A DNA stretch of 49,455 bases from Pseudomonadota bacterium. GTDB taxonomy: Bacteria; Pseudomonadota; Alphaproteobacteria; SHVZ01. The notes under the pieces were generated by a model. That model saw nothing but the letters and a program-made list of their open reading frames with translations, searched no databases and was not told where the DNA came from. Of the stretch, positions 1 to 49,455 are shown in pieces; the stretch's first letter is position 1; every line of letters starts with the position of its first letter. A program made the translations under genes and the position numbers. The stretch is taken from the NCBI GenBank assembly GCA_016195085.1, contig JACQAG010000046.1, positions 1 through 49,455 of the forward strand. Reading direction: 5' to 3'.

Positions 1-214
1 CGGCTCCTGCCTCTTCGTTCGCAAACCCCTCGCCAAAATCGACAAACCGCCCCCGCTTAATCCCAACCGCCGACAACCAACCGCCTCCCCCAACCAGGGA
101 ACCTTCAGCTATGCATGACTTTCCCCGGACACCCGTGCGCGACTGCGGGGGAGGGCGGGGGTGGGGGCAAGTCACGCATAGACAAGGATCGTTGCCAAAC
201 GATGAGCCCGCGGC

Positions 215-1792
215 TCAGCTCTTCGAGATGTTCCAGAGCGCCAGCACGTTCGCCTTCAAGACGCCCTGAAGATTGCTGCGCCAGGCGCCGAGCCGCTCGT
301 ATTTGCCCAGCATCACATAGGGGACCACTTCCCACATCCGGCGATGGAGCGCTTCCAGCGCCTGCGCCTGCTCGGTCTCGTTGGCGGCCCGGATGAAGCG
401 GTCGCGCAGCTTCTCGGTCGCCTCGTCGCAGGGCCAGCCGAACCAGTTCTTGCCGTCGCAGGCGAGATTGGTGCCGAAATTGGTCAAGGGCGAGTAGCCG
501 GTGACACCGTCGGAGAAGGTCTGGAAGATGTGCCAGCCGCCGGCATAGGGATCGTCCTTCTTGCCGCGGCGGGTGACCACGGCACCCCAATCGGCCATCT
601 GCAGATCGACATTGATGCCGATCTGCTTCAGCCGCTCGGCGGTCACCTGGGCGACTGCGTGGTGGTGGAACAAGTCGCCGGCACCCAAGAGCACGATCTT
701 CTCGCCCTTGTAGCCGGATTCGGCGAGGAGCTGCTTGGCGCGGGCGAAGTCGGGCTTGCGGTAGGGCTCCGAGCCCACCTCGGTGCCGTTCGGGCTGCCG
801 CAGGTGTAGTAGGAAAAGCAGATCTGCCCGCCGCCGAAGGCGGCTTGCATGTATTCCTGCTGATCCACCATGAGCGCCAGCGCCTGGCGCGCCTTGGCGT
901 TGTTGAAGGGCGGATGGAGATAGTTCGGCCTGAGCATGCCGAACCAGCCGAGCGGCGCTAGCGCTTCCACGACCACCGTGCCGCTCTTCTTCAGGATCGC
1001 CGTTTGGTCGTTGTTGATCGCCTCGATCATGTCGATCTCGCCGGCAACCAGTGCGGCGGCGGCGGTCGCAGCCTCGGGAATGGAGGTCCATTCCACCCGG
1101 GCGACCTTGACCACCTTGCCGCCGGTCAAGCCGGCTGCGGGCTCGCCGCGCGGCACATAATCGGCATTCTTCTCGTAGACGACCTTGGAGCCCGGCACCC
1201 ACTCGGATGCCACCAGCTTGAACGGTCCGGAGCCGACGTTCTCGGTGATCGCCTTGAACGGATCGGCCTCGGCGTCCTTGAGGCGCATGATGGCGGGGAC
1301 GTTGCCGCCGCTGGAGGCGAGCGTCGTCAAGGTGTAGCCGTAGGGTTCCTTCAAGACGATGGTGAAGGTCGTGTCGTTGACCGCCTCCATCGCCTTGGTC
1401 ATCTCGGCCAGCTTCTGGCCCATGGTGTCGCGGGCTTCCCAGCGCTTGACCGAGGCGACCGCGTCGCGCGCCGTCACCGGGCTGCCATCATGGAACTTGA
1501 GACCCGACCTGAGGGTGAAGGTGTAGGTGAGTCCGTCCGCGGAAAGCGTATGGCCCTCCGCCATCTGCGGCTTCGGGTTGAGCCCCGCATCCCAGGCGTA
1601 GAGCTGGTCGTAGATCATCATCGCGTGGTCGATGGTGATGGTCGCCGTGGTCGAGATCGGGTCGGTGACCTTGAGGTCGGCGTGGGGCACCATCTTCAAG
1701 ACGGTCTGCTGCGCCTCTGCCGGGCCGGGGAGGCCGGCGGCGGCAAGGAGGCCGGTGGTGACGCTGAAGGCGACGATCAGCGATCGGGGCAT
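215..1792 (-). CDS. ABC transporter substrate-binding protein, family 5 (oligopeptide type)
   Basis: This 525-residue protein is the periplasmic solute-binding component of a peptide/nickel/opine-type ABC importer. It begins with a Sec signal peptide (basic start, hydrophobic stretch, cleavage near PAEAQQ). The mature part has the SBP_bac_5 layout, including an early ADLKVTDP segment, SADGLTYTFTLR, and GLKFHDGSPVTARD, the best-conserved signature of the family. The ATG is preceded by AGGAGAGG at 5 nt, which fixes the start. No permease or ATPase gene is visible next to it; partners could lie beyond the left edge, which is downstream of this gene. The substrate cannot be told from the sequence. 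Confidence 0.9.
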   Translation of the reverse strand: MPRSLIVAFSVTTGLLAAAGLPGPAEAQQTVLKMVPHADLKVTDPISTTATITIDHAMMIYDQLYAWDAGLNPKPQMAEGHTLSADGLTYTFTLRSGLKFHDGSPVTARDAVASVKRWEARDTMGQKLAEMTKAMEAVNDTTFTIVLKEPYGYTLTTLASSGGNVPAIMRLKDAEADPFKAITENVGSGPFKLVASEWVPGSKVVYEKNADYVPRGEPAAGLTGGKVVKVARVEWTSIPEAATAAAALVAGEIDMIEAINNDQTAILKKSGTVVVEALAPLGWFGMLRPNYLHPPFNNAKARQALALMVDQQEYMQAAFGGGQICFSYYTCGSPNGTEVGSEPYRKPDFARAKQLLAESGYKGEKIVLLGAGDLFHHHAVAQVTAERLKQIGINVDLQMADWGAVVTRRGKKDDPYAGGWHIFQTFSDGVTGYSPLTNFGTNLACDGKNWFGWPCDEATEKLRDRFIRAANETEQAQALEALHRRMWEVVPYVMLGKYERLGAWRSNLQGVLKANVLALWNISKS

Positions 1793-2042
1793 GGTCCTCT
1801 CCTGTTCTTGGTGCGGGCGCGCCCGGACGTTGGGCGCCGGGCTTTGCGGCCATGCTAGACGTCCTAGCCGGCCCCAGCAATCGATCGCCGGCAGGCCGGA
1901 ATCGGCGGCAGTTGCGGAGGTTTATCCCGGTGAGAAATAGGGGCTAGGCTTGGAGAAATACCCCGAGGGCCTGTCGATCCGGCCGCCGCGCGCTCGACTG
2001 ATAGACGGAGAACCATGCCAATCAGCCTAAGGAGCGTCAGAA

Positions 2043-2393
2043 ATGCAGTATCTCTTGCTCATCTATGCGAACGAAGCCGAGATCGCGAAACGGAGCGAGG
2101 CGGAGGCGAAGGCGATGATGGAGGAATACGGCGTCTTCACCCAGGCGATCATCAAGGCCGGGCAGTTCAAGGCCGGCGACCGGCTGCAGCCGATCTCGAC
2201 GGCGACCACCGTCCGCGTGCGCAGCGGCAAGACGCTTACCACCGACGGACCCTTTGCCGAGACCCGCGAGCAGCTCGGCGGCTACTATTTGATCGAAGCC
2301 AAGAACCTGGACGAGGCATCCCAGATCGCCGCGCGCATTCCAGGCGCCAAGCACGGCTCGATCGAGGTTCGGCCGATCTGGGTCTACAAATGA
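2043..2393 (+). CDS. YCII-related (DGPF) domain protein
   Basis: This is a 116-residue single-domain protein of the YCII/DGPF family. The start MQYLLLIYANE and the central TDGPFAETREQLGGYYLIE motif are diagnostic. It has no signal peptide or membrane segment. A strong AAGGAG lies 8 nt before the ATG. It sits 25 bp upstream of an ECF sigma factor gene on the same strand, an arrangement known for the ECF sigma group carrying a C-terminal DUF6596 extension, where YCII proteins are the usual partners. The biochemical role of these partners is not established; a link to sigma-factor signalling is inference from context. Confidence 0.9.
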   Translation: MQYLLLIYANEAEIAKRSEAEAKAMMEEYGVFTQAIIKAGQFKAGDRLQPISTATTVRVRSGKTLTTDGPFAETREQLGGYYLIEAKNLDEASQIAARIPGAKHGSIEVRPIWVYK

Positions 2394-2418
2394 CCCGAAG
2401 GTCGGGGCCGGACGGGGC

Positions 2419-3657
2419 GTGAGCGCGGCCGGCATCGAGAGCGTCTTTCGCAACGAGGCGGGTCGCGTCCTGGCGACGCTGATCCGCCTCGTCGGCGATT
2501 TCGAGCTGGCCGAGGAGGCGTTGCAGGAGGCGTTCACCGCGGCGGTCGAGCAATGGCCGGCCTCCGGCGTTCCCGACAAGCCCAGGGCCTGGCTGGTCAA
2601 TGTCGGGCGCCACAAGGCGGTCGATCGCTTGCGCCGGCAGATCCTGTTTCGCCGGAAGCGCCGCGACCTCGAGATCGACGCTGCCATCGATCGGCAGAGC
2701 GTTGCTTGCGCGGAGGAGGCCGATGCGTTCGGCGACGACATCCTCAGGCTCATCTTCACCTGCTGCCATCCAGCGCTCGCCATCGAGACCCAGGTGGCGC
2801 TCACGCTTCGCTCGGTCTGCGGGCTCACCACCGAGGCGGTGGCCCGCGCCCTCCTCGTCGGCGTCGAGACCATGGCGCAGCGGCTGGTCCGCGCCAAGAA
2901 GAAGATCCGGGCGGCGAAGATCCCCTACGAGACGCCGGCGCCGGCGATGCTGGACGAGCGGATCGAGGGGGTCCTCGCCGTCATCTATCTGGTTTTCACC
3001 GAGGGCTATGCGGTCACCGCCGGTGCGGAGCTCATGCGCTGGGACCTGTCCAGCGAAGCGATCCGCTTGGCGCGTCTGCTCGATGGCCTCTTGCCCGGCC
3101 GGCCGGCGATCCAGGGACTGCTGGCGCTCCTGCTGCTGCATGACGCGCGCCGCCATGGCCGCACCACGGAGGCCGGCGACATCGTGCTGCTCGAGGACCA
3201 GGACCGCAGCCTCTGGGATCAGGCGCAGATCGCCGAAGGTACTGGGCTCGTGGGTGAAGCCTTGCGCGCGCCCGGCCGGCCCAGCCCCTATGCGGTGCAA
3301 GCGGCGATCGCAGCCCTCCATGCCGAGGCGCCGCACCATGAGGCGACCGACTGGCCGCAGATCGTCGGCCTCTACGAGGTGCTGCTGCGCCTGCAGCCAT
3401 CGCCGGTGGTCGAGCTCAACCACGCCGCCGCCGTCTCGATGGTCGACGGTCCGGCCCGGGCCCTCGACCTCCTGGACGCGCTCGCCGCCCGCGGCGGCCT
3501 CGACGGCTATCACCTGCTGCCGGCGGCGCGTGCCGACCTCTTCCGGCGCTTGGGGCGCAGGCAAGAGGCGCGCGCCGCCTACCTAGCCGCTCTCGCCCTG
3601 GTCAAGCTCGAGCCGGAACGGCGACTGCTGGCGCGCCGCCTGGCCGAGCTCGGGTGA
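2419..3657 (+). CDS. ECF-type RNA polymerase sigma factor with C-terminal DUF6596 extension
   Basis: This is a 412-residue extracytoplasmic-function sigma factor. Region 2 is in the first 80 residues (RLVGDFELAEEALQEAFTAA, then WLVNVGRHKAVDRLRR), and region 4 is around residues 110-165 (LTLRSVCGLTTEAVARALL). A long helical C-terminal extension follows, with LDERIEGVLAVIYLVFTEGY and the alpha-helical repeats typical of the DUF6596 sigma group. No anti-sigma gene is adjacent; in this group the extension itself is thought to regulate activity. The start is GTG. It lies just downstream of the YCII gene and probably shares its transcript. Confidence 0.92.
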   Translation: MSAAGIESVFRNEAGRVLATLIRLVGDFELAEEALQEAFTAAVEQWPASGVPDKPRAWLVNVGRHKAVDRLRRQILFRRKRRDLEIDAAIDRQSVACAEEADAFGDDILRLIFTCCHPALAIETQVALTLRSVCGLTTEAVARALLVGVETMAQRLVRAKKKIRAAKIPYETPAPAMLDERIEGVLAVIYLVFTEGYAVTAGAELMRWDLSSEAIRLARLLDGLLPGRPAIQGLLALLLLHDARRHGRTTEAGDIVLLEDQDRSLWDQAQIAEGTGLVGEALRAPGRPSPYAVQAAIAALHAEAPHHEATDWPQIVGLYEVLLRLQPSPVVELNHAAAVSMVDGPARALDLLDALAARGGLDGYHLLPAARADLFRRLGRRQEARAAYLAALALVKLEPERRLLARRLAELG

Positions 3658-3728
3658 TTGCGTTCGCCATCGCTGGCATCGGATGAGCATTCCGTGGAGG
3701 ATGGCGGACCCGCTAAGGATGGTCCGCC

Positions 3729-4232
3729 ATGTCTCGCCCCGATCCCTTGCCGCCGCTCCTCGAGGCCGTCGCGTCTCTCGGCCTTCCCGGCCAGCCCGAG
3801 CCGCTTTACGGTGCGCTCGACCGCGCGCTCGGCCAGGCGATCGGCCACCTCCTGGTGACGTTTCTCGTCGTCGATGAGCCGAGGGGCGAGGTTCAGCGAG
3901 TCTATAGCTCGAACCCGACGGCCTATCCCGTCGGTGGCAGAAAGCCGCTTCGGACGACCGAATGGGGCGAGCAGGTCATCCTCCGCCGGCAGACCTATAT
4001 CGGCCGCAACGCCGCCGACATCGTGCGGGATTTTCCCGATCACGCGCTCATCTTGAGCCTGGGCTTGGCGTCGATCTTGAATGTGCCGGTGGTGCATGAC
4101 GGACGTTGCCTCGGCACCGCCAATCTCCTGCATCGGGAGGGCTGGTACCGGGAGTCGGACGCTGCCATAGGCCGGACATTCGCCGCCCTCCTGGTGCCGG
4201 CCTTCGCTCGCGAGCAGGAAGCGCTCGCGTGA
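3729..4232 (+). CDS. GAF domain-containing protein
   Basis: This 167-residue protein appears to be a free-standing GAF sensor domain. Visible features are the N-terminal helix, a beta-rich core with RVYSSNPTAYPVGGRKP, and the segment SILNVPVVHDGRCLGTANLL, which matches the family's late strands. It has no output domain, signal peptide or membrane helix. It follows the sigma factor gene by about 70 bp on the same strand, so it may be part of the same regulatory cluster, but its ligand is unknown. The ATG lies in a context without a strong ribosome-binding site. Confidence 0.8.
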   Translation: MSRPDPLPPLLEAVASLGLPGQPEPLYGALDRALGQAIGHLLVTFLVVDEPRGEVQRVYSSNPTAYPVGGRKPLRTTEWGEQVILRRQTYIGRNAADIVRDFPDHALILSLGLASILNVPVVHDGRCLGTANLLHREGWYRESDAAIGRTFAALLVPAFAREQEALA

Positions 4233-4269
4233 AGCTTAGAGAATGTTCGGGCTAGGTGGATTCGATGGT

Positions 4270-4445
4270 CCCTTCTTGCTCCCTCTCCCTTGGGGAGAGG
4301 GACGGGGTGAGGGGTTGCCCTATCTTGCGAGGCCCAGTCCCCTCACCCGCTCGCTCTCGCTCGCGACCTCTCCCCAAGGAGAGGTGACGATGCTTTCCGT
4401 CTTGCTCCCTCGCGCTCTGGGATAGGTTGGGCGTGAGGGGTGATC
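4270..4445. repeat. Dispersed palindromic repeat cluster (CTCTCCC/GGGAGAG type)
   Basis: This lies between two convergent genes. It holds a 9-bp perfect stem with a 3-nt loop at 4281-4301 and a second 8-bp stem with a 4-nt loop at 4366-4385, joined by blocks of GGGTGAGGGG and its complement. Related elements occur at 29102-29233 and 31831-32045. It could also act as a transcription stop for both neighbours, but neither stem is followed by a T-run. Confidence 0.7.
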
Positions 4446-4465
4446 ACATCTAAGCGGAACGTGCC

Positions 4466-5812
4466 CTAGAACGCCGGGATCGCCGCCAGCCTCGCCATCC
4501 GGTTCCAGGCGCGGCGATAGGGAACTGCAACCTGGCTCGGGCGCTCCCGGTGCACCGCATGCAGAGTCTCGAACCAGCGCGCCTCGGCGGCATCCGCTTC
4601 CGCCCAGCAGGTCCGGACCACGTCCCGGCGCGCCTGGGCGACACTCCCACCGCCGGATGCGAGCGCGGCCGCGACCCGCTTGCGGAAGCGCTCCTCGAGC
4701 TGATCGCGCTCTTGCCTGATGAGCGCCAAGCGCGGTCCGTAGTCTTCGATCACCAGACGGTGCAGCCTCTCGTGGCGCCACCAGCGGGTACGCGGATTGA
4801 AGCGGTCGGTAGGCCGCGGCCCGAAATCGGGCATGGCGTCGAAGAAGACCGGCTTGAAGATGCTGGTGCAGGGGGCGGCCGAGCCGGTCACCCAATGCAC
4901 GATCCGCCCCGGCCGCAAATCCGAGACGAGCGAGCCCACCGTCTGGCCGCCCTTCAGGCCCCAGCTTCCATGCATGCAGAGGGTGCGGTTCGGCTCTTCA
5001 TCCGGCCGCCAGTCGGGATCGGCGCCGGCCTGCCCATGATCGCGCACGGCCTGGATCATGTCGGAGGCGCTCAAGCGCCGGTTGCGCTCGGCCAGAATGC
5101 CGGTCGAGCGGGCGCGCCGCTCATGGCCCTCAGACAGGCGGTCGCGCCGGGCATTGGTGATGGCGGATGCCACGTTGATGGGCCCGCTCTCGCCGTCCCA
5201 GCCGCGGCGCCCGATGAGCGCCGGCAGCGCGGCGCTGATCGACGTGAAGCGCGTGCCGATCGACAGCGCGTTCGAGATGGTGCGGACCTTGACCGCGCGC
5301 TCGGCCACCCAGTAGCGGCCCACGGTCTCCAGGACCCAGGCTTCGCTCGGGTCGGCGATGATGAAGGAGTTGTGGTAGCTGCGCTGGCGCAGATGGCCGC
5401 AATTGCCGCCTTGGCCGTGGCGCTCGATGAGGCCGGTGATGACCTCGAGCGCCTCGGCGGCGCTGGCGCCGCGCTCGAGGCCGAGGCGCAAGAGGTCCAT
5501 GCCGATCACGCCCGGCTTTTTCGAGGGCGCCAGCTTCGAATAGACCGCCTCGTTGCCGATGACCACGCCATGCTCGTTGGCGCCCATCTCCGCGCCCCAG
5601 ATCCAGAACGGCCTCGACAGCAGCACGGCATGGGTCGCCGCCGCCGCTTCGATGCTGACATGGGTCAGCTTCAGGGGGGAGCCGGCGCGGTGCTTCTGCC
5701 GCGGCCGGTACTCGAGATACTGCGCCTCGTTGCGCTCGCGATCGCTGTTCTTGGCGAAGAGCACGCCGCCCGCCGCCACCGCATCGCCGCCCGCCACCAT
5801 CGTGTCGCACAT
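4466..5812 (-). CDS. C69-family (secernin-like) peptidase
   Basis: This 448-residue protein belongs to the Ntn-hydrolase C69/U34 dipeptidase-secernin group. The second residue is Cys (MCDTMVA), the expected N-terminal nucleophile once Met is removed. The family signatures FAKNSDRERNEAQ, GANEHGVVIGNEAV and SEAWVLETVGRYW follow in the usual order. There is no signal peptide, so a cytoplasmic role is likely. Substrates could be dipeptides or other small amides; the family includes acyltransferase relatives and the specificity cannot be read here. A GGAGG motif lies about 11 nt upstream of the ATG. Confidence 0.9.
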   Translation of the reverse strand: MCDTMVAGGDAVAAGGVLFAKNSDRERNEAQYLEYRPRQKHRAGSPLKLTHVSIEAAAATHAVLLSRPFWIWGAEMGANEHGVVIGNEAVYSKLAPSKKPGVIGMDLLRLGLERGASAAEALEVITGLIERHGQGGNCGHLRQRSYHNSFIIADPSEAWVLETVGRYWVAERAVKVRTISNALSIGTRFTSISAALPALIGRRGWDGESGPINVASAITNARRDRLSEGHERRARSTGILAERNRRLSASDMIQAVRDHGQAGADPDWRPDEEPNRTLCMHGSWGLKGGQTVGSLVSDLRPGRIVHWVTGSAAPCTSIFKPVFFDAMPDFGPRPTDRFNPRTRWWRHERLHRLVIEDYGPRLALIRQERDQLEERFRKRVAAALASGGGSVAQARRDVVRTCWAEADAAEARWFETLHAVHRERPSQVAVPYRRAWNRMARLAAIPAF

Positions 5813-5842
5813 GGCCCGAAGATCCTCCCTTGCGGGGCCGGC

Positions 5843-6229
5843 TTAGCTCAGCTTCTTCAGCTTGACGTAGCCGCGCTCGAGCACGCGCTGCATCGCCTCG
5901 AAGGCGGAGAGCAGCTCCTCATAGGTGATGCGCTGGCGGCGCAGCTGATCGACCACGGCGGCTTCGGGCTGGTGGGCGAGCTTGCTCACCTCGAGCGCCA
6001 TGCGGATGTAGTTCGCCCTGGTCTCGGCCACCAGATGCGAGAAGCGGATGAAGCTGTCGCTGTCGAGCGCCGGCACTTTCTCCTGCATCAGGCGCTGGTT
6101 GGTCTCGAAGATGACCTTCTCGATCTCGAGAAGCTGCTGGCTCAGCTCCTTGCGCGAATTCTTGTCCAGCATGTCCTGGGTCATGAATTGGTCGATCTTC
6201 TGCGTCGCGACGCGACCAACGACTTTCAT
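5843..6229 (-). CDS. Hypothetical helical protein, 128 residues
   Basis: I do not recognise this family. The chosen ATG has GGAGG 7 nt upstream, which makes it a better start than longer in-frame options. The protein begins MKVVGRVATQKIDQFM and looks almost entirely alpha-helical, with charged amphipathic heptad-like stretches (SRKELSQQLLEIEKVIFE; LRRQRITYEELLSAFEAM), so it may form a coiled coil or bundle. It has no membrane helix. It lies 30 bp upstream of the C69 peptidase on the same strand and may be co-transcribed with it. The lack of recognisable catalytic motifs fits a structural or adaptor role. Confidence 0.7.
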   Translation of the reverse strand: MKVVGRVATQKIDQFMTQDMLDKNSRKELSQQLLEIEKVIFETNQRLMQEKVPALDSDSFIRFSHLVAETRANYIRMALEVSKLAHQPEAAVVDQLRRQRITYEELLSAFEAMQRVLERGYVKLKKLS

Positions 6230-6416
6230 GCACGATCCTCCATCGCTCGAGCGCGCTGACGGCGGCTTCCTCAACCATGGGCAAGGATGCCGTACCGACG
6301 CCGGAGCCATCCGCTCCTCGGAGGATAAGCCCCCCTATCCCCATGGGTGATTTTAGCATGTTCGGCGGCGATACGCTCGATCTCGGGTGCCGCGGGAGGC
6401 TGCGGGGCGGCGAGGC

Positions 6417-6737
6417 TCAGCGCGAATCCTTGCGCGTCGACTTCTCCTGCACCTCGCTCTCCTCGAGGCTCGGGTCGTCGGCGGGGTCCATGGCATGCGG
6501 GCGCGTGATGCCGGATGTTGCGCTGCCCGGACCATTGCCGCGCCAGCGCGGCAGGCTGGGGTCGCTGGCGCGCTCGGCGACGACGGCCTCGACCGCCAGA
6601 TCGTTCACCGATTCGAGCGCCCAGAGCGGCAGCGCCAGCAGCAAGACCGAGAGCGTGGCGCCGAGCACGGCCTGGACGAAGCTTTGCCCCAAGGGCTCGC
6701 TCTGCCGATTCTCCCGATCCAAGCCGATGAGCCGCAT
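6417..6737 (-). CDS. Hypothetical single-pass membrane protein
   Basis: I do not recognise this family. One clear membrane helix is centred on FVQAVLGATLSVLLLALPLW, followed by a short conserved-looking stretch and a polar, probably disordered C-terminus rich in S, D, E and K. The start is uncertain: ATG at 6737, TTG at 6749 (with AGGAGA 6 nt upstream), or GTG at 6788. A CRP-type operator lies just upstream at 6799-6814, which supports a real transcription unit here. About 187 bp separate it from the next gene on the strand. Confidence 0.5.
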   Translation of the reverse strand: MRLIGLDRENRQSEPLGQSFVQAVLGATLSVLLLALPLWALESVNDLAVEAVVAERASDPSLPRWRGNGPGSATSGITRPHAMDPADDPSLEESEVQEKSTRKDSR

Positions 6738-6798
6738 CTCGCGTGGCAATCGCAATCTCCTCAACAGGGAGATTGTCGCGGATGCCACGCGCCGCCGC

Positions 6799-6814
6799 TG
6801 TGACCAAGGTCACA
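6799..6814 (-). promoter_or_regulatory. Candidate CRP/FNR-superfamily operator
   Basis: The 16 bases form a perfect 7-bp inverted repeat around AA and match the CRP half-site layout TGTGA-N6-TCACA exactly. The site sits directly upstream of the minus-strand membrane-protein gene, in the short AT-richer gap behind the fliG relic. The motif and its symmetry are seen directly; binding by a CRP/FNR-type regulator is inferred from the consensus. Confidence 0.6.
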
Positions 6815-6862
6815 TTTGAGACGATAGTGCCTAAATGATGCCTAAACGGCTAGAAATATCAG

Positions 6863-7051
6863 CTAGTAGACGAGCTCGTCGCCGCCCTGGCTGTCGGAGA
6901 GCACGATCTCGCCGCGCGGGGCCAGATCCTTGGCGAGGTTGACCATGTACATCTGCGCCTCGTCCACCTCCTTCAAGCGGATCGGGCCCATGGAGGCCAT
7001 GTCCTCGCGCAGGAGCTTGCCGGCGCGCTCGGACATGTTGGAGAAGAACAT
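6863..7051 (-). pseudogene. fliG: fliG relic: C-terminal 62 residues of the flagellar motor switch protein
   Basis: The frame ending at the TAG at 6863-6865 encodes a segment starting [17 protein letters not shown], continuing [20 protein letters not shown], and ending GGDELVY. This matches the extreme C-terminus of alphaproteobacterial FliG: the SNMS-RA helix, the GP-RL-DVDEAQ helix pair and the acidic ELVY end. Nothing upstream in the frame resembles the N-terminal and middle FliG domains; homology stops where the GMC oxidoreductase gene ends. It is therefore a truncated remnant left by a deletion or recombination, not a working gene. No other flagellar gene is in the window. Confidence 0.85.
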
Positions 7052-7062
7052 GAGCTCGGCGC

Positions 7063-8676
7063 TCAGGCCGCATCCTTGCGGATGAGGTCGGCCGCCTTCT
7101 CGCCGATCATGATGGCGCTCGCATTGGTGTTGCCGGAGACCAGCGTCGGCATGATCGAGGCATCGGCCACGCGCAAGCCGGAAAGCCCGATGACGCGCAG
7201 CCGAGGATCGACCACGGCCATGGCATCGCCTTCCGGCCCCATCTTGCAGCTCCCGGCCGGGTGGTAGATGGTGCCGCCCTTCTCGCGGGCGAATGCCAGG
7301 AGCTCGTCGTCGGTCTGGACATCGCCGCCGGGGCTGTACTCGCCGGCGATGTAGTCCCGGAGCGCCGGCATCTGGGCGATGCGCCGGGCGATCTTGAGCC
7401 CGGCGATGACGCAGGCCCGGTCTTCCGGTTCCGAGAGATAGTTCGGCTGAATCGCCGGATGGACGCGGGGGTCGCTCGACTTCAAGCGGATCCAGCCGCG
7501 GCTCGATGGACGCGACTGGTTGAGGGTGTTGTTGAAGCCGGGAAAGCGATGGACATCGATGCGGGGCTCGGGCCCGGGGCCGCGTTCGAAGCTGACGGGC
7601 ATGAAGTGATATTGCAAATCCGCCGTCGCCGCCTCGTTGCGGCTCTTGCAGAAGAGCCCGACCTGGCCGGCTCCGATGCTGATTGGTCCGGAGCGTCGCG
7701 TCAGCCATTCGAGGGCAGCCCCCGCCTTCCGCCAAAGGCTGTGCTCGATCTCGTTCAAGGTGATCGGCTTCGTGCAGCGGTGGATCAGGCGGACCTGGTA
7801 GTGGTCCTGCAGATTCTGGCCGACGCCGGGCAGCTCATGGACCACGGCGATGCCATGGCGGGCGAGCTCATCGGCCGGGCCGACGCCGGAGAGCAAGAGG
7901 AGATGCGGGGAGTTGACGGCGCCGCCGGCGAGCACCACCTCGCGGCCGGCGCGCTGGATCCGCTCCCGGCCGTCCTTGAGATAGGCGACGCCGACCGCGC
8001 GCCTGCCCTCGAACAGGATCCGGGTGGCCAGCGCCTTCGTCTCCACGCGGAGATTGGGGCGGCGGCGCGCCGGCTTGAGGTAGGCGACGGCGGCGCTGCA
8101 TCGAAGCCCGTTGCGGGAAGTCAGCTGATAGTAGCCGACGCCGTCCTGCTGGGTGCCGTTGAAGTCGTCGTTCGGCGCATAGCCCGCCTCGATCGCCGCC
8201 CTGATGAACGCCTCGCACAGCTCGTGCTTGAGGCGGAGGTCGCTGACGCCCAAGGGCCCGCCTTCGCCGTGCAGCGGATCGGCACCCCGCTCCTGATCCT
8301 CCGCACGCTTGAAGTAGGCCAGCACGTCGCCGAATGACCAGCCGGCATTGCCGAGCTGGCGCCAGTGGTCATAGTCCTCCGCCTGCCCGCGGATATAGAT
8401 GAGGCCGTTGATCGAGGACGAGCCGCCCAGCACCTTGCCCCTCGGCCAGATGATGGAGCGGCCGCCCATGCCGGGATCGGGTTCGGTCTCGAAGCCCCAG
8501 CTCAGCCTGGAATAGATGTTGCGGAAATACCCCACCGGCAGGTGGATCCAAGGATCGCGGTCAGGCCCGCCGGCCTCGAGCAGGAGCACGGTCTGCCGCT
8601 CATCCTCGGAGAGCCGCGCCGCCAAGGCACAGCCGGCCGAGCCGGCGCCGACCACGATGACATCGACGCCATCCAT
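7063..8676 (-). CDS. GMC-family FAD-dependent oxidoreductase (choline dehydrogenase-like)
   Basis: This 537-residue flavoenzyme has the GMC layout. The N-terminal FAD-binding [19 protein letters not shown] is followed by the first GMC signature ([20 protein letters not shown]) and the second around [19 protein letters not shown]. The catalytic-region [10 protein letters not shown] and the C-terminal [17 protein letters not shown] complete the fold. Full length is retained despite its 3' end meeting the fliG relic. The likely reaction is oxidation of an alcohol; the substrate is unknown. It is divergent from the SDR gene to the right, with which it shares a 126-bp promoter region. Confidence 0.93.
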
Positions 8677-8802
8677 ACGCGTTCCCCCCGTGTTGGGCGG
8701 ATTTCACCATGCCGGATCTTGCCCCGGCAATCCAATGGCACCGCCGCGGCATTGCGCTATTAGAATGGACGAACGGATTTCGAGAATGAGAGGACACGGA
8801 AT

Positions 8803-9567
8803 ATGGGTTTGTTCGACTTGAAGGGGCGAGTCGCCATCGTCACCGGCGGCAATGGCGGCATCGGCCTCGGCATGGCCAAGGGCATGGCGGAGGCGGGTGC
8901 TGCCATCGTGATCGGCGCGCGCAACGCCGCCAAGAGCGAGACGGCGGTGAAGGCGCTGACGGAAGCCGGTGCCAAGGCGGTGGCGCTTTCGCTCGACGTG
9001 ACCAAGGAGGATTCCTGCCGGGCGCTGGTGGCCGAGACGGTCAAGCGCTTCGGGCGCCTCGACATCCTTGTCAACAATGCCGGCATGAACATCCGCAAGC
9101 AGCCCCAGGACTACACGCTGGCCGAGTGGCACACGGTCATCGACACCAACCTCACCAGCGCCTTCCTCTGCGCCCAGGCGGCGCATCCGGAGTTCCTCAA
9201 GGCCGGCGGCGGCAAGGTCATCAATATCGGCTCGATGATGTCCTTGTTCGGCGCCCCGGTGCTCATGGCCTACGCCGCCAGCAAGGGCGGCATGGTGCAG
9301 ATGACCAAGGCGATGGCCACCGCCTGGGCCAAGGACAACATCCAGGTGAACGTCGTGCTGCCCGGCTGGATCGACACCGAACTCACCCAGCGCGGCCGTC
9401 GCGAGATCCAGGGTCTGCATGAGCGCGTGCTGGCGCGCACGCCCGCCGGGCGCTGGGGCGAGCCCAAGGACATGGCGGGTGTCGGGGTGTTTCTGGCGAG
9501 TGCCGCCTCCGACTTCGTCACCGGCACGGCGATCGCCGTCGATGGCGGCTATGCCGCCCAGGGCTGA
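8803..9567 (+). CDS. SDR-family NAD(P)-dependent oxidoreductase
   Basis: This is a classical 254-residue short-chain dehydrogenase/reductase. The cofactor motif TGGNGGIGLGMAKGMAE is near residues 13-29, the NNAG motif follows in DILVNNAGMN, and the catalytic Ser and YxxxK lie in INIGSMMSLFG and YAASKGG. The C-terminal DGGYAAQG end is typical of the glucose/gluconate-dehydrogenase-like branch. GAGAGGACA lies just upstream of the ATG. Divergent from the GMC oxidoreductase, it could act on the same pathway, for example a sugar or alcohol, but that is inference. Confidence 0.93.
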   Translation: MGLFDLKGRVAIVTGGNGGIGLGMAKGMAEAGAAIVIGARNAAKSETAVKALTEAGAKAVALSLDVTKEDSCRALVAETVKRFGRLDILVNNAGMNIRKQPQDYTLAEWHTVIDTNLTSAFLCAQAAHPEFLKAGGGKVINIGSMMSLFGAPVLMAYAASKGGMVQMTKAMATAWAKDNIQVNVVLPGWIDTELTQRGRREIQGLHERVLARTPAGRWGEPKDMAGVGVFLASAASDFVTGTAIAVDGGYAAQG

Positions 9568-9718
9568 AGCGCCACCATCTCGAGACCGGCGCCGGGCTAG
9601 AGCTCGGGGGTGGTTTCCGATCGTCAATAACTCTATGGTTGCGCGGCAGCTAAACGAACGTTATCGTAATATTTGAATGACATGCGGTTAATTTCCGAGA
9701 AACTTCAAACTAATTTTT

Positions 9719-10093
9719 ATGGAAATGCCTGACGCAACTGCAACGCAGATGTCGGTCGATGAGATTGCCGTCAAAAAGGCAGCGGTCCGCATTCTGCACT
9801 CTGTCTGCGACAATGTGCTGGGGGCGAAGAACGCCTTCACCGCCACCCTTACCCTCACCCTCCAGAGCGCCAACAACAAGACCTTCGAATACAACTTCCG
9901 CGTGGCCGAGCAGGAGTTTCAGCGGTTGCCGGCGGAGGTGATCGAGCTCGTGGTCGGCAAGTGCAACAGCCACATCGCCTCCAATCAGAAGGCGATCCTG
10001 GCCCAGATCAAGACCTTGACCGGCGCCCCCGCGCCCGCCGGCAAAACGGACAAAGCCGGCAAGCGGCCGACCTCCGCCGTCGACTGGTTCTAG
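9719..10093 (+). CDS. Hypothetical protein, 124 residues
   Basis: I do not recognise this family. It begins MEMPDATATQMSVDEIAV, has a mixed central part (TATLTLTLQSANNKTFEYNF) that could form strands, a helical segment, and a basic, Ala/Pro/Lys-rich tail ending SAVDWF. There is no signal peptide or membrane helix. It is a single-gene unit preceded by about 150 bp of AT-richer DNA that stands out from the surroundings and probably holds its promoter. No good ribosome-binding site is visible before either nearby ATG. Confidence 0.6.
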   Translation: MEMPDATATQMSVDEIAVKKAAVRILHSVCDNVLGAKNAFTATLTLTLQSANNKTFEYNFRVAEQEFQRLPAEVIELVVGKCNSHIASNQKAILAQIKTLTGAPAPAGKTDKAGKRPTSAVDWF

Positions 10094-10165
10094 CGGCCTA
10101 AGTCCGAGCTTCCGTTCGATCCTTCGCGCCGGCCATGCGGCGCTATGTACCCACTACGACGCCCC

Positions 10166-10243
10166 CACCCGTCGGGGACGGCCGCGCCGGATCCTCCCGG
10201 CACGGCGTTGGGGACGGGAGGACCCGTCCCCAACCGTCCCGAC
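10166..10243 (+). repeat. Dispersed repeat, family C, copy 1
   Basis: This is a roughly 78-bp unit running from CACCCGTCGGGGACG to CCAACCGTCCCGAC. It contains internal GGGGACGGGAGGA / CCCGTCCCC complementarity. A near-identical unit is present in the opposite orientation at 31935-32013, with only scattered differences and a few indels. Confidence 0.8.
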
Positions 10244-10306
10244 CCTCCCCCACCTAGCGGTGGAGGAGGGGATAAGAACGCACGCACGCACTCTGAGCTC
10301 CCTCCC

Positions 10307-10374
10307 TCGCCCCGGGGAGGGTCGGGGAGGGGGTGGTCCCCACCCCCTCCCAAATTCCACCCCCAGGCGGGGGA
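10307..10374 (+). repeat. Dispersed repeat, family B, copy 1
   Basis: A GC-rich unit starting TCGCCCCGGGGAGGGTCGGG, with GGGGGTGGTCC paired to CACCCCC, and ending in CCACCCCC. Related copies lie at 25865-25921 and 37740-37798; the three share order and spacing of these blocks. All three are in non-coding gaps. Confidence 0.8.
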
Positions 10375-10418
10375 GGGACGGGGTGGGGGCATTCTTGTTG
10401 GCAGGCTTTGCGCAACCC

Positions 10419-11366
10419 TCAGCCTCGCGACAGCCGCGCGCCGAGGATGCTGGCGAGGATGATGGCGCCGCCGATTCCCTGATTCAGGGTGACCGGCTCG
10501 CCCAGCAACAGCCAGCCATAGAAGGCGGCGCTGACCGGCAGCGACAACAGCGCCACCGCCGAAAAGGCGGCGCCGACATGGGCCAGCGCCAAGGTCAGCA
10601 GCCCCTGCCCCAAGGCATAGGAGACGATGCCGAGGCCGAGGAGCGCCGCCCAGCCCATGAGCGAGGCGGCGGCCAGACTCTCGCCGGCGGCGAGCGCGCC
10701 GAGGAGGAGCCCGATGGCGGTGACGATGCCGGTCCACAGCATGATGGTGGCCGATCCCAGCCGTGGGGAGAGCCGGCCGATCACCACGAGATAGGCGGCA
10801 AAGGTGACCGCCGAGAGGATGCCGAGCCCGTCGCCCAGGATCTGATGGGCGCCCAGGATCCGATCGGCATCGATGCCGAGCTTGTCCCAGGCGAGCACGA
10901 TCATGCCGGCGATCGCCGCCAGCATGGAGAGCATGAAGGCAAGCCTGACACGGTCGCGGAACACCAGGAAGCTGCCCAGCGCCACGAAGATCGGCGTGGT
11001 GTTGCTGAGCAGGCTGGCATTGGCGACCGTGGTGAAATGCACCGCCCAGGCATAGGCCAGGATGTTGGCGGCATAGACGGCACCCCCCAGCATGAGCGCC
11101 GGCCCATCGCGGAGCCAGGCGACCTTGCGGACCCCGCGCTCGCGGCGGCGCTCGATCCAGTACCAAATGACGAAGACCGGGATCGCCAGCAGGGTGCGGT
11201 AGAAGGAAGTCGCTGTCGGCCCCAGCTCCGATTGGCGGAAGAGCACGGGCGTGAAGGAGATCGCCACGATCGCCAGGCTGAGCCGGGCGATGGCGGCACG
11301 GCCTTGCCTCGCGGGCTCGGCCGGCGCCGTCTCGGCTGCTTCAGGCGAATGCTCCACCGCGGTCAC
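10419..11366 (-). CDS. DMT-superfamily (EamA) transporter
   Basis: This 315-residue integral membrane protein has about ten hydrophobic helices in two EamA repeats. The first repeat starts at LSLAIVAISFTPVLFRQSE and the second near GLGILSAVTFAAYLVVIG. The C-terminal repeat ends with AFYGWLLLGEPVTLNQGIG, a typical EamA motif. A charged Ala/Glu-rich N-terminal tail of about 25 residues precedes the first helix. Members export amino acids, nucleobases or other metabolites across the inner membrane; the substrate here is unknown. It is divergent from the cupin gene to the right. Confidence 0.9.
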   Translation of the reverse strand: MTAVEHSPEAAETAPAEPARQGRAAIARLSLAIVAISFTPVLFRQSELGPTATSFYRTLLAIPVFVIWYWIERRRERGVRKVAWLRDGPALMLGGAVYAANILAYAWAVHFTTVANASLLSNTTPIFVALGSFLVFRDRVRLAFMLSMLAAIAGMIVLAWDKLGIDADRILGAHQILGDGLGILSAVTFAAYLVVIGRLSPRLGSATIMLWTGIVTAIGLLLGALAAGESLAAASLMGWAALLGLGIVSYALGQGLLTLALAHVGAAFSAVALLSLPVSAAFYGWLLLGEPVTLNQGIGGAIILASILGARLSRG

Positions 11367-11507
11367 TTATAGAGGATGCAAGCCCGCCCGCCAGCGGCGA
11401 TGCGGGATGGTCCCCGCCCGAAGCCGGCAGGCGCGCGGCGGCGTCGATCGGCCCGAGTTGCCGCAGGCGCGCGCTCGGTGCTAGGAGGACATGGTTGCGT
11501 TGGGGGG

Positions 11508-12101
11508 ATGGGGATGGACCAATCGCTTGCAACCGATCGCCCGCTGGGCGCCTTCATCGATTCCTGCCGGGGCGTCATCGCCGAGCACAGGGATGCGGCC
11601 GACCGGGTGACCGAGATCGCCCCCTTGATGCAGCGTCTGGTCGCCGGTGCGGCGGGCTTCCTCGAGAACCGGCATCTGATTTCCAATCCCAGCCACTACG
11701 CCAGGAACGCGATCTATATCTGCCCCTCGGGCGACCTCTCGCTCTTCGCCCTGGTCTGGCTGCCGGGACAATGGACGCCGGTGCACGATCACGGCAGCTG
11801 GGGCGTGGTCGGCGTCGTCGAGGGCGTGCTGGAGGAGCGGGCCTATATGGCCGCCGATGGCGAGATCAACGCCGATAGCGGCATTCGGCTCCGCCGGGGC
11901 GGGATCGTGCTGCTGAATGCCGGCGCCATTACCACCTTCGTGCCGAACCCCGACCACATCCACATGACCGGTGTCGCCGCCGGCCGCGAGCGCTGCGTCA
12001 GCCTGCACCTCTACGGCCGCAACATGGATTCCTTCCACATCTACGATGTGGACCAAGGCACCCGGCGCCTGATCGACGTGCCGCACTACCAGAGCCACTA
12101 G
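11508..12101 (+). CDS. Cysteine dioxygenase-like cupin protein
   Basis: This protein of about 197 residues is a member of the cysteine-dioxygenase/thiol-dioxygenase cupin group. The metal site is visible in WTPVHDHGSWGVVGVVEG (the HxH pair and partner Gly-rich strand) and in DHIHMTG and VSLHLYGRNMDSF further on. It may oxidise a thiol such as cysteine or 3-mercaptopropionate, but a specific substrate cannot be assigned. I chose the ATG at 11508, with a second ATG at 11514; both follow a G-rich Shine-Dalgarno-like run. Upstream in-frame extension is basic and low in family similarity. Confidence 0.82.
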   Translation: MGMDQSLATDRPLGAFIDSCRGVIAEHRDAADRVTEIAPLMQRLVAGAAGFLENRHLISNPSHYARNAIYICPSGDLSLFALVWLPGQWTPVHDHGSWGVVGVVEGVLEERAYMAADGEINADSGIRLRRGGIVLLNAGAITTFVPNPDHIHMTGVAAGRERCVSLHLYGRNMDSFHIYDVDQGTRRLIDVPHYQSH

Positions 12102-12152
12102 CGCCCTGATCGAAACGGTCGCTGGCGCATGACGACGTTTCGGACAGCCGCC

Positions 12153-12253
12153 GTGCGTCCTTCGACGAGCTCAGGATGAGTTTTTTCTTTCTGCCACGCC
12201 GAACGTTCTGCGACGCACAATCCCTCTCATCCTGAGCTCGTCGAAGGACGCAC
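12153..12253. repeat. Long perfect inverted repeat (28-bp arms) between convergent genes
   Basis: The arms at 12153-12180 and 12226-12253 are perfect reverse complements of each other, separated by 45 bases. The arm core is CCTTCGACGAGCTCAGGATG, a well-known dispersed repeat of many alpha- and other proteobacterial genomes. A run of six T follows the left arm. Because the flanking genes converge on it, it may also end transcription from the left; that role is inference. Confidence 0.85.
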
Positions 12254-12296
12254 CATGGATGCGCAGGTCTCATCGACGAACCTTTCTCCCTCAGTG

Positions 12297-13391
12297 TCAC
12301 TCCGCCGCGTCGTCGACCGCGATGACGGCGCATTTGCGCGCGGGGTCGGGGCGGAGACAGGTCGCCAGCGCCTCGGCGCGCGCCGCCTCTTCGCTCTTCT
12401 GGCCCGAGCGCCAGCCATAGCCCCCGGCTTGTGCGGCGGCGAAGGCTTTGTGCGGGGCGGCGGCTGCGTAGGTCTCGAACGCGGCTTTGGCCGAGGCCGA
12501 GAGATAGGCGGGCGGCGCAAGATGCGGCAGGGAGGCCGGGCTGGCGCGCCAGACGAGGCCGTGGGCCTTCAGAAACTGATCGACGAGCGGTGTCCACTGC
12601 GCAATGCCCGCGGCCGAGAACAGCCGGTGACCGTCCTCGCCGAAGGCGGGCGGCTTCACGAACTCGACGAGCCCGCCGGCCGAAACGAACGCATCCTTGA
12701 ACGCGGTGGCGACGGCCGGTCCGAAGAAATGGTCGTTCTCCGCATAGACCCAGAGCATGGGCACGCGCGAGCGCTCGCCGAAAGAGCCGAAAGCCTGGGC
12801 TTGCAGATCCGCGCGGCAGACCTCGTCGGCTGCGAGCGAGCCACGGCCGCCTGCGAAGCTGATCGCGGCCTTGAGACCCGGCGGCGGATCGGCGGTCAGC
12901 GCCACCGTGGCGTAGCCGCCGGCGGACACGCCGACGCTGATGATCCGTTCGCCATCGATCTCCGGCAGGCTTGCGAGATGGGCGATCGCGGCCTTGAGAT
13001 CGCCCGCCGCGATCCGTCCGGCCTGCTGATAGTCCGGGCTCCGGCAGCCGCCGTAATCCTCGGCCCAGGCGCCGCCGGAGCTGGCGTAGCCCCGGCGCAT
13101 GACGATGGCCGCCGCCCAGCCCCGGCGCGCGAACTCCATCGCCTGCGGCACCAGGGAAAGCGCCGTCATGCCGGGACGCTCGGATGCCGATCGCGGCGAG
13201 CCGTGGTTGATGAGGGCCAACGGATGGCGCCCGGGCTCATCCAGGCGCACCAGCACTGTTTCCAGGCCGGCGCTGCCGGCAGCATCCATCTGGATGCGCA
13301 GCTCCTGGCGGACATAGGTCTCGGCCTCGGCGCTCCACCCGGAGAGCGCCGGCAGGGCGAGTGCGATCAGCAAGCCAGCGACGGTTCGCAT
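12297..13391 (-). CDS. Secreted alpha/beta hydrolase (dienelactone-hydrolase-like)
   Basis: This is a 364-residue exported hydrolase. The start at 13391 is set by GGAGG 5 nt upstream and by the signal peptide that follows (MRTVAGLLIALALPALSG, cleavage near SAEAE). The nucleophile elbow is ISVGVSAGGYATVAL with Ser in GVSAGG. The acidic residue lies in YAENDHFFGP and the His in FGEDGHRLFS, in the usual order. The C-terminal part after about residue 280 (ASAKAAFETYAAAAPHKAFA) is an added domain ending in a conserved-looking Cys pair. It could be a periplasmic esterase or peptidase; the substrate is unknown. Confidence 0.85.
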   Translation of the reverse strand: MRTVAGLLIALALPALSGWSAEAETYVRQELRIQMDAAGSAGLETVLVRLDEPGRHPLALINHGSPRSASERPGMTALSLVPQAMEFARRGWAAAIVMRRGYASSGGAWAEDYGGCRSPDYQQAGRIAAGDLKAAIAHLASLPEIDGERIISVGVSAGGYATVALTADPPPGLKAAISFAGGRGSLAADEVCRADLQAQAFGSFGERSRVPMLWVYAENDHFFGPAVATAFKDAFVSAGGLVEFVKPPAFGEDGHRLFSAAGIAQWTPLVDQFLKAHGLVWRASPASLPHLAPPAYLSASAKAAFETYAAAAPHKAFAAAQAGGYGWRSGQKSEEAARAEALATCLRPDPARKCAVIAVDDAAE

Positions 13392-13488
13392 AGGTCCTCC
13401 CAACACAGGGCCCGGCGCCCTGTATAACTGACTTTCTCTCCGGGTCGTCATCGGGCGAACCGGTGGCCAAGACACAGGAACGAACATC

Positions 13489-14679
13489 ATGCGCATCACC
13501 GAGGTCCAGACGTTTCTCATGCAGGCCGGGGCTCCCCCCGATACCTCTTGGGCATCCGACGCCAAGGGCCATCAGACCGGCTCGCGCAACTGGCTCTTCG
13601 TCAAGATCAAGACCGATGCCGGCTTGAGTGGCATCGGCGAGTGCAGCGGCTGGCCACGGGTGATCGAGACCGCCGTCCAGGATTTCCGCGAGCACCTCAT
13701 CGGCGAGGATCCGATGGCGATCGAGCGCATCTGGCAGAAGCTCTACGTCGCCATGATGGGCCATGGGATGACCGGCATCGTCGGCTCCGGCGCCTTGACC
13801 GGCATCGACATGGCGCTCTGGGACATCAAGGGGAAGGCGTTGAACACGCCGGTCTGGAACCTGCTCGGCGGCAAGCTCCGCGACCGGGTGCGCATCTACA
13901 CCCATGCGAGCACCGCGGCGGTGGCGAAGGACGTGGTCAAGTCGGGGATCACCGCGATCAAGACCGGCGGCATCGCCCGGCCCTTGGACAAGGTGGCGGA
14001 GCTCCGGGCCGCGGTCGGCCCCGACATCGACCTCATGGTCGATCTCCATGGGCCGCCCTTGATGACCCCGGCGGAAGCCATCCGGCTCGGCCGCGCGCTC
14101 GAGCCTTACGGCCTCCTCTTCATCGAGGACCCGGTGATGCCGGAGCTGACCGACGCCTATGAGCGCATCCGCGATGCCGTCGGCGTGCCGCTGGCCGCGG
14201 GCGAGCGCCTCGGCACCATCTGGGGCTTACGGCCCTTGATCGAGCGCGACCTCGTGGCCGTGGTGCAGCCCGACACAGGGCGCGCCGGCGGCCTCACTCA
14301 GATGAAGAAAATCGCGGCCATGGCCGAGGCCCACGGCATCACCGTGGCGCCGCATTCGGGCAGCCTCGGCCCCGTGGCCGAGTTCGCCGCTATGCACCTG
14401 ATGGCCGCCATTCCGAACGCGCTCATGCTGGAGCGCATCGAGAACGATTGGCCGGGACGGCAGCAGGTGTTGACCCAGCACCTCGTCTTGGACCAGGGCC
14501 ATCTCATTGTGCCCGACCGCCCCGGCCTCGGCGTCGACATCGACGAGGATTTCGTGCGCAGCCATCCCTCGATCCGCAACGTCGCCGTCGCTGGCGGCGG
14601 TTACGAGCCCGGCACCGAGTCGGAGACCGTCTATTTCCAGTCCCGCCGCGGCCATGCGCGGGTGTTTAGGCGGGAGTGA
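13489..14679 (+). CDS. Mandelate racemase / muconate lactonizing enzyme family protein
   Basis: This is a 396-residue enolase-superfamily enzyme. The N-terminal capping domain is followed by the barrel with the KTGG strand, metal ligands in IDLMVDLHG, LLFIEDPV and AAGERLGT, and APHSGSLGPV on the late strand. The VDLHG form, with His two residues after Asp, is typical of galactonate/sugar-acid dehydratase branches. Proton abstraction next to a carboxylate is expected, with Mg2+ as cofactor; a sugar acid is the likely substrate. AGGAA lies 8 nt before the ATG. It overlaps the start region of the DUF1499 gene. Confidence 0.92.
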   Translation: MRITEVQTFLMQAGAPPDTSWASDAKGHQTGSRNWLFVKIKTDAGLSGIGECSGWPRVIETAVQDFREHLIGEDPMAIERIWQKLYVAMMGHGMTGIVGSGALTGIDMALWDIKGKALNTPVWNLLGGKLRDRVRIYTHASTAAVAKDVVKSGITAIKTGGIARPLDKVAELRAAVGPDIDLMVDLHGPPLMTPAEAIRLGRALEPYGLLFIEDPVMPELTDAYERIRDAVGVPLAAGERLGTIWGLRPLIERDLVAVVQPDTGRAGGLTQMKKIAAMAEAHGITVAPHSGSLGPVAEFAAMHLMAAIPNALMLERIENDWPGRQQVLTQHLVLDQGHLIVPDRPGLGVDIDEDFVRSHPSIRNVAVAGGGYEPGTESETVYFQSRRGHARVFRRE

Positions 14680-14708
14680 CGGAGCCCAGCCATCCAAGGA
14701 CGCGCAGG

Positions 14709-15446
14709 ATGTCCAAGACCGCTCGGGTCGTGCTCTGGCTTGCATGGGTCGCGGCTCTCGTAGCCGTCGCCGCGATCCCCGTGGCGGACCTCGGCGATCG
14801 CACAGGGCTCTGGCCGCAAATCCCATCCATGTTCGTGAGCTTCCGCGTGGCGCTGGTGGCGGCCGTCGCAAGCCTGATGCTCGGGCTTGCGGCAGCCTGG
14901 CTCAATCGGTCGGCCGGCTTTCTCTCCCGTCGCGTTCTCGGCGCGTTGCTGCCGTTCATCGCCACCGTCGTCCTCGTGGGCCTCATCCTCGGCCGCTTCG
15001 ATGCGGCAGAGGCAGCAATCCGCATCCACGACGTGACCACCGACACGGAGAACCCACCTGCCTTCGCCGCACTCCTGGCGGAGCGCCAGGCGAACGGCCG
15101 CAATCCTTCGGAGTACGATCCAGCGACCGCATCGCTGCAATTGCGCGCCTATCCCACCATCAAGTCGGTCCTGCTCGACCGTCCCGTGGCGGAGGCCTTC
15201 GATCGTGCGCTCGCCGCCGCCCAGGCGATGGGCTGGACCACCGCCGCCGACAAAGCGCGCTTCCATATCGAGGCGACGGCGATCACGCGCTGGCTCAAGT
15301 TCAAGGACGATTTGGTGATCCGCGTCAGCGATGCCGGCGCCGGCAAGAGCCGGATCGACGTCCGCTCCGCGAGCCGGATCGGCCGCGGCGATCTCGGCCA
15401 GAACGCCGAGCGCATTCGCGCCTACATCGCTCGGCTTCGGGGGTAG
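14709..15446 (+). CDS. DUF1499 domain-containing membrane protein
   Basis: This protein of about 245 residues has three N-terminal membrane helices (VVLWLAWVAALVAVAAIPV; the segment after FRVALVAAVASLMLGLAAAW; LLPFIATVVLVGLILG), then a soluble DUF1499 domain (IHDVTTDTENPPAFAALL, then LYPT-like AYPTIKSVLLDRPV). The domain ends in the SRIDVRSASRIGRGDLGQNA motif that marks the family. A GTG at 14676 overlapping the upstream stop is a possible earlier start. The function of DUF1499 is not known. The IS element begins 10 bp beyond its stop codon, so the gene is intact but its downstream region was changed. Confidence 0.85.
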   Translation: MSKTARVVLWLAWVAALVAVAAIPVADLGDRTGLWPQIPSMFVSFRVALVAAVASLMLGLAAAWLNRSAGFLSRRVLGALLPFIATVVLVGLILGRFDAAEAAIRIHDVTTDTENPPAFAALLAERQANGRNPSEYDPATASLQLRAYPTIKSVLLDRPVAEAFDRALAAAQAMGWTTAADKARFHIEATAITRWLKFKDDLVIRVSDAGAGKSRIDVRSASRIGRGDLGQNAERIRAYIARLRG

Positions 15447-15456
15447 CTCGGGCTAG

Positions 15457-17096
15457 CCCGGATTTCTCACACTGTTGAGGTGCATCGGGGCGCGGACTCT
15501 GAGAATGTCATTGTGCAGCAATGAGTTTCTCTGGTCCAAGGAGATGCCCCGATGCAGACAGAGTGTAGCGCGGATCTGTTTGGGTTTGCACCGGTTGCAG
15601 GCCGGGCGGTGGTGGTGGGATTTGACGGCGGCACGATCACGTCTGATGGCGGGGCGCTGCTGCTGGGAGCGAGCGACCGGGCGATCGGTCTGATCGAGCG
15701 GTTTGCCGGGTGCTTTAGCGATGCTCGGCGTCAGGACCTGATCGAGCATGAGGTTGCGACGCTGGTTCGCCAGCGGGTTCTCGGGATCGCGCTGGGCTAC
15801 GAAGATCTGAATGATCATGACGAGCTGCGCCACGATCCGGTGATGGCGCTGCTGGCAGGCAAGCTTTCGGCGCGCCGGCAGGGCTGCGCGCCGGTGGCGG
15901 GCAAGAGCACGCTCAATCGGCTCGAGCTGAGCCGGCCGGAGCCGTCGCGCTACCACAAGATCAGCCACGACGGAGCGGCGATCGAGCGGCTGTTCGTCGA
16001 GCTGTTCGTGGAGGCGCACCGGCAGGCGCCGGCTGAGATCATCATCGATCTGGACGCCACGGACGACCCGATCCACGGCCATCAAGAGGGCCGCTTCTTC
16101 CATGGCTACTACGACGGCTACTGCTATCTGCCGCTCTATGCGTTCTGCGGTCAGCATCTGCTGGCGGCCAAGCTGCGCCGCTCGAACATCGACGCCTCGG
16201 CCGGGGCGCAGGAGGAGGTGGCCCGGATCACCCAGCAGATCCGCGAGCGCTGGCCCGAGGTGCGCATCGTGCTGCGCGCCGACAGCGGCTTTGCCCGCGA
16301 GGCGCTGATGGCCTGGTGCGAGGCGAACGGCGTCGATTACCTGTTCGGCCTGGCCCGCAACGAGCGGCTGGTGGCCGAGATCGAGGCCGAGCTCGAGGAC
16401 GCCGCCGCGGAAAGCCGGGAGACCGCCAAGCCGGCGCGCCGGTTCAAGGACTTCCTGTGGGCGACCCGCGATAGCTGGAGCCGCCGGCGCCGGGTCGTGG
16501 CCAAGGCCGAATGCACCCAGGGGGAAGCCAACCCCCGCTTCGTCGTCACCTCGCTCGCCCCCGCCGCAGCCGAGGCCCGGCATCTCTACGAGGACATCTA
16601 CTGCGCCCGTGGCGAGATGGAGAACCGCATCAAGGAATGCCAGGGCGATCTCTTCGCAGACCGCACCTCGGCCGCCTCCATGCGCGCCAACCAGCTCCGC
16701 CTCTGGTTCGCCTCCATGGCCTATGTGCTGCTTTCCGCCCTCCGCCGCATCGCCCTCGCAAACACCCAGTTCGCCAGGGCCACCTGCGCCACCATCCGCC
16801 TCAAGCTCCTGAAGATCGGCGCCCTGGTGCGAACCAGCGTCCGCCGCGTCAAGCTCGCCATGGCTTCCGGACACCCCTATCAGCAGGAGTTCCGCGAGGC
16901 CTATCGGGCGCTCGCCGCAATCTGACGAACCAGACAGCGCACAGTCCACATCGATCCTCAGCCACGATCGCCGCAGGCGACGCCGATCAGACTGTCCGAG
17001 AAATCACCTAAAACCGCGAAAAGCCTACCTGCCTCGCCTCAGAGCCACGGGATCCCTCGCACGCCATACTCTCCATGCCAGTGTGAGAAATCCGGG
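15457..17096. mobile_element. IS1380-family insertion sequence, complete
   Basis: The element is about 1640 bp. Its ends are perfect inverted repeats of at least 18 bp (CCCGGATTTCTCACACTG) at 15457-15474 and 17079-17096. Both ends are flanked by CTAG (15453-15456 and 17097-17100), which fits a 4-bp target duplication. CTAG is its own complement, so the visible symmetry extends to 22 bp. One intact transposase gene fills most of it. It lies between the DUF1499 gene and the accessory island. Confidence 0.92.
15552..16925 (+). CDS. IS1380-family transposase
   Basis: This is a 457-residue DDE transposase. It has the family's N-terminal GFDGGTITSDGGALLLGASD, then the segments IIIDLDATDDPIHGHQEG (first Asp), VRIVLRADSGFAREALMAW (second Asp) and the late YCARGEMENRIKECQ holding the catalytic Glu. 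No frameshift or stop interrupts it, so the element could still be mobile. It starts about 95 bp inside the left inverted repeat. Confidence 0.95.
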   Translation: MQTECSADLFGFAPVAGRAVVVGFDGGTITSDGGALLLGASDRAIGLIERFAGCFSDARRQDLIEHEVATLVRQRVLGIALGYEDLNDHDELRHDPVMALLAGKLSARRQGCAPVAGKSTLNRLELSRPEPSRYHKISHDGAAIERLFVELFVEAHRQAPAEIIIDLDATDDPIHGHQEGRFFHGYYDGYCYLPLYAFCGQHLLAAKLRRSNIDASAGAQEEVARITQQIRERWPEVRIVLRADSGFAREALMAWCEANGVDYLFGLARNERLVAEIEAELEDAAAESRETAKPARRFKDFLWATRDSWSRRRRVVAKAECTQGEANPRFVVTSLAPAAAEARHLYEDIYCARGEMENRIKECQGDLFADRTSAASMRANQLRLWFASMAYVLLSALRRIALANTQFARATCATIRLKLLKIGALVRTSVRRVKLAMASGHPYQQEFREAYRALAAI

Positions 17097-17138
17097 CTAG
17101 GGTTCGGGCGAATGGGACGGGCAAATATGAAAGCGGCT

Positions 17139-17498
17139 TCAAGATCCGCCATGTCGCGGCCTCACGTCCTGCTTATCGCGCTCATGCAGCTCATGGAAAT
17201 TTGAAATGCGCACATCTTGTCCGGGAAATCGTGCAACGACCTCGAGTTGACCGCCCATCGCTTCAACGAAGCGGCGGATGGTGCTCAGGTACATATCCGT
17301 GCGCTTCTCGAGCTTGGCAACGGCCGCCTGGCCGACCTGGAGGGTCTGCCCCAGCTCTTCTTGTGAAAGTTTGAGCGCGCGTCGGATCTGGGCGAGATCC
17401 ATGTCTCGGCGAAGGTCGGCGGCCTGTGCGGCTGCTTTTGCTTGCGCCCGAGGCGACATCTTGGCTCTGAGCGCCGCGAAGGAATGTCTACCGCTCAT
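17139..17498 (-). CDS. higA: XRE-family antitoxin (HigA-like)
   Basis: This 119-residue protein has a helix-turn-helix at about residues 35-70 (IRRALKLSQEELGQTLQVGQ, then AAVAKLEKRTDMYLSTIRRF), as in XRE-type antitoxins. Its ATG overlaps the end of the toxin gene by 11 bp, with AAGGAG inside the toxin coding sequence, so the two are translationally coupled. It should neutralise the toxin and repress the shared promoter. The toxin-first order is that of higBA-type modules. Confidence 0.85.
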   Translation of the reverse strand: MSGRHSFAALRAKMSPRAQAKAAAQAADLRRDMDLAQIRRALKLSQEELGQTLQVGQAAVAKLEKRTDMYLSTIRRFVEAMGGQLEVVARFPGQDVRISNFHELHERDKQDVRPRHGGS

Positions 17499-17853
17499 CG
17501 GTGCTCTCCTTTTTCAACTCTTCAAGGTGCACGTCGTACAGCTTGTCGGCGATCGGCACGTATCGTTCGTAGAACCGATCATCGCCGGTCTTGTCCCCGC
17601 CAATCAGCAATATGGCAGCCCGCTCTGGATTGAATGCGTAGAAGATGCGGAGCGGTTTACCGCCGCTCTGCACGCGAAGCTCGCGCATGTGCCCGTGCTT
17701 GGACCCTTCGACGCCGCTCGAATAGGGAAACGGCAACAATGGTCCGCGCCGTTCCAGTTCCCCGACATGATTCGAAATGGCTGCTTGCTCGTCCTCGGTC
17801 AGGGTCGCCCACCACTCCCCGAATTCGTCGGTGTACTCGACGACCCATGCCAT
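17488..17853 (-). CDS. higB: RelE/HigB-type (Gp49-like) toxin
   Basis: This 121-residue protein has the fold and motifs of the RelE/ParE superfamily, phage-derived Gp49-like branch. It begins with VVEYTDEFGEWWATLTEDEQ and continues with helix LERRGPLLPFPYSSGVEGSK and the late strand KPLRIFYAFNPERAAILLIG that precedes GGDKTGDDRFYERYV. An mRNA-cleaving activity is likely by family. Upstream on its strand is a 279-bp gap without other genes. Confidence 0.87.
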   Translation of the reverse strand: MAWVVEYTDEFGEWWATLTEDEQAAISNHVGELERRGPLLPFPYSSGVEGSKHGHMRELRVQSGGKPLRIFYAFNPERAAILLIGGDKTGDDRFYERYVPIADKLYDVHLEELKKESTDER

Positions 17854-18132
17854 GCAGGGAATAATATAACACCGAAGGAATGTTTTTCAAGGGCGATCAA
17901 TGGGCGCCTGCGCGCCGCGCCGTAAGGATGCGGCAAGCTTGCGCAGGCGTTAGTTCATCCAGTTCGCCAATCAGGATGAACGTCGGCGCCCCTTATGATT
18001 CCGTCTCGGCCGCTGCTGGAAGGAGAGAAGGCACGACCGCTTGCACCAATTGTTCGGCCCCCTGCTCGATATAACCGCATCGCCTCCAGAATATTTTTGC
18101 GGCGCGCGCAAAGGTCGGGCACATGAGACGCC

Positions 18133-18981
18133 TCAGGTCTTCCGCAAAGCACCGTCCTCCATGTATTCGACAAATCCGATCTTCTGGCTTTCTAGCACCT
18201 GCACGTCCTCCATCGAGAGGGCGTTACCCGGTGCCACCACAAACAGTCGAGTTTTCTCATTGAGGTGCGCCCGGTAGAAATTCATCTGCCGGATCAGCTC
18301 TCCCAGGCTCGCCACCTTGGACTTCACCTCGAACGCCACGGGCACACTCTCTCCGGTCCACACCGTCCACTTATGCGACTTGATCTGCATGATCGAGCCG
18401 CAAGCAATCAGCCAGCCGTTCTCAAGCACCTCAGATCCAGGCAGCGGTGGCAAGGGATTGTTCGGCGTTTCACCGAACACCTTCCAGGCACCTTCCTCCC
18501 AGCAAAGGGCAGTTACTCGGGACGAGGTCGTCCTGATGATCCTCTTTGCGTCGTCATCGTCCCGCCATTTCCTCCATGCGTCCGGGGTCTCGAAGCTCGC
18601 TTCGAGGCTCAGCGTCGCCGGCTTGAGGTAGAGCATGAGATCCACAGCCCCGATCATTGATCCGCTGGGCCGCTTGATGAGGTACTCCCATTCTGGCGCG
18701 GTCACCGTCGGTGGAGGCCGTTCAGGAGGTGGCGCCGCAGTGCGGCTTGCGACATGCTTCGCCGCGTCGATGGTAGGCCCGGACTTGTCGAAGATCCATC
18801 CCAAGCTGATCTCGTGATGCCAGCTCCGAAAGGTGGGGCTGTACTTGCAGATGCGGGGAACGAAGTCCTCTTCTGCGCGAATGCGCCGATCGAGCCACTT
18901 CATAATTCGATCGTGCGTAGATTCCTTCAGATCGGGGTCGTTGAAGAGACGACCTTGATAGGTCTGGTTGATCTTTCCCAT
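18133..18981 (-). CDS. PD-(D/E)XK-like nuclease candidate
   Basis: This is a 282-residue protein of unrecognised family. The late core reads like a restriction-endonuclease fold: IGAVDLMLYL (Asp114), then after a long insert VPVAFEVKSK (Glu218-x-Lys220) and a helix with Gln232 in GELIRQMNFYR. The Asp...Glu-x-Lys...Gln arrangement is typical of PD-(D/E)XK nucleases. The N-terminal 100 residues are charged with a Pro-rich linker. The start at 18981 lies 26 bp beyond the stop of the HEPN-like gene, so the two are probably cotranscribed. Nuclease activity is inference. Confidence 0.65.
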   Translation of the reverse strand: MGKINQTYQGRLFNDPDLKESTHDRIMKWLDRRIRAEEDFVPRICKYSPTFRSWHHEISLGWIFDKSGPTIDAAKHVASRTAAPPPERPPPTVTAPEWEYLIKRPSGSMIGAVDLMLYLKPATLSLEASFETPDAWRKWRDDDDAKRIIRTTSSRVTALCWEEGAWKVFGETPNNPLPPLPGSEVLENGWLIACGSIMQIKSHKWTVWTGESVPVAFEVKSKVASLGELIRQMNFYRAHLNEKTRLFVVAPGNALSMEDVQVLESQKIGFVEYMEDGALRKT

Positions 18982-19006
18982 TCGCGCTTCCTCGTCTATG
19001 GCAGGC

Positions 19007-19906
19007 TCACGGGTGGAGATCCAGTCCATGCATTTGTCGAGTTGTCACCCGGGTGCGCGTGTACCTGCACCCGATTCCCAGGAGGTGCACGATGCAGCGG
19101 GAGACGAGCGCCTGCAGTTGGAGCAGGACGCCGCTCTTGTCGACAGCGTAGCCGAGAGGCTCATCGGCGAAGAGCGCCTCGTGCGCGAGTGGATTGCGTA
19201 ACCGGGAAAGCCGCGAGCTTGCGGATGCGCCAGGAATCTGCCGGGCCCAGATGGGTGTGGGGATGCCTAGCGTCCGGCAAAGTCTTCGGGCCCTCTCCCA
19301 GTGGGGGTCATCGCGGCGCCCGGGCAAGAGACCGGTCAACCTGGCCACGCGATAGCAGGCGTCGAGCGCCGAGTAGGTAAACGTCAGCTCCTCGTATTGG
19401 TGCTGGTACGCGTGGGCCAACTGGAGGGCGTTTATGGCACTGCGCATTAACAAGCGTTGTTCGAGCGTAGATGACAGCCAAGTTCCGTCCGCCACATCGA
19501 GACAGCGCGCAATCTCGCTGGGCGCGACGACCAAGTCGATGAGCTTGCCACGACTGACAGGCGTTCGCAGCAGGTATCCATAGCCTTCCGGGCGGGCGCA
19601 TATGCCTACCAGGAAGCCAATGACGCAGATCAGGAAATCCATGCGTTGCACGGATGAGGTGCGTCGATGACTCAGTATGTGGGTGGTTGGTAGTTCAAAC
19701 CGCAGCGATGGACATGGCAGATCGGTCCTGGTGCCGTCGGAGCCTTGCCGAGATTGGAGCGGGGGATAGAACCAGCCATCGTGGACCCATTGGCTGGAGA
19801 GAACATGATCGACGGTTGCCTGGAAATTGGGGCGTAGTCCGACGTCGATGAATCTGGATTCAAAATGGATGGGATCGGGCAGGAAGCCGAAGGCTCTGGC
19901 CATCAT
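19007..19906 (-). CDS. HEPN-like domain protein
   Basis: This is a 299-residue protein of unrecognised family. The second half is helical. It has a long helix pair around residues 155-192 (AINALQLAHAYQHQYEEL, then SALDACYRVARL) and the motif RNPLAHE with Arg237 and His242. That Arg-x4-His spacing with a polar residue after Arg is the RNase motif of HEPN domains, and the following helix is amphipathic, as expected. The first 100 residues contain a hydrophobic stretch FLICVIGFLVGI. A HEPN toxin or effector role is inferred from the motif only. The start is uncertain because no strong ribosome-binding site is seen. Confidence 0.6.
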   Translation of the reverse strand: MMARAFGFLPDPIHFESRFIDVGLRPNFQATVDHVLSSQWVHDGWFYPPLQSRQGSDGTRTDLPCPSLRFELPTTHILSHRRTSSVQRMDFLICVIGFLVGICARPEGYGYLLRTPVSRGKLIDLVVAPSEIARCLDVADGTWLSSTLEQRLLMRSAINALQLAHAYQHQYEELTFTYSALDACYRVARLTGLLPGRRDDPHWERARRLCRTLGIPTPIWARQIPGASASSRLSRLRNPLAHEALFADEPLGYAVDKSGVLLQLQALVSRCIVHLLGIGCRYTRTRVTTRQMHGLDLHP

Positions 19907-19978
19907 GCTGTCATTTCAATCCTTCAAGCTCACACACGGAGGCCGCCATTGTTAGGCGCATTTCAGCCCCCTACCGCT

Positions 19979-20242
19979 CTACATGTCCGATTCAAAATCT
20001 GCTTTCTTGAGCCATATGACATCCCCGTCGAGCTCGTTACTCGCAAGCTTTCGCTCCGCAAGGGCCTGTATCCGACCCAAACCAGCGCGCGGGTCTCCGC
20101 CGAAATTGTCTTGGATTGCTTCCAGGGAGACAAACACCTTTTGAGGTGTTCCATCCGGCTTTCTCGCTTGGTAGCTATAACCTATCGCGTCCAGCAGAGG
20201 CGCGTATTGGCCAGTAAATTTCAATATTTCTGGTCTCCGCAT
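19979..20242 (-). CDS. Small protein resembling DUF1488
   Basis: This is an 87-residue protein. The stretch VFVSLEAIQDNFG followed by LGRIQALAERKLASNE resembles DUF1488 proteins, which have a short beta part, a S-x-EAL-D-F motif and a helical end. The match is from memory and partial. There is no clear ribosome-binding site before the ATG. It lies between the HEPN-like and DUF6650-like genes in the island with short gaps on both sides. Confidence 0.45.
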   Translation of the reverse strand: MRRPEILKFTGQYAPLLDAIGYSYQARKPDGTPQKVFVSLEAIQDNFGGDPRAGLGRIQALAERKLASNELDGDVIWLKKADFESDM

Positions 20243-20294
20243 TGGATGAATTGCGAATGGTCGGATGGACTCGCTCTAATCCCTGAATCGTCAT

Positions 20295-20810
20295 TCACGG
20301 TGACGAGTCGCCGTCCGGCAGAACCGCGGCTAGGTCCCCTTCGACGTCGATGTCGTAGTGCGCAGCAAGCAACGCCACCTGCTGGCCTACTACCGCTCGG
20401 AACCCGCCAAGGGCCATGAAAAATCCTCCGGAATGATCCGGCCCGTACCGTCGAGTACCCAGACTGTGGAACTGCACATTTACATCGTCATGGTACCGCC
20501 TGGCTGCCCCGCGAATTAGGCGGAGAGGGACCACAGCGAAAGCGTTCTCGCTTAGCTCACTCAGCGTCTTGGTGCACATCTCACGGATTTGATGGACTGA
20601 GTGTTCGACTTCGCTCTCCACCTCAAGGCTTTCGGGGTTGTAGAGCACGCGTCGATCCTCAAGGAACAGAATGAACCGCCGGATAACGTCCCGCTCAGAC
20701 GGACCTGCTTCCGCCCACTGCAAACCCCCGAACGGCGTACTGATGCCGGTGATCCGCCTCGCGGCGCTTGCGGTCACCTTGGCAGCTCGCCGCATTCGAC
20801 CGCGCCTCAT
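20295..20810 (-). CDS. DUF6650-like protein
   Basis: This is a 171-residue protein. Its N-terminal basic segment is followed by ITGISTPFGGLQW and an IRRFILFLEDRRVLYNPES block, which are the hallmarks of the DUF6650 family as I recall it. A helix with SVHQIREMCTKTLSEL follows, and a C-terminal part ends in a short acidic tail. GGAGGG lies 5 nt upstream of the ATG, the best ribosome-binding site in the island. The family has no known function. It lies 28 bp downstream of the cyclase-like gene. Confidence 0.65.
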   Translation of the reverse strand: MRRGRMRRAAKVTASAARRITGISTPFGGLQWAEAGPSERDVIRRFILFLEDRRVLYNPESLEVESEVEHSVHQIREMCTKTLSELSENAFAVVPLRLIRGAARRYHDDVNVQFHSLGTRRYGPDHSGGFFMALGGFRAVVGQQVALLAAHYDIDVEGDLAAVLPDGDSSP

Positions 20811-20837
20811 GGCGCCCTCCCGTATCCGAAGGCCTTC

Positions 20838-21578
20838 CTATTTTAGGGCGATCGGCGCAACGCCTACACCATGCTGCACAATCGCGCGATCAAAAGCCCT
20901 GGCAAGCCATTCCCATTTTTTACGAGGGCCTTCAGCAGGCAGGTCATTCACCCGCCTGACAATCCATGCTCGGTACTGCCGGAACGCATCCTCGATCCGT
21001 CCGTGCACCTCTGTCCCTATGATGTATTCCGGGAACAGAGTGTCGGCGATGAGTGCGTCACCGTCCATTCTGCACATTGGCGAATTCGCAAGTGTCGACG
21101 CCTGCCAATGCTGCCGTGCTGCTTCGGTAAGCATGATGCGCGGACCACCAGATTTCTTCTCCGCCTCAACGGCACAGATATATCCGGTCCCGAAGACATT
21201 GCCGTCATCGTGCCAGACTGGCCCTACCGCGATACCTCCGCGCAACAGGTAACCCATCTCCAGAAGCTTGTGCGCGATCTGTATGCTCTTTGCGACCACA
21301 ATCCCGAGTCCGTCAAAATGCCCGTGCTGGAGAGGCACAGACAGAATGATGCTATCGGAGACAAAAATATATCTGGGCTTCACTGGCTCCGGGACAGAGC
21401 CCGCCACGCGATCGTTGTCCCATCGTACATGGGCATCGATCGCCGTCCTCAATCCGAAGAGACTAAGTAACGTGGCTGGCTGCTGCTCGGCTTCGCGTAT
21501 CAGCTCTTTGAAACCGAGAATGTCCAGAAATGCAATAGCCCTCTGTTGAAATACCCACGTGGTCCGTGTTGCTTTCAT
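20838..21578 (-). CDS. Nucleotide-cyclase-like protein
   Basis: This 246-residue protein has the layout of a class III nucleotidyl cyclase homology domain, in divergent form. AIAFLDILGF carries Asp19 where cyclases have the first metal Asp. IFVSDSIILSV carries Asp75 at the second metal position. LLRGGIAVGP and NVFGTGYICAVEAEK (with Glu138) mimic the late cyclase motifs. It has no membrane helix or extra sensory domain. The ATG at 21578 is preceded by GGGGAA; a longer start at 21617 is possible. It is the first gene of the minus-strand island cluster. Cyclase activity and product are not established. Confidence 0.65.
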   Translation of the reverse strand: MKATRTTWVFQQRAIAFLDILGFKELIREAEQQPATLLSLFGLRTAIDAHVRWDNDRVAGSVPEPVKPRYIFVSDSIILSVPLQHGHFDGLGIVVAKSIQIAHKLLEMGYLLRGGIAVGPVWHDDGNVFGTGYICAVEAEKKSGGPRIMLTEAARQHWQASTLANSPMCRMDGDALIADTLFPEYIIGTEVHGRIEDAFRQYRAWIVRRVNDLPAEGPRKKWEWLARAFDRAIVQHGVGVAPIALK

Positions 21579-21860
21579 TGGCGTTCCCCAATGAGACGTT
21601 CCAGTCCCATAAGCCAAAGACCCCGCCCCATAAGTTCCTCAACCGCAAAGTGCATCTAATATTTATGGTTGTCCATGCCGTTTGTCGTGCAACGTTATTA
21701 AGCCATCGTTCGAAGGCGCCACAAAAGGGGCCGCCACCGGACTACGCCTTCGGATTTGGGAGAGAGCTATGAGCGAGTGGGGGGAGATCGCGGTTCACAT
21801 ACGCCCCGATGAGCGCGAAAATCCGGGGAATCCCGGTCGAGGCGATCAACAGGCGACGCG

Positions 21861-22148
21861 ATGCAATCGTTAAACACCAGAGAACGAAAAGCTGTGGGCT
21901 GGGTCGCAGTAGCGATTATGACGTTTCTCGGATTCGAGTGGTGGGCTGCCGATCAAAACAAGGAAAGGATTCGAGAGACGCTGCACCGCGTGTGTGAAGC
22001 CGCGCGCCGCCAGAACGAGACTTTGCTCGGGCACACCGGCAATCTCGCCGATTTTGACCTGAAATTGTCTGACGCGGGGAAAATCGCGCCCGTTCTGCAG
22101 CCAATTTTCTCCGAAGGATGCGGGAGTCCGATTCCCACGGAAGATTAA
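21861..22148 (+). CDS. Hypothetical small membrane protein
   Basis: I do not recognise this 95-residue protein. It has one N-terminal hydrophobic helix (AVGWVAVAIMTFLGFEWWAA) followed by a charged helical region, two Cys and a short acidic end. It is the only plus-strand gene in the island, divergent from the cyclase-like gene. The 283-bp gap upstream of it is AT-richer and presumably carries both promoters. Confidence 0.5.
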   Translation: MQSLNTRERKAVGWVAVAIMTFLGFEWWAADQNKERIRETLHRVCEAARRQNETLLGHTGNLADFDLKLSDAGKIAPVLQPIFSEGCGSPIPTED

Positions 22149-22195
22149 CCGGGTCTGTCACCCTGAGGAAGGGCGCAGATTCTACCGGCGCCTGC

Positions 22196-22231
22196 TAGCT
22201 ATGTGCTTGCTAGTAGCTATGTGCTTGCTAG
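22196..22231. repeat. 18-bp tandem duplication
   Basis: TAGCTATGTGCTTGCTAG occurs twice in direct, immediate succession (22196-22213 and 22214-22231). It lies between the small membrane protein and tRNA-Arg, near the inferred island boundary. Confidence 0.9.
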
Positions 22232-22277
22232 GCGTTAATGCGCCGCCCGCGGATATTTTATAATTTATCGAATTTAC

Positions 22278-22354
22278 TGGCGGACCCGACACGATTCGAA
22301 CGTGCGACCTTTGCCTTCGGAGGGCAACGCTCTATCCAGCTGAGCTACGGGTCC
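22278..22354 (-). tRNA. tRNA-Arg (anticodon CCG)
   Basis: The minus strand folds as a full cloverleaf. The 5' acceptor strand GGACCCG pairs with CGGGTCC, the D arm carries AGCTCAGCTGGATAGAGC, and the anticodon stem TTGCC/GGCAA encloses the loop CTCCGAA with CCG at positions 34-36. The T arm has GTTCGAATC, and CCA is encoded at the 3' end. It decodes CGG. Its 3' end faces the accessory island to the left. Confidence 0.95.
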
Positions 22355-22494
22355 AGCCGCGCCTCATAACTACTGCATAGGCCGGCGGCGCGCAACGCCG
22401 GGCCGGCTGGGGTCTCGGCTGAGCGGTGGGACAAGGGCGTTGCCACAAGTCATTGCGGCACCCCATACTGAGTGAGCAACTTGAGGCATACGCC

Positions 22495-22737
22495 GTGAAC
22501 AAGCTGCTTGAACGCATCACCATCGACCCGGAAGTGTGCGGCGGGAAGCCCTGCGTCAAAGGCACCCGCATCTGGGTATCGCTTATTCTCGACCTCCTGG
22601 CCGACGGCACGGTGGAAGCCGAACTTTTGGCGGAGTATCCGCAGCTCACCCATGACGACCTCTTGGCTGCGATCGCCTACGGTGCCGAGGCTTCGCGTGA
22701 GCGCGTCATTCCGGTGCCGCTCGGCCGGGTGGCGTGA
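22495..22737 (+). CDS. DUF433 antitoxin
   Basis: This 80-residue protein is a typical DUF433 member: ITIDPEVCGGKPCVKGTRIW, then ILDLLADGTVEAELLAEYPQ and the LTHDDLLAAIAYGAE helix. It starts at GTG, with GAGG about 9 nt upstream. Its stop overlaps the start of the DUF5615 gene by 4 bp. DUF433 proteins are commonly coupled to DUF5615 PIN-like toxins; the antitoxin assignment rests on this pairing. Confidence 0.88.
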   Translation: MNKLLERITIDPEVCGGKPCVKGTRIWVSLILDLLADGTVEAELLAEYPQLTHDDLLAAIAYGAEASRERVIPVPLGRVA

Positions 22738-23105
22738 AGCTCAAGCTCGATGAGAATATCGGCCGCCGTGGCTTGGAACTACTGATCACCGCCGGTCATG
22801 ATGTGGCGACCGTGCGGCATCAAGGCCTTCAGGGTGTCAGCGACAAGACATTATTCGAAGTTTGCGCAGGCGAGGGGCGGGCGCTGGTCACGCTGGACCA
22901 CGATTTTGGCCAGGTGCTGCGATTTCCGCCGGCGAAGAGCGCTGGCGTGGCGATCCTCGAGCTAGGTCCGCGCGTCACCACCGAGGCGCTTCTCGATCGG
23001 CTGCGCAGTTTGCTGGCGATCTTGGAGACCCGTCCGCTTGCTGGCGCTTTGTGGATCATCGAACCCGGCCGGATACGCATACATCTCGGCCACGACGAAG
23101 ACTGA
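22734..23105 (+). CDS. DUF5615 PIN-like toxin
   Basis: This 123-residue protein has the PIN-like DUF5615 fold. LKLDENIGRRG carries the first acidic residue, DVATVRHQGLQGVSD follows, and ALVTLDHDFGQVLRFPP carries the second acidic cluster. The start GTG overlaps the DUF433 stop by 4 bp. It is probably a ribonuclease toxin by family; activity is not shown here. Confidence 0.88.
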   Translation: MKLKLDENIGRRGLELLITAGHDVATVRHQGLQGVSDKTLFEVCAGEGRALVTLDHDFGQVLRFPPAKSAGVAILELGPRVTTEALLDRLRSLLAILETRPLAGALWIIEPGRIRIHLGHDED

Positions 23106-23178
23106 ATCCGTATCGAATGCGTCGCTGGTGCTGCATGTCAGGCCATGTACCCCGAAAGGCTTCAGCTCCTATTGCAGC

Positions 23179-24321
23179 TTAGCCCCGGCATAGGCCTGCC
23201 GCGCGCAACGCCGGGCCAGCGCCGGCCGCATGCGCATTGGCGATCTCCGTCGCCGACGGCAGCGGCGTTGCGTGATCGGCCATCCAGGCCAGCAAATCCT
23301 CGGCGACGCCGCGGCCGGCAAGGTCGCGGGTGATCATGTGATGGCCCTCGGGATAGAAGGCCACGCGCCAGTCGCCCGCGGGCGCATCCGGGAGAGTCCG
23401 GATCACGCTGCAGACGGCGCGCCTGGGGATGATCTGGTCGCGGCCGCCATAGATGATGAGCGCCGGGCCCTGGAGATGCGGGGCCGCCGCCTGCGCTTGC
23501 CCCATGAGCTCGACCAGGCCGTAGACGGCATCGGCGCGGGTCCTGCGGATGACCAAGGAATCGCCGGAGTAGCGCCGGAGCATGGTGATGTTGTCCGAGG
23601 GCTGAATGCCGAGCTCGGCATAGAGCAGGAACCAGGGAAGCGTGTTGGCCATGAGCCAGGCCGCCCCGATCGGCACCGCACCCAAGGCGGGCCCGCCCCA
23701 GACCGCAGGCGCGATCAGCACGATGCCGTCGGGCTTGGTCATGGCAGCGGCGTTCGGGGGGTCGATCGAGGCTTGAGCCAGGTCCGCCAGCACCACGGCT
23801 CCGCTCATGCTCTCGCCGATGAGAGTGAGCGGCAGCTCGGGATGGCGCTGGCGCACCAGGCGCAAGGCCGCGTTGAGGTCGGCGATCAGCGCCTCGCTGC
23901 CGGGCCACAGCCCGTGCCCCGGCGCCGCGCCGAAGCCTCGCTGGTCATAGGCATAGACGGTGACGCCGCGCTCGGACATCTCGCCCGCGAGCTCGGCGAA
24001 GGCGCGGCGATAATCGTTCATGCCATGCAGCGCCAGCGCCACCGCCCAGCTCTTGCCGGCCGGGCGCCAGACGTCCATGGGCAGCGCGAGGCCGTCCTCG
24101 GTGAGGAAATGGTCGCTCGCCAGTGCCGCCGCCGCAGCCCCCGGTCCCGGCTCCGTCCGCTGCGGCGCGCAAGCCGCGAGCGCGACGAGCGCTCCAGCTC
24201 CGAGAAGATTCACCACGGAGGCACGGAGTGCACGGAGAAGCGGAAGATATCGCGCGCGCAGCGCGCAAGTTTCCCTTCCTTTTTTGCTCTTCTCCGTGTT
24301 CTCCGTGCCTCCGTGGTGCAT
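23179..24321 (-). CDS. Lipoprotein alpha/beta hydrolase (lysophospholipase-like)
   Basis: This hydrolase of up to 380 residues has the monoglyceride-lipase/lysophospholipase layout. The nucleophile elbow is LIGESMSGAVV, the Asp lies in IIYGGRDQIIP and the His in YPEGHHMITRD. A lipobox-like LVALAACAP follows a hydrophobic stretch, so the mature protein is probably an outer- or inner-membrane lipoprotein. Its first 40 residues are encoded by a dispersed palindromic repeat (24209-24319); the native start seems to have been replaced by this repeat, and the true start is uncertain. If translation begins in the repeat, its basic residues serve as the n-region. Confidence 0.82.
   Translation of the reverse strand: MHHGGTENTEKSKKGRETCALRARYLPLLRALRASVVNLLGAGALVALAACAPQRTEPGPGAAAAALASDHFLTEDGLALPMDVWRPAGKSWAVALALHGMNDYRRAFAELAGEMSERGVTVYAYDQRGFGAAPGHGLWPGSEALIADLNAALRLVRQRHPELPLTLIGESMSGAVVLADLAQASIDPPNAAAMTKPDGIVLIAPAVWGGPALGAVPIGAAWLMANTLPWFLLYAELGIQPSDNITMLRRYSGDSLVIRRTRADAVYGLVELMGQAQAAAPHLQGPALIIYGGRDQIIPRRAVCSVIRTLPDAPAGDWRVAFYPEGHHMITRDLAGRGVAEDLLAWMADHATPLPSATEIANAHAAGAGPALRAAGLCRG
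24209..24319. repeat. Dispersed palindromic repeat, family D, copy 1
   Basis: About 111 bp with outer arms TTCACCACGGAGGCACGGAG and its near complement ending CTCCGTGCCTCCGTGGTG. A GC-alternating core (CGCGCGCGCAGCGCGC) is in the middle. A related unit is at 28903-29005. It overlaps the 5' end of the lipoprotein hydrolase gene. Confidence 0.85.
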
Positions 24322-24336
24322 CTCTTCTTCTTAAAC

Positions 24337-25329
24337 TTAAGCGTTCGGGCGGGTGCCGCGGGTGAGCTGCAGGAACACGTCTTCGAGGTCCGACTCCTCG
24401 GTCGAGAGATCGAGGATGGCGAGCCCGGCCGTGCGTGCGGCATCGAGGATTTGGCCGACCGCGGCCTCGCTCGGCTTGTAGTGGAGGACGAGGCGCCTGG
24501 GGCCGGTGAGCGCCGCACCGAGACGGGCCAAGGTCGCCGGCACCGCCGCCAAGTCCTCGGCCAAGGTCAAGGTGAGCGTCTTCGAATCGAGCCGGCGGAG
24601 CAGCGTCGCCGTCGGCTCGTTGGCGATGAGCCGGCCGTGATCGATGATGGCGATGCGCTCGCAGAGCTGCTCCGCCTCCTCGAGATAGTGCGTGGTGAGG
24701 AGAATGGTGACACCCTCGCGGTGCAGTCTCCGCACATAGTCCCAGAGCTGCTGCCTCAGCTCCACATCGACCCCGGCGGTGGGCTCGTCCAAGACCAGGA
24801 TCGGCGGCGAATGCACCAGCGCCTTTGCCACCAAGAGCCGGCGGCGCATGCCGCCCGACAGCGTGCGGGCATAGACACCCGCCTGCTGGGTCAGGCCGAC
24901 CGCTGCCAGGATCTCATCGGTGCGCCGCTCGGCCTTGGGCACGCCATAGAGCCCGGCCTGCAGCTCGAGCTGCTCGCGCGGGCTGAAGAAGGCATCCAAG
25001 GTCAGCTCCTGGGGCACCACGCCGATGGCGGCGCGCGAGCGGCGTGGATCCCGGTCGATGTCGATCCCCCAGACGCTGACCTCGCCCGCGGTCTTCAAGA
25101 CCAGACCCGCCAGGATGTTGATCAGGGTCGACTTGCCGGCCCCGTTCGGCCCCAGGAGGCCAAACAGGCTGCCCCGGGGGATGGCGAGGTCGACACCATC
25201 GAGCGCCACCTTGCCGGTGCCCGTCTTGCCGCCGCGGTAGCGCTTGGTGAGGCCCCCGACCCGGACCGCATGATCGGGCGGTGCGGTTCGGGGGGTCGAT
25301 GGGTGCGGGTGGCCGGTGTCGAGCGGCAT
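24337..25329 (-). CDS. ABC transporter ATP-binding protein (ABC-2/DrrA type)
   Basis: This 330-residue protein has the Walker A GLLGPNGAGKSTL near residue 60, a Q-loop in VVPQELT, the signature LSGGMRRRLL and Walker B ILVLDEPTAGVD. The C-terminal extension of about 80 residues, ending ESDLEDVFLQLTRGTRPNA, is that of DrrA/YadG-like ATPases of ABC-2 exporters. No ABC-2 permease is next to it in the window. A Pro/His-rich N-terminal tail of about 20 residues precedes the domain. Confidence 0.93.
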   Translation of the reverse strand: MPLDTGHPHPSTPRTAPPDHAVRVGGLTKRYRGGKTGTGKVALDGVDLAIPRGSLFGLLGPNGAGKSTLINILAGLVLKTAGEVSVWGIDIDRDPRRSRAAIGVVPQELTLDAFFSPREQLELQAGLYGVPKAERRTDEILAAVGLTQQAGVYARTLSGGMRRRLLVAKALVHSPPILVLDEPTAGVDVELRQQLWDYVRRLHREGVTILLTTHYLEEAEQLCERIAIIDHGRLIANEPTATLLRRLDSKTLTLTLAEDLAAVPATLARLGAALTGPRRLVLHYKPSEAAVGQILDAARTAGLAILDLSTEESDLEDVFLQLTRGTRPNA

Positions 25330-25490
25330 CAGACCTCGGGGCTAGGGAACCGCCCCGGCAGCTTGTCACCGGCCGCGGCCGATCCTCGAAGCCAGCTTCG
25401 GGGAGGTTGGTGTTGGGCGCGGCGTTGAGTATCATCCCGCGGTTCGCCGGGTCAAATCCCGGCGCAAGGTTTCGCGGGAGCGCATGGGGT

Positions 25491-25679
25491 ATGGGAATGC
25501 CGGCAGCCGAGGTCATCCTGGTTGAAGAGCGGGTGTTTTCCTGCGACGGCGGCGACGGCCCCTTGGGCCACCCCCGGGTCTTCCTCAACCTCGGCGACAA
25601 GGGCGAGATCGATTGCCCCTATTGCGGCCGCCGCTATGCCCTGAAGGCCGGCGCCGCCGCCCACGCCGGGGCGCATTAG
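25491..25679 (+). CDS. Zinc-finger CHCC domain protein
   Basis: This 62-residue protein has a CHCC zinc-finger as in bacterial relatives of the mitochondrial complex I subunit NDUFS6: CDGG, GHPRVFLNL and IDCPYCGRRY carry the Cys, His and Cys pair. ATGs at 25491 and 25497 are both possible. It is divergent from the ABC ATPase gene. In alphaproteobacteria such proteins are linked to respiratory complex I; that role is inference. Confidence 0.82.
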   Translation: MGMPAAEVILVEERVFSCDGGDGPLGHPRVFLNLGDKGEIDCPYCGRRYALKAGAAAHAGAH

Positions 25680-26040
25680 ACCCAGCAAGCCTCCTGTCCC
25701 GCTGTCCCAGTCCCGGGCACGCGCAGGGTGGGACAAGCTTGGAGCGCACCCCTAAAGCGAGACACGGGGGGTGTCTCACGGTCCCAGCGCCGGGCGCGCC
25801 GGCAACGGGACGCACTGACGCCGGCGCCGGCGCTTCTTTCCCTCTTATTTCGTTTATTTCGTCACCCCCGGGGAGGTTCAAGGAGGGGGTGATCCTCACC
25901 CCCTCCTAAATCCCACCCCCCACTTGATCCGGGGGTCCACTCTGCGCGCGTACGATGGACCCGCGGGTCAAGCCCGCGGGTGACGGAATAGAGAGGCTGA
26001 GGGGGTGTCGGTCGTCGCAGGCTCGCTATATCCTCCCGGC
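25680..26040. other. Intergenic stretch with repeats upstream of polA
   Basis: No gene is supported. It holds a family B repeat (25865-25921) and a 7-bp stem, 5-nt loop at 25961-25979 nested in an imperfect 17-bp inverted repeat (25923-25939 with 25956-25972). The polA promoter should lie here, but I see no convincing core elements. Confidence 0.75.
25865..25921 (+). repeat. Dispersed repeat, family B, copy 2
   Basis: It matches the unit at 10307-10374 and 37740-37798: CCCCCGGGGAGG, then GGGGGTGATCCTCACCCCC, then a short A-run and CCCACCCCCC. The GGGTGATCCTCACCC core is a palindrome. Confidence 0.8.
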
Positions 26041-28890
26041 ATGACCACCCACTCCAAGACGAAGACGCCCGCCGCGGCCTCCGCCGCCACGGCGCCCATC
26101 GAGCGCCTCTATCTTGTCGACGGGTCGGGTTACATTTTCCGCGCCTTCCATGCGCTGCCGCCCCTGACCCGCGCCGACGGGACCCACGTGAACGCCGTCT
26201 ACGGCTTCACCCAGATGCTGATGCGCCTAATTCAGGACATGCGTGCCGATCACTTGGCCGTCATCTTCGATGCCGGGCGCAGGACCTTCCGCAACGACAT
26301 CTATGCCGAGTACAAGGCGCATCGCCCGGAGCCGCCGCCGGAGCTGATCCCGCAATTCGCCCTGGTGCGCGAGGCGACGCGCGCCTTGAACGTGCCGGCG
26401 ATCGAGCAGCCCGGCTACGAGGCCGACGATCTCATTGCCACATATGCCGCCGAGGCGGCCAAGCGCGGCGCCAAGGTCACCATCGTCTCCTCGGACAAGG
26501 ATCTGATGCAGCTCATCGCCGAGGGCATCGAGATGCTGGATCCGATCAAGAACAAGCGGATCGGGCCCGAGGAGGTAAAGGAGAAGTTCGGCGTCGGCCC
26601 GGACAAGGTCGTGGACGTGCAGGCGCTGGCCGGCGATTCCACCGACAACGTGCCGGGCGTGCCCGGTATCGGCGTCAAGACGGCGGCGCAGCTCATCATC
26701 GAATATGGCTCGCTGGAGACGCTCTTGGAGCGTGCCGGCGAGATCAAGCAGCCGAAGCGGCGCGAAGCATTGCAGCAGAACCGCGAGAAGGCATTGATGT
26801 CGCGCCGGCTGGTGGAGCTCGACCGCAAGGTGCCGGTCGAGCACGACCTCAATGAGTTCGCGGTCAAGCCGCCGGATCACGCGACACTCATGGCCTTCTT
26901 CCAGGCGCAGGAGTTCAAGCGGCTGATCCAGCGCCTGGAGGCCGAGCACCTGGATGGCGGCGGCGCCGCGGCGGTGGCGGCTTTGGGCGAGGGGACGCAA
27001 GGCGAGCCGGCACCGGCCGCCTCGGGCGAGCAGAAACCGGCAGAGCGCAAGTACGAGCTGGTTCAGGATGTGGCGCGTCTGCAGGCGTGGATCCAGCGCG
27101 CCTTCGCTCAGGGCGTGGTCGCCGTCGACACCGAGACGACGGGGTTGGATGCAACCCAGGCCGAGCTGGTCGGCGTGTCGATGGCGCTTGGCGCCGGCGA
27201 TGCCTGCTACATCCCCCTCCAGCACAAGCAGAAGGGTGCGGGCGGGCTCGATCTGGGCGACCAGGGTCAGGCCCCGAAGCAGATCGCCCTGGAACAGGCG
27301 ATCAAACGGCTGAAGCCGCTCCTGGAAGACCCGGGCGTCCTCAAGATCGGGCACAACATCAAATACGACGCCATGGTGCTCCATCGCTACGGCATCGATC
27401 TCTCTCCCCATGACGACACCATGCTGATCTCCTTCGTGCTCGAAGCGGGCCTGCATGGCCACGGCATGGATGAGCTCTCGGAGCTGCATCTCGGCCACAA
27501 GACCATCACCTACGAAGAGGTGACCGGCACCGGCAAGGCCCAGATCGGCTTTGCCGAAGTGCCCCTGGAGCGCGCCCTCGACTACGCCGCCGAAGATGCC
27601 GATGTGACCTGGCGTCTGCATCAGAGCCTGAAGCCGAGGCTCATCGCCGAGCATCTGTTGACCCTCTATGAGACCATCGAGCGCCCGCTGGTGCCGATCC
27701 TGGCCGAGATGGAAGCGGCCGGGGTCAAGGTCGATCTCGACAGCCTGCGCCTCTTGTCGCGGGAATTCGGGGCCAAGATGGCGACCATCGAAGCCGAGGC
27801 CTATCGGCTGGCGGGCCGCGAGTTCAATGTCGGCTCGCCCAAGCAGCTGGGCGAGATCCTGTTCGACGAGCTGAAGCTCACCGGCGGCAAGAAGGGCAAG
27901 ACCGGCGCCTACTCGACGCATTCCGACGTGCTGGAGCAGCTCGCCGACGACCACCCCTTGCCGGCGAAGATCCTGGAGTGGCGGCAGATCGCCAAGCTGA
28001 AATCCACCTATGCCGACGCGCTGGTCGAAGAGCTGAACCCGCAGACCGGGCGCATCCACACCTCGTTTGCCATGGCCGGGGCGGCGACCGGAAGGCTCTC
28101 CTCCACCGATCCCAATCTGCAGAACATTCCGGTGCGCAGCGAAGAGGGCCGCCGCATCCGCCGGGCCTTTGTGGCCGAGCCCGGGCACAAGCTGCTCTCG
28201 GTCGACTACTCGCAGATCGAATTGCGCTTGGTCGCCGAGATCGCCGGCGTCGATCAGCTGAAGAAGGCCTTCCGCGACAATCTCGACATCCATGCGCTGA
28301 CCGCCTCGGAAGTCTTCGGCGTGCCGCTGGCCAAGATGGACCCGGTGACCAGGCGCAAAGCCAAGGCGATCAACTTCGGCATCATCTACGGCATCTCCGC
28401 CTTCGGGCTTGCCCGCCAGATCGGCGTCGAGCAGAAGGAAGCGGCCGACTACATCAAGAAATACTTCGAGCGCTACCCCGGCATCCGCCAATACATGGAG
28501 AAGATGCGCGAGACCGCGCGGCAAACGGGCTACGTCACCACCCTCTTCGGCCGCCGCTGCCATCTCCGCGGCATCAACGACAAGAACCCGGCGATGCGCG
28601 GCTTCGCCGAGCGCCAAGCGATCAATGCGCCCATCCAGGGAACGGCTGCCGACATCATCAAGCGGGCGATGATCCGCGTGCCCGGCCGGCTCGCGCGTCA
28701 GAGCCTGAAGGCCCGCATGCTGCTCCAGGTGCATGACGAGCTGTTGTTCGAGGTGCCCGACGCCGAGGTGGAAGCGACCTCGGCCGTCGTCCGCGCGGTG
28801 ATGGAGGGGGCGACCCAGCCCGCACTCACCCTCTCGGTGCCGCTGGTCGCCGATGTCGGCGTCGCCGACAACTGGGCCGCCGCGCATTAG
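26041..28890 (+). CDS. polA: DNA polymerase I
   Basis: This 949-residue enzyme contains all three domains: the 5'-3' exonuclease (residues about 15-300, RLYLVDGSGYIFRAFHAL and GYEADDLIATYA), a 3'-5' exonuclease with the metal-binding VAVDTETTGLD near residue 360, and the polymerase. Polymerase motif A is LSVDYSQIELRLVAEIAG, motif B is RRKAKAINFGIIYGIS, and motif C is LLQVHDELLFEVP. The proofreading residues are present, unlike in some bacterial Pol I. A GTG at 26005 would add 12 residues. It functions in Okazaki-fragment processing and repair. Confidence 0.97.
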   Translation: MTTHSKTKTPAAASAATAPIERLYLVDGSGYIFRAFHALPPLTRADGTHVNAVYGFTQMLMRLIQDMRADHLAVIFDAGRRTFRNDIYAEYKAHRPEPPPELIPQFALVREATRALNVPAIEQPGYEADDLIATYAAEAAKRGAKVTIVSSDKDLMQLIAEGIEMLDPIKNKRIGPEEVKEKFGVGPDKVVDVQALAGDSTDNVPGVPGIGVKTAAQLIIEYGSLETLLERAGEIKQPKRREALQQNREKALMSRRLVELDRKVPVEHDLNEFAVKPPDHATLMAFFQAQEFKRLIQRLEAEHLDGGGAAAVAALGEGTQGEPAPAASGEQKPAERKYELVQDVARLQAWIQRAFAQGVVAVDTETTGLDATQAELVGVSMALGAGDACYIPLQHKQKGAGGLDLGDQGQAPKQIALEQAIKRLKPLLEDPGVLKIGHNIKYDAMVLHRYGIDLSPHDDTMLISFVLEAGLHGHGMDELSELHLGHKTITYEEVTGTGKAQIGFAEVPLERALDYAAEDADVTWRLHQSLKPRLIAEHLLTLYETIERPLVPILAEMEAAGVKVDLDSLRLLSREFGAKMATIEAEAYRLAGREFNVGSPKQLGEILFDELKLTGGKKGKTGAYSTHSDVLEQLADDHPLPAKILEWRQIAKLKSTYADALVEELNPQTGRIHTSFAMAGAATGRLSSTDPNLQNIPVRSEEGRRIRRAFVAEPGHKLLSVDYSQIELRLVAEIAGVDQLKKAFRDNLDIHALTASEVFGVPLAKMDPVTRRKAKAINFGIIYGISAFGLARQIGVEQKEAADYIKKYFERYPGIRQYMEKMRETARQTGYVTTLFGRRCHLRGINDKNPAMRGFAERQAINAPIQGTAADIIKRAMIRVPGRLARQSLKARMLLQVHDELLFEVPDAEVEATSAVVRAVMEGATQPALTLSVPLVADVGVADNWAAAH

Positions 28891-28902
28891 AGAATAGGAA
28901 TT

Positions 28903-29005
28903 TTCACCACAGAGACACGGAGGACACGGAGTCGGAATTCGATTTTATGCGCGCTTCGCGCGCCAGATCCCTCTCTTCTCCGTGCTCTACTGTCTCCGTG
29001 GTGAA
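28903..29005. repeat. Dispersed palindromic repeat, family D, copy 2
   Basis: The outer arms TTCACCACAGAGACACGGAG and a near complement ending TGTCTCCGTGGTGAA flank a GCGCGCTTCGCGCGC core. It matches copy 1 at 24209-24319 in arm sequence and layout. Confidence 0.85.
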
Positions 29006-29101
29006 TTCTCGTCCTTGCGATCTCGGTAATAGTCGGGTGCGCGCCGCGAATTAACGGCGTCGACTCCGTTGCTCCGTTCCCTAGGAACAATGCGCGTTAG
29101 A

Positions 29102-29233
29102 GTCTGATCCGATGGCGTGGATCCCCCTCACCCAGCTTCGGCTAGGCTCGGCTTCGCCTCGCCAAGTCTTCGCAACCCTCTCCCCCATTGGGGGAGAGGG
29201 TAAGGTGAGGGGGTGATCCTCATCGGATCAGAC
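29102..29233. repeat. Palindromic repeat, family A, copy 2 (nested arms)
   Basis: Outer arms GTCTGATCCGATG (29102-29114) and CATCGGATCAGAC (29221-29233) are perfect complements; inner arms around CCCCCTCACC and GGTGAGGGGG follow. The core carries the CCCTCTCCCCCATTGGGGG-type stem. The layout matches the element at 31831-32045, where the outer arm is TTCCGATGA. Confidence 0.8.
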
Positions 29234-29234
29234 A

Positions 29235-29960
29235 CTAGCGGGCGCGGGCGGCTTTCACCAGGCGCACGAGGGTGGCGCGCGCCGTCTCGGGGTCGCTGAT
29301 CGGCTCGTCGAATTGCAAGCGTGCGACCTCGCCCTCGCGCCTCAAATCGCATCCTTCCCGATCGATGCCGGTCATGCGCCAGCCGGTGCCGGCGCGCGCC
29401 AGCAGGCGCTCCGCGTAGAGATCGAGGGCATCGGCGTGGTCCGCATTCATATGCCGGACGATTTCGCTCTCGTGCGCCAGCAATGCCGGTGCGGCCTGGC
29501 TCAGAACCTTGGACCCTTCCACCCACCGGATGCGGCCGAAGCCGGCCACCAGATGCACCCGCTCCACGCACATGGCATAGACGTTGAAGTCATGGAACGC
29601 TTCATAGGCGCAGGCATCGGGATGGCGGGAAAGAAAGCGCTGGCGATGGCGCGGCTCGGCGGATTTCGCGATCGTGCCGATGAGCGTCGCGCGCGCGCCG
29701 GCGAGCGGCTCGGCCAGGCCCTGGGTCGCATCGACCAGCAGCGATGCCTGGGGCTCGGCCAGCAGATTCTTGGTGTGCTCGGCCAGATCGGAGATCATGA
29801 GGAGCGGGCTGGCGTCGTGGTCGACGGCCAGCAGCACCAGCGAGACATAGGGTCTGGCCTTGCCTTTGAGCGTGGTGGCAAGCGCGCCCCGATCGGCGGC
29901 GCGCAGCAGACCGCGCGCGGTCACGGCCATGGAAAGGGCGTCGCTGCCGGCGGATGGCAT
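29235..29960 (-). CDS. HugZ-like pyridoxamine-5'-phosphate-oxidase-fold protein with DUF2470 domain
   Basis: This 241-residue protein has an N-terminal split-barrel FMN-binding-type domain (RGALATTLKGKARPYVSLVL and PLLMISDLAEHTKNL) and a C-terminal DUF2470 domain (EIVRHMNADHADALDLYAER). This two-domain layout is that of HugZ/CREG-like proteins linked to haem use, with the His of HMNADH conserved. It is the last of three closely spaced minus-strand genes after cbtB and cbtA (15 bp gap). Haem or flavin binding is not proven. Confidence 0.85.
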   Translation of the reverse strand: MPSAGSDALSMAVTARGLLRAADRGALATTLKGKARPYVSLVLLAVDHDASPLLMISDLAEHTKNLLAEPQASLLVDATQGLAEPLAGARATLIGTIAKSAEPRHRQRFLSRHPDACAYEAFHDFNVYAMCVERVHLVAGFGRIRWVEGSKVLSQAAPALLAHESEIVRHMNADHADALDLYAERLLARAGTGWRMTGIDREGCDLRREGEVARLQFDEPISDPETARATLVRLVKAARAR

Positions 29961-29975
29961 CCGGCGACCTACGGT

Positions 29976-30707
29976 TCAGTCCCCGGGTTGCGGGGCCAAG
30001 CGGACGAAGAAATGCGCGGCGAGCCCACCCAGCACCAGCCAGAACACCAGCGCGGTCGCCAGCGAGGCGATGGCGAATTCCAGGGCGAGGCCGGGCGGGA
30101 TCAAGGCCGTGCCCTGGGCGGTGGGCGCCCCCACCACATGGGGAACGGCCAGGAGGAGGAGCCCGGCCAGCTTGTGCGGCCAGCGCGGAGCGAACACGGC
30201 AACGGCAAGGCCGAGGACGGTGCCGGCAACGGTGCCCAGCCACCAGAGCTGGCGGAGCACCAGATCGCTCTCAGCCGCACCCGGCGGGGCGGGGGGCAAC
30301 CCCAAGCCCGGCGCCAGCGCGAAGGCGGCAAATCCGCCCAGACCCCACAGCAAGCCCCGGCGCCAATCGAGCCGCCGGCCGGCAAGCGCGAAGGCGGCCA
30401 CCAGCAAGAGGGCGAAGCCGATGCCGCTGATGGTGTTGGCGAGGACCGTATAGGCGATGCGCTCGACGCCGTCGGCCGGCTCCCAGACGTCGCCTTCAGA
30501 GGCGGCAGCGGCGCCGTGCGAATCGATCACGCCGGCCGGTCCGTGGCCGCCGATCATTTGGCCGGAAGGGGCTTGGGCGCCGGCGGCCTCCTCATAGGTC
30601 TCGGCAAGCTGGATCAGCGGGATCACCCGGGCCCGCTGGGCGAGCGAGACGACCAGCCCCGCGATGGTGCCGGCGATGAGGGCGGTCAGCAGAATGCGAC
30701 GAAACAT
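29976..30707 (-). CDS. cbtA: CbtA family cobalt transporter subunit
   Basis: This 243-residue membrane protein starts with MFRRILLTALIAGTIAGLV and carries about six membrane helices. A conserved loop holds QLAETYEEA, as in CbtA. With CbtB it is proposed to bring cobalt into the cell for cobalamin synthesis. It lies 30 bp downstream of cbtB in the same operon. Confidence 0.9.
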   Translation of the reverse strand: MFRRILLTALIAGTIAGLVVSLAQRARVIPLIQLAETYEEAAGAQAPSGQMIGGHGPAGVIDSHGAAAASEGDVWEPADGVERIAYTVLANTISGIGFALLLVAAFALAGRRLDWRRGLLWGLGGFAAFALAPGLGLPPAPPGAAESDLVLRQLWWLGTVAGTVLGLAVAVFAPRWPHKLAGLLLLAVPHVVGAPTAQGTALIPPGLALEFAIASLATALVFWLVLGGLAAHFFVRLAPQPGD

Positions 30708-30737
30708 GGGGCGGGGCGCCCGATCTCTGGCAAGGGC

Positions 30738-30932
30738 TCAATGGCAGGGGAAGGCGAAGGCGTGCCGGGCGTCGTGGGCGGCGTTGTGCAAGAGCGAGGG
30801 GTAGGCGAAGCCGGTGCCGTACAGCAAAAACAGCCCAAGCACCGCCGCCGACAGCACGGCGGCAAGCGAACGCTTGACGGTGGCAACCGGGCGGGGCTGG
30901 AGGGCGAGGGAGAGGGCGCGATCTTGGGCCAT
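30738..30932 (-). CDS. cbtB: CbtB domain protein
   Basis: This 64-residue protein has one membrane helix (AVLSAAVLGLFLLYGTGFAY) and the His-rich C-terminus HNAAHDARHAFAFPCH that marks CbtB and probably binds metal. The ATG at 30932 gives the usual family length. It is the first gene of the cbtB-cbtA-HugZ-like run. No cobalamin riboswitch is seen in the 150 bp upstream. Confidence 0.9.
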   Translation of the reverse strand: MAQDRALSLALQPRPVATVKRSLAAVLSAAVLGLFLLYGTGFAYPSLLHNAAHDARHAFAFPCH

Positions 30933-31133
30933 GGCAGGGTAATCCCGATATTTTGCTAAAGTGAGACGGGCGACCGGCAAGCAGGCATTCCGGAGCGGCC
31001 CCATGCTAACCTGCGGCTTGGGAGTGCGTCCACCTGTGCCTACATTGGAGTGAATTCAATGGGGCTGCCGCAATCTCGCCCATAATTGATGGCTAGTCTC
31101 GAACGCCGCGTCACCAGCGAGGAAGGTCTCTCC

Positions 31134-31832
31134 GTGCGCAACACCATCGCGCTCGTCGACGACGATCAGAATATCCTGACTTCGGTCTCCATGGCGCTCG
31201 AGGCCGAGGGCTTCGAGGTCAGAACCTACACGGACGGCGATTCGGCCCTGAAGGCGATCACCCATCGGCCGGTGGACCTGGCGGTCCTCGACATCAAGAT
31301 GCCGCGCATGGACGGCATGGAGCTGTTGTCGCGCCTGCGCAAGAACTCGGCGCTCCCGGTCATCTTCCTCACCTCCAAGGACGAGGAGGTGGACGAGGTC
31401 CTGGGCCTGCGCATGGGTGCCGACGACTACATCCGCAAGCCCTTCTCCCTCAGGCTCCTGATCGAGCGCATCCGCGCCTTGCTCCGGCGCCAGGAGCAGG
31501 TCAAAGGCCAGGGCGAGGGCGCCAGCGATGCGATCCTCGCCCGGGGCCCGCTGATCCTCGACCAGCAGCGCCATCAATGCAGCTGGAATGGCCAGCCGGT
31601 GGCGCTCACGGTCACCGAGTTCCTGATCCTGAAGGCGCTCGCTCTCCGCCCCGGCCACGTCAAGAGCCGCGACCAGCTGATGGATGCCGCCTATGGCGAA
31701 TCCATCTATGTCGACGACCGCACCATCGACAGCCACATCAAGCGGCTGCGCAAGAAGTTCAAGGCGGTCGACAATGGCTTCCAGCAGGTCGAGACGCTCT
31801 ACGGCGTCGGCTACCGCTTCCGGGAAGTTTAG
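31134..31832 (+). CDS. chvI: Two-component response regulator ChvI
   Basis: This 232-residue regulator has a receiver domain ([19 protein letters not shown], phospho-acceptor Asp53 in [13 protein letters not shown], Lys in IRKPFS) and a winged-helix OmpR/PhoB-type output domain ([18 protein letters not shown]-type [28 protein letters not shown]). I chose the GTG at 31134 because of AGGAAGG 8 nt upstream and because it matches the usual ChvI N-terminus. TTG 31086 or ATG 31089 would add 15-16 residues. It pairs with ChvG downstream. Confidence 0.93.
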
Positions 31833-32045
31833 AGCGCGTGTTCCGATGATGGCATCACCCCCTCACCCTGCCCTCTCCCCCAGCGGGGGAGAGGGTTGCG
31901 AAGGGTTGGCGTGGCGCCAGCCACGCCTTACCCGGTCGGGACGGTTGGGGACGGATCCTCCCGTCCCCAACGCCCGCGCCGGAAGGATCCGGCGCGGACG
32001 TCCCCGACGGGTGAGGGGGATTCCGCGTCATCGGAATTCGCTCTA
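31831..32045. repeat. Composite palindromic repeat, family A, copy 3, with family C inside
   Basis: Outer arms are GAGCG...TTCCGATGA at the left and TCATCGGAATTCGCTC at the right; inner arms are CCCCCTCACCC and GGGTGAGGGGG. Between them lie a CCCTCTCCCCCAGCGGGGG-type stem and an inverted copy of the family C unit (31935-32013). It fills the gap between chvI and chvG. Confidence 0.75.
31935..32013 (-). repeat. Dispersed repeat, family C, copy 2
   Basis: Reverse complement of the unit at 10166-10243, with only scattered differences and small indels. The core GGTTGGGGACGG...CCGTCCCCAACGCC is itself partly palindromic. Confidence 0.8.
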
Positions 32046-32064
32046 GCCGGCACGGCTGACCGCC

Positions 32065-33756
32065 ATGTCCGTCGATGCTGCAGCCCGCTTGGCGCCGAGC
32101 GCCCAAGGTGCCCAACCGGAGGCGGCATCCGCACCAGAAGCGGCCGTCCGCAAGCTGCCGGCGCGCCGCCGCCGCCGCCGCTTCTCGCCGATTCTGCTGC
32201 GGGTGCTCGTCGTCAATCTGCTGCCGGTGCTGCTGCTGGCCGGCGGCGTGCTCTATCTCGACCGCTATCAGCAGAGCCTGATCGAGAGCGAGCTCGACTC
32301 GCTGGCGGTGCAGGCCGACCTCATCGCCTCCGCCATCGGCGAGAGCGCGGTTACGACCGAGCCGGAGGAGGTGCAGCACCTGGCGACCGACACCGCGCGC
32401 CAGCTGGTCCGCCGGCTGGTGGCGAACTCGCCCAGCCGGGCCAGGCTCTATGGACCGACGGGCGAGCTCGTCGCCGACAGCCGCCTGCTGGTGACCCAAG
32501 GCGGACTGGTGCAGATCGAAGTGCTGGCGCCCCTGACGCCGAGCGACCCGGTCCGCGTCTTCCTCGACCGCACCTACAATTGGATGTTCGACTGGCTGCC
32601 TCGGCGCGGCGAGCTCACGCTCTACACCGAGGCGCCGCTGCAGCGGGCCGAGCACTACGAGGAGGCGCGCTCGGCCTTGCGCGGCCAGCCCAGGCAGATG
32701 GTGCGGCTCTCCGCCTCGGGCGAGCTGGTGCTGAGCGCGGCGGTGCCGGTGCAGCGCTACCGCGAGATCCTGGGCGTGCTCATGCTCTCGATCGAGACCG
32801 GCTGGATCGACGATGCCGTCCGCTCGGTCCGCTTCGACATCCTCCGGGTATTCGGCGTGGCGCTCGCGGTCACCATCCTCCTGTCGTTCTACATGGCGGG
32901 CACCATCGCCCGGCCGATCCGCCTCCTGGCGCTGGCGGCCGAGCGGGTCAGAACCGGCCACAGCCGGCAGAACGCCATTCCCGATTTCAGCCACCGCGGC
33001 GACGAGATCGGCGATCTCTCCGCCTCGCTGAAGGCGATGACCGAAGCCTTGTGGGCGCGGCTCGATGCGATCGAGCGGTTCGCTGCCGACGTGGCGCATG
33101 AGCTGAAGAACCCGCTGACCTCGGTTAGGAGCGCCATCGAGACCGCCGTCCGGCTCAAGGATCCCGAGCAGCAACGTAAATTAATGGCGCTGGTGCTCGA
33201 GGACGTGCAGCGCCTCGATCGGCTCATCAGCGACATCAGCCAGGCCTCGCGGCTCGACAGCGAGCTGTTGCGCGCCGAGTTCGAGGAGGTCGAAATCGGG
33301 CGGATCCTGGCAGCACTGGTCGACGTGCATGGCGCGACCAGGGCGCCCGACGCCCCACGTCTGGTCCTCGAAGAAGGAGCCGGCGCGGATCTTGCCGTGC
33401 GTGGCATCGAACGGCGCCTGGTGCAGGTCTTCCGCAACCTCATCGTCAACGCCCTCTCCTTCAGCCCGCCGGAAAGAACGGTCACGCTCGCCGCGTCTGG
33501 CAATGCGGAGGAGGTGATGGTGACGGTTGAGGACGCTGGGCCCGGCATTCCCGAGGGCAAGCTCGACAGCATCTTCGAGCGCTTCTACAGCGAGCGGCCG
33601 AAGGGCGAGAAATTCGGTATCCATTCCGGGCTCGGGCTCAGCATCTCCAAGCAGATCGTCGAGGCCCATGGCGGCGGCATCCAGGCCCAGAACCGGCGTG
33701 ACGCCGAGGGCCGCATCAGCGGAGCCAGGTTCGTGGTCCGCCTGCCCCGGCGCTGA
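32065..33756 (+). CDS. chvG: Sensor histidine kinase ChvG
   Basis: This 563-residue kinase has a basic N-terminal tail, a first membrane helix (LVVNLLPVLLLAGGVLYL), a periplasmic sensor of about 200 residues, a second membrane helix before AGTIARPIRLLALAAERV, and a HAMP linker. The phospho-accepting His345 lies in ADVAHELKNPLTSVRSA, followed by N-box VFRNLIVNALSF and G-boxes VEDAGPGIPEG and HSGLGLSISKQIVEAHGG. It senses envelope or acid stress by family knowledge and phosphorylates ChvI. Its stop overlaps the start of hprK. Confidence 0.94.
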   Translation: MSVDAAARLAPSAQGAQPEAASAPEAAVRKLPARRRRRRFSPILLRVLVVNLLPVLLLAGGVLYLDRYQQSLIESELDSLAVQADLIASAIGESAVTTEPEEVQHLATDTARQLVRRLVANSPSRARLYGPTGELVADSRLLVTQGGLVQIEVLAPLTPSDPVRVFLDRTYNWMFDWLPRRGELTLYTEAPLQRAEHYEEARSALRGQPRQMVRLSASGELVLSAAVPVQRYREILGVLMLSIETGWIDDAVRSVRFDILRVFGVALAVTILLSFYMAGTIARPIRLLALAAERVRTGHSRQNAIPDFSHRGDEIGDLSASLKAMTEALWARLDAIERFAADVAHELKNPLTSVRSAIETAVRLKDPEQQRKLMALVLEDVQRLDRLISDISQASRLDSELLRAEFEEVEIGRILAALVDVHGATRAPDAPRLVLEEGAGADLAVRGIERRLVQVFRNLIVNALSFSPPERTVTLAASGNAEEVMVTVEDAGPGIPEGKLDSIFERFYSERPKGEKFGIHSGLGLSISKQIVEAHGGGIQAQNRRDAEGRISGARFVVRLPRR

Positions 33757-34181
33757 TGGCCGATCTCTTCGTGCATGCGACATCGGTGGCGATCGGCGGC
33801 CGGGCCGTGCTGCTGACCGGGGCTCCCGGCGCCGGCAAGTCCGATCTGGCCCTCCGGCTGATCGACCGGGGGGCAAGCCTGATCGCCGACGATCAAACCC
33901 GATTGGTTAACGTGAACGGCCGGCTCATCGCCCGGGCGCCGCCCGAGATAAGGGGCCTGATCGAGGTCAGGGGCCTAGGGATTGTGGCGGTTCGCACCAC
34001 GGACGAGGCGCCGGTGGCGCTTGCCGTCGATCTCGTCCGCCCGGAGCTCTTGGAGCGGCTGCCGGAGCCGGAATGGGTGGATTTCCTGGGGGTTCGGGTG
34101 CGGCGCATCAAGCTCGCGGCCTTCGAGGCTTCGGCAGTGGCGAAGCTCCATCTTGCGGTGCACACAGAGTCGGACAGATAA
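33756..34181 (+). CDS. hprK: HPr kinase/phosphorylase, short alphaproteobacterial form
   Basis: This 141-residue protein consists only of the C-terminal catalytic domain. The P-loop is TGAPGAGKSDLAL, LIADDQTRL holds the acidic pair, and RGLIEVRGLGIVAV is the HprK signature. The lack of the N-terminal domain is normal in alphaproteobacteria. It should phosphorylate the regulatory Ser of HPr, encoded three genes downstream. Start overlaps the chvG stop by one base. Confidence 0.93.
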   Translation: MADLFVHATSVAIGGRAVLLTGAPGAGKSDLALRLIDRGASLIADDQTRLVNVNGRLIARAPPEIRGLIEVRGLGIVAVRTTDEAPVALAVDLVRPELLERLPEPEWVDFLGVRVRRIKLAAFEASAVAKLHLAVHTESDR

Positions 34182-34191
34182 TGCGCCCCCC

Positions 34192-35133
34192 ATGCCACAA
34201 CCCGTCGCGACCGTTGCCATCGGCCCCCAATCGGCCGAGCCTGCACCTGCACACCAGACCCCCAATCGGCGGGTGGTGCTGGTCACCGGGCTGTCCGGGG
34301 CGGGCCGCAGCTCCTGCCTGAAGGCGCTCGAGGACATCGGCTACGAGGCGGTCGACAACCTGCCGCTGGCCCTCCTGCCGACCTTGCTCGCCGGCGCCGG
34401 CGATCCCGACCAGGCGCGACGGCCGATCGCGATCGGCGTCGACATCCGCACCCGCGACTTTGCCGTCGAGCCCTTCATCGCCGAGCTCGGTCGGCTGAAG
34501 CAGCTCCCCGACTGCGAGGTGCAGCTGTTGTTCCTTGATTGCGATGCCGACGTGCTGGCGCGGCGCTTCACCGAGACCAGGCGCCGCCATCCCTTCGCCC
34601 TCGACCGGCCGCTCGCCGACGGCATCCAGCTGGAGCGCCAGCTGGTCTCGCCCTTGCGCCTGCAGGCCGATCTGGTGCTCGATACCACCCAGCTCGGCCC
34701 CGCCGATCTCAGGCGCATCCTGTGGAGCGCCTTCGTCCTCGACCAGAAGAGCGGCGTGGCGGTCGCGGTCACCTCCTTCTCCTACCGGCTGGGCCTGCCC
34801 CGGGAGGCCGACCTCGTCTTCGATGTGCGCTTTCTCGACAACCCGCACTACGAGCCCAATCTCAGGCCGCTCGACGGCCGCGATCAGCTTGTGGCCGCCC
34901 ATGTCGCGGCCGATCCCGACTACAAGCCGTTCTTCGCCTCCCTCACGCGGATGCTGGAGCCCCTGCTGCCGCGCTTCTATGCCGAGGGCAAGAGCTACCT
35001 CACCATCGCCGTCGGCTGCACCGGCGGACGGCACCGCTCCGTGTTCGTAGCCGAAGAGCTCGCTGCCTGGCTCAAGGACAAGGGCCAGCTGGTGAGCCTC
35101 TTTCACCGCGACGTGGATCGCGGCTCGGCTTAA
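34192..35133 (+). CDS. rapZ: RNase adapter protein RapZ
   Basis: This 313-residue protein has the RapZ/YvcJ layout: P-loop VTGLSGAGRSSCLKALEDIG, EAVDNLPLALLP, IGVDIRTRDF, and the C-terminal domain with FSYRLGLPREADLVFDVRF and CTGGRHRSVFVAEELA. The Walker A motif has Arg39 where Lys is usual. In enterobacteria it controls glucosamine-6-phosphate synthase sRNA turnover; in alphaproteobacteria its role is less clear. It lies 10 bp downstream of hprK. Confidence 0.93.
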   Translation: MPQPVATVAIGPQSAEPAPAHQTPNRRVVLVTGLSGAGRSSCLKALEDIGYEAVDNLPLALLPTLLAGAGDPDQARRPIAIGVDIRTRDFAVEPFIAELGRLKQLPDCEVQLLFLDCDADVLARRFTETRRRHPFALDRPLADGIQLERQLVSPLRLQADLVLDTTQLGPADLRRILWSAFVLDQKSGVAVAVTSFSYRLGLPREADLVFDVRFLDNPHYEPNLRPLDGRDQLVAAHVAADPDYKPFFASLTRMLEPLLPRFYAEGKSYLTIAVGCTGGRHRSVFVAEELAAWLKDKGQLVSLFHRDVDRGSA

Positions 35134-35186
35134 CGCCACCCATATCATCAATAGGCTTTGAGGACTTCGATGAGGAAATTCGTCCG

Positions 35187-35597
35187 ATGATCGGCTTGGT
35201 CTTGGTCACCCACGGCCGTCTGGCTGCGGAGCTGATCGCGACCTTGGAGCACATTGTCGGTCCGCAGACCTGCGTGACCGCCGTGTGCATCGGTCCCGAA
35301 GACGACATGGAAGAGCGACGGCGGGAGATCCTGGACCGGGTCGCCGAAGTCGATTCCGGCGAGGGCGTGGTGCTGCTGACCGACATGTTCGGCGGCACGC
35401 CCTCCAATCTGGCGATCTCGATCATGGACAAGGCCAAGGTCGAGGTGATCGCCGGCGTCAATCTGCCGATGCTGATCAAGCTCGCCAAGGTGCGTGCCAA
35501 TGAATCGCTGGAGCAAGCCGTCGCCAGCGCCCAGGAGGCGGGACGCAAATACATCAACGTCGCCTCGCGGCTGCTCAACGGAGAGAAGAAGGCGTGA
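35187..35597 (+). CDS. PTS EIIA component, mannose/fructose (EIIA-Man) type
   Basis: This 136-residue protein has the EIIA-Man fold: MIGLVLVTHGRLAAELI with the phospho-accepting His9, then VLLTDMFGGTPSNLAI and VIAGVNLPMLIKLA. There is no IIB, IIC or IID partner in the window, so it is a regulatory element of the PTS, as in many alphaproteobacteria. GAGGAAA precedes the ATG. The stop overlaps the GTG start of the HPr gene by 4 bp. Confidence 0.94.
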   Translation: MIGLVLVTHGRLAAELIATLEHIVGPQTCVTAVCIGPEDDMEERRREILDRVAEVDSGEGVVLLTDMFGGTPSNLAISIMDKAKVEVIAGVNLPMLIKLAKVRANESLEQAVASAQEAGRKYINVASRLLNGEKKA

Positions 35598-35896
35598 CCG
35601 AGAGGTCGTTGCCGGAGGCCTTCGTTCAGCGTTTCGAGCGCAGCGTCACCATCGTCAACCAGCGCGGCCTCCATGCGCGCGCGGCCGCGCGCTTCGTCAA
35701 GCTCGCCGAGGGCTTCGTGGCCGAGATCACCGTGTCCAAGAACGGCAGCACCGTTTCCGGCCGCTCGATCATGGGCCTCATGATGCTGGCGGCCGGGCCC
35801 GGCTGCTGCATCGATATCCGGGCCGAGGGTGCGGATGCGGAAGTAGCGGTCGCGGCGCTGGCCCGTCTCGTCGAGAGCAAGTTCGATGAAAGCTGA
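35594..35896 (+). CDS. ptsH: HPr-family phosphocarrier protein
   Basis: This 100-residue protein has His27 in NQRGLHARAAARFVKLA and Ser58 in GSTVSGRSIMGLMMLAAG; the spacing of 31 residues equals that of His15 and Ser46 in classic HPr. Both the enzyme I and HprK sites are thus present. An extra N-terminal tail of about 12 residues precedes the usual start. It overlaps EIIA by 4 bp and enzyme I by 11 bp. Confidence 0.95.
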   Translation: MTERSLPEAFVQRFERSVTIVNQRGLHARAAARFVKLAEGFVAEITVSKNGSTVSGRSIMGLMMLAAGPGCCIDIRAEGADAEVAVAALARLVESKFDES

Positions 35897-37655
35897 GGGG
35901 CGCTCCGGCGAGCGGCAGTTCGAGGGCGTCGGCGTCGCGCCGGGCATCGCCATCGGGCTGGCGCACCGCATCGAGTCGGGCGAGCTGCCGGTTCCGGAAT
36001 ACACCATCGAGCCCGATCAGGTCGGCGCCGAGAAGGAGCGCTTCGCCGACGCGGTCGCCCGCGCGCAAAAGCAGCTGCGCAAGCTCAAGACCAAATGCGC
36101 CGGCATCCCGGGTGCCGCCGGAGAGGAGCTGGGCTACCTCTTGGATGCGCATCTGCAGATGCTGACCGGATCGCGCCTGGTGCGCGGCGTGGTCGAGCGC
36201 ATCGAAGGCGATCGGCAGAATGCCGAGGCGGCGGTGCGCGCGGTGATCGCCGACATCGCCAAGGGCTTCGCGCGCATGAGCGATGCGTATCTGACCGCCC
36301 GCATCGAGGACATCCGCGAGGCCGGCAACCGTCTCATCCGGCAGCTGACGAAGACCCCCTACAAAGCCTTGCACGGCCTGCCTCCCGGCGCGGTGATCCT
36401 GGCCGAGGAGCTGACGCCCGCCGATACGGCCCTCCTGGACCCGAGCAGCGTCGCCGGCTTCGCCACCGTGCTGGGCGGTGCCGAAAGCCACACCGCCATC
36501 ATGGCGCGCTCCTTGGGGCTGCCGGCCGTTCTGGGTTCCGCCGATCTCTTGACCAGCGTGCGCGGCGGCGAGACCGTGGTGGTCGACGGCAATGCCGGCC
36601 GCGTCGTCGTCGATCCCGCACCGAAAACGCTGGCCCAATACCGACGGCTCCGGGCGGCCTGGCTGCGCGAGCAGGCAACGCTCGCCGGTTTCGCCGACCT
36701 GCCCGCCGTCACCCGCGACGGCCATGTGGTGGTGCTGCAGGCCAATCTCGAGCTGCCGCGGGAGGTGAAGGGGGTGATCGCGTCCGGCGCCGGCGGCATC
36801 GGCCTCCTGCGCACCGAGTTCCTGTACATGAACCGGGACGATCTCCCCGGCGAGGACGAGCAATACGCCATCCTCCGCGGCATCGTCGAGGCGATGGGCG
36901 AGCGCCCGGTGACGATCCGCACGCTTGATGTCGGCGGCGAGAAGCTCGCCTATTCCCTCGGGCCCCATATCGGGCAGAGCACCAATCCCGCGCTCGGCTT
37001 GCGCGCCATCCGCTTGAGCCTGATCGAGCCCAAGCTCCTGGAGGCGCAGCTGGGGGCGATCCTCCGCGCCGGCGCCCACGGCAAAGTCAGGGTGCTGCTG
37101 CCGATGATCTCGACCGTCTCCGAAGTGAGGCGCGTGCGCGAGATCATGGAGCAGGTGATCCGGCGGCTGAAGCGGCGAGCCGTCAGGATCGCCGATCCGC
37201 TGCCGCCGCTCGGCGTCATGATCGAGGTTCCAGGGGCCGCCTTGTCGGCCGATGCCTTGGCGCTGGCGGCGGACTTCTTCGCCATCGGCACCAACGACTT
37301 GACCATGTACACTCTGGCCATCGACCGCGCCGACGACCAGGTCGCCCATCTCTATAATCCGCTGCATCCAGCCGTGCTCCGCCTGGTGCAGTTCGCGGTC
37401 GAGGCCGCACTCCGCGCGCATATACCCGTCAGCGTCTGCGGCGAGGTGGCGGGCGATCCGCGCTACACCGCGCTGCTCTTGGGCTTGGGCGTGCGCGAGC
37501 TGTCGATGGCTCCCACCAGCCTGAGCCGGGTGAAGCGCCGGGTGCGCCACCTGGAGCTGGTGGCGGCCACGCAACGCGCGCGTGCCATCATGGAGCAATG
37601 GGACGAAGCGCGCATCTCCGAGCTCCTGGACGAATTCAACACCGGTGAACATTAG
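35886..37655 (+). CDS. ptsI: Phosphoenolpyruvate-protein phosphotransferase (enzyme I)
   Basis: This 589-residue enzyme I has the swivelling-domain His202 in GGAESHTAIMARSLGLPAV, the PEP-binding barrel with LLRTEFLYMNRDDLPGEDEQ, and the C-terminal GTNDLTMYTLAIDR and VSVCGEVAGDPRY. It lacks the N-terminal GAF domain of PtsP, so the PtsI label fits better. It should feed phosphate to HPr and on to EIIA. The next gene is separated by 170 bp of repeat DNA. Confidence 0.95.
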   Translation: MKAEGRSGERQFEGVGVAPGIAIGLAHRIESGELPVPEYTIEPDQVGAEKERFADAVARAQKQLRKLKTKCAGIPGAAGEELGYLLDAHLQMLTGSRLVRGVVERIEGDRQNAEAAVRAVIADIAKGFARMSDAYLTARIEDIREAGNRLIRQLTKTPYKALHGLPPGAVILAEELTPADTALLDPSSVAGFATVLGGAESHTAIMARSLGLPAVLGSADLLTSVRGGETVVVDGNAGRVVVDPAPKTLAQYRRLRAAWLREQATLAGFADLPAVTRDGHVVVLQANLELPREVKGVIASGAGGIGLLRTEFLYMNRDDLPGEDEQYAILRGIVEAMGERPVTIRTLDVGGEKLAYSLGPHIGQSTNPALGLRAIRLSLIEPKLLEAQLGAILRAGAHGKVRVLLPMISTVSEVRRVREIMEQVIRRLKRRAVRIADPLPPLGVMIEVPGAALSADALALAADFFAIGTNDLTMYTLAIDRADDQVAHLYNPLHPAVLRLVQFAVEAALRAHIPVSVCGEVAGDPRYTALLLGLGVRELSMAPTSLSRVKRRVRHLELVAATQRARAIMEQWDEARISELLDEFNTGEH

Positions 37656-37663
37656 AGGAGTGA

Positions 37664-39071
<1,408 letters not shown>

Positions 39072-39095
39072 CAAAGGCCGGACGCGGGCGCCCGG

Positions 39096-41447
39096 GTGCC
39101 GATCGACGGTTCCCTTGCGGTCTTGATCGCCGCTCTGCTCGCGGCCCTCTTCCTACTCTGTGTTTGGCTCGCGTGGCGGCTCGCCGCTCTTAAGCGCGAT
39201 GCGCGCCGGCGCGTGAACCAGGTGCGGCTCAGCCAGGATGTCATCGCCGCCGCCCCGGGCGGGGCCTGCCTCTGGCATGGCAGCGAGCGGCGCTTCGAGA
39301 TGACCGCCACACTCCGCGATCTCCTGGGCTTGGCCCCGGACGCGGGCTGGCCTCGGCTGCTGGCGTCCTTCGTCGAGGCCGACCGCGCCAGCCTCGAGCA
39401 ATCCGTCGGCGCGCTCGCGGCCGAGGGCGCCGGCTTTACTCTCATCCTTGCCTGCGAAGACGGCCGCGGCCTCGCCGTCACCGGCATCAGGCCTAGGGAT
39501 GCCGGCATGGGGGCGCCGGATATCCTCTGGTTCACCGATGCGAGCGCGTCCGTCGCGCTGGAGGCCGCGCGCACCCGGCTCGAGCGCGAGCGCGACGGCG
39601 CCCGGGCGCTCCTCGATCTCCTCCCCTGGCCGATCTGGCGTCGCGGCCGCGACGTGGTGCTCGCCTGGGTCAATCGCGCCTATGCCGACACCCTGGGCGT
39701 TTCGCGCGAGACCGTGCTGAGCCAGTCGAGCGCGCTGGTCAGCGCTGCAGCCGAGGCGCGGGCCCTGGCGGAGCGGGCGCAACGCACCGGCCGGGCGCAG
39801 AGCGAGAGCCATTCGGTCGTGGTCCGCGGGCAGCGGCGGCTCCTCGACGTGACCGAGCAGCCGATGGCGGGCGGCGAGCTCGCCGGCTACGCCGAGGACG
39901 TGACCGTGGTTGCCGAGACCCAGGACGAGCTGGCCCGCCATGTCGCCGCCCATGGCGAGGTGCTGCAGCGGCTGGCGACCGCGCTTGCGATCTACGGCAA
40001 GGACAAGCGGCTGAAATTCTACAACGCCGCCTATGTCAGGCTCTGGCGCCACGATCCGCGCTGGCTCAAGGGCGAGCCCAGCCTGGCCGAGGAGATCGAG
40101 GTGCTGCGCGAGCGCCGCCGGCTGCCGGAGTACTCCGACTTCGCCCAGCACAAGCAGCAGCGGCTCAACCTCTTTACCCAGCTGATCGAGCCGGTGGAAG
40201 AGCTGATGCACCTGCCGGACGGCACCACGCTGATGATGACGGTGGCGCCGCATCCCTTCGGCGGCCTCGTCTTCACCTATGAGGATGTGACCGACCGGCT
40301 GGCGTTGGAGAGCTCCTACAACACCCTCATCGCCGTCCAGCGCGAAACCCTCGACAACCTCAACGAGGCGATCGCCGTGTTCGGCAGCGATGGCCGGCTC
40401 AGATTGACCAATCCGGCCTTCGCCCAGCTCTGGAGCCTGCCGCCGCTGTTGGCGCCCGGGACCCATGTGAACGACCTCGCCAGGCGCATGGGCCTGGCGC
40501 TCGCGGGTGCCGATCCGGGTGACCTCGCCGCCGACCCCGAGGCCGCGCGCGAGCCCTCGGGTGCGCGCATCGAGCGCCAGGACGGCCGGGTCGTCGACTA
40601 TGGGCGCGTGCCGCTGCCCGACGGCGCCACGCTCATGATCTATCAGGACGTGACCGACACCACCCGCGTCGAACGCGCGCTGCGCGAGCGCAACGCCGCC
40701 CTGGAGACCGCCGATCGCCTGAAGAGCGAGTTCATGGCGAACGTGTCCTACGAGCTGCGCACGCCCTTGAACGCCATCATCGGCTTCTCCGAGCTGTTGA
40801 CCCATCAGCTTTTTGGGCCCCTGAACGAGCGCCAGCTCGAATACACCCAGGCGATCGTCTCCTCGTCCTCCGCCCTGGTGACACTCATCAACGACATCCT
40901 CGATCTGGCGTCGATCGAGGCCGGCTACATGACCCTCGAGCTGAATCCTGTCGAGATTCGTCCGCTGCTGGTGGGCCTGGCCAGCCTGGTGCAGGAGCGC
41001 GCCCGCAACCGCGAGCTGGTGGTCGCGGTCGAATGCGGCGACGACATCGGCAGCCTCAGAGCCGACGAGCGGCGCCTGAAGCAGGCCCTGTTCAATCTCT
41101 TGTCCAACGCCCTCAAATTCACTCCCTCCGGCGGCCGCGTCACCTTGGCCGCCAGGCGCCAGGGCGCCATGGTGGCGTTGTCGGTCTCCGACACCGGTGT
41201 CGGCATTGCGGAATCCGACCGCGAACGGGTATTCGACCGCTTCGAGCGCGGCCAGCAATCCGGCCGCGCCGCCGGCGCCGGACTCGGCCTCTCCCTCGTG
41301 CGCAGCCTGATCGAGCTGCATGGCGGCGAGGTGACGCTCGACTCGGCGTTGGGCCAAGGGACCACCATCACCTGCCTGGTGCCGGCCGATGGACCGGCCG
41401 ATGCCGACGCGGCGGCACCGGCGAGCTCCGGCGCCGCTGCCCCCTGA
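39096..41447 (+). CDS. divL: DivL-like PAS sensor pseudokinase (Tyr in place of phospho-His)
   Basis: This 783-residue protein begins with one membrane helix (LAVLIAALLAALFLLCVWLA), continues with several PAS-type domains (about residues 160-270, 290-400, 410-520) and ends with a histidine-kinase core. In the H-box FMANVSYELRTPLNAIIG, Tyr552 stands where kinases have His. The N-box LFNLLSNALKF and G-boxes DTGVGIAE and GAGLGLSLV remain. Caulobacter DivL has a Tyr at nearly the same position, a single N-terminal anchor and tandem PAS domains. It should act as a regulator of cell-cycle signalling (CckA) rather than as a kinase. The start is GTG, 24 bp past the ahcY stop. Confidence 0.9.
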   Translation: MPIDGSLAVLIAALLAALFLLCVWLAWRLAALKRDARRRVNQVRLSQDVIAAAPGGACLWHGSERRFEMTATLRDLLGLAPDAGWPRLLASFVEADRASLEQSVGALAAEGAGFTLILACEDGRGLAVTGIRPRDAGMGAPDILWFTDASASVALEAARTRLERERDGARALLDLLPWPIWRRGRDVVLAWVNRAYADTLGVSRETVLSQSSALVSAAAEARALAERAQRTGRAQSESHSVVVRGQRRLLDVTEQPMAGGELAGYAEDVTVVAETQDELARHVAAHGEVLQRLATALAIYGKDKRLKFYNAAYVRLWRHDPRWLKGEPSLAEEIEVLRERRRLPEYSDFAQHKQQRLNLFTQLIEPVEELMHLPDGTTLMMTVAPHPFGGLVFTYEDVTDRLALESSYNTLIAVQRETLDNLNEAIAVFGSDGRLRLTNPAFAQLWSLPPLLAPGTHVNDLARRMGLALAGADPGDLAADPEAAREPSGARIERQDGRVVDYGRVPLPDGATLMIYQDVTDTTRVERALRERNAALETADRLKSEFMANVSYELRTPLNAIIGFSELLTHQLFGPLNERQLEYTQAIVSSSSALVTLINDILDLASIEAGYMTLELNPVEIRPLLVGLASLVQERARNRELVVAVECGDDIGSLRADERRLKQALFNLLSNALKFTPSGGRVTLAARRQGAMVALSVSDTGVGIAESDRERVFDRFERGQQSGRAAGAGLGLSLVRSLIELHGGEVTLDSALGQGTTITCLVPADGPADADAAAPASSGAAAP

Positions 41448-41453
41448 GGAGCT

Positions 41454-42473
41454 TCAGGACGACGCCGGGATTCCCTGCGTGGTCGAGTACTCGAAGTGGA
41501 AGACCTCGCCCGGGAAGACCAGGGGCCGGATCGCATGGGCGGCGAGCGCTGCCTCGGCGAAGCCGGAGAGGATCAGCTTGAGCTTGCCCGGATATGTCGC
41601 AATGTCGCCGATGGCGAAGACGCCGGAAGCATTGGTGCGGCAGGTGGCCGGGTCGACGGTGATGTGGTTGCGCTCGAGGTTGAGGCCCCAGCTCGCGATC
41701 GGTCCCAGATTCATCGACAGCCCGAAGAACGGCAGCAGCACGTCGGCTTCCAGCCGCCGCCTTTCGCCGTCGAGGGTGGCCACCACCACGCCGGTCACCT
41801 GCCCGTTGGCGCCTTCGACGTCGGCGAGCTGGTACGGCACCACCAGATCGAGCTTGCCCGCATCGCTCAAGGCCTTGAGGCGGGACTCGCTCTCCGGTGC
41901 CGCGCGGAACTTCGGTCGCCGATGCACGACCATGACCCGTTCGGCGACCTCCGCCAGGGACAAGGCCCAATCGACCGCCGAATCGCCGCCGCCGGCAATC
42001 ACGATGCGTTTGCCGCGGAAATCCTCGCGCCGCTTCACCAGATAGAAGACGCTCTTGCCCTCGAACGCCTCGATGCCGGCGAGCGGCGGTCGATTGGGTC
42101 CGAAGGCGCCCACACCGGCGGCGATGACGAGTGCCCGCGCGCCGATGCGAAGGCCGGAGGCGGTCTCGAGCTGCCAGCCTTCCGCCATGGCCGTTGCCTT
42201 TTGCACCTGCTGGCCCAGGTGATAGGCGGGCTTGAACGGCTGGGCCTGCTCCACCAGGCGGTCGACGAGCTCTGCGGCGTCGATCCGGGGATAGCCCGGA
42301 ATGTCGAAGATCGGCTTCTCCGGGTACAAGGCTGCGCATTGCCCGCCCGGCACATCCAAGGCGTCGATGACATGCGCCTTCATCTTGAGCATGCCGCATT
42401 CGAACACGGCAAAGAGTCCGACGGGCCCGGCCCCGATAATGGCGACATCGGCTTTTTGATCGGTGCTGGGCAT
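41454..42473 (-). CDS. Ferredoxin-NADP reductase, thioredoxin-reductase-like type
   Basis: This 339-residue flavoprotein has FAD-binding VAIIGAGPVGLFAVFECGML near the N-terminus, NADP-binding GKRIVIAGGGDSAVDWAL, and the C-terminal FAIGDIATYPGKLKLILSGF. The CxxC redox motif of thioredoxin reductases is absent, which fits the FNR2 branch. It ends 7 bp from the divL stop, so the two are convergent. GGAG lies about 6 nt upstream of the ATG. Confidence 0.92.
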   Translation of the reverse strand: MPSTDQKADVAIIGAGPVGLFAVFECGMLKMKAHVIDALDVPGGQCAALYPEKPIFDIPGYPRIDAAELVDRLVEQAQPFKPAYHLGQQVQKATAMAEGWQLETASGLRIGARALVIAAGVGAFGPNRPPLAGIEAFEGKSVFYLVKRREDFRGKRIVIAGGGDSAVDWALSLAEVAERVMVVHRRPKFRAAPESESRLKALSDAGKLDLVVPYQLADVEGANGQVTGVVVATLDGERRRLEADVLLPFFGLSMNLGPIASWGLNLERNHITVDPATCRTNASGVFAIGDIATYPGKLKLILSGFAEAALAAHAIRPLVFPGEVFHFEYSTTQGIPASS

Positions 42474-42684
42474 CGGGGCTCCGCGAAATGAGGCGCGCTC
42501 GAGAATCGCCGCTAACATGACCATGCCGCAGGGAGCCCGCAACCCCGGGCGTGGCCGAGGGCGATTCTCACGCTTTTCCGCGGCGCCGGGGCGACGCCCA
42601 GCGTCGATTCCGCCGGTGCGGCGTCCCGGTTGCGGCGGGATGGGGGCGAAGGCTACAAAGCCGCACGCGATCCATGATCCCTCG

Positions 42685-43167
42685 ATGGTAGCCACGGCTG
42701 TTTCGGCCTTCGCCCTCACCCTGCCCGACCTGGCAGCCACGATGGCGCTTGCCTTCCGTCTGGCGCCGCTTGCCCGGATGGGCGACGTGATCACGCTCGC
42801 GGGCGAGCTCGGCGCCGGCAAGACCAGCTTCGCGCGCGGCTTCATCCGGGCCCGCGGCGGCGAGGACGAGGTGCCGAGCCCCACCTTCACCTTGGTGCAG
42901 GAGTATGCCCTGGCGAGCGGCTTGGTCTGCCATTTCGATCTCTACCGGCTGGCGCGGCCGGAGGATGCCTACGAGCTCGGCATCGAGGAGGCGTTCGCCG
43001 AAGCCATCAGCCTCATCGAGTGGCCGGATCGGCTCGGGCCCCTCCTGCCGCCGGATCGCCTCGATCTCAGCTTCAGCTTCGGGCGCGAGCCGGACGCGCG
43101 GGGCTTGCGCGCCGACGGCGGCCCGAGCTGGCTCGAGCGGTTGGCAAAGGCGGGGTTCCATGGCTGA
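42685..43167 (+). CDS. tsaE: tRNA threonylcarbamoyladenosine biosynthesis ATPase TsaE
   Basis: This 160-residue P-loop ATPase has ITLAGELGAGKTSFARGFIR (Walker A), VPSPTFTLVQEYA, HFDLYRLARPEDAYELGIEE and the ISLIEWPDRLGPLLP motif that follows. It acts with TsaB and TsaD to make t6A at tRNA position 37. It overlaps amgK by 8 bp, beginning a translationally coupled run. Confidence 0.95.
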   Translation: MVATAVSAFALTLPDLAATMALAFRLAPLARMGDVITLAGELGAGKTSFARGFIRARGGEDEVPSPTFTLVQEYALASGLVCHFDLYRLARPEDAYELGIEEAFAEAISLIEWPDRLGPLLPPDRLDLSFSFGREPDARGLRADGGPSWLERLAKAGFHG

Positions 43168-44176
43168 GACGCGGGAGCGGTCGGCAGCGCTTCAGGCCTT
43201 TCTCGAAGCCTCGGGCTGGGGTGCCGCGGAACGGCGGCCGCTTGCCGAGGACGCCTCCTTCCGCCGTTATGAGCGGCTCGAGCGCGCCGGCAGCACGGTG
43301 GTGCTCATGGATGCGCCGCCGCCCATGGAAGACGTCAGGCCTTACCTCGCCGTGGCCCGGCGCCTCGACCGGCTCGGCTACAGCGCGCCGGCGATCATCG
43401 CCGAGGACACCGAATGCGGCTTTCTGCTGATCGAGGATTTCGGCGATGACACCTACACCAGAGTCCTGGCGGCGGGCAGCGATGAGCGAGCGCTCTATGC
43501 GCTCGCCGTCGACCTCTTGATCGACCTCAACCGCCGGCCGGCCGACATTGCCCGTGGGCTTCCCCGCTACGAGGCGACGATCCTGATCGAAGAGGCGCTC
43601 CTGCTCATCGATTGGTACATGCCGGCGATTGGGGGTCCGCCACCACCCGCGTCGGTGCGTCAGGCTTATCGCGCTGCTTGGATGACGACGCTGGCCGCAC
43701 TCCGGCCGATGCCCACCACGCTCGTGCTGCGCGACTATCACGTGGACAATCTGATGGTGCTCGCCGATCGGGGGGGCTTGCGCGCCTGCGGGCTCTTGGA
43801 TTTCCAAGATGCGGTCGCGGGCCCGATCGGCCATGACTTGGTGTCGCTGCTCGAAGATGCCCGCCGCGACGTGCCCGCTTCGCTGCAGCAGGAGATGTTC
43901 GTGCGGTATTTGGCCGGCATGGGCGGCCTCGACCGCGAGGCGTTTGCCGCCGCCTACGCCGTTCAGGGCGCGCAGCGCAACCTGCGCATCGTCGGCGTCT
44001 TCGCCCGGCTCTCGGCGCGCGACGGCAAAGGCGCCTATCTCCGTTATTTGCCGCGCCTGTGGCGGCTCATCGCCGGCAATCTCGCCCATCCGGCGCTGGC
44101 GCCGGTCGCCCTCTGGTTCCGCGAGCATCTGCCGCCGACGCGGCGCGGCATTCCCTGCGAGCGGGTGCCGGCATGA
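43160..44176 (+). CDS. amgK: N-acetylmuramate/N-acetylglucosamine kinase AmgK
   Basis: This 338-residue protein belongs to the aminoglycoside-phosphotransferase-like kinases. RPLAEDASFRRYERLE carries the nucleotide-binding part, FLLIEDFGDDTYTRVL the hinge, TTLVLRDYHVDNLMVL the catalytic Asp and metal-binding Asn, and GLLDFQDAVAGPIGHDL the DFG-like Asp. The adjacent murU gene (4 bp overlap) supports the AmgK label, since the pair salvages MurNAc to UDP-MurNAc. Confidence 0.9.
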   Translation: MAETRERSAALQAFLEASGWGAAERRPLAEDASFRRYERLERAGSTVVLMDAPPPMEDVRPYLAVARRLDRLGYSAPAIIAEDTECGFLLIEDFGDDTYTRVLAAGSDERALYALAVDLLIDLNRRPADIARGLPRYEATILIEEALLLIDWYMPAIGGPPPPASVRQAYRAAWMTTLAALRPMPTTLVLRDYHVDNLMVLADRGGLRACGLLDFQDAVAGPIGHDLVSLLEDARRDVPASLQQEMFVRYLAGMGGLDREAFAAAYAVQGAQRNLRIVGVFARLSARDGKGAYLRYLPRLWRLIAGNLAHPALAPVALWFREHLPPTRRGIPCERVPA

Positions 44177-44889
44177 CCGCGGTTGCCACTGCGCTCATCG
44201 TCTCGACCGAGCGCCAAGCGCATGCGGGTCCGATCTTCGGCTCCTTGCCCACGGCTCTGGTCACCGTGCAAGGGCGAACCGTGATCGACCGCATTCTGGA
44301 TCGGCTCGAGGCGTTCGGCGTCGAAAGCGTCGCCGTCGATGCTGGCGCCTCCAAGGAGAGCCTCGCCGCGCATCTCTCGCGACGCACAGAGCCGCGCATC
44401 AGCGTGATTGCGGCGGACGCCGAACCGATCTCGGCGGCGCTCGCACATTTGGGCGATGGGCCGTTCTTCGTGATCAGCAGCGATGCCTTTTGGTTCGACG
44501 GCTATCGCCCGGCCTTGCGCCGCTTGGCCAATGCCTGGAGCGACGAGCGCTTCGATGCGGTGATGCTGCTGCATTTGACGCCCCATGCCGTCGGCTATGC
44601 CGGCATGGGCGACTATCTCGTGGATCCCTTGGGCGTGGCCAAGCGCCGGCCCGAGCGCGAGGTCGTGCCCTACGCCCACACCGGCGTGCAGCTGGTGCAT
44701 CCGCGGCTGTTTTGCGAACCGAGCCAGCACTTCTCCATGCTGCCGCGGATCTTGAGCGCGGCGGAGGAAGCCGGACGGCTGGGCGGCGTGGTCCATGACG
44801 GCCTGTGGTTCCAGCTCGCGAGCGCGGCCGATCTCGAGGTTGTCGAGGGCAGGTTCCGCCGCGGCGAGGTCCAGTACGGGCCGGGATGA
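44173..44889 (+). CDS. murU: MurU-like nucleotidyltransferase with degenerate NTP-binding signature
   Basis: This 238-residue protein is in the usual position and has the usual C-terminal half of MurU (GPFFVISSDAFWFDGYRPAL, AVGYAGMGDYLVDPLGVAKR, GVVHDGLWFQLA). Its N-terminus is not typical. Where the family has LAAGxGxRxxPLTxxxPKPL, this protein has ALIVSTERQAHAGPIFGSLP followed by TALVTVQGR. The Gly-rich loop, the Arg and the Lys-Pro pair are lost, while the QGRTVIDRILDRL helix is kept. It could be inactive, altered in nucleotide use, or helped by another protein. Confidence 0.75.
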   Translation: MTAVATALIVSTERQAHAGPIFGSLPTALVTVQGRTVIDRILDRLEAFGVESVAVDAGASKESLAAHLSRRTEPRISVIAADAEPISAALAHLGDGPFFVISSDAFWFDGYRPALRRLANAWSDERFDAVMLLHLTPHAVGYAGMGDYLVDPLGVAKRRPEREVVPYAHTGVQLVHPRLFCEPSQHFSMLPRILSAAEEAGRLGGVVHDGLWFQLASAADLEVVEGRFRRGEVQYGPG

Positions 44890-47879
44890 CCCGGACTTCC
44901 CCGAAGCTGTTCACCATCCGGCCGGGCTTGCCGTTTCTGGATGCGCTCGCGCAGGGATTGCTCGACCGAGCCGGCGGCGACAGGCTCAAGCTCGCGGCGA
45001 CGACCGTTCTGCTGCCGACGCGTCGCGCCTGCCGAGGCTTGATCGAGGCGTTTCTGCGCCGTTCGGGCGATCGCGCCATGCTGCTGCCGCGGCTGACACC
45101 GATCGGCGATGTGGATTCCGCCGAGCTCGATCTGGCATCGGCGGAGGACACCGGTCTCGGCGCCGCCCTCGACCTGGCGCCGGCGATCTCGGAGACCGAA
45201 CGTCACCTGCTGCTGACCCGCCTCATCCTCGCCCGCGGCGGCGAGGAGGGAACCGGACCCAGCAGCGCCGATCAGGCGGCTCGCCTGGCGGTCGAGCTCG
45301 CCCGATTCTTGGATCAGGTGGAGACCGAAGGGCTCGCCTTCGACGCGCTTGCCGGCCTGGTGCCCGCCAACTATGCCCGCCACTGGCAGATCACGCTGGA
45401 ATTCCTCGGCATCCTGACACGAGCCTGGCCGAGGATCCTGAAGGAGCGCGGTTGCCTCGATCCGGCCGAGCGTCGGGTTCGTCTCCTCGCCCTCCAAGCC
45501 GAGGCCTGGCGGAAGCGGCCGCCGGCGACGGCGGTCGTCGCCGCCGGTTCCACCGGCAGCGTGCCGGCGACCGCGTCCCTGCTCGAGGTGGTGGCCGGAT
45601 TGCCCGAAGGGGCGGTGATCCTCCCCGGCCTCGACCCCTCGATCGATGCCGCCACCTGGGAGGCGATCACCGCCGAACCCACCCACCCGCAGCACGGTCT
45701 CGCGCGCCTGCTGGCCCGCTTCGAGCGGACGCCGGATACGGTCCTGGACTGGCCGGCAAGGGGTATTGCCGGCTCGCCGGCGCCGCGGCTCCGTCTCTTG
45801 GCCGAAGCGCTCCGTCCGGCCGCCACCACCGAGGCCTGGCATGACTTGCCCGAAGACGCGGCCGCGGGCACCGCCGGTCTTCGGCGCATCGATTGCCCGG
45901 GCCCGCAGGAAGAGGCGGGTGTGGTCGCTCTCTTGCTGCGCCACGCCTTGGAAATCCCCGGCCGCACCGCCGCCTTGGTCACGCCCGACCGCGGGCTTGC
46001 CCGTCGGGTCGTGGCCGAGCTCAGACGCTGGGACATCGCCATCGACGATTCCGCCGGCACGCCGCTCGCCGACACGGCACCCGGCGCCTTTCTCCGGCTC
46101 ATGCTCGACGCCGCGGTTCAGGGCCTGGCGCCGGGCGCCTTCTTGGCGCTCCTCAAGCATCCGCTCGCCAGCGGCGGCGCCGAGCCGGCGCGGTTTCGCG
46201 AGGCGGTCCGCCGGCTGGAACGCGCGATCCTGAGGGGCCCGCGTCCCGATGAAGGCTTCGACGGCCTCTATCGCGCGCTCGCGGAAAACGCCGACATCGA
46301 TGCAGACTTGCGGGCCGCTCTCCTCGGCTTGCTCGAAGGCCTGGAAGCAGCGCTCCGTCCGCTCATCGCCGGACTCGGCGAGGACCGCATGGAGTTTGCC
46401 TTGCTCCTCGACCGCCACCTGGCAGCTTCCGAGGCCCTGGCGCACACGCCAGCGCAGGCCGGCGCCGAGCGGCTATGGGCAGGGGAAGCGGGGGAGGCGG
46501 CAGCCGAGCTCATCGTGGAGCTTCGCGCCGCAGCCCCTTCCATGGTGGCGATCCGCGGCGGCGACTATCCCGGGCTGTTTCAGACCTTGATCGGCCGTCG
46601 GGTGGTGCGCCCGCGCTACGGACGCCATCCGCGCCTCCACATCTGGGGGCCGCTCGAAGCGCGTCTGCAGCGCGCCGACCTCATGATCCTGGGCGGCCTG
46701 AATGAAGGCGTGTGGCCGCCGGAGCCGCAGGCGGATCCCTGGCTCAGCCGGCCGATGCGCGCTGCGTTCGGCCTGCCTTCGCCGGAGCGGCGCATCGGGC
46801 TCTCCGCCCATGATTTCCTCGAAGCCGCCGCCGCACCCGACGTGGTGCTGACGCGAGCCCGGCGAAGCGAGGGCACTCCCACCATCCCCTCGCGCTGGCT
46901 CTTGCGCCTGGAAGCCGTGCTCGAGCGCTTGCAACGGCCGCATGCGCTCGATGCCGAAGGCGAATGGCTCGGCTGTCGGGACGGGCTCGACCGGCCGGCT
47001 GGGTCCGTGCAGATGCCGCCGCCCATGCCCCGGCCGCCGGTGCATCTCAGGCCCCGTCGTCTGTCGGTCACCCAGATCGAGACCTGGATGCGCGATCCCT
47101 ATGCGATCTATGCCCGCCACATCCTCCATCTGAGGTCGCTCGATCCCGTCGAAGCCGATCCGGGGGCGGCCGATCGCGGCCGCTTCATCCACCAGGCGAT
47201 CGACGCCTTCCTCAAGGACTGTCCGGGCGCGCTGCCGCCCGACGCCCTCCCGCGTCTCATCGCCCATGGGAATGCAGCCTTCGCGCCGGCGCTCGCCCGT
47301 CCCGGCGTGTGGGCGTTCTGGTGGCCGCGCTTCGAGCGCATCGCTGGCTGGTTCCTCGAAGCCGAACAGGCACGCCGCGGCGCCATCGCCATGACCCAGA
47401 GCGAGGTCTTGGGCGCAATCGAGCTCGCCGGCCCGGCGGGCCCGTTCACGCTGACGGCCAAGGCCGACCGCATCGACCGGCTGAAGGACGGGCGTTTGGA
47501 GGTGATCGACTACAAGACCGGCCAGTCGCCCGGGCCGGCCGAGGTCGAGCAGGGCTATGCTCCGCAGCTGCCGCTGGAGGCGCTTATCGCCGAGGCCGGT
47601 GCCTTCGCCGGCGTGCCCGCCGGGCCCGTCGCCGAGCTTGCCTATTGGCGGCTTTCCGGCGGCGAGCCCGCGGGCGAGATCAGGCGCATCGGCGGCGAGG
47701 CGCCTAGCCAGCTCATCGCCGAGGCTAAAGCCGGCCTCATGCGCCTCATTGCCATCTATGACGACCCCACCACGCCCTACGCCCCACGCCCGAACCCGGC
47801 CTCGGCCCCGCGCTACAGCGACTATGAGCATCTCGCCCGGGTGAAGGAGTGGTCCTCGGGCGATGGCGGCGAGACATGA
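44886..47879 (+). CDS. addB: Double-strand break repair protein AddB
   Basis: This 997-residue protein is the alphaproteobacterial AddB. Its N-terminal half is the inactivated helicase-like part (TTVLLPTRRACRGLIEAFLR; LGGLNEGVWPPEPQADPWLS), and its C-terminus is a RecB-type nuclease domain with RGRFIHQAIDAFL, LTAKADRIDRLKDG and LEVIDYKTGQSPG (Asp and Lys of the nuclease site). It acts with AddA in recombinational repair. Overlaps murU and addA by 4 bp each. Confidence 0.94.
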   Translation: MTRTSPKLFTIRPGLPFLDALAQGLLDRAGGDRLKLAATTVLLPTRRACRGLIEAFLRRSGDRAMLLPRLTPIGDVDSAELDLASAEDTGLGAALDLAPAISETERHLLLTRLILARGGEEGTGPSSADQAARLAVELARFLDQVETEGLAFDALAGLVPANYARHWQITLEFLGILTRAWPRILKERGCLDPAERRVRLLALQAEAWRKRPPATAVVAAGSTGSVPATASLLEVVAGLPEGAVILPGLDPSIDAATWEAITAEPTHPQHGLARLLARFERTPDTVLDWPARGIAGSPAPRLRLLAEALRPAATTEAWHDLPEDAAAGTAGLRRIDCPGPQEEAGVVALLLRHALEIPGRTAALVTPDRGLARRVVAELRRWDIAIDDSAGTPLADTAPGAFLRLMLDAAVQGLAPGAFLALLKHPLASGGAEPARFREAVRRLERAILRGPRPDEGFDGLYRALAENADIDADLRAALLGLLEGLEAALRPLIAGLGEDRMEFALLLDRHLAASEALAHTPAQAGAERLWAGEAGEAAAELIVELRAAAPSMVAIRGGDYPGLFQTLIGRRVVRPRYGRHPRLHIWGPLEARLQRADLMILGGLNEGVWPPEPQADPWLSRPMRAAFGLPSPERRIGLSAHDFLEAAAAPDVVLTRARRSEGTPTIPSRWLLRLEAVLERLQRPHALDAEGEWLGCRDGLDRPAGSVQMPPPMPRPPVHLRPRRLSVTQIETWMRDPYAIYARHILHLRSLDPVEADPGAADRGRFIHQAIDAFLKDCPGALPPDALPRLIAHGNAAFAPALARPGVWAFWWPRFERIAGWFLEAEQARRGAIAMTQSEVLGAIELAGPAGPFTLTAKADRIDRLKDGRLEVIDYKTGQSPGPAEVEQGYAPQLPLEALIAEAGAFAGVPAGPVAELAYWRLSGGEPAGEIRRIGGEAPSQLIAEAKAGLMRLIAIYDDPTTPYAPRPNPASAPRYSDYEHLARVKEWSSGDGGET

Positions 47880-49455
47880 GCGTCGCAGCCGATCTCGAGC
47901 AGGATCCGACGGCGCGCCAACGCCGCGCCGCCGATCCCAAGGCCTCGGTCTGGGTTGCGGCTTCCGCCGGCGCCGGCAAGACCAAGGTGCTGACCGACCG
48001 GGTGCTGGCGCTCCTGCTCGAGGGCACGCCGCCATCGCGGCTCCTGTGCCTCACCTTCACCAACGCCGCAGCCGCGGAGATGTCGACCCGCATCGCCCAC
48101 CGCCTGGCGACATGGGCGACGGGGATCGCCGCCGACGTCGATGGCGACGTCGCCGCCGTTCTCGGTCGCCCGCCCGAGGACGCGGTCAGAACCCGCGCCC
48201 GCCAGCTCTTCGCGCTGGTGCTGGAAGCTCCGGGCGGCCTCAAGATCCAGACCTTGCACGGCTTCTGCCAAGCGCTTCTTAAGCGTTTTCCGCTGGAGGC
48301 GGCCGTCGCTCCGTATTTCGAGCTGGCGGACGAGCGCACCGCGCTCGAGCTGCTGGCGGCGGCGCGCGATCACGTGCTGAACGAGGCCCGTGCCGGCCAC
48401 GACCGGGCCTTGGCCGCGGCGCTGGCCGAAGTGACGGCGCAGGCGAGCGAGTTCACCTTCGATGAGCTGATGGCCGAGGTGGCGCGCGAGCGCAGCCGGC
48501 TCCAGCGCCAGTTGGATCAGGCCGGCGGGAGCGAGGCGCTGATCGCTCTCGTCTTCCGGCGATTGGGCGTCGAGCCGGCGACGACCGTCACCGACCTGAT
48601 CCGGGCGGCGGGCGCCGAGGGCGCCTTCGATGGGCCGGGGCTCCGTGGTGCGGCGCGGGCGCTTTCGACCGGCAGCGATCGCGATCAAAGCCGCGGGCAG
48701 GCCTTGGCGGTGTGGCTCGCCCGCTCACCGGCGGAGCGTGCCCTCGGGCTCGCGACCTATATCGACCTGTACCTCACCCGCGAGCAGACGGTACGGGCCA
48801 CACTCATCACCAAGAAAGCCGAGGCCGCCGATCCCGCTTGTTTGTCCGCCTTGCAGGCGGAGGCGGCGCGGCTCTCCACATTGATCAAGCGCTTGAACGC
48901 CCGCCGCGTGGCGGATGCGACCGCGGCGCTGATCCGGCTCGCGGGGACCATCCTCGGCGCCTATCGCACGCGCAAGGCGGCGAAGGCGCTCCTCGACTAT
49001 GACGATCTCATTCTGATCGCACGCGATCTCCTCGAGCGTCCCGGCGTGGCCCCTTGGGTCTTGTTCAAGCTCGATGGCGGCATCGACCACATCCTGATCG
49101 ACGAGGCGCAGGATACCAATCCCGAGCAGTGGCAGGTGGTGGCAGCCCTCGCCCAGGAGTTCTTCGCCGGCGAAGGGGCGCGCGAGGTCGAGCGCACCGT
49201 GTTCGCGGTCGGCGACGGCAAGCAATCGATCTTCAGCTTTCAGCGCGCCGATCCCGCCGGCTTCGAGACAATGCGCCGGCATTTCGCCGCGGCGGTCGCC
49301 GGGGCCACGCGGCGTTGGGACGAGGTCGAGCTCGATACCTCGTTCCGCTCGGTGGCTCCGGTGCTGCAGGCGGTGGATGCGGTCTTCGCCGACGCCGCCG
49401 CCGGCGACGGCGTCGTGCCCTCGGGCCAGGTTCCGCACCACCGCGCCCACCGGCA
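47876..49455 (+). CDS. addA: Double-strand break repair helicase AddA, 5' part
   Basis: The reading frame is open from the ATG at 47876 to the window edge (526 codons). It shows the UvrD/RecB-type Walker A VAASAGAGKTKVLTDRVLA, motif Ia LCLTFTNAAAAEMSTRIA, IQTLHGFCQALLKRFP, motif II ILIDEAQDTNPEQW and motif III VGDGKQSIFSFQRAD, plus DTSFRSVAPVL. The C-terminal helicase motifs and nuclease domain lie beyond the edge. It overlaps addB by 4 bp. Confidence 0.95.
   Translation, partial: MSVAADLEQDPTARQRRAADPKASVWVAASAGAGKTKVLTDRVLALLLEGTPPSRLLCLTFTNAAAAEMSTRIAHRLATWATGIAADVDGDVAAVLGRPPEDAVRTRARQLFALVLEAPGGLKIQTLHGFCQALLKRFPLEAAVAPYFELADERTALELLAAARDHVLNEARAGHDRALAAALAEVTAQASEFTFDELMAEVARERSRLQRQLDQAGGSEALIALVFRRLGVEPATTVTDLIRAAGAEGAFDGPGLRGAARALSTGSDRDQSRGQALAVWLARSPAERALGLATYIDLYLTREQTVRATLITKKAEAADPACLSALQAEAARLSTLIKRLNARRVADATAALIRLAGTILGAYRTRKAAKALLDYDDLILIARDLLERPGVAPWVLFKLDGGIDHILIDEAQDTNPEQWQVVAALAQEFFAGEGAREVERTVFAVGDGKQSIFSFQRADPAGFETMRRHFAAAVAGATRRWDEVELDTSFRSVAPVLQAVDAVFADAAAGDGVVPSGQVPHHRAHR

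Follow-up and report, generated by a model that had tools for sequence, protein, structure and literature searches.

A free-standing protein with a predicted class III nucleotidyl cyclase fold and conserved metal aspartates represents an unnamed family of prophages, plasmids and defence islands

The window analyzed here is a whole stretch of 49,455 nucleotides, contig JACQAG010000046.1 of a Pseudomonadota bacterium, and the gene of interest lies on its minus strand with an ATG start codon at position 21578 and the sequence GGGGA a few bases 5' of it. This gene is the first in a minus-strand run that continues with genes for a DUF6650 protein, an 87-aa ORF, a 299-aa protein, a 298-aa protein, a toxin and an antitoxin. 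Counting from the cyclase-like gene, the first genes of the run are separated by 27, 52 and 72 bp, followed by a 23-bp overlap. The features of the gene and of the surrounding DNA are listed below.

20838..21578, minus strand: CDS for a 246-aa free-standing protein with a predicted class III cyclase fold, hereafter the window protein (translation, PHROG 23933 profile, structure)
21510..21530, minus strand: FLDILGF, residues 17-23, strand 1, with the putative first metal Asp, D19 (codon 21522-21524; conservation and class III alignment)
21339..21362, minus strand: VSDSIILS, residues 73-80, strand 2/3 hairpin, with the putative second metal Asp, D75 (codon 21354-21356; conservation and class III alignment)
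21219..21248, minus strand: LLRGGIAVGP, residues 111-120, strand 4, the counterpart of class III RIGxNTG (conservation and alignment)
21159..21194, minus strand: FGTGYICAVEAE, residues 129-140, the counterpart of the class III GDxVNxAxRLE stretch, with I134 at the Asn position and E138 at the Arg position (alignment)
20916..20918, minus strand: K221, a family-specific, near-invariant Lys in a C-terminal helix beyond the conserved part of the cyclase domain (57/58)
20295..20810, minus strand: DUF6650 protein, 27 bp downstream of the cyclase-like gene and possibly co-transcribed with it (PF20355, E 5.8e-14)
19979-20242, minus strand: 87-aa ORF
19007-19906, minus strand: 299-aa HEPN-like protein with RNPLAH (phrog_5937 match)
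18133-19029, minus strand: 298-aa nuclease-like protein with an FEVKSK (EVK) motif
17488-17853, minus strand: RelE/Gp49-type toxin (profile matches)
17139-17498, minus strand: HTH antitoxin (profile matches)
15552-16925, plus strand: IS1380 transposase flanking the run (profile matches)
22426-23105, plus strand: DUF433/DUF5615 pair flanking the run (profile matches)

The island that holds this run is imported. Its GC content (55-61% over positions 17000-22500) stands against 68-69% on either side, the family-level genomes G001-G006 lack the cyclase-like gene, and the chromosomal genes to the right of the island are conserved in related genomes. The low-GC segment extends over 16950-22500, with the RelE/HTH toxin-antitoxin pair inside it and with the IS1380 transposase and the DUF433/DUF5615 pair as its boundaries. 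Elsewhere in the window, positions 24206-24323 and 28903-29011 carry a repeat some 120 bases long; the host genome contains dozens of copies, and a single place often has copies on both strands.

Searches with the window protein gave no match in Pfam, PADLOC or NCBIfam at E values up to 1. Two PHROG profiles were matched, namely PHROG 23933 (E 1.7e-21), which carries the label "unknown function", and PHROG 21097 (E 1.7e-9), also of unknown function. No sensor or other attached domain was detected with profiles from any of these four collections. All 58 aligned relatives match the PHROG 23933 profile, and each is a single-domain protein of 215-308 aa, which agrees with the initial annotation of the window protein as a stand-alone protein lacking a sensor domain. 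The family is unnamed in Pfam, NCBIfam and PADLOC, its sole label being that of PHROGs, and literature searches by name or by context returned nothing specific to it.

By tblastn and profile searches we found relatives on 17 plasmids and 32 viral contigs, in 14 of 385 genomes of the window's class, in 15 of 398 genomes of its phylum and in 8 further genomes. The distribution within class and phylum is patchy, with a prevalence of about 4% among the genomes sampled. When the single window sequence was used as the query, neither tblastn of phage records nor a scan of genome contigs gave a match. The closest relative is encoded in an Acidobacteriota MAG (L077, 49% identity), followed at 31-38% identity by proteins from Desulfobacterales, Moraxellaceae, Methyloglobulus, Dyella, Marinobacter and Thauera. 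The best matches inside the window's own class are only about 30% identical, and none of them is among the closest relatives. That the closest relatives all lie outside this class fits horizontal transfer. The motifs and their order are far beyond chance, because full-length relatives at 31-49% identity occur in other phyla and classes, because D19, G22 and D75 never vary across 58 sequences that have a mean column identity of 17%, and because class III cyclases stand out in the comparisons of both fold and profile.

For the fold comparison, an AlphaFold2 model of the window protein was built as a ligand-free monomer from an alignment of the protein with 26 relatives from viral contigs (pLDDT 92.7, pTM 0.90). 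The best 50 Foldseek matches listed from the PDB are all class III cyclases or class III-like proteins (best E 8e-6), with no GGDEF protein among them, and identity as a GGDEF protein was rejected; a diguanylate cyclase appeared as one weak match among viral models (E 0.07). The top 50 VIA-align entries are adenylate or guanylate cyclases, with the catalytic domain of a guanylate cyclase as the best (Z 17.1; 162 aa aligned at rmsd 2.7). PycC structures do not appear among the fold matches listed, an absence that carries no evidential weight. At the level of sequence, the family profile matched mycobacterial adenylate cyclases weakly (E ~0.007-0.01), and hhalign of the family against a canonical class III alignment, comprising 23 cyclases from related genomes, gave P 8.5e-6 and paired D19, D75, the strand-4 RG and the LE motif. 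The aligned core covers approximately residues 5-184, with two extra helices at 194-235. Taken together, these comparisons indicate that the window protein almost certainly has the cyclase homology domain fold of class III nucleotidyl cyclases. An unrelated fold is one of two findings that the initial annotation had named as speaking against its proposal, and AlphaFold2, Foldseek and VIA-align all point the other way.

The second such finding, loss of the metal aspartates in homologues, is likewise not what we observed. As shown in the family alignment, D19, G22 and D75 are invariant in all 58 sequences, and profile alignment places D19 at the DIxGF motif and D75 at the GD motif of class III cyclases, so that both metal-binding Asp positions of the superfamily are occupied throughout the family. 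The order FLDILGF, VSDSIILS, LLRGGIAVGP, with Asp19 and Asp75 at metal positions, had been read from the DNA earlier and is borne out by the translation and the class III alignment. In addition, R113-G114 aligns with the class III RIG motif and E140 with the glutamate of RLE. High conservation is also seen at F17 (57/58), S74 (56/58), R113 (56/58), G114 (57/58), G119 (55/58), E140 (53/58), P146 (54/58) and K221 (57/58), and to a lesser degree at H123 (42/58) and R147 (45/58).

The rest of the canonical catalytic set presents a different picture. The transition-state Asn and Arg (NxxxR) are both present in 23 of the 23 canonical cyclases, as compared with 5 of 58 (Asn) and 4 of 58 (Arg) members of the PHROG 23933 family, and the window protein has I134 and E138 in their place. 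The position of the ATP-reading Lys is I71 in the window protein, with Lys in 3 of the 58 members, and that of the ATP-specifying Asp is N127, with Asn also recurring there among the closest relatives. Neither the Lys/Asp pair that specifies ATP nor the Glu/Cys pair that specifies GTP is therefore found at I71 and N127. The alignments thus show strong selection on both predicted metal ligands together with loss of the remaining canonical catalytic residues. Judged by alignment and model, the window protein represents a distinct, unnamed, metal-retaining branch of the class III fold with an altered catalytic set. The likeness to class III cyclases noted in the initial annotation holds for the fold and the metal aspartates; ordinary cyclase catalysis is not supported, as the Asn/Arg and base-specifying residues are not conserved.

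Retention of the metal ligands with loss of the catalytic set would be expected of a re-engineered enzyme and of an NTP-binding pseudo-enzyme alike. If the domain were catalytically silent, it would act as an NTP and metal binder that serves as a nucleotide sensor or a regulatory partner, and the loss of the transition-state and base-specifying positions could mean just such a non-catalytic, nucleotide-binding relic. Proteins of this type exist, as the fold matches include PDB 6yii, which its depositors' title describes as a P. aeruginosa class III adenylyl cyclase-like ATP-binding protein; it shares the class III-like fold but is only ~14% identical to the window protein over the aligned part and is compared by fold alone. 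However, absolute conservation of both metal Asp residues in 58 diverged sequences suggests metal-dependent chemistry, and Rv1900c and DUF2652 proteins, which lack the Asn, are known or predicted to be active (PMC4886424). We consider a silent domain unlikely, though to be taken seriously, and because both metal ligands are completely conserved we lean toward an enzyme over a pseudo-enzyme.

Comparison with known systems gives a similar mixture of shared and divergent features. With class III adenylate/guanylate cyclases (PF00211) the family shares the fold, the order of motifs, both metal Asp residues and the RG and LE motifs, but it has not kept the Asn/Arg and Lys/Asp positions, and the window protein has no sensor or fused domain. 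The PF00211 model does not match the window protein and, in a Pfam-A search of all 58 members, was the only model touched, by a single member at E 0.005. The DUF2652 proteins were earlier described as uncharacterized, free-standing class III-like proteins that lack the Asn and mostly keep the Arg and a Lys-Glu or Glu-Lys pair (Ramakrishnan et al. 2016, PMC4886424). They resemble the window protein in being single-domain, cytosolic, class III-like proteins of ~250 aa with the metal Asp kept and the Asn absent, whereas the PHROG 23933 family has retained neither their residue pair nor their mostly kept Arg. Membership in DUF2652 was rejected, with none of the 58 members matching the Pfam model (Pfam-A, E up to 0.01).

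PycC, the Pycsar cyclase, is similar to the window protein in that it is free-standing, has a class III-type fold with two metal Asp residues and occurs in some defence-island settings. PycC enzymes rely on the two metal Asp (D102/D146 in EaPycC, D62/D106 in AnPycC) plus unusual base-reading residues (PMC11224242). This precedent, the retained fold and metal Asp residues, and 11 cNMP-binding domain matches in the host genome outside the window contig would be compatible with a true Pycsar-like cyclase that makes a pyrimidine (or purine) 3',5'-cNMP for a receptor encoded elsewhere in the genome. In several respects, however, the evidence runs against such an enzyme. Near the second metal Asp, EaPycC has the polar base-reading residues R142 and Q144 where the window protein has the hydrophobic I71 and V73, and the Asn/Arg positions are not conserved. 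The PADLOC Pycsar cyclase models match neither the window protein (E up to 1) nor any of its 58 relatives (E up to 0.01). A search for the cNMP-binding domain (PF00027) found none on the window contig and none on 30 plasmid or viral records with relatives, some of which may be fragments. The initial annotation had remarked that the effectors expected of Pycsar are absent, which is confirmed for the window contig, and the link that it drew to Pycsar is not upheld, as Pycsar membership is rejected for want of a PADLOC model match and of a linked cNMP-binding effector (PycTM or PycTIR). We regard a Pycsar-like cyclase as very unlikely.

Genes next to the window gene offer another candidate for its partner. 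The window gene might be the first in a local defence operon with the DUF6650 gene, the 87-aa ORF and the HEPN-like and nuclease-like genes, with its signal activating one of their products. The shared strand, the short gaps and the 23-bp overlap are consistent with this possibility, as are the presence of DUF6650 among domains newly implicated by experiment in anti-phage defence (PMC13092281) and the resemblance of RNPLAH in the 299-aa protein to the RxxxxH motif of HEPN RNases. Yet none of the closest relatives of the window protein has any of these four genes beside it. No cyclase relative turned up in the flanks fetched around DUF6650 relatives from the class, from the phylum and from plasmids, and the same holds for the fetched flanks of plasmid-borne relatives of the HEPN-like gene. 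Because DUF6650 and the HEPN-like gene occur elsewhere without an adjoining cyclase relative, the arrangement in the window is at best a recent combination, and an effector role for the two, which do not accompany the family elsewhere, is unsupported. We therefore find a local operon quite unlikely. Regarding the HEPN-like and nuclease-like genes said earlier to lie downstream, RNPLAH, the phrog_5937 match and FEVKSK agree with that description, but the 299-aa and 298-aa proteins match no named nuclease family in profile databases or the PDB, and the DUF6650 gene and the 87-aa ORF intervene. No viral relatives or PDB matches turned up for either gene. Plasmid relatives of the DUF6650 protein include one at 60% identity near an integrase and one at 41% near nucleotide-binding and SEFIR genes, and relatives of the 299-aa protein are found on Acinetobacter, Burkholderia, Bradyrhizobium and Providencia plasmids, once beside BrnT/BrnA and RelE modules.

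Across the loci compared, no partner gene is conserved family-wide. Many family loci are ordinary prophages, and others lie close to known defence genes. A HerA-SIR2 system adjoins the family gene at L090 (E 1e-303 and 1e-217), Dsr1 lies near it at L008, an Abi-family protein at L007, a GajA-like AAA ATPase with a UvrD helicase (Gabija-like) at L009, and hsd-type restriction genes on both sides of it at L093 and L049. Genes lying up to 5.5 kb from 13 family loci matched 189 PADLOC models (E up to 1e-8), as compared with 45 for 13 control stretches on the same contigs. This excess is suggestive, as it is based on 13 loci against 13, the models overlap and cross-match AAA ATPases, and L090 contributes many of the matches. 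The family is carried patchily by prophages, plasmids and defence islands.

Our best guess, held with moderate confidence, is that the window protein is a signal synthase or a sensor that uses metal and NTP and takes part in phage-host conflict. In this model a small soluble protein, consisting of one class III catalytic domain and a short C-terminal helical pair, would bind an NTP and two divalent metals at a homodimer interface. Family-specific residues, with H123, R147 and K221 as candidates, may contact the base and the phosphates. The NTP might then be used for cyclization or another alpha-phosphate transfer that yields a signal, or its binding or turnover might serve as the sensor. The protein would act in phage-host or element-element conflict on targets mostly encoded away from the gene. 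Of the separate parts, metal-NTP binding is highly probable and chemical activity on the nucleotide reasonably probable, while we would expect an ordinary 3',5'-cNMP as the product in only a minority of scenarios. A role in conflict or defence seems to us somewhat favored. The class III fold and the invariant metal ligands give an unnamed family a concrete and cheap test. An active protein would extend the small group of anti-phage systems built on cyclases by a signalling enzyme; an inactive one would be a clear example, in mobile DNA, of a class III pseudo-enzyme that has kept its metal site.

One sub-group of the family does have a recurrent neighbor. At five loci (L052:496-2297, L056:4909-6624, L060:4928-6684, L087:6822-8700 and L099:6895-8748) the gene immediately upstream of the cyclase-like one encodes a ParA-like ATPase (YNHKGGVSKTTT), its stop codon lying within 7 bp of the cyclase-like start codon, and the two genes form a candidate two-gene system. 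This partner could point to a partition-type role instead of conflict. For the family as a whole we put forward, as a speculative and rather unlikely proposal, a two-metal class III-fold enzyme that has its own catalytic and base-reading set, makes something different from the standard 3',5'-cNMPs and spreads as a single-gene cargo on prophages and in defence islands, occasionally with a dedicated ParA-like partner. At L093 and L049, as judged by eye from the starts of the sequences, the cyclase-like gene appears to be inserted in a type I restriction (hsd) operon, with the M gene on one side of it and the R or S gene on the other.
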